Origin: a virus
Length of the DNA: 23,265 bases
Reading direction: 5' to 3' (one strand)
Virus record (IMG/VR): IMGVR_UViG_3300006990_000169
Location: 1 to 23,265 of that record
The notes below the pieces were generated by a model, which did not search any database, was not told where the DNA came from, and saw only the letters and a program-made list of their open reading frames with translations. Positions 1 to 23,265 of the stretch are shown piece after piece. Both the position numbers and the translations under genes were made by a program. Numbering within the stretch: the stretch's first letter is position 1; every line of letters begins with the position of its first letter.

Positions 1-1
1 A

Positions 2-181
2 TTGAAAGGATGGGGCTTTGATATGGAAGCTTTGAAGGGGGAGGGGGCTTTTCTCTCTCCACCGAAGGTGCCACGCGCATTTTCGACGAATGTCTCAAAT
101 GAACCAACCCAACCCAACATACTCAAAGAAGAAGAATGGTGTCATTACGGAGGTCTTCCGAGTCCTAAGGCATATATGTAG
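2..181 (+). CDS. 3' end of an unidentified gene, or a 52-residue ORF
   Basis: The frame is open from the left edge of the window to a TAG at 179-181, while the other two plus frames close within the first 20 bases. The first ATG inside the window is at 23, giving a 52-residue product. Because the frame continues upstream of that ATG (reading LKGWGFD before the Met), this is more likely the C-terminal end of a longer gene. The peptide ends EEEWCHYGGLPSPKAYM and I recognise no family. Base composition is clearly more GC-rich than the rest of the window, with GGG-, CCA- and CCG-type codons that are rare elsewhere. That could mean a different origin or simply chance openness in GC-richer DNA. Confidence 0.4.
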   Translation: MKGWGFDMEALKGEGAFLSPPKVPRAFSTNVSNEPTQPNILKEEEWCHYGGLPSPKAYM

Positions 182-671
182 CACTGGGTATTATAGTGTC
201 TGAGAGTGTACGACTTTGATTGATACTACATATCATTAGACAATAGATCTTATGAGAGAACCCATCATATAAAGAGAGATAAAGGGTAAACGGCCTATGA
301 TACACCTAAAGACTATTAATAATAGGAAGTGTATATATAACTATAAAGATATAACTATATAGACATATAAAAATATATAGATTGTATAGAAAGAAACGTA
401 GGTAATGTATGTAAGGAATGGTAGTTTAATCAGGCACGCACCCCTCTCCTAAATTTTTTTTCTATATAAGAAAATATAAATTGTGATATCCGTACCCGGT
501 CATATAGGCAACATACAAAAGAATGTAAAGAAAATAGGGGATCCTTACGGATAATGTAAAAAGGGTAAAATAACTAGTGAAATAGTTGGATACGATGAAT
601 GTAAGGAACATAGGATAAAGGTAAGGATAATGGAAAAGGAGGGGGTAAAAGGGAGATACTTGTGGGATTAG
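182..671. other. Gene-poor intergenic stretch
   Basis: I find no convincing gene in about 490 bases. Plus-strand frames break into peptides of roughly 20 residues or fewer. One minus-strand frame of 49 residues exists at 462-611 but has no supporting signal. The stretch is AT-rich with short recurrences of TGTAAGGA and GTAAGGAT-like purine-rich words near 411-420 and 598-630. An 8-base T run lies at 454-461 without an obvious hairpin in front of it. It could hold control sites for the small genes that follow, but nothing specific can be named. Confidence 0.5.
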
Positions 672-709
672 TTGTTTATATGCGTTATTCTTCTTATATT
701 AAGGTATAA
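672..709 (+). promoter_or_regulatory. Bacteroidota-type promoter for the gene at 725
   Basis: TTG at 672-674, exactly 20 bases, then TATATTAAGGTATAA at 695-709. This matches the Bacteroidota housekeeping promoter layout (-33 TTG, -7 TAnnTTTG). The same block recurs upstream of the genes at 1100, 2712 and 2992 with identical spacing, which makes chance unlikely. Confidence 0.75.
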
Positions 710-711
710 GA

Positions 712-721
712 AATAAAGGTT
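712..721 (+). promoter_or_regulatory. Conserved AATAAAGGTT leader / ribosome-binding element
   Basis: AATAAAGGTT lies 3 bases before the ATG at 725. The same ten bases directly abut the start codons at 1100 and 2992. AAAGG can pair with the CCTTT of a typical 16S rRNA 3' end, but the element sits unusually close to the start codon. Confidence 0.45.
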
Positions 722-724
722 ATT

Positions 725-1027
725 ATGGTATATTCAGACAAAGTAAAGGCATCCTCAGCATTTTTAAAGATCATCAAGTCAATGGATGATGAAGAGACAA
801 TTAAGTTTACATACGGTACAGGGTGGAAAGGAGAGCCTAATGTATATAGTATTAAATGTTATAAAGATAAGAAGGGTGAATCGTCTTATAGTATCTGGAA
901 TAACTATAGTGGTATGAATGTATCCTCTTTGGGTCCTACTATGGTTAAATGTTACACATACGATATGATGTCTCAGAGAACTAACTATTCCTTTCCATTA
1001 TATAAGATGATAATGGTTGAAGGATAG
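725..1027 (+). CDS. Small phage protein of unknown function, 100 residues
   Basis: I do not recognise this family. The product has no signal peptide or membrane segment. It is rich in Tyr, Ser and Lys (for example YSIKCYKDKKGESSYSIW around residues 41-58), which suggests a compact cytoplasmic protein with beta strands. The start at 725 is supported by the promoter at 672-709 and the AATAAAGGTT element just upstream. It is the first of a series of small genes, each led by a near-identical promoter, which is typical of early or host-takeover genes in large phages. That role is inferred from context only. Confidence 0.7.
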   Translation: MVYSDKVKASSAFLKIIKSMDDEETIKFTYGTGWKGEPNVYSIKCYKDKKGESSYSIWNNYSGMNVSSLGPTMVKCYTYDMMSQRTNYSFPLYKMIMVEG

Positions 1028-1048
1028 ATAAAGCCTATGGGGTATTAG

Positions 1049-1086
1049 TTGCCTCCTAAGGATTAATTTCATATATTAAGGTATAA
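1049..1086 (+). promoter_or_regulatory. Bacteroidota-type promoter for the gene at 1100
   Basis: TTG at 1049-1051, 20-base spacer, TATATTAAGGTATAA at 1072-1086. The bases before the TTG read TTAG, as at the promoters at 672 and 3731. Transcription would start around 1085-1090, giving a leader of only about 10-15 bases. Confidence 0.75.
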
Positions 1087-1089
1087 AGC

Positions 1090-1099
1090 AATAAAGGTT
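1090..1099 (+). promoter_or_regulatory. Conserved AATAAAGGTT element touching the start codon
   Basis: Same ten bases as at 712-721 and 2982-2991, here directly followed by the ATG at 1100. It fixes the start choice for this gene. Confidence 0.45.
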
Positions 1100-1360
1100 A
1101 TGAGTAATATAGAGTATTTAAAGAGTCATGTTGGTAAGATGTTTAGTGACAACTTTAGTTCTACCGGGTGTAGTCTATTGATTAGAGTGGAAGAGGATAG
1201 GAATAAGGCCTACTACATGGAGTGTTATAGTCAATATGCCAATGTGTCTGGTAGAAGAGCTGATGGTAGTAAGAGAACAGATAAGTTGTATCATCCTACC
1301 CCAGGATTGAATACAATGTCTATTGCTCAGTTAGAGAGATGTATAATAGGTGTAGTATAA
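1100..1360 (+). CDS. Small phage protein of unknown function, 86 residues
   Basis: I recognise no family. The protein is soluble, basic in its middle (GRRADGSKRTDK near residues 51-62), and has two cysteines (24 and 42). It ends in a short hydrophobic tail (CIIGVV). It has its own promoter and the shared AATAAAGGTT element against the ATG, so the start is well supported. A membrane-protein gene begins six bases after its stop and is probably on the same transcript. A host-interaction role is a guess from size and promoter type. Confidence 0.7.
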   Translation: MSNIEYLKSHVGKMFSDNFSSTGCSLLIRVEEDRNKAYYMECYSQYANVSGRRADGSKRTDKLYHPTPGLNTMSIAQLERCIIGVV

Positions 1361-1366
1361 TATAGT

Positions 1367-1561
1367 ATGGATAAGATAATAACATATACAGCATATACAA
1401 TCATAGGTATATTAACAATCATAGCTGCCGTAGGTATAATACATGTACTGATACATATAGGTGTGAAGGTGCTAGGGCTAATCTTTAATCAACCCATCAT
1501 AGCATTGGTCATCTGTATTGCCGTACTTGCCACATTATTTCTTACCCCGGACCGGAAGTAG
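1367..1561 (+). CDS. Small two-helix membrane protein, 64 residues
   Basis: The product is almost wholly hydrophobic, with two predicted membrane segments at about residues 8-31 and 38-59. They are separated by a short loop, and the tail is charged (TPDRK). It starts six bases after the upstream stop with no promoter of its own, so it is probably translationally coupled to the gene at 1100. Two-helix proteins of this size include phage holins and superinfection-exclusion proteins. No lysis enzyme is visible nearby, so I do not assign either. The last codon runs into the structured stretch that follows. Confidence 0.6.
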   Translation: MDKIITYTAYTIIGILTIIAAVGIIHVLIHIGVKVLGLIFNQPIIALVICIAVLATLFLTPDRK

Positions 1562-1668
1562 TCGGGCAACTTGCCGGAAGCTAGATATCAAGGTGATATA
1601 ACACTGACAGTATAGTTCCCTAAAGGGTTGGTAGTCTGCAAGGCTCTGCCATACGTGATCGCATAATT
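1562..1668. other. Possible structured RNA between convergent genes
   Basis: This stretch is GC-richer than its flanks and holds three small perfect stems in a row: GGCA/TGCC (1565-1568 with 1572-1575), ATATCA/TGATAT (1585-1590 with 1594-1599) and CCCT/AGGG (1618-1621 with 1624-1627). No ORF longer than about 14 residues fits. I see no tRNA T-arm motif. It could be a small RNA or the structured 3' end of the plus-strand transcript. Confidence 0.25.
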
Positions 1669-1691
1669 CCTATAATTTTTCGGTATATAGG
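1669..1691. terminator. Possible bidirectional terminator between convergent genes
   Basis: CCTATA at 1669-1674 pairs with TATAGG at 1686-1691 around an AT-rich loop. The site lies between the plus-strand gene ending at 1561 and the minus-strand gene ending at 1713, where a terminator for both directions would be expected. The stem is short and AT-rich, so support is weak. Confidence 0.3.
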
Positions 1692-1712
1692 GTTATATAT
1701 ACATATATATTG

Positions 1713-1916
1713 TTATGGGTCACCCTTATTCTTACTCTCTCTATCGGTAGTATCTACCTTAGAGTATCTAAATTTTATATATAGAACCAATACCATCGAC
1801 CATAGAATCGTAGCTATTAGTGTTATTGGTGTTCTTAGTATGATATATTGTGCAATAAACATAGATATTAGACCTATTGCTATATATACTAGTATTCTGA
1901 ATGTACTGTCTTTCAT
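1713..1916 (-). CDS. Small two-helix membrane protein, 67 residues
   Basis: Two hydrophobic segments at about residues 7-27 and 30-48 precede a charged tail (KFRYSKVDTTDRESKNKGDP) that would face the cytoplasm. The start is four bases after the stop of another small minus-strand gene (1921-2073), which makes a two-gene operon driven by the minus-strand promoter at 2095-2126. It resembles the plus-strand 64-residue protein in layout, not in sequence. Function unknown; holin-like or exclusion proteins are possible by size and topology only. Confidence 0.6.
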   Translation of the reverse strand: MKDSTFRILVYIAIGLISMFIAQYIILRTPITLIATILWSMVLVLYIKFRYSKVDTTDRESKNKGDP

Positions 1917-1920
1917 CTAT

Positions 1921-2073
1921 CTATGTGTTCATTACTGTACTGTAAGCTTTATTATACACCTCTGTTAGATCCATTCTTGGGTTTTTCTTGCGTACCTCAG
2001 CTACTTCTTCGAATAATTGGGTTCTCCTACCATGTTCATGTGCACTATACACTAAATCTTCTATTTGGGACAT
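1921..2073 (-). CDS. Very small phage protein, 50 residues, unknown function
   Basis: A minus-strand ATG at 2071-2073 opens a 50-residue frame ending in TAG at 1921-1923. The product (MSQIEDLVYSAHEHG at its start) is charged, probably helical, and has no membrane segment. Two features argue that it is real. A promoter with the same TTG-20-TATCTTAA layout as the plus-strand promoters lies 22 bases upstream on the minus strand. The 67-residue membrane-protein gene also begins four bases after its stop. No family recognised. Confidence 0.6.
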   Translation of the reverse strand: MSQIEDLVYSAHEHGRRTQLFEEVAEVRKKNPRMDLTEVYNKAYSTVMNT

Positions 2074-2089
2074 AACTCTAGCTTGTTGT

Positions 2090-2101
2090 TCTTAATTAAG
2101 A
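2090..2101. repeat. 12-base perfect palindrome over a promoter
   Basis: TCTTAATTAAGA is its own reverse complement. It overlaps the -7 element of the minus-strand promoter (2095-2103) and lies where transcription would begin, so it could be an operator. Being AT-rich, it could also arise by chance. Confidence 0.35.
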
Positions 2102-2126
2102 TAAGAACTTTTAGTGGGGTTTCCAA
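2095..2126 (-). promoter_or_regulatory. Minus-strand Bacteroidota-type promoter for 2073-1713
   Basis: On the minus strand, TTG (plus-strand CAA at 2124-2126) is followed by exactly 20 bases and then TATCTTAAT (plus-strand 2095-2103). Layout and spacing equal those of the plus-strand set. Predicted transcription starts near 2088, giving a leader of about 15 bases to the ATG at 2073. Confidence 0.65.
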
Positions 2127-2158
2127 CGGATATCGAGAAAATTTTTTAGCAAATTTTT

Positions 2159-2188
2159 TTGCATATAGGGTTTTTTCTTCGTATATTG
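2159..2188 (+). promoter_or_regulatory. Promoter for the gene at 2216
   Basis: TTG at 2159-2161, 20 bases, TATATTG at 2182-2188. Spacing is the same as in the other promoters, but the downstream AAGGTATAA block is missing. The TTG overlaps a GCAAA/TTTGC inverted repeat (2149-2162). A TATTTATAA word at 2198-2206, like the late motif, follows before the ATG, so early and late signals may be stacked. Confidence 0.6.
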
Positions 2189-2215
2189 TATTTATCCTAT
2201 TTATAACAAAGGATA

Positions 2216-2650
2216 ATGAATAAACTAGACCCACATACATTGTTTTCTATCTTCGAACAAGGAGATGAAGAGGTATATAAAGAGCATAACCAAGAAGATG
2301 TTCTAAATAATCCTTTTGTACTAATGAATATGGTTACCAGAGGCTTAGAGAACTATGAACTAATGTGTGCTCTATACATAAGGAACTACCCAAAGGAGTT
2401 TATAAGAGTAGAACCTACTATTAAATTTAAATACTATACCAAGCTATACGGTTATTTACTAAGAATTAACATAGATTCCATAGAAGATATATATGCCATT
2501 GGTGATAGCTATGAGAGAAACAATGCTCAAAGAGGATTACAATCCTTATTAGATTACTTTGAGTTTAAAGAAGAATACGAGAAATGCGGAGTCATAGTTA
2601 AGTATATACAAGTATTAGTATTAGAAGAGGTAAAAAAACTTATAAAATAG
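2216..2650 (+). CDS. Phage protein of unknown function, 144 residues
   Basis: The product is acidic and largely alpha-helical by composition, with repeated Glu/Lys/Tyr-rich helices (for example ENYELMCALYIRNYPKEF and YFEFKEEYEKCGVIVKYIQ). There is no signal peptide, membrane segment or recognisable catalytic motif. Its ATG follows ACAAAGGATA, a passable ribosome-binding site, and the promoter at 2159-2188. It opens the rightward series of small genes across the divergent promoter region. The protein could be an adaptor or anti-host factor, but nothing in the sequence decides this. Confidence 0.7.
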   Translation: MNKLDPHTLFSIFEQGDEEVYKEHNQEDVLNNPFVLMNMVTRGLENYELMCALYIRNYPKEFIRVEPTIKFKYYTKLYGYLLRINIDSIEDIYAIGDSYERNNAQRGLQSLLDYFEFKEEYEKCGVIVKYIQVLVLEEVKKLIK

Positions 2651-2662
2651 TCACTAAAAAAG

Positions 2663-2700
2663 TTGGCTCACATAGTTATTTTTCGTATCTTAAGGTATAA
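2663..2700 (+). promoter_or_regulatory. Bacteroidota-type promoter for the gene at 2712
   Basis: AAAAAAGTTG with TTG at 2663-2665, 20-base spacer, TATCTTAAGGTATAA at 2686-2700. It is nearly identical to the promoter at 2933-2970, including the CTAxTAAAAAAGTTG lead-in and TTTCG before the -7 element. The two look like copies of one promoter cassette. Confidence 0.75.
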
Positions 2701-2711
2701 AAGATAGATAT

Positions 2712-2915
2712 ATGAAAACATTAAACTACAACAACACTACTACAAAAGTTCTTAAATTAAACAACGATTACTACATTACTTCTTGGGATTCTATTACTAC
2801 CAAGGATTTTCACGATTTTAAATTATCTAGATCGGTTATCAAACACCCTTCGTTTAAAACCCCTCTTAGTCAAATATTAAATCCAACACAACAATTTATA
2901 TCAAAACTTTCTTAA
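2712..2915 (+). CDS. Small phage protein of unknown function, 67 residues
   Basis: A short basic product rich in Thr, Asn, Ser and Lys, with no membrane segment. The middle (NNDYYITSWDSITTKDFHDF, residues 17-36) suggests a small beta hairpin. No family recognised. A complete promoter cassette lies just upstream and another just downstream, so this gene sits alone in its own promoter-gene unit. It lacks the AATAAAGGTT element found at some neighbours; the ATG follows AAAGATAGATAT. Codon use is strongly AT-rich. Confidence 0.55.
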   Translation: MKTLNYNNTTTKVLKLNNDYYITSWDSITTKDFHDFKLSRSVIKHPSFKTPLSQILNPTQQFISKLS

Positions 2916-2932
2916 AATAACTATTAAAAAAG

Positions 2933-2970
2933 TTGTTAGTTACAAAGATATTTCGTATCTTAAGGTATAA
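2933..2970 (+). promoter_or_regulatory. Bacteroidota-type promoter for the gene at 2992
   Basis: TTG at 2933-2935, 20 bases, TATCTTAAGGTATAA at 2956-2970. This is a near-duplicate of the block at 2663-2700. It probably also serves the overlapping DUF6150-like gene at 3357. Confidence 0.75.
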
Positions 2971-2981
2971 GATAAAAAAAC

Positions 2982-2991
2982 AATAAAGGTT
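2982..2991 (+). promoter_or_regulatory. Conserved AATAAAGGTT element touching the start codon
   Basis: Third copy of the ten-base element, directly followed by the ATG at 2992. Confidence 0.45.
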
Positions 2992-3363
2992 ATGGCAAAT
3001 TCAATTTCACACACGATTTCAAATCAAAGTCAATTCGATGATACTCTTATATGGGTTTCAGATCTATTCAAAGACGTTAATGGTTTCAGACCTAGAGGAT
3101 ATAACTTCCACAATTGGTCTTTCCAGGAGCTTGCTGATTTCGTTACCGATCTTATGGTTATTAATGCCAAGCAAGCAGAAGATGAAAGAGCTTGGGAGAA
3201 AAAAGCTATAGAGGATGTAATGTCTGTAGGAGCTGAGGATAAAGAGACTGCTGCTAGATGGTTAGACCAAGCCGATGCTCACTTTATGTACGGCGATGAT
3301 GAATTCTATGAAGATCATATTGAGAAGTATGGATGGGTGGCTAAACAGTTAGGAACATGTTAG
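2992..3363 (+). CDS. Acidic phage protein of unknown function, 123 residues
   Basis: The product is soluble and acidic, rich in Asp, Glu, Ala and Trp (five Trp). It has a helical middle (QELADFVTDLMVINAKQAEDERAWEKK, about residues 45-71, given here only as a helix) and a C-terminal part with many Asp/Glu and His (DAHFMYGDDEFYEDHIEKYGW, about residues 94-114). No known family. The start is fixed by the promoter and the abutting AATAAAGGTT element. The last seven bases overlap the start of the secreted DUF6150-like gene, so the two may be co-expressed although they look unrelated in composition and origin. Confidence 0.7.
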   Translation: MANSISHTISNQSQFDDTLIWVSDLFKDVNGFRPRGYNFHNWSFQELADFVTDLMVINAKQAEDERAWEKKAIEDVMSVGAEDKETAARWLDQADAHFMYGDDEFYEDHIEKYGWVAKQLGTC

Positions 3364-3725
3364 ATATAAATTCTTCGCGGCAACTTCGCGCGTTTCGCGC
3401 GGCGGCCTACGGTTTATTTCTCACCCTCACCCTTCCCTTACAAGCCCAATCCATTTATATTACTGAGCAAAGGGTAGAAGCAGATGTAAAAGTATACGTT
3501 ACCAAGCATAGAACCGATGCAGACCTAATAGTTTTCAAGGCTACCTATGAATTTGACGCCAAAGGCAATAATGGACGATGGTATTTTGTAGATTATGAGT
3601 TTGAAAACGATAAAATAGTGCATTTTGTTAAATATAGATCGGATTCCGACGTAAAAATTTACTATACCCCCTATAAATCCCAGGCTAAATGGAGAAATTC
3701 GGAAAAAAAGCATCTTTTTCAATAA
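3357..3725 (+). CDS. Secreted DUF6150-like repeat protein
   Basis: The 122-residue product begins with a basic segment (RQLRAFR) and a hydrophobic stretch ending LPLQA (residues 15-30). This is a good Sec signal peptide with likely cleavage after Ala30. The mature part is a run of short beta repeats of the type Y-[IV]-T-x-x-R-x-[ED]-A-D-[VL]-x-V at about residues 34-60, followed by GNNGRWYFVDYEF and a basic tail (KWRNSEKKHLFQ). I recognise this pattern from DUF6150 proteins, which are common in Bacteroidota and function in an unknown way outside the cytoplasm. The gene starts inside the end of its neighbour, and its first codons lie in a GC-rich island unlike the rest of the window. It is probably a host-derived cargo gene. 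The start itself is less sure than the body. Confidence 0.75.
   Translation: MLDINSSRQLRAFRAAAYGLFLTLTLPLQAQSIYITEQRVEADVKVYVTKHRTDADLIVFKATYEFDAKGNNGRWYFVDYEFENDKIVHFVKYRSDSDVKIYYTPYKSQAKWRNSEKKHLFQ
3387..3401. repeat. GC-rich perfect hairpin in the signal-peptide codons
   Basis: CGCGCG at 3387-3392, TTT loop, CGCGCG at 3396-3401. From 3376 to 3410, 26 of 35 bases are G or C, in a window that is otherwise strongly AT-rich. In the mRNA the stem would fall about 30 bases after the start codon. Confidence 0.6.
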
Positions 3726-3730
3726 ATTAG

Positions 3731-3762
3731 TTGCTTTTCTGCCTTAGATTTAATATCTTAAT
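3731..3762 (+). promoter_or_regulatory. Promoter ahead of the HD-domain / sigma operon
   Basis: TTAG then TTG at 3731-3733, 20-base spacer, TATCTTAAT at 3754-3762. Spacing matches the other promoters. The next start codon is about 115 bases downstream, so this transcript has an unusually long leader. Confidence 0.65.
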
Positions 3763-3870
3763 ATATGTTATATAATATAATTAATAAGATATAATAAAAA
3801 ATATATATAATTAAATATAATATAAAAATAATTTATAATATAATATAATACTTAATAATAATAATTTAAA
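3761..3870. other. Extremely AT-rich leader, 3 G/C in 110 bases
   Basis: Only positions 3767, 3789 and 3851 are G or C. The stretch is made of TATAATATAA-like words without one exact repeat unit. It lies between the promoter at 3731 and the HD-domain gene. It could be an easily melted region, an unstructured leader, or a binding region for an AT-specific protein. Confidence 0.6.
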
Positions 3871-3880
3871 AAGGTTACCT

Positions 3881-4612
3881 ATGTTACAAGCAGAACAGAT
3901 TTCTAAAAACTATCAAAAACATCTTAAGATTATCGATACATATATTGGAGATCGTGCCGATAGTATTAAATCTATGCTTAAACATATGGAAGAAACCTAT
4001 ATGATGGCACCTGCTAGTGGTAAAACTTGGTACCATAACGCCTTTCCCGGTGGATATGTAGATCATGTTAATAGAGTAGTACAATATGCTGTTGAACAAC
4101 ATAGACTTTATATTAAAATGGGAGGTACTGTAGATTATACTGAAGAGCAATTAGTATTTGCTGCACTCTTCCACGATTTAGGTAAGATAGGTGATGGAGA
4201 TAAACCAAACTATATACCTCAGACTGATAAATGGAGGCAAGATAAACTATCAGAGATGTATACCTACAATCCAGACCTAGACTTTATGCTTATTCCAGAC
4301 AGATCTCTATTCATATTACAGAAATTTGGTATAAAAGTAGATCAGAAAGAGTTTTTAGGTATCAGATGTCATGATGGAGTGTTTGATAAGGCTAATGAAG
4401 CGTACTTCTTCAGTAATGTTGAGTCATCTAGACAGAAAACAGCTTTAATATCAGTATTACATACAGCAGACTTCTTAGCTTCTAAGGTAGAATACGATAT
4501 GTGGAAGAATAAAGGTGGTAATTCAATGCCTAAGACACAAAAAACTAAAGCCTCTACAGGAAAACGAGTAAACTCTTCAGCAGGCCTATCTAATTTACTT
4601 AAAAATATTTAA
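3881..4612 (+). CDS. HD-domain phosphohydrolase
   Basis: The 243-residue protein shows the HD metal-binding pattern: His62 in GGYVDHVNRVV, His98-Asp99 in FHDLGK, His164-Asp165 in RCHDGVFD, and Asp197 in HTADFLAS. HD-domain enzymes hydrolyse phosphate esters, including nucleotides, (p)ppGpp and cyclic nucleotides; the substrate here cannot be read from sequence. The last 30 residues are Lys/Ser/Thr-rich and look disordered. The start follows AAAAAGGTT at 3868-3876, a relative of the leader element seen before smaller genes. It heads a cluster with a membrane-anchored protein and the late sigma factor, suggesting a middle-phase role in nucleotide supply or in clearing a host alarm signal (inference). 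Confidence 0.85.
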   Translation: MLQAEQISKNYQKHLKIIDTYIGDRADSIKSMLKHMEETYMMAPASGKTWYHNAFPGGYVDHVNRVVQYAVEQHRLYIKMGGTVDYTEEQLVFAALFHDLGKIGDGDKPNYIPQTDKWRQDKLSEMYTYNPDLDFMLIPDRSLFILQKFGIKVDQKEFLGIRCHDGVFDKANEAYFFSNVESSRQKTALISVLHTADFLASKVEYDMWKNKGGNSMPKTQKTKASTGKRVNSSAGLSNLLKNI

Positions 4613-4613
4613 T

Positions 4614-4934
4614 ATGAACTTAAATCCTACAACATTTTACATAATATTTACAGTTTTAGTTGTTTTGATAATAGTTTTTTCATATATTATAGTTAATCTA
4701 CTGTCAAAGGTAGAGAAATATGAAGATATAGCTGTAGATCAAACAACTTATTTGCAGAATATATCGAATCTTATAGGAGATTCACAAAAGCACCTTAACA
4801 AACTCGATGAACGTGGGGTTTTCAAGTCAGATGATGAGGTCGGTTATTTTTTTAAACAAATGCAAAACGTGCAAAAAGAGCTAGACCGATATATGCTCCC
4901 TCAAAATTATGGCAAGAAAGAAAAGCAAAGCTAA
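4614..4934 (+). CDS. Small membrane-anchored protein, 106 residues
   Basis: One strong N-terminal membrane segment (about residues 8-30) is followed by a probable coiled coil (31-66) and a conserved-looking motif, GVFKSDDEVGYFFKQM (68-83). From memory, small hypothetical proteins of T4-like cyanophages carry a similar DDEVGFxF stretch, which I cannot verify here. The gene begins one base after the upstream stop, and its last 26 bases overlap the start of the sigma gene, so all three are likely translated in step. The protein probably sits in the inner membrane with its C-terminus in the cytoplasm. Function unknown. Confidence 0.75.
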   Translation: MNLNPTTFYIIFTVLVVLIIVFSYIIVNLLSKVEKYEDIAVDQTTYLQNISNLIGDSQKHLNKLDERGVFKSDDEVGYFFKQMQNVQKELDRYMLPQNYGKKEKQS

Positions 4935-5613
4935 TTACTTTACAAAGGAGACAGAAGAATACATAGTTAGATACAATACTTCAGAAGATAATACGTATAG
5001 AAACTCAATCTTTACAGAACATATTTACTACCCTTTTTACAAACTAGCAGAGAACATCATTCATACTTTTAAATTCTATTATACAGATGTAGATAAAATA
5101 GAAGATTTAAAGCATGAAATTGTTTCTATGTTATTAGAAGAAAAGATAATGAAGTTTGATCCTACCAATGGAGCAAAAGCATACTCTTACTTCGGAACAA
5201 TAGTCAAAAGGTGGTTAATTAATTACAACAACAAGAACTATAAGAACCTTAAGAAGATAGGTACCTTCGATGAAATGTATGATGGTTATGAAACTAAAAT
5301 GCAAGTAGACGAAGAACATGCTATTACCTTAGGTCAGTTCTTAGATATATATGTTGAAAACACTTATGAAGAACTAGATGAATTATTCCCTAAAGATAAT
5401 GAAAAACGTATAGCTGACGCTATCCTTACTATATTTAAAACCAGACAAGATCTAGATATATTTAAAAAGAAAGCTCTTTACATATACATTAGAGAAATGA
5501 CGGATTGTGAGACACCTCACCTTACTAAAGTAGTTAATAAACTTAAAGAAGAATTTTATCTTTTACATAACAGTTATAATAAAGTAGGACTTATTCGTAC
5601 AAAAGTACTTTAA
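4909..5613 (+). CDS. 55: T4 gp55-like late sigma factor
   Basis: The 234-residue protein matches the pattern of late-transcription sigma factors of T4-like marine phages. The N-terminal part reads YFTKETEEYIVRYN, followed by YPFYKLAENIIHTFKFYYTDV (about residues 41-61). A sigma region-2-like segment carries DLKHEIVSMLLEE and FDPTNGAKAYSYFGTIVKRWLI (about 66-104). In T4, gp55 directs host RNA polymerase to late promoters that have only a short -10-like box, together with the sliding clamp. Its position immediately before the virion cassette, and the TATTTATAA-type motifs there, fit that role. It overlaps the preceding gene by 26 bases; the start MARKKSK has a plausible basic N-terminus. Confidence 0.85.
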   Translation: MARKKSKANYFTKETEEYIVRYNTSEDNTYRNSIFTEHIYYPFYKLAENIIHTFKFYYTDVDKIEDLKHEIVSMLLEEKIMKFDPTNGAKAYSYFGTIVKRWLINYNNKNYKNLKKIGTFDEMYDGYETKMQVDEEHAITLGQFLDIYVENTYEELDELFPKDNEKRIADAILTIFKTRQDLDIFKKKALYIYIREMTDCETPHLTKVVNKLKEEFYLLHNSYNKVGLIRTKVL

Positions 5614-5616
5614 ATC

Positions 5617-5625
5617 TATTTATAA
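5617..5625 (+). promoter_or_regulatory. Candidate late promoter TATTTATAA
   Basis: TATTTATAA lies 13 bases before the ATG at 5639, immediately after the sigma gene, with no TTG at the 20-base spacing used by the early-type promoters. It matches the first nine bases of the TATTTATAATA motif at 17006, 18830 and 23251. Confidence 0.45.
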
Positions 5626-5638
5626 GTAAAGACTTATT

Positions 5639-6004
5639 ATGGACAGTAGTAAAGAAATATTTAAAGGCAAATCGCTATCTGACCTATTTGGTGAAATATA
5701 TGACAATTCTAGAGAGACAAAAACACAGGTTAAAGCATTAATCGGTGAACTTAAACCTCTTATAGAGAATATAGGAGATGCTACTCTTATTGTTCCTATG
5801 ATTAAAGAGTATATGGAAATAGGAGTAAAGAACGATGAACACTTAATCAAACTAGCAACAGTGATCCAGAGAATAGAAGCTATACAAGCTAAAGGAGATG
5901 GATCTGAAATATTTGATTTTGAATCATTACAGGATTTATTAGAAGAAAGCGAGAACGTACAGGAAGAAGTTAAAAACGTATCCGAAGAAGATAAAGAGGA
6001 ATGA
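5639..6004 (+). CDS. Small helical protein between sigma and hub genes
   Basis: The 121-residue product is acidic and mostly alpha-helical. It has a compact core (KSLSDLFGEIYDNSRETKTQ, then ALIGELKPLIENIGDATLIV, about residues 11-52) and a Glu-rich C-terminus that looks disordered (EESENVQEEVKNVSEEDKEE). Comparable short proteins occur near gp55 and gp5 in T4-like marine phages as I recall them, without a known function. Its stop overlaps the hub gene's start by four bases (ATGA), so the two are translationally coupled. It may be a virion component or an assembly factor; no membrane segment or catalytic motif is visible. Confidence 0.7.
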   Translation: MDSSKEIFKGKSLSDLFGEIYDNSRETKTQVKALIGELKPLIENIGDATLIVPMIKEYMEIGVKNDEHLIKLATVIQRIEAIQAKGDGSEIFDFESLQDLLEESENVQEEVKNVSEEDKEE

Positions 6005-7176
6005 GCTTAGACTATAATAGTATAAAACGTAGAACAACTACCTCACCAGTCAACACTGATAGTAATGAAGAGTTTATCGGTAGAGTTGTAGATATTATTC
6101 TAGATGATAAACATCCAGAGTATGCTAAATACGGGTATAGTGATAGTATAGGTTTAATAAAATATACAACATTAGGAGTAAGAGAAGAAAAAGGGGTTGA
6201 AATTGACGAGGAAGAATACGCAGGTATAGCTGTACCTCTTCGTAGAAATAGTAACCTTTATCCACTAAAAAATGAAGTAGTTATACTAACTATAGGACCA
6301 AGCTTTAACGTGGAAAACCAATCTTCAAGAGGTAAGGTCTACTACCAAACAGTTGTTTCTATCTATAACCACACCCATCATAATGCTCTACCACCAACCA
6401 CCGGAAGCAAAAGCGTAAATATAGGCGAAGGTATAGATGAACAGGGTAATCTAGCGCCACTGCAACCATTACCTGGTGATCATATAATAGAAGGTAGACT
6501 AGGACAATCACTACGCTTCTCAGGAGGCCTTTCAGAAAAGAGTACTTGGACTGATGATAGTAACAAAAATAAGCCTATAACCGTATTAAGAAACGGACAA
6601 AGAGAAGTAGAGGGAGGTTTTGCTAGTATTATGGAAGATATAAATGAAGATGATACTTCTATTTACCTCACCTCTAACCATATGATTCCTCTGACTTTAG
6701 CTAATAATAAGAGAGACACATATAATGAAAAACCTGATAACCCAACAAACTATCAAGGATCTCAATTACTATTTAACTCAGATAGACTTACTTTAAACGC
6801 TAAAAAAAGCGACATACTTATATCAAGTGCTGAATCGATAGGTTTAAACTCTAAATCAGCTCACATAGATGCTGATGACTATATGTGTTTTGATGCAGAT
6901 AAGATTTATTTAGGTAGACGAGCTAGAGCAAATGAAGGTGCTAATAAACAACCTGTTGTATTAGGACATAGAATGGAAGCGTTCTTACAAGCTGTATTAG
7001 ACCAATTGATAGCCCTATCTAAAGCTATGGGTGAAGCTAAAACTATGAAAAAAGAACTTATACCAACAATAAACCTAAGAGGAGAATCAGCAGCGATAGT
7101 ACTCACTGAACTTAAAAGACAGCTCAACCCTAAAGGTAATAGTACATTAAAATCTAATAAAACTTTCGTAGAATAA
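6001..7176 (+). CDS. 5: Baseplate hub protein, gp5-like, without lysozyme domain
   Basis: Residues about 24-125 look like the N-terminal OB fold of the T4 gp5 hub: EFIGRVVDIILDDKHPEYAKYGYSDSIG, then YPLKNEVVILTIGPS and VYYQTVVSIYNHTHHNALP (positions 24-51, 87-101 and 113-131). Residues about 155-290 are beta-rich (GDHIIEGRLGQSLRFSGG and SIYLTSNHMIPL). The C-terminal 80 residues are helical and basic. T4 gp5 is 575 residues with a lysozyme domain in the middle; this 391-residue protein has no room for one and I see no lysozyme motif. It would form the central hub at the base of the tail tube. Marine T4-like phages often have the same short form. Confidence 0.75.
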   Translation: MSLDYNSIKRRTTTSPVNTDSNEEFIGRVVDIILDDKHPEYAKYGYSDSIGLIKYTTLGVREEKGVEIDEEEYAGIAVPLRRNSNLYPLKNEVVILTIGPSFNVENQSSRGKVYYQTVVSIYNHTHHNALPPTTGSKSVNIGEGIDEQGNLAPLQPLPGDHIIEGRLGQSLRFSGGLSEKSTWTDDSNKNKPITVLRNGQREVEGGFASIMEDINEDDTSIYLTSNHMIPLTLANNKRDTYNEKPDNPTNYQGSQLLFNSDRLTLNAKKSDILISSAESIGLNSKSAHIDADDYMCFDADKIYLGRRARANEGANKQPVVLGHRMEAFLQAVLDQLIALSKAMGEAKTMKKELIPTINLRGESAAIVLTELKRQLNPKGNSTLKSNKTFVE

Positions 7177-8009
7177 TGCCCTGTAGTGTACCTCCATCGA
7201 ATCTCGCCCTCTTTATAGCTAAATACTTAGCAAAGCTAGAAGCATACGTTATAGCCAAAATATATGAAGAGGTTAATAAGATAATAGAAAAACTTATGGG
7301 ACAGGTATGTCCCCCAGTTGAAGAAATAGAAAAGCTATTAGCTTTGAGAGACAGCTTAGTTAATATGTTAAACGGGTTGGAGAAGAAAATAGAACCTATA
7401 AAAAAGTTCGCAGATATATTAGACCCTCCTATTAAAGCAGGAAAAGCAACCGTATTAGTATTAGAGCAATTACCTCTACTAGGTACTCTAGGATTACCAC
7501 CAGGGCCAAGTGGAGGTGTTATATTCTCTTTATCAGTAGGAGCACAAAATAGATTCTCACAGTTATTAAATCTAGCATGTCAAATAGTGGATTTACTAGA
7601 TAAAGATCAAAAAGCTATTAAAGATTTAACAGAAATAAGTTTTGACGGTCTTGTTCCTATAAAGCAAAAATTAGAGAGTATAGATTTAAAACTATTCTCT
7701 TGTGTAGATGCTTTACCTGAAGATGAAAAGAAGAGATTACTTGATTCTATAGACAACTTACCCTCTAATGCAGGGCTGTTAGGAAGAAGCACTACAGATA
7801 TAGACGGTACCCTTAGGTATTTCTATAAAGACTACATTATAGTAATTAAAGATGACGAAGAAACATCATTAAAAGTGGCAAAAAGAAGGTACGCACAAGT
7901 TGAAAGTGCTACCGGAGTTGTACTTATGAGAGGACCATCCTCTTTCAGTTCTTCAACAAAAGTACTAATAGACGAAATAAAATTCAGAATTAACAATCAA
8001 CTTCCATAA
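7176..8009 (+). CDS. Probable virion structural protein, 277 residues
   Basis: The start codon shares one base with the hub gene's stop (TAATG), so the two are coupled. The product is helical and hydrophobic in its first 170 residues, with Pro/Gly-rich joints (LLGTLGLPPGPSGGVIF, about residues 97-113) and four or five cysteines. The C-terminal third is beta-rich: STTDIDGTLRYFYKDYIIVI, then SLKVAKRRYAQVESATGVV. No named family. Its place between the hub and the gp25 wedge gene argues for a baseplate or tail component, perhaps a hub accessory or tape-measure-associated protein. No secretion signal is visible despite the hydrophobic helices. Confidence 0.7.
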   Translation: MPCSVPPSNLALFIAKYLAKLEAYVIAKIYEEVNKIIEKLMGQVCPPVEEIEKLLALRDSLVNMLNGLEKKIEPIKKFADILDPPIKAGKATVLVLEQLPLLGTLGLPPGPSGGVIFSLSVGAQNRFSQLLNLACQIVDLLDKDQKAIKDLTEISFDGLVPIKQKLESIDLKLFSCVDALPEDEKKRLLDSIDNLPSNAGLLGRSTTDIDGTLRYFYKDYIIVIKDDEETSLKVAKRRYAQVESATGVVLMRGPSSFSSSTKVLIDEIKFRINNQLP

Positions 8010-8026
8010 ACTAACTATTTATTAAT

Positions 8027-8485
8027 ATGAAACTAGATCAATTACGAAAAATTATACGTGAAGAAGTCAGATCAGCTGTGAAGGAAGAGTTACAAGAAGT
8101 AATGAACGAAGCAGTAAAAGCAGCAAGTGCGCCAACAACATACACCGCACCTAGTAAGACTATTCAAGTAGAAACTCAACAACCGACTCCTATGAACCCT
8201 ATTATGGGGAAAAAGTCGCTTGATGAGATGTTACAAATGACAAAGTCAAACATGACTAACGAAGAGTATAAAACAATATTCTCAGGTAATGCCCAAAATG
8301 CAATGGGAGGAGTACCAACTCCAACAGGAGCTCCTAGACAAAACGTAGCTAATTCATTAGCTAACCAGATGAATATGAGCACAGGAGGAGGGATAGATAT
8401 ATCTCAATTAGACTTTGTAAAAAACGCAGGAGCAGTATTAAAAGCTGCTAACGAAAAAGATAAACAAAAAGCAGGAATAGTATAG
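8027..8485 (+). CDS. Probable virion or assembly protein, 152 residues
   Basis: An N-terminal amphipathic helix (MKLDQLRKIIREEVRSAVKE, residues 1-20, continuing to about 35) is followed by a Pro/Thr-rich linker. A Met/Asn/Gly-rich stretch (about residues 60-125) looks flexible. A short basic helix closes the protein. The LRKIIREEV start recurs in small proteins of T4-like marine phages, as far as I recall. The protein could act as a coiled-coil adaptor or scaffold in baseplate assembly. TATTTATTAA at 8016-8025, just before the ATG, resembles the late motif imperfectly. One base separates its stop from the gp25 start. Confidence 0.65.
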   Translation: MKLDQLRKIIREEVRSAVKEELQEVMNEAVKAASAPTTYTAPSKTIQVETQQPTPMNPIMGKKSLDEMLQMTKSNMTNEEYKTIFSGNAQNAMGGVPTPTGAPRQNVANSLANQMNMSTGGGIDISQLDFVKNAGAVLKAANEKDKQKAGIV

Positions 8486-8486
8486 T

Positions 8487-8894
8487 ATGGCATTTGACGC
8501 AAAAAGAATTAACCCTATAGATCGACAGCCTAGAAAGGCAGTTGGAGTATCTCTGCCATTTTCTGGCAAAGCAGTGTTTAATTCTACTTTTGAGACGAAA
8601 GAAGCTATAAAGTCTAATATTATTAACTACCTTTTAACTGGAAAAGGAGAAAGGTATATGAACCCAACGTTTGGATCAGGTATTAGAGATGAACTATTTA
8701 CAAATGTTAATAGAGAGAATACAAGTTCTTTAGAAGTTAAAGTTGCTACTGAACTTAGAAACTATTTTCCTAATCTTGCTATAGTACAACTAAGTATAAC
8801 TCCATCACCCGATAGTAATTTGATATCACTAAGTATAAACTTTAGAATTAAAGACACTCAGGTAGAAGATGAAGTAACAATAAATTTTGAATAA
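8487..8894 (+). CDS. 25: Baseplate wedge protein gp25
   Basis: The 135-residue product has the gp25/GPW signature: VGVSLPFSGKAVFNSTFETK, then IINYLLTGKGERYMNPTFGSGIRDELF (about residues 46-72), with the conserved ERxxNPxFG core. In T4, gp25 sits in the inner baseplate ring, clamps the gp6 dimer and starts sheath assembly; the same fold serves as TssE in type VI secretion. Length is close to T4 gp25 (132 residues). The neighbouring downstream gene is gp6, its physical partner, two bases away. Confidence 0.92.
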   Translation: MAFDAKRINPIDRQPRKAVGVSLPFSGKAVFNSTFETKEAIKSNIINYLLTGKGERYMNPTFGSGIRDELFTNVNRENTSSLEVKVATELRNYFPNLAIVQLSITPSPDSNLISLSINFRIKDTQVEDEVTINFE

Positions 8895-8896
8895 CA

Positions 8897-10714
8897 ATGG
8901 CAAAAGACATTAACATTAAATATACGGATAAGGATTTTTCTTCAATGAAAGGTCAACTTATAGAGTTAGCTAAAAACTACTTTCCCGATTCGTATAACGA
9001 CTTTTCACCCACATCACCTGGTATGATGTTTATTGAAATGGCAGCTTATGTAGGGGATATATTATCCTTTTACCAAGACAGTCAGATTCAAGAAACATTC
9101 CTTCAGTACGCTCAAGACCCAGGTAACCTTCATTCAATGGCATATATGATGGGGTATAAACCAAGAGTCAGTACCTCCTCAACCGTAGATATAGATATCA
9201 CCCAGATTATAGCAGCATCCGGATCTACATACGAACCAGACTTTAGTCAAGCATTTAGTTTTGAAGCTGATCCAAGTAAAGGTTCTGTAATAATAGTCAG
9301 TGCAGGAGAACAAGATTTCTTTATAGATACACCTGTTGATTTTTCTTTTTCAAGCTCATATGACCCAACTGAAATAAGTATATTCTCAGTAGACAATAAT
9401 GCTGAAGCAGCAGAATATCAACTAAGAAAGACGGTAAAAGCAAAATCAGGAAAGCTAGTCACACGTACAGAAACAGTCGGAACAGCTTCTAAGTTCTTTA
9501 CTGTAGAAATAAACGATACAGATATAATAGGTATATACGATATAGTAGATAGCGAAGGTAACAGATGGACAGAAGTACCTTATTTAGGTCAAGATTTAGT
9601 TCTTTCTGAAGCTTTAAATGTTGGAAACAATCAACAAGATGTTCCATATATGTTATCAAGTGAAATTATACCTAATAGGTTCGTAACAAGGTTTACATCT
9701 ACTGGACAACTAAACGTACAGTTTGGAGCAGGTATGTCTTCATCAACTGGTACAGCTTTTGTACCTAACCCAACTCATGTTGGAGCCGGTACTAATCAAG
9801 GTATAAGAAGAACAGATTATGCTTACGATCCTTCTAACTTCCTATTTACTGATGCATACGGTAATACCCCTTCTAATACTACTTTAACTATACGGTACTT
9901 AACCGGAGGCGGAATAGAATCTAATATAGAAGCAAATACAATCACAGGAGCTACATATACAGCAAACGCTACAGACGATACATATCGTACATCTATAGAA
10001 TTTACAAATCAAACACCAGCGACAGGAGGAAAAGACAGTGATTCTGCAGAAGAGATCAGACAAAACTCTCTTAGAGCATTTCAAGAACAAGGTAGAATCG
10101 TTACAAGAGAAGATTATGCTTTTAGAGCATTAACTTTACCTGTGAGATTTGGCTCTATAGCTAAAGCTTTTGTAACCACAGACGCCGAAATACCTTCTGC
10201 TACCACTAATATATATAATCCTCTAGGAGTATGTATATATGTATTAGCTTACGATAGTAACAAGAAATTAACAGTACCGTCGTTAGAATTAAAACAAAAC
10301 CTTAAGACTTATATAGCTCAATTTAAACCCCTAACTGATGGATGTACAATCAAAGATGGTTACACAGTAAATATAGGTGTTAAATACGATATCATAACTT
10401 TACCGAGTTATAGTTCAAGAGATGTTTTGATAAGATGTAATCAGGCACTGACACAACATTTTAATATTGATAACTGGTCTATTAATCAACCTATTAATTT
10501 ATCATCAATTTACACGCTGTTAGATCAAGTGAAAGGAGTTCAAACAGTACAGGATGTAAAAGTAAAAACCAAAGTAGGAGGTACCTACAGTAAATATGAT
10601 TACGATATAGAAGGAGCAACTAAAAATAATATAGTTTACCCTTCACTTGATCCAATGATATTTGAAGTAAAATATCCTGCCAGTGATATACAAGGTAGAA
10701 TAACAACATTATAA
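8897..10714 (+). CDS. 6: Baseplate wedge protein gp6 (baseplate J-like)
   Basis: The 605-residue protein opens with the gp6/baseplate-J pattern: YTDKDFSSMKGQLIELAKNYFP, then FSPTSPGMMFIEMAAYVGDILSFYQDSQIQE and LHSMAYMMGYKPR (about residues 9-95). The conserved GGKDSDSAEEIRQNSLRAFQEQGR segment, with IVTREDYAFRAL following, lies at about 375-412. The C-terminal third carries the dimerisation region. In T4, gp6 dimers form the iris-like inner ring around the hub, with gp25 and gp53. The length is close to T4 gp6 (660). The start is two bases after gp25, as in many T4-like phages. Confidence 0.9.
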   Translation: MAKDINIKYTDKDFSSMKGQLIELAKNYFPDSYNDFSPTSPGMMFIEMAAYVGDILSFYQDSQIQETFLQYAQDPGNLHSMAYMMGYKPRVSTSSTVDIDITQIIAASGSTYEPDFSQAFSFEADPSKGSVIIVSAGEQDFFIDTPVDFSFSSSYDPTEISIFSVDNNAEAAEYQLRKTVKAKSGKLVTRTETVGTASKFFTVEINDTDIIGIYDIVDSEGNRWTEVPYLGQDLVLSEALNVGNNQQDVPYMLSSEIIPNRFVTRFTSTGQLNVQFGAGMSSSTGTAFVPNPTHVGAGTNQGIRRTDYAYDPSNFLFTDAYGNTPSNTTLTIRYLTGGGIESNIEANTITGATYTANATDDTYRTSIEFTNQTPATGGKDSDSAEEIRQNSLRAFQEQGRIVTREDYAFRALTLPVRFGSIAKAFVTTDAEIPSATTNIYNPLGVCIYVLAYDSNKKLTVPSLELKQNLKTYIAQFKPLTDGCTIKDGYTVNIGVKYDIITLPSYSSRDVLIRCNQALTQHFNIDNWSINQPINLSSIYTLLDQVKGVQTVQDVKVKTKVGGTYSKYDYDIEGATKNNIVYPSLDPMIFEVKYPASDIQGRITTL

Positions 10715-10715
10715 G

Positions 10716-11819
10716 ATGGCGATATATAAACTATTTAGTACAAAAGATACCTTTATCTACACCGAGAAGCAATTAGCTAACTTAGGTAGAGATGAACTAC
10801 TTGAAGTAGGTGGATACCACAACTCAGGAGGAGGACAAACTTTGAGAACATTAATCAAGTTTGATACAGCAGAAATACAAGACATTATTAATAATAAAGC
10901 AAACGGAGGAAACGTACAAACTAATTTGCATATGTATTTAAACTATGCTAATGAACTTCCTATAGACTTTGATGTTAATTGTTACCCTATAGCAGAAGAT
11001 TGGGATGAAGGGTCTGGTAAATTCGGAGATACACCAACTAACAGAACAGGAGCAAGCTGGAACTATAAAAACGCAGGAGCAGCAAACCATTGGCCTACCG
11101 GTAGTTTTCCAACATACGTTACAGCATCATTTGAAACCACTGTTTTAGGTGGAGGTACCTGGTATACCGGTTCTGCAGATAGCACATTAGAGGCTGTACA
11201 GTCTTTCAATAAAACTTCTGATCTTGACTTAGACATAGATATTACCAGTGGAGTATTAATGCATTACAGCGAAAGCTTAGACAACAACGGCTTTATACTA
11301 AAACTACCAGATAACTTAGAAAATAATCTATCAGCTTCTATTAGGTTAAAATACTACGGCAACGATACTAATACTATTTACCCTCCTAGTTTAGATATAA
11401 AATGGGATGACTACATTCACTCATCTACTCTCCCAGAGATAAATGATCCAGAAGTAGTAGTAAGTATTAAGAACAACAAAGGTAAATACACAGACGAAGG
11501 TAAACAAAGATTCAGAGTTCATGCTAGACCTAAATATCCAGCTAGAACATTCACAACATCTTCTGCCTATACAGTTAACTACACTCTACCTACTGCATCT
11601 TATTGGGGCTTGAAAGATGAGAACACAGAAGAAATGGTATTCGACTACGATAATACATTTACAAAAATAAGTGCAGATAATACTTCTAACTATTTCGACA
11701 TTTACATGGACGGTATACAGCCAGAAAGGTACTATAGGTTACTTATTAAAACAGAAATAGACGGAACTACAACAATTATAGATAATGATCAAGTATTTAA
11801 GGTAGTAAGAAATGGGTAA
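10716..11819 (+). CDS. DNRLRE-like fibrous tail/baseplate protein
   Basis: Residues 1 to about 230 resemble the DNRLRE beta-sandwich seen in surface and phage fibre proteins: KDTFIYTEKQLANLGRDELL, then RTLIKFDTAEI, a long central strand set, and YPIAEDWDEGSGKFGD with ASWNY. Residues about 245-367 form a second beta-rich unit (VVSIKNNKGKYTDEGKQRFRVHARPKY). No catalytic motif. It lies directly after gp6, in the slot where T4-like phages place outer wedge or fibre-connecting proteins, so a peripheral baseplate role is likely. It overlaps the next gene by eight bases (ATGGGTAA). Confidence 0.65.
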   Translation: MAIYKLFSTKDTFIYTEKQLANLGRDELLEVGGYHNSGGGQTLRTLIKFDTAEIQDIINNKANGGNVQTNLHMYLNYANELPIDFDVNCYPIAEDWDEGSGKFGDTPTNRTGASWNYKNAGAANHWPTGSFPTYVTASFETTVLGGGTWYTGSADSTLEAVQSFNKTSDLDLDIDITSGVLMHYSESLDNNGFILKLPDNLENNLSASIRLKYYGNDTNTIYPPSLDIKWDDYIHSSTLPEINDPEVVVSIKNNKGKYTDEGKQRFRVHARPKYPARTFTTSSAYTVNYTLPTASYWGLKDENTEEMVFDYDNTFTKISADNTSNYFDIYMDGIQPERYYRLLIKTEIDGTTTIIDNDQVFKVVRNG

Positions 11820-12798
11820 AAAAGTAGAAATACAAAAGACTGTTTTTAATCGTAAATCCTTTCAGGAGGTAATCGACAGAGATTTTAAGTTTTTCAAAGA
11901 ACTTGAACCTGTTGTAGACCCTGATACTATAGAAGAGTTATTTAGACTATATGATAAGTTGTATATTACTATTCCTATAGAAGGTCAAGGTAATACTCAT
12001 CAATACTTAGTAGAAAGAAGTTCTGAACTATATAAAATAGATGCACAATTAGACAACATACAACCATTATTAGATGAAATAGCTTCTTTAAGAGTGCAGC
12101 TTTTAGACGATAAAAGACGTATACTGGAACTAGAAACATCTTTAGCAGGAGGAGGTCAACTTGACTTTGATTCTGCAGAACAAATGGAACTATTAAAATC
12201 ACAACTTGGAGCAGCTAACTCTACTATAGCAACCCTAGAACAAGCTAATGCATTATCTAATCAAGCAACAGAACAAGCAACTGCTGCAGCTAACGCTGCT
12301 GCGGAAGCCGCTACTGCCGCTGCACAAACAGCATCTGAAACTTCTCAATCTTCACAAGCCACTACACAGGCAGTAACTGAGATTAAAGAACTACTTAATA
12401 AGAAAGGATCTTCCTTGAGGTATGCACGTAAAGCTCTCGAAAAACCACAAAATGCATGGGTTGCAGTTAAAGGTTTTAGAATGTACGGCAGTAGGGTAGT
12501 AAAAAACCTTTGGTGGTTATACTCAGATACTAAAGAAGATAGTAGACGTTATTCAGAAAGATTCAACAGAAGACAGCCTACTAAATACAATTACTTAATA
12601 CCTAAATCTAAAGACCACTTAGGAGACTTAACTTTAGATTTTTTGATATCTGAATTAAAACAAGCAGGTTTTAAAGCACAAGAGATAGTTGATGGATGTC
12701 AAGCATTTAATAATTTTAAAAATAATGCAAGGTTTAGGTTAATTACATACAAAGATAAGGACAGAGAAGACGAAGTAGGTTACGTCTGGATAGATTAA
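11812..12798 (+). CDS. Coiled-coil tail protein with an alanine-rich linker
   Basis: The 328-residue product has three parts. Residues 1-70 are globular. Residues about 75-148 form a clear coiled coil (LDEIASLRVQLLDDKRRILE, LETSL). Residues about 151-188 are a low-complexity Ala/Thr/Ser/Gln segment. The last 130 residues are a basic globular domain rich in Arg, Tyr and Lys (SRRYSERFNRRQPTKYNYLIPKSKDH). Proteins of this layout occur beside large baseplate proteins in environmental T4-like phages as I recall, with unknown function. The coiled coil suggests a trimeric or dimeric connector between the wedge and the large protein encoded five bases downstream. Confidence 0.65.
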   Translation: MGKKVEIQKTVFNRKSFQEVIDRDFKFFKELEPVVDPDTIEELFRLYDKLYITIPIEGQGNTHQYLVERSSELYKIDAQLDNIQPLLDEIASLRVQLLDDKRRILELETSLAGGGQLDFDSAEQMELLKSQLGAANSTIATLEQANALSNQATEQATAAANAAAEAATAAAQTASETSQSSQATTQAVTEIKELLNKKGSSLRYARKALEKPQNAWVAVKGFRMYGSRVVKNLWWLYSDTKEDSRRYSERFNRRQPTKYNYLIPKSKDHLGDLTLDFLISELKQAGFKAQEIVDGCQAFNNFKNNARFRLITYKDKDREDEVGYVWID

Positions 12799-12803
12799 AA
12801 GAT

Positions 12804-15800
12804 ATGATGAAAACAAAATATACTTTATTAGATGAGAACTTAAATAGTATACCTGAAAACGAGGTTATATCTGATAACGACTTATCTTTAATTGATAATT
12901 ATAAAATCAATAAAAAGTTTACTGAGGGTATAGACTATGTTGAAGGGCATATTTACTCCGTTACTAATGAATTGTTGTATTCTAACTATGAGGTAGAAAT
13001 ACCATTCATGGATCAAATTAGTGATGAAAGTGACGGACTAAGTCAACTTAGCTTTGAACCTACAGATTTTACTATTCAATCTGGTTTTGAATATTCAGAC
13101 ACTAAGGTAGTAATGCACTTTCTTAAAGACCTATATACCCAATCAGGACCAACATCTAGGTTTTATATTGATAAAATAAGCAGTGACAGAAAAGAAATAC
13201 TCCTTGCCTCTACAGATATAAGTGTTAACAATTTAATTAACACTACAGAAAAAATAAGAAGTAGATTTAATGAAGGAACATATTTAGAAGAAATTTACCT
13301 AAATCTAGGTAATAATGACCTTTTAATAGCAACTAATATAGATGTTTACGAACAAACCAGTAAATACACAGTTGCATTAAAGTTATATGAACCTCTACCT
13401 AATTACTATAACTTAAAACAAACAGGACAGTTAGTAGAAAAATTAAGTGATTCTGTAGCTGTAAGAGTAGATGTCACTATAACCGAAGATGCTGAAATAA
13501 CACCGAAACTAAGAGGAGCTAATTTTGATGTAGAAACTGGAGCTAATTTAGCCTCACCAACAGAATATCAAACATATGATGAATTAATTAGTTTTGATTC
13601 AAATAATTCAAATAAAGAAGTACTATCTTATTTAGAAGAAAAAAGCGTAACATTAAACATAGACTACTCAGACTTATCAAACTATATACACTTTTCTTCT
13701 GCTGTTGAAAGATTAGAGAACTTTAAATATAAATTAAATTTACTAGAATCTTATGAAAACGCTTTAGTTAATATATCTAACTCTAACGTTCAAACTAACC
13801 ATAATAATAAGTATAACAGCTTAATACAAGGAGTACTGAATAATTTTGACCATTACGAAAAACACTTGTATTTCGAAAGCGGTTCTACAAGCTGGCCAAA
13901 AACATCTAGTAATAAACCATACATTAACACATCAACAACATCTACAGAAGCAACCGCATGGTTTAGTTCTTCTTTAGAGGACGCTACAAACTATGATACT
14001 AGTAACTATGATATGCTTTCTAACACTATTCCTTCGTATATAGGAGAAGATAGATCAAATAGAAACGGTGTATTATTTGTGCATATGATAGGGCACCATT
14101 TCGATAATTTATGGACATACACAAAAGCAGTTTCTGATAAGTACGACAATGACAATAGGTTAGACCACGGAATATCTAAAGATATGGTTAGAGAAGCTCT
14201 TACTTCTTTTGGAGTAAAGCTTTATAACTCTAAAGAAGGTAGTAACGACTTATTTAAATACTTAATACAGGACACCTACTCAAGCGGAAGCTCAGCAGAA
14301 GTAATCAATAACTTTATAACACCTCCAGGATTACCAGATAATTCTCAACCCGTATCTAGAAAAGATTACGAAGGAGAGCTTTACAAAAGAATATACCATA
14401 ACCTACCTTACCTTTTAAAAGCAAAAGGAACTGAAAGAGGTTTAAGAGCACTAATAAATTGTTTTGGTATACCTTCTTCTATATTAGAAGTTAAACAGTA
14501 TGGTGGGTTACATGACGAAACAGATGATAATTTATCCACAGAAGATATAATCAAAACATACCCAGATACAGCATTAACAGGATCTATTGACAAAATAACT
14601 GTAGAGACGACTACTTCTGGTTCTGTAGGTAATGTACTATCTAGATATACATCTATCCATAAAGACGAGTTAGAAAAAGACCCGGATCTTCATAGAATAG
14701 AAGTAGGTTTTTCTCCTGCAGATTCTATAAACAAATACATTCTATCAACAGAGGTATTAACTGCAACATTTGATGACTTAATAGGTAATCCTCGAGATCT
14801 TACAGAGAATACTTATGGAAAATATGATACCTTTAGTTTTAAAAAAGCTAGAGAATACGTTTTATTTAACACAGAAAGAACACAGTTAAATGACTTTGTT
14901 AGGATTCTAAAGTTCTACGACAACGTACTCTTTAAAATGATTAAAGATTTTGTACCTGCTAAAGCTACTTTAGATACAGGGATAATAATTAAACCTCATA
15001 TTTTAGAACGCAATAAAATTAAATCTCCATCTGTAGATATAAGCACTTTAGACCATGAAGGTTCTATGGAAACTGCCTTTACTACAGGTTCACATGGAGG
15101 GGCATACGTTAATGGAGATACAACGGTTTATTCAAAAGAAGTAAAAACCACTTTAGGTCTTACACAAAAACCTATAGATGATGAATCTCCAATGTTTGAC
15201 GGAGAATTAAGCGGTAGTAATATTACAGTAACAGACGGTGAATTAAACAACCTTAACGTATTTAAGAAAGATACACCACCTCAATTGAGATACCAGGTAA
15301 CAATAGTTAAACAAGATACAGCTGATAATTTAACTTCATTTTACGTATGGCCTGGAGCTGCTGCGAATAACGGATCAGGAGCTCAAACAGCCTGTGGTTA
15401 TGATGCTAGTACTTTTGGCTCTACACCATCTACATTATACCACAACGGAGAAGGAGAATTCCCTGTAGCTGGAGATTTTGTTTTCTCTGATATTAACGCT
15501 ACAACTACCTTTAATGGACAAGGAAAGTGGTGGAAACTAACAGGGGACGGTAAAAGTTTATTAATATCTGGCTCCGGAAACCATCAAGGAACAGTCGCAT
15601 ATGTACAAGATTGTAGCGCATATGATAATACAGCACCTTCTGGATATACTGCTACATGGGGTATGTCTCCAAAACAAATTAACGCTAGTAACTTTACAGC
15701 AGTCCCTTTTGAAATAGTAAATGGAGAGCTAGGAAGCACATACACAGCTAGTGCATACCTACAAGCAATACCTGGTACAGTAGTTACTTCTATAGGAACG

Positions 15801-16985
15801 GTAACCAATGCTTCTTCTTTTATAGGTAGTATAGACACTACTAATTTAGCTGATGGAAACAACGTAGAACTTGAAGTAGTATTAACAGATACAGCCGGTA
15901 ACTCAGGGTCAATAGCACCTGTAGCAACCACAGTACCAAATGCTAGTCTGATAGCAACAGTAAAAGCAGTTCAAGGACCTTCTGGATACAGTATAGACTT
16001 CAAGACAGACGGTACATATACTACGTCAGCTACAACTAGTACAGACGGTAATTTCTATTTAAAAATAGAAAATATACCCCCCGGACAAACCGGTACAGTT
16101 TATTACGGGCTTGTATCAACAGGAGGAGGTACAGCTTACTCAAACTCACAAAACCTTAGCAACCTACAGGTAGTAGGTGGTGTATTAAAAATAACAATAC
16201 CAGACTTCGCACATGCATTAGCAAACGGAACCGTTACAGTCACCTTTTATATAGTAGATACTGCTAACAACCAAGGACCAAATGCAACCGACAGTATTAC
16301 TCTATTAAAGACAACCGGTAAACTAATGCCTGCAAGTACAACAGTAGGATACACAGGAGGTTCACAAACCTTTACAGTTCAAGTAACTCCTTCAAGCACC
16401 TCTTGGACTGTAACATCTTCACAAACCTGGGTTAGTATTAGTAATGGATCCGGAACCGGTCCTTCTAGTAATGTAACAGTTTCAGCAGGGTTTAACGGCG
16501 ATGTAAACGGTAGAATTGCTTTAATACGTTTGAATACCTCTAGTGGTCAACAGTTAGATTTTTCTAACTTTAACCAAGACGCTAACTGTATAGACCCTGA
16601 AACAAACATCAGAATCGGAAACGGAACAACAATTAAAGCTAAAGATATAATAGTAGGTACAGAAATTAGAACACAAGACGAAACTACTTTAGAATGGACA
16701 TTAGCATTGGTAAATGAAGTTAAGGTACATAAAGAAAATTCAAAAGTTAAAATTATTTTTGAAGATGGTTATTTAATATGTTCTCCTGAACATAGGGTAT
16801 ATGTAGATAATAAAACTGAATACATAGCAGTCTCTAAATTAAAAGATGGTGACATACTGTCTGGTAAAAAATATATTTCTAGCGAAAAACAAGAACCAGG
16901 AGATGTAATAAACCTATCTGTAGAAAAAGCACATACATATATTAGTAATGGAATACTGTCTCATAACAATAAACAGTTCCAATAA
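12804..16985 (+). CDS. Large baseplate/adhesin protein with Ig-like, BACON and C-terminal Hint domains
   Basis: The 1393-residue protein has a conserved tail-module N-terminal part. It includes FVHMIGHHFDNLWTYTKA (about residues 424-441) and YKRIYHNLPYLLKAKGTERG then RALINCFGIPSSIL (about 527-561), motifs I associate with large baseplate wedge proteins of environmental T4-like phages. By place and size it could take the role of T4 gp7 (1032 residues). From about 840 on it is beta-rich: a segment with TACGYDAS, LYHNGEGEFPVAGDFVFSD and NGQGKWWKL, typical of large Bacteroidota surface proteins, then two Ig-like units with LTDTAGN and YIVDTANN, a BACON domain (1173-1261) and a Hint domain (1262-1388). 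Five residues follow the Hint domain. The last 550 residues look like an added host-recognition module. Confidence 0.8.
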   Translation: MMKTKYTLLDENLNSIPENEVISDNDLSLIDNYKINKKFTEGIDYVEGHIYSVTNELLYSNYEVEIPFMDQISDESDGLSQLSFEPTDFTIQSGFEYSDTKVVMHFLKDLYTQSGPTSRFYIDKISSDRKEILLASTDISVNNLINTTEKIRSRFNEGTYLEEIYLNLGNNDLLIATNIDVYEQTSKYTVALKLYEPLPNYYNLKQTGQLVEKLSDSVAVRVDVTITEDAEITPKLRGANFDVETGANLASPTEYQTYDELISFDSNNSNKEVLSYLEEKSVTLNIDYSDLSNYIHFSSAVERLENFKYKLNLLESYENALVNISNSNVQTNHNNKYNSLIQGVLNNFDHYEKHLYFESGSTSWPKTSSNKPYINTSTTSTEATAWFSSSLEDATNYDTSNYDMLSNTIPSYIGEDRSNRNGVLFVHMIGHHFDNLWTYTKAVSDKYDNDNRLDHGISKDMVREALTSFGVKLYNSKEGSNDLFKYLIQDTYSSGSSAEVINNFITPPGLPDNSQPVSRKDYEGELYKRIYHNLPYLLKAKGTERGLRALINCFGIPSSILEVKQYGGLHDETDDNLSTEDIIKTYPDTALTGSIDKITVETTTSGSVGNVLSRYTSIHKDELEKDPDLHRIEVGFSPADSINKYILSTEVLTATFDDLIGNPRDLTENTYGKYDTFSFKKAREYVLFNTERTQLNDFVRILKFYDNVLFKMIKDFVPAKATLDTGIIIKPHILERNKIKSPSVDISTLDHEGSMETAFTTGSHGGAYVNGDTTVYSKEVKTTLGLTQKPIDDESPMFDGELSGSNITVTDGELNNLNVFKKDTPPQLRYQVTIVKQDTADNLTSFYVWPGAAANNGSGAQTACGYDASTFGSTPSTLYHNGEGEFPVAGDFVFSDINATTTFNGQGKWWKLTGDGKSLLISGSGNHQGTVAYVQDCSAYDNTAPSGYTATWGMSPKQINASNFTAVPFEIVNGELGSTYTASAYLQAIPGTVVTSIGTVTNASSFIGSIDTTNLADGNNVELEVVLTDTAGNSGSIAPVATTVPNASLIATVKAVQGPSGYSIDFKTDGTYTTSATTSTDGNFYLKIENIPPGQTGTVYYGLVSTGGGTAYSNSQNLSNLQVVGGVLKITIPDFAHALANGTVTVTFYIVDTANNQGPNATDSITLLKTTGKLMPASTTVGYTGGSQTFTVQVTPSSTSWTVTSSQTWVSISNGSGTGPSSNVTVSAGFNGDVNGRIALIRLNTSSGQQLDFSNFNQDANCIDPETNIRIGNGTTIKAKDIIVGTEIRTQDETTLEWTLALVNEVKVHKENSKVKIIFEDGYLICSPEHRVYVDNKTEYIAVSKLKDGDILSGKKYISSEKQEPGDVINLSVEKAHTYISNGILSHNNKQFQ
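16320..16586 (+). other. BACON domain within the large protein
   Basis: Residues 1173-1261 read as a BACON domain: GGSQTFTVQV, SWTVTSSQTWVSISNGSGTG, SSNVTVSAGFN, then GRIALIRLNTSSGQQLDFSNFNQ split over the last strands. The W-V-S-I-S plus Gly/Ser turn is the family hallmark. BACON domains are known from Bacteroidota surface enzymes and from crAss-like phages, where carbohydrate or mucin binding is proposed. Confidence 0.7.
16587..16967 (+). other. C-terminal Hint (intein-like) domain without endonuclease
   Basis: Residues 1262-1388 carry the intein blocks: block A begins with Cys1262 (CIDPETNIRIGNG), block B is GYLICSPEHRVYV with the conserved His, and block F/G is VINLSVEKAHTYISNGILSHN, ending in the His-Asn pair 1387-1388. 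There is no homing endonuclease between B and F, so this is a mini-Hint of 127 residues. The +1 residue is Asn1389, not Cys/Ser/Thr, and only NKQFQ follows. That resembles bacterial intein-like (BIL) domains, which cleave instead of splicing. Confidence 0.85.
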
Positions 16986-17005
16986 TATATAATTTAAATG
17001 GTTCA

Positions 17006-17016
17006 TATTTATAATA
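17006..17016 (+). promoter_or_regulatory. Candidate late promoter TATTTATAATA
   Basis: The 11-base motif is followed by AAAAAG and lies 10 bases before the ATG at 17027, in one of the few gaps in the virion cassette. The same 11 bases occur at 18830 and 23251. Its reverse complement contains TATAAATA, the T4 late promoter box. Confidence 0.5.
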
Positions 17017-17026
17017 AAAAGAAACA

Positions 17027-18814
17027 ATGCCGGTAAGTCAAGCATCATTTTCAAATAACGCACCTGACGATGGAGAGATCAGAATACTAGTTCAGACTAT
17101 TAACAGTGTGGACTTTATTAAAGCAGTTACTGTTTCCAATCAAGATTTAGATGGTAATAATATTAGAATCTCTTTAAACGAAGTAGAGTCTATTAGAGCA
17201 GCTTTAACTGGCTCTGCAATAACTGGTACAGATAGTAAAAGTATCCTCCAAGTAGAAAGCATATCAGAAAAGTCAAACTATTTCTTTTTAGATACAACCG
17301 ACCAATCAATAATTAGCGCTAGCAGTGACCCATCCCAGGTAATAGGTATATCTCCTTTTCTTACTCAACCTTTTTTCTATAATAATTATAATGCATTAAT
17401 TAGTAATGCATCAGAACCAAGACCTTCAGTAAGTAAATTTGACGTAGATAGAGTTTCAGGTTTTGTGCATCCGTCTAACTATACAGCAATTGCTGGTATT
17501 GGAGAGTTAGACTTTGCAGATTTGAAATTTAACAGTAACGGTGTAGAAAGATCAGCAACATCAGTAAACCAATCAACCTGGAATACAAGTAACTTTGAAC
17601 TTTCTGGTAGTACAACTACAGCTCAAACCTTTAGAGGGGACAGAAACGTAACTATACGGGTGGATAATACAAATATAGAAGAAGCAGTAGGAATCATACA
17701 GAGCCCGGTTATATCAATGAAACCAGAGTTCTTTGAAGACCCCTCAGCTTATGCTACTATTAACTCTTCTTTAAATGTAGAAATTGATAACACACCTGAC
17801 TTTAACAGTGGTAACCTGATTACAGCTTCTTTAGCTACACAGACTTTTGTAAATGGTAATATAGAACATAATACAACACCATTTGCTACCTCACTAACTC
17901 CTAATACATTCTCAGGAGACGACATTTATGTTAGACTACACCAGAAGAATACAGTAGTTTCATCTAATAAAGGTAATAATACTTCGGAACAATCAGAAAT
18001 TACTATCAAATCTTTCTTCTATACTAAACCTCAACTTTCAAAGCTATTAGAAGTAAGACAGTATTTTGATCAACAAGACCCATATGCTCCTTTAGCACAG
18101 GTGCAAGACTCTAACTACACTACTACTGGACATACTAACGCTAGATATAATGGAACAAAAACCACAGAGGATGACTACTCAGGAATAGAGCCATTTTTAG
18201 CAGCAACACCAATACAGGGAACAACCTACAGAATAGATGAAGATGATAATTTTATTTGTTCACAAAGTTTAGATGACAGAGACCTTGAAGATTTTTTATT
18301 TTTAGGTTCCGGTAATATACCTACATTAGGAACATCTGATCTAGGAGTAATAACATCCACTGCTTTCATAGACTCAACAGGCTCAACAGGCAATGTACTT
18401 GGTACTGCAAATGATCAGTCTTTTAATATGACAGTGAACATAGGGTTAAATAACAGGGTGATAAAAATAAAACCAGGGAACGTTCTACTTTTAACTGACC
18501 CTAATAACGGCAACACTGAAGTAGTATTAGTAACAAATAATCTACAGGTCACAGAAACAACTGCTCCTTACGCTGTTAGTCTTACTACAAGAGAAATACA
18601 AGTAAGTAGAAGGTATGATGGAGAATCAACTAATCATACTTTCCCTGACGGTACAATAGTAGAAGCATTTACTGATACTAGAATATTCAAACTGGAAGGT
18701 AGTAGATTAATAGCAGTAGATGAGAAAAAAATCTGGATAAAAGACAATAGAACAGTATTAAAAACAAACAATAGTGGGTATGTTATAAGTTTATCAACCA
18801 CTTGTACAGTATAA
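17027..18814 (+). CDS. Probable tail/baseplate structural protein, 595 residues
   Basis: I recognise no named family. The product is beta-rich, full of Ser, Thr, Asn and Asp, with no cysteine-rich or catalytic motif and no signal peptide. A likely helical break occurs near residues 335-345 (KPQLSKLLEVRQYFDQQDP). The last 100 residues look like a compact beta domain with VLLLTDPNNGNTEVVLVTN and IQVSRRYDGESTNHTFPDGT, about residues 490-550. It begins after a candidate late promoter and is the first gene after the Hint-bearing protein. It could be the counterpart of T4 gp8 or a fibre-attachment protein by position only. Confidence 0.65.
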   Translation: MPVSQASFSNNAPDDGEIRILVQTINSVDFIKAVTVSNQDLDGNNIRISLNEVESIRAALTGSAITGTDSKSILQVESISEKSNYFFLDTTDQSIISASSDPSQVIGISPFLTQPFFYNNYNALISNASEPRPSVSKFDVDRVSGFVHPSNYTAIAGIGELDFADLKFNSNGVERSATSVNQSTWNTSNFELSGSTTTAQTFRGDRNVTIRVDNTNIEEAVGIIQSPVISMKPEFFEDPSAYATINSSLNVEIDNTPDFNSGNLITASLATQTFVNGNIEHNTTPFATSLTPNTFSGDDIYVRLHQKNTVVSSNKGNNTSEQSEITIKSFFYTKPQLSKLLEVRQYFDQQDPYAPLAQVQDSNYTTTGHTNARYNGTKTTEDDYSGIEPFLAATPIQGTTYRIDEDDNFICSQSLDDRDLEDFLFLGSGNIPTLGTSDLGVITSTAFIDSTGSTGNVLGTANDQSFNMTVNIGLNNRVIKIKPGNVLLLTDPNNGNTEVVLVTNNLQVTETTAPYAVSLTTREIQVSRRYDGESTNHTFPDGTIVEAFTDTRIFKLEGSRLIAVDEKKIWIKDNRTVLKTNNSGYVISLSTTCTV

Positions 18815-18829
18815 AACAATAAATTCGTA

Positions 18830-18840
18830 TATTTATAATA
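18830..18840 (+). promoter_or_regulatory. Candidate late promoter TATTTATAATA
   Basis: Exact copy of the 11-base motif, preceded by GTA and lying 15 bases before the ATG at 18856. No TTG sits 20 bases upstream of an early-type -7 box here. Confidence 0.5.
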
Positions 18841-18855
18841 TATAAAAGTTAGAAA

Positions 18856-19515
18856 ATGGGATACTTAAACAATTCAGTCGTCACAGTTGACGCAATCTTA
18901 ACAAAAAAAGGTAGAGAACTACTAGCTAGAGGAGATGGCTCTTTTAGAATAAGTCAATTTGCACTTGCAGATGATGAAATAGACTACACTCTCTACAATA
19001 CTACTCATCCATCAGGATCAGCTTACTTTGGTGAAGCAATCGAAAATATGCCTCTACTAGAAGCATTCCCAGATGAAACTCAAGTAATGAAATATAAGCT
19101 TACTACATTACCTAGAGGTACAGCAAAGCTACCTATTTTAGAAGCAGGTTATGCATCTATTACTTTAAAGCAAGGAGCTTCTCTAACTATTACTCCTCAA
19201 ACTTTAAACTTCTTAGGTACTTCACAAGCATTTGAATCAAGTGGATATACAGTAACTATAGCAGACGTAAGGCTACTTTCTAACTTTACAGGAGTAGGTA
19301 TTAACTCATCAGAAGCAGAAAGATTAAACGAAACTACTACTCTAGGTACTAATGTATCTAAAACAGTAATAGGTACTTCAATTAACCTTTCAGGAACAAC
19401 TATAAACACATTATTTGGATCAGCTAGAAATACACTAACAAGTACTATAACAATTATAGGAAGAGATAGTGGAGCTAGAATAACTATTCCAATAACTATA
19501 ACTAAAGTAAACTAA
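18856..19515 (+). CDS. Conserved tail protein of environmental T4-like phages, 219 residues
   Basis: The N-terminal part (VDAILTKKGRELLARGDGSF, then ISQFALADDEIDYTLYNTTHP, about residues 11-51) has a pattern I have seen in predicted structural proteins of uncultured marine phages, where the function is unknown. Residues 75-115 continue with YKLTTLPRGTAKLPILEAGY. The C-terminal 100 residues form an Ig-like beta domain rich in Thr, Ser and Ile (ITIIGRDSGARITIPITITK). It would be a baseplate or fibre component. A late-promoter candidate lies directly upstream and the next tail gene starts six bases after its stop. Confidence 0.65.
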   Translation: MGYLNNSVVTVDAILTKKGRELLARGDGSFRISQFALADDEIDYTLYNTTHPSGSAYFGEAIENMPLLEAFPDETQVMKYKLTTLPRGTAKLPILEAGYASITLKQGASLTITPQTLNFLGTSQAFESSGYTVTIADVRLLSNFTGVGINSSEAERLNETTTLGTNVSKTVIGTSINLSGTTINTLFGSARNTLTSTITIIGRDSGARITIPITITKVN

Positions 19516-19521
19516 TAAGAT

Positions 19522-20541
19522 ATGTCATTTAAACCATTCGACTCTGAAGACGTAATAGTAAGTGCTGATTCTATATCCTCAACTGTATGGAGTACAGGAG
19601 CATATGAACTAACCACAGCTTTCAGTTCTTCAACACAAGAAGCTGCAACTAGCGGGGACTATTATTTAAACGTATTCCACACCTCCTCAGCAGTACCTGA
19701 TGCAGAAGTACAGTTTTCTATAGCTTACGGAGAAAAAAACGGTAACGGATCAACAGTATACAATTCAGCAGTCTCAGGTAAATCACCTTCTTCTACTATA
19801 TATGGACAGTACAGGTCTTTAGTACTTGGAGATGAGGATAAGGATTTTAATTTTGGAGGACAGACAGAAGGAGATAAAGGTATATTCGTAATATCAGTAG
19901 ACCGAGCAAGATATAAAGAAAAATTTCTTCCTGGTACATTTAACCTTGTGCTCAATGACGGAAGTACTACACTTAGCTTAACTGATGATAGTACATTAAC
20001 CTCTACTGTAACCTATAACGATGCAGGAAGAGTGTATGAAATTATATCTGGTTCTAACGGAACTTCATTTGATGGTGGAACAGGATACACATCAGGCACT
20101 TATATAGCATCATATGGTAAATTTTTACCGGACGTAGGGTTAATCATATTAAACGCTAAAGCACTAACAACAAATTTACAAGTAACAGCTTATCAACCAC
20201 TAACAGGATCAGCAGTTACTAATGGTGCAAATAATACAATTCTGTATGATATGATAGATAACGGAAACTCATTTAAACTTAACTCAGAAGAAACTATTTC
20301 TTCAAATTATGTTTTTGTTAGAGTACGTAATAGTGAATTCAATTACTCTAATAACCCTTCAAACATTACAGGATCAGGAGAATTGAGACACGATAGCATG
20401 GTTAATAACCCACAGGCTTATATCACATCAGTAGGGCTATATAACGATAATAACGACCTTTTAGGAGTTGCTAAATTGTCTAGACCTTTATTAAAAGACT
20501 TTACAAAAGAAGCTCTAATAAGAATCAAACTTGATTATTAA
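19522..20541 (+). CDS. Tail protein, first of a paralogous pair, 339 residues
   Basis: The product shares its architecture with the protein of the next gene. A segment with YGQYRSLVLGD comes first. FVISVDRARYKEKFLPGTFNLVL follows (about residues 122-144). Then come a central beta region with VGLIILNAKAL, and a C-terminal domain with SEFNYSNNPS and TSVGLYNDNNDLLGVAKLSRP (about 272-326). Proteins with this ISxxxxxxKxxPGSF pattern occur in tail clusters of uncultured marine phages, as far as I recall. No catalytic motif. Start and stop are tightly packed with neighbours, so it is translated as part of the tail-fibre group. Confidence 0.7.
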   Translation: MSFKPFDSEDVIVSADSISSTVWSTGAYELTTAFSSSTQEAATSGDYYLNVFHTSSAVPDAEVQFSIAYGEKNGNGSTVYNSAVSGKSPSSTIYGQYRSLVLGDEDKDFNFGGQTEGDKGIFVISVDRARYKEKFLPGTFNLVLNDGSTTLSLTDDSTLTSTVTYNDAGRVYEIISGSNGTSFDGGTGYTSGTYIASYGKFLPDVGLIILNAKALTTNLQVTAYQPLTGSAVTNGANNTILYDMIDNGNSFKLNSEETISSNYVFVRVRNSEFNYSNNPSNITGSGELRHDSMVNNPQAYITSVGLYNDNNDLLGVAKLSRPLLKDFTKEALIRIKLDY

Positions 20542-20544
20542 TGA

Positions 20545-21591
20545 ATGGCTGCTTACAAAAAACTAAAACAACAAGATCACTACACAACAACCTATGTAGC
20601 GCATAAAAAGTATCAAATTGATGCTAGTGAGCATACTGCATATGGTATTGAAACATACCTTGGAGTCTCAGGTTCAGGAGATTGGTTATCTAGTACAAGC
20701 ACTAAACAGCTACCAGGAACTGATTTTGAACATTACAGCAGATTAGTTTATAATAGCATACACCACTTATATTACTCAGGATACGACGATAAAGGGCTTC
20801 CAAGCTCATCCGTAAATGAACTATCAGGTTCAGCCTATGAAAACTATCTACAGAGTTCATATACTGAATATCAAAGATTAGCTCAATCAAAATTTACAGT
20901 TATATCTATACCTCAAGCTCACTTCGGAACTAACATTAAACCCGGCAGTGTGCGATTGGAACCAGGAATTATAGGATCAGGGTCTAACTACCTATTTGAT
21001 TCTTCCGACGCATCTGGTAACTTTATATCAGAAAGCTACAATGAAGAAGTAGATACAATGTATGGAGCTTCTGAAGTATTAGGAGATGGAGATTACGTAT
21101 TCGACGAAGAAAACTACATAAACGAAACAGAATCAGAATTCGTTATACATGCTGATGATGAGTGGAAAACTACCCTAGTAGATGACGGAAACGGTAACTT
21201 AATATTATCCGCTTCATCACCTCAACGAATTGTAGGTAATGTTATATACAGTCATGGGTTAATAGTAATAACAAATCCTTCTGTAGGAACATACTACCAG
21301 AACTATTTTAGTGGAAGCTTAACTTGGAATGCATCTCATCCTATTTATACATATAACTACCATTGTGAGGTAAAAGAAAGTGATTTTAATTTTTCTCAAA
21401 ACCCATCTACCACAACCGGATCAGATGGAGTCATAGCAGACAATATTACTGGAAGTTACTTTACTCCTTACTTTACAACAGTAGGTCTATATAACGACAC
21501 AAATGAATTAATTGCTGTAGCTAAAATGACTCAGCCTATTCCTACGTCGGATAATAATGATACAACAATACTAGTTAAATTAGATATGTAA
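20545..21591 (+). CDS. Tail protein, second of a paralogous pair, 348 residues
   Basis: This paralogue of the preceding gene keeps the same landmarks in order: HYSRLVYNSIHHLYY, FTVISIPQAHFGTNIKPGSVRLE (about residues 117-139), HGLIVITN, and a C-terminal domain with SDFNFSQNPS and TTVGLYNDTNELIAVAKMTQP. Identity is strong only in the C-terminal 75 residues, so the duplication is old or the N-terminal parts evolve fast. The N-terminal 60 residues are specific to this copy. The likely role is a tail or fibre component; paired paralogues may form a heteromeric collar or layered attachment ring (inference). Confidence 0.7.
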   Translation: MAAYKKLKQQDHYTTTYVAHKKYQIDASEHTAYGIETYLGVSGSGDWLSSTSTKQLPGTDFEHYSRLVYNSIHHLYYSGYDDKGLPSSSVNELSGSAYENYLQSSYTEYQRLAQSKFTVISIPQAHFGTNIKPGSVRLEPGIIGSGSNYLFDSSDASGNFISESYNEEVDTMYGASEVLGDGDYVFDEENYINETESEFVIHADDEWKTTLVDDGNGNLILSASSPQRIVGNVIYSHGLIVITNPSVGTYYQNYFSGSLTWNASHPIYTYNYHCEVKESDFNFSQNPSTTTGSDGVIADNITGSYFTPYFTTVGLYNDTNELIAVAKMTQPIPTSDNNDTTILVKLDM

Positions 21592-21593
21592 CC

Positions 21594-23234
21594 ATGGCAA
21601 TAACGTTAAGAACAAATAAAGGTACAGCACTATCATATGAAGAAATGGACATTAACTTGAGTTCATTTTTTTACTCTGCATCTCTATCCACAGATTTATC
21701 TCAATTAAGTCTATACACAACAGGAAGCGGTGTACAAGCCGGAACCTCTTTAGATATACCTCTAAACCCATATACTGGATCTGCTCCACAAGTAGCAGGT
21801 AATGTAGGAGAATTACAATTTAAAGCTAACAACACACAGTTTGGAGGAGCAACTGAATTAAAGTATGATAGCTCTGGAGGTGGATTAGTAATTAACGATA
21901 CAAGTCTAGCAACAGGAGAAAGATTAAAAGTCAAAGACGGTGCACTAGTTGTAAAAAACTCAGAACTTAGAATAGCTTCTGGACAATACTCAGCTAGTTT
22001 AGCTTATGGAGGTACTACACATGATTTAACTATCCGTAATTTATTTGAAGGAAACGATGCAGATATAATCATTCAAACCGGAGGTAGTGAGTCTTTTAGA
22101 ATTAAAGGAGACGGAACTTTTGCTACAAGAGGAGCAGATACTAGTCTTGGAGACGCTGTAATAAGCGGTAGTGTAGTTTTCGGTAAAACACATGAAGACA
22201 CATATCGTTCAAAACTATTTACATGGGATTCATCAGATACTAGAATTGAAAATAACTTAGGTAACAATCTTCTAAAAGGAAATTCAAGAGGTATTATATT
22301 AGAAGGACCACAGTCAGCACATGTACTAATGGGGATTCAATCCTCAACAGGAGATGAAGGTTTTACGATTATTAAGGCAACACCAACATCTAGTGAGGAT
22401 CCAACATACAACTCAGTTATCGCTCATTTTGGAGCAGACGGTAATGTAGGGATAGGTACAACAGCAACACCAACAGGATATCAACTATCCGTAGTAGGAA
22501 GTATATCCGGATCTAACGGACTTAATATAGGTGGTAACTCAGTTATTACAGGATCTATTACAACTAATGCTACTTTAAACGTAAGTGGTTCAACAACCCT
22601 ATCAGGATCCGTAACCCTTAACACAGTAGGTAATGCAGCAAGTGCAACTAACTATAATTACCTTGTAAGAGAAAGTAATGGTAATGTAACACAACAGGTG
22701 AATGCAGCACCAATTCCTCAAGGAGGTATTATAATGTGGTCTGGAGCAGTTCAAACACTTCCTAGTGGATGGGCACTCTGTAATGGACAAACACAAAACG
22801 GAGTAACAACTCCAGATTTGAGAAACAGGTTTGTAGTAGCTAGCAATAATTCAACAGGAACACCAACTACTACTATTAGCGGAAGTGCGGTTTCAACAGG
22901 AGGAAATACTAACCATGATCATTTTGGTTCTACTCAAGCTCATACTTTGACGTTTGCACAAATGCCACAACATACACATCAATATAAAGATTCTTACTAT
23001 ATTGAATATAATAACCCAGGTGTAGGTCAAAACGGAGCAATAGGCGGAGTAGATAATGTAGGTCCGACAAAATACAAAGGAAGTGGAGATAGTGACACAG
23101 ATAATAAATATGTATACTGGAGATCTGGTACTACTGCACAAACAGGTAACAGCACAGGACACGATCACGATATCACAACATCATACCATGTACCTACATT
23201 TTACTCTTTAGCTTTTATTATGTATACGGGCTAA
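21594..23234 (+). CDS. Short tail fibre with phage tail collar domain (gp12-like)
   Basis: The 546-residue protein has an N-terminal attachment part (TNKGTALSYEEMDINLSSFF). It continues as a long beta-rich shaft with Gly-Ser-rich repeats (VVGSISGSNGLNIGG, GSITTNATLNVSGSTTLSGS). A tail collar domain lies at about residues 374-425 (PQGGIIMWSGAVQTLPSGWALCNG, in two blocks, then TPDLRNRFVVASNN). The tip is His-rich (NHDHF, MPQHTHQY, GHDHD) and ends YSLAFIMYTG, as in many collar-type fibres. In T4 gp12, clustered histidines bind zinc within the trimer, and the same is likely here. The protein would bind the host surface irreversibly. No dedicated fibre chaperone is visible before the window ends. 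Confidence 0.8.
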   Translation: MAITLRTNKGTALSYEEMDINLSSFFYSASLSTDLSQLSLYTTGSGVQAGTSLDIPLNPYTGSAPQVAGNVGELQFKANNTQFGGATELKYDSSGGGLVINDTSLATGERLKVKDGALVVKNSELRIASGQYSASLAYGGTTHDLTIRNLFEGNDADIIIQTGGSESFRIKGDGTFATRGADTSLGDAVISGSVVFGKTHEDTYRSKLFTWDSSDTRIENNLGNNLLKGNSRGIILEGPQSAHVLMGIQSSTGDEGFTIIKATPTSSEDPTYNSVIAHFGADGNVGIGTTATPTGYQLSVVGSISGSNGLNIGGNSVITGSITTNATLNVSGSTTLSGSVTLNTVGNAASATNYNYLVRESNGNVTQQVNAAPIPQGGIIMWSGAVQTLPSGWALCNGQTQNGVTTPDLRNRFVVASNNSTGTPTTTISGSAVSTGGNTNHDHFGSTQAHTLTFAQMPQHTHQYKDSYYIEYNNPGVGQNGAIGGVDNVGPTKYKGSGDSDTDNKYVYWRSGTTAQTGNSTGHDHDITTSYHVPTFYSLAFIMYTG

Positions 23235-23250
23235 TAAGATAATAAGAGCG

Positions 23251-23261
23251 TATTTATAATA
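23251..23261 (+). promoter_or_regulatory. Candidate late promoter for the gene beyond the window
   Basis: Third exact TATTTATAATA, followed by AAAAG as at 17006. It lies 17 bases after the fibre gene's stop, so another late gene probably begins just past the right edge. Confidence 0.45.
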
Positions 23262-23265
23262 AAAG

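Follow-up and report, generated by a model that had tools for sequence, protein, structure and literature searches.

A Hint domain with a lysine-bearing tail at the C-terminus of a phage tail protein

The tail protein encoded by ORF 12804-16985 (plus strand, 1393 aa) in the viral record analysed here, a 23,265-base stretch that may be a fragment and that we call the window in its entirety, ends in a complete domain of the Hint (Hedgehog/intein) superfamily, covering residues 1262-1388 (16587-16967, plus strand) from Cys1 to the terminal His-Asn. Its HN-N-K tail places it in a widespread and apparently undescribed group of Hint domains on phage proteins, most of them tail proteins, in which a lysine stands one or two residues after His-Asn (positions +1 or +2). 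A search of the open-licence literature, a body that excludes subscription papers, returned neither a lysine-tailed Hint group nor Hint domains ending tail proteins; the phage matches in this literature were instead inteins in terminases, reductases and helicases. Our preferred reading, which we put at slightly short of an even chance, is that of a self-processing domain resembling type-A BILs, in which Cys1262 would form a thioester, Lys1390 would serve as a built-in acyl acceptor and cyclisation of the terminal asparagine would provide the exit.

The Hint domain and the protein that carries it

The right half of the window encodes the tail module of a myovirus that is a relative of Flavobacterium phage vB_FspM_immuto. 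It includes genes for gp25-like (8487-8894) and gp6-like (8897-10714) baseplate wedge proteins, and the 1393-aa tail protein is encoded two genes past the latter. Residues 1-870 of this protein are homologous to immuto gp162 (41% identity), which likewise comes soon after the baseplate wedge genes, and further genes lie between it and a tail collar fibre (21594-23234). Towards its end, a BACON-like beta-sandwich domain (residues 1174-1249; 16323-16550, plus strand; Pfam BACON_2 4.6e-5, just below the cut-off) adjoins the Hint domain with about a dozen residues between them, the two forming separate beta domains back to back in a predicted model of residues 1159-1393. The position of the protein and its BACON-like domain make it a plausible candidate for the adhesin role given to it in a preliminary description of this DNA.

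That description had also claimed that the phage tail protein carries, at its very C-terminus, a complete Hint domain, and this is confirmed by profiles and by the predicted fold. Pfam matches to Intein_splicing (1.7e-6) and PT-HINT (3.3e-5) are both below curated cut-offs (for PT-HINT, PF07591, 24.6 bits for residues 1233-1393 vs a cut-off of 27.7), and the NCBIfam model intein_Cterm gives 25.4 bits vs a cut-off of 15.6. When a family profile built from a 14-member alignment of window-type Hint domains is run against PDB sequences, it matches Tetrahymena thermophila BUBL1 BIL2 (1.3e-9), the C. thermocellum BIL (2e-7) and the gp41-1 intein (2.4e-5). The AlphaFold model of the domain (pLDDT 92.5) has the Hint fold; BUBL1 BIL2 is its best solved-structure match in Foldseek (4.4e-10) and ranks first in VIA-align (Z 20.6 over 132 residues), with several inteins within one Z unit.

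Blocks A, B, F and G are all present, and their residues lie where they had been claimed to lie. Cys1262 (16587-16589), the expected nucleophile of an N-S acyl shift, and His1330 (16791-16793), the histidine of block B (CSPEHRVYV), are each found in 14/14 aligned window-type relatives; block F reads VEKAHTYISNG, and block G is formed by His1387-Asn1388 (16962-16967), whose asparagine is expected to cyclise. Five residues, N-K-Q-F-Q (16968-16982), then precede the stop codon, and among them only Lys1390 (16971-16973), at +2 after Asn1388, is conserved; all of these features are on the plus strand. A Thr-x-His/Asp-Glu...Glu-Trp motif in a hairpin at Hint residues 29-37 (16671-16697) is also conserved in most members, less strictly than the catalytic residues.

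Ordinary splicing inteins carry Cys, Ser or Thr at +1. The window Hint shares with inteins such as gp41-1 the fold and all four splicing blocks, but it has Asn at +1, lacks an endonuclease, and is followed by five residues instead of a functional C-extein in a conserved host. Standard splicing therefore seems unlikely, as had been argued before, and since the +1 residue is free across the family, canonical splicing is not its conserved activity. The likeness to the PT-HINT domains of polymorphic toxins is limited to the sub-threshold profile match, as the window Hint is the last domain of its protein with no toxin domain behind it; a toxin function was rejected on this ground, and a defence reading found no PADLOC match. 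The C-terminal domain of Hedgehog (1AT0, Z 19.0) is also a C-terminal Hint, one that passes its thioester to another nucleophile, but the window Hint keeps His-Asn and a short lysine tail and has no sterol-recognition region. The description that fits best is that of type-A BILs, which end in His-Asn, have no obligatory +1 nucleophile and lie outside conserved protein cores (PMC4031507, PMC5874633), all of which holds here. Cys1, the block B histidine, the terminal His-Asn and the variable +1 are shared with type-A BILs such as that of C. thermocellum (2LWY), whereas neither a lysine rule nor placement at the end of phage tail proteins occurs in the BIL literature compared.

A lysine after the terminal asparagine

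Relatives were gathered from viral contigs and prophages through the N-terminal part of the tail protein together with three Hint alignments; a single-sequence search of viral contigs with the window Hint alone gave no matches. No search pattern extended past His-Asn, so the tail residues were not selected for. The resulting 99 non-redundant domains (clustered below 88% similarity) are carried by myovirus baseplate-region proteins, siphovirus J-like tail-tip proteins and others, and form three groups: 1) window-type domains on the homologous myovirus protein; 2) domains carried by Sphingomonas-like prophages and by other contigs, whose host proteins are J-like tail-tip proteins (phrog_5616, phrog_31) or other tail proteins (phrog_376, phrog_2048); 3) domains found mostly within low-complexity proteins, one phage member of which (L117) scores above the PT-HINT cut-off. 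In ten loci of this third group (L103, L105, L108, L112 and L117-L122), HN-K Hints lie inside Pro/Gly-rich phage proteins and are followed by 170-1500 residues. Cultured hosts of carrier prophages include Sphingomonas naasensis KIS18-15 and Stakelama pacifica DSM 25059.

The terminal placement recurs on other phage tail proteins, many chains ending exactly at the lysine after His-Asn (HNGK, HNNK, HNTK, HNIK); L032 and L087 are examples with a two-residue tail. Among window-type members, L014 (14666-15061) alone has a real domain behind its Hint: HN-LK is followed by a Gly-rich linker and a C-terminal domain (GGGNKIICNELYRQGYLPEEIW...) that has no PHROG match, 133 residues in all. In another locus, L125, two neighbouring tail genes (4416-5501 and 5898-8348) each end in a lysine-tailed Hint. 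A reading in which several Hint proteins of one phage act as mutual partners was rejected, as L125 is the only case with two.

Lysine follows the terminal asparagine in 98 of the 99 non-redundant domains, at +2 in 67 and at +1 in 31 (L185 is a Lys+1 member), the sole exception (L157) resembling a Thr+1 intein. When all distinct copies are counted it is present in 116 and absent in seven, six of which are distant Hints or inteins with low scores and the seventh a contig (L131) cut one residue after the asparagine. It is encoded by both codons (AAA 49, AAG 67) and is never replaced by Arg at +1/+2. Its partner in the +1/+2 pair is free (I, V, L, N, A, G, T or K at +1), and on the domain tree the lysine has switched between the two positions about five times while itself being retained. 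In the 91 lysine-bearing domains of standard length, the fully conserved columns are Cys1, His69, Tyr118, Ser125, His126 and Asn127. Among 17 control inteins and PT-HINT domains, a small set scored by eye that serves as a rough control, 15 carry a +1 Cys, Ser or Thr and three have Lys at +1/+2, two of these beside Cys+1. Lys1390 had not been singled out as a conserved feature of the tail in the preliminary description.

Short tails after His-Asn were also seen elsewhere. A Hint-like protein of a 484-kb uncultured phage ends HN-KH; a bacterial PT-HINT outside the phage set (L337, bacterial genome G513) ends HN-KCVQC, with Lys at +1 of a five-residue tail; and a 163-aa open frame of Lak phage B5 (L303, 2980 onward) has a Hint-like end, HN-SGSNF, with Ser at +1.

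Inheritance of the domain and of an upstream neighbour

In the tree of the window family, the Hint-bearing proteins form one clade, in which no member with an intact C-terminus has lost the Hint. Their nearest complete sisters (L006, L024) have none and end a few residues past the BACON-like domain, at about the position of Cys1. Identity to the window is 63% in the Hint vs 81% in the N-terminal part for L001, and about 42% vs 50% for L032. As the divergence of the Hint thus follows that of its host protein and the Hint-bearing proteins are a single clade, a recently mobile intein was rejected. The window Hint is under purifying selection: dN/dS is 0-0.12 in five pairs of Hint domains (four close, one more distant) and 0.36, above the others, for the window/L001 pair. 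In the J family, a J-type query matched 11 phage records and a second-type Hint query one phage record only; judging from these sequence matches, this family seems to have Hint-less members as well.

The baseplate-region protein encoded just upstream (ORF 11812-12798) carries an extra C-terminal domain of about 140 aa (12376-12795, plus strand), immuto gp161 consisting of just the shared N-terminal part of about 115 aa. This domain is present wherever readable in the Hint-bearing loci of the window family and in none of the 42 loci with a complete Hint-less homologue. Eighteen further loci without it are truncated ahead of the C-terminus of the Hint-position protein, and so are three loci that have the extra domain but show no Hint (L002, L003, L016). 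The extra domain and the Hint map to the same single branch, so that their association amounts to one evolutionary event. For this reason, and as it has no invariant Lys or Cys, the extra domain was rejected as a Lys or Cys acceptor; a role as partner or chaperone is possible. None of the other Hint-bearing groups examined showed it.

Possible chemistry of the lysine-tailed Hint

The window Hint is very probably competent for processing. In the sequence of steps that we infer, the chain before Cys1262 would shift onto its sulphur as a thioester with the assistance of His1330, the amine of Lys1390, presumably held beside the active site, would attack this thioester, and the Hint domain would be released as Asn1388 cyclises together with His1387. 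Asn1261 would become the last residue of the tail protein, carrying a short lysine peptide attached by an amide or isopeptide bond, or bearing a free carboxylate if hydrolysis were to prevail; any benefit to the virion is likewise conjectural. In L014 this chemistry would ligate or set free the domain in the 133 residues behind the Hint.

The chemistry has parallels among known systems. Type-A BILs form a thioester at Cys1, cleave at Asn and ligate by amine attack on the thioester, all without a +1 nucleophile (PMC4031507), and BIL2 is reported to form a lysine isopeptide bond (PMC8616854). BIL2 (PDB 6Y75, 6TMM) is the best fold and profile match of the window Hint and likewise lacks a +1 nucleophile, but it is eukaryotic, lies between two ubiquitin-like domains and is only about 20% identical to the window Hint. 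Its acceptor lysine is in the downstream domain and its own +1/+2 residues are apparently Met-Gln, so that it is a precedent for the chemistry and not for the placement. The earlier suggestion of a thioester passed to another nucleophile has gained weight from the invariant lysine and the BIL2 fold, its chemistry being one that we infer.

That the lysine is the acyl acceptor is possible, at rather less than an even chance. A lysine within two residues of the scissile asparagine, free in position and fixed in identity, is what would be expected of an amine acceptor that has reach. The main weakness of this assignment is its modest product, the predicted scar being 2-14 residues long, and the lysine could instead aid asparagine cyclisation or hold the tail. 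Plain cleavage of the type-A BIL kind, in which thioester hydrolysis and/or asparagine cyclisation would remove the Hint once folding or assembly of the tail protein is complete and the lysine would help cyclisation or place the tail without being a nucleophile, is a serious if lesser possibility. It agrees with the fact that type-A BILs mostly cleave (PMC4031507) and with the ends of the Hint-less sister proteins near the Cys1 position, but simple release needs neither an invariant lysine in a two-residue tail nor the exclusion of arginine.

Cross-linking or anchoring of the tail tip, with the thioester handed to an amine of an adjacent subunit, of a different virion protein or of the host surface, appears improbable. 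BIL2 does pass a ubiquitin-like domain to lysines of other proteins (PMC8616854), Gly-rich linkers precede Cys1 in many members, and the extra upstream domain is co-inherited with the Hint in the window clade; that domain, however, has the shortcomings described above (no invariant Lys or Cys, a single-branch origin, absence from the other groups), and with a conserved lysine in cis there is less need for an acceptor from outside. The covalent joining to a virion partner or host surface put forward in the preliminary description is therefore speculation, and an acceptor within the chain itself is more likely than one on the host. It is more unlikely still that the Hint is a structural cap, its fold retained for folding, trimerisation or receptor binding and no longer processed: it does sit at the chain end and is kept together with its host protein, but a cap would need none of Cys1, His, His-Asn and Lys, which are conserved amid wide divergence elsewhere. 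Least probable of all, and by our estimate very remote, is that the domain is what remains of a selfish intein after loss of its endonuclease and +1 residue. Homology to inteins speaks for such an origin; against it stand the purifying selection, the retention of the Hint in all intact clade members, the presence of this lysine signature in tail proteins that are unrelated to one another and the intact catalytic residues of the relatives.

Returning to the self-processing domain with Lys1390 as its acceptor, it is doubtful, though conceivable, that the lysine-tailed domains make up a separate Hint class, in which a built-in lysine would take the place of the C-extein nucleophile and leave tail proteins with an isopeptide-capped or cross-linked C-terminus, without a helper enzyme or ATP. 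Should the lysine be the acyl acceptor, this would be a compact, single-chain, ATP-free route to an isopeptide bond, with a natural group big enough for comparative work and a candidate tool for protein ligation. C-terminal processing of tail-tip proteins would then also take place in several phage lineages, and annotated lengths and structure predictions would be wrong at the very end that may meet the host. Should the lysine only aid cleavage, the signature would still define a group recognisable from sequence. Taken together, the conserved residues of these domains suggest that these phages may shorten their tail proteins at the tip, or rejoin the tip, by unusual chemistry.
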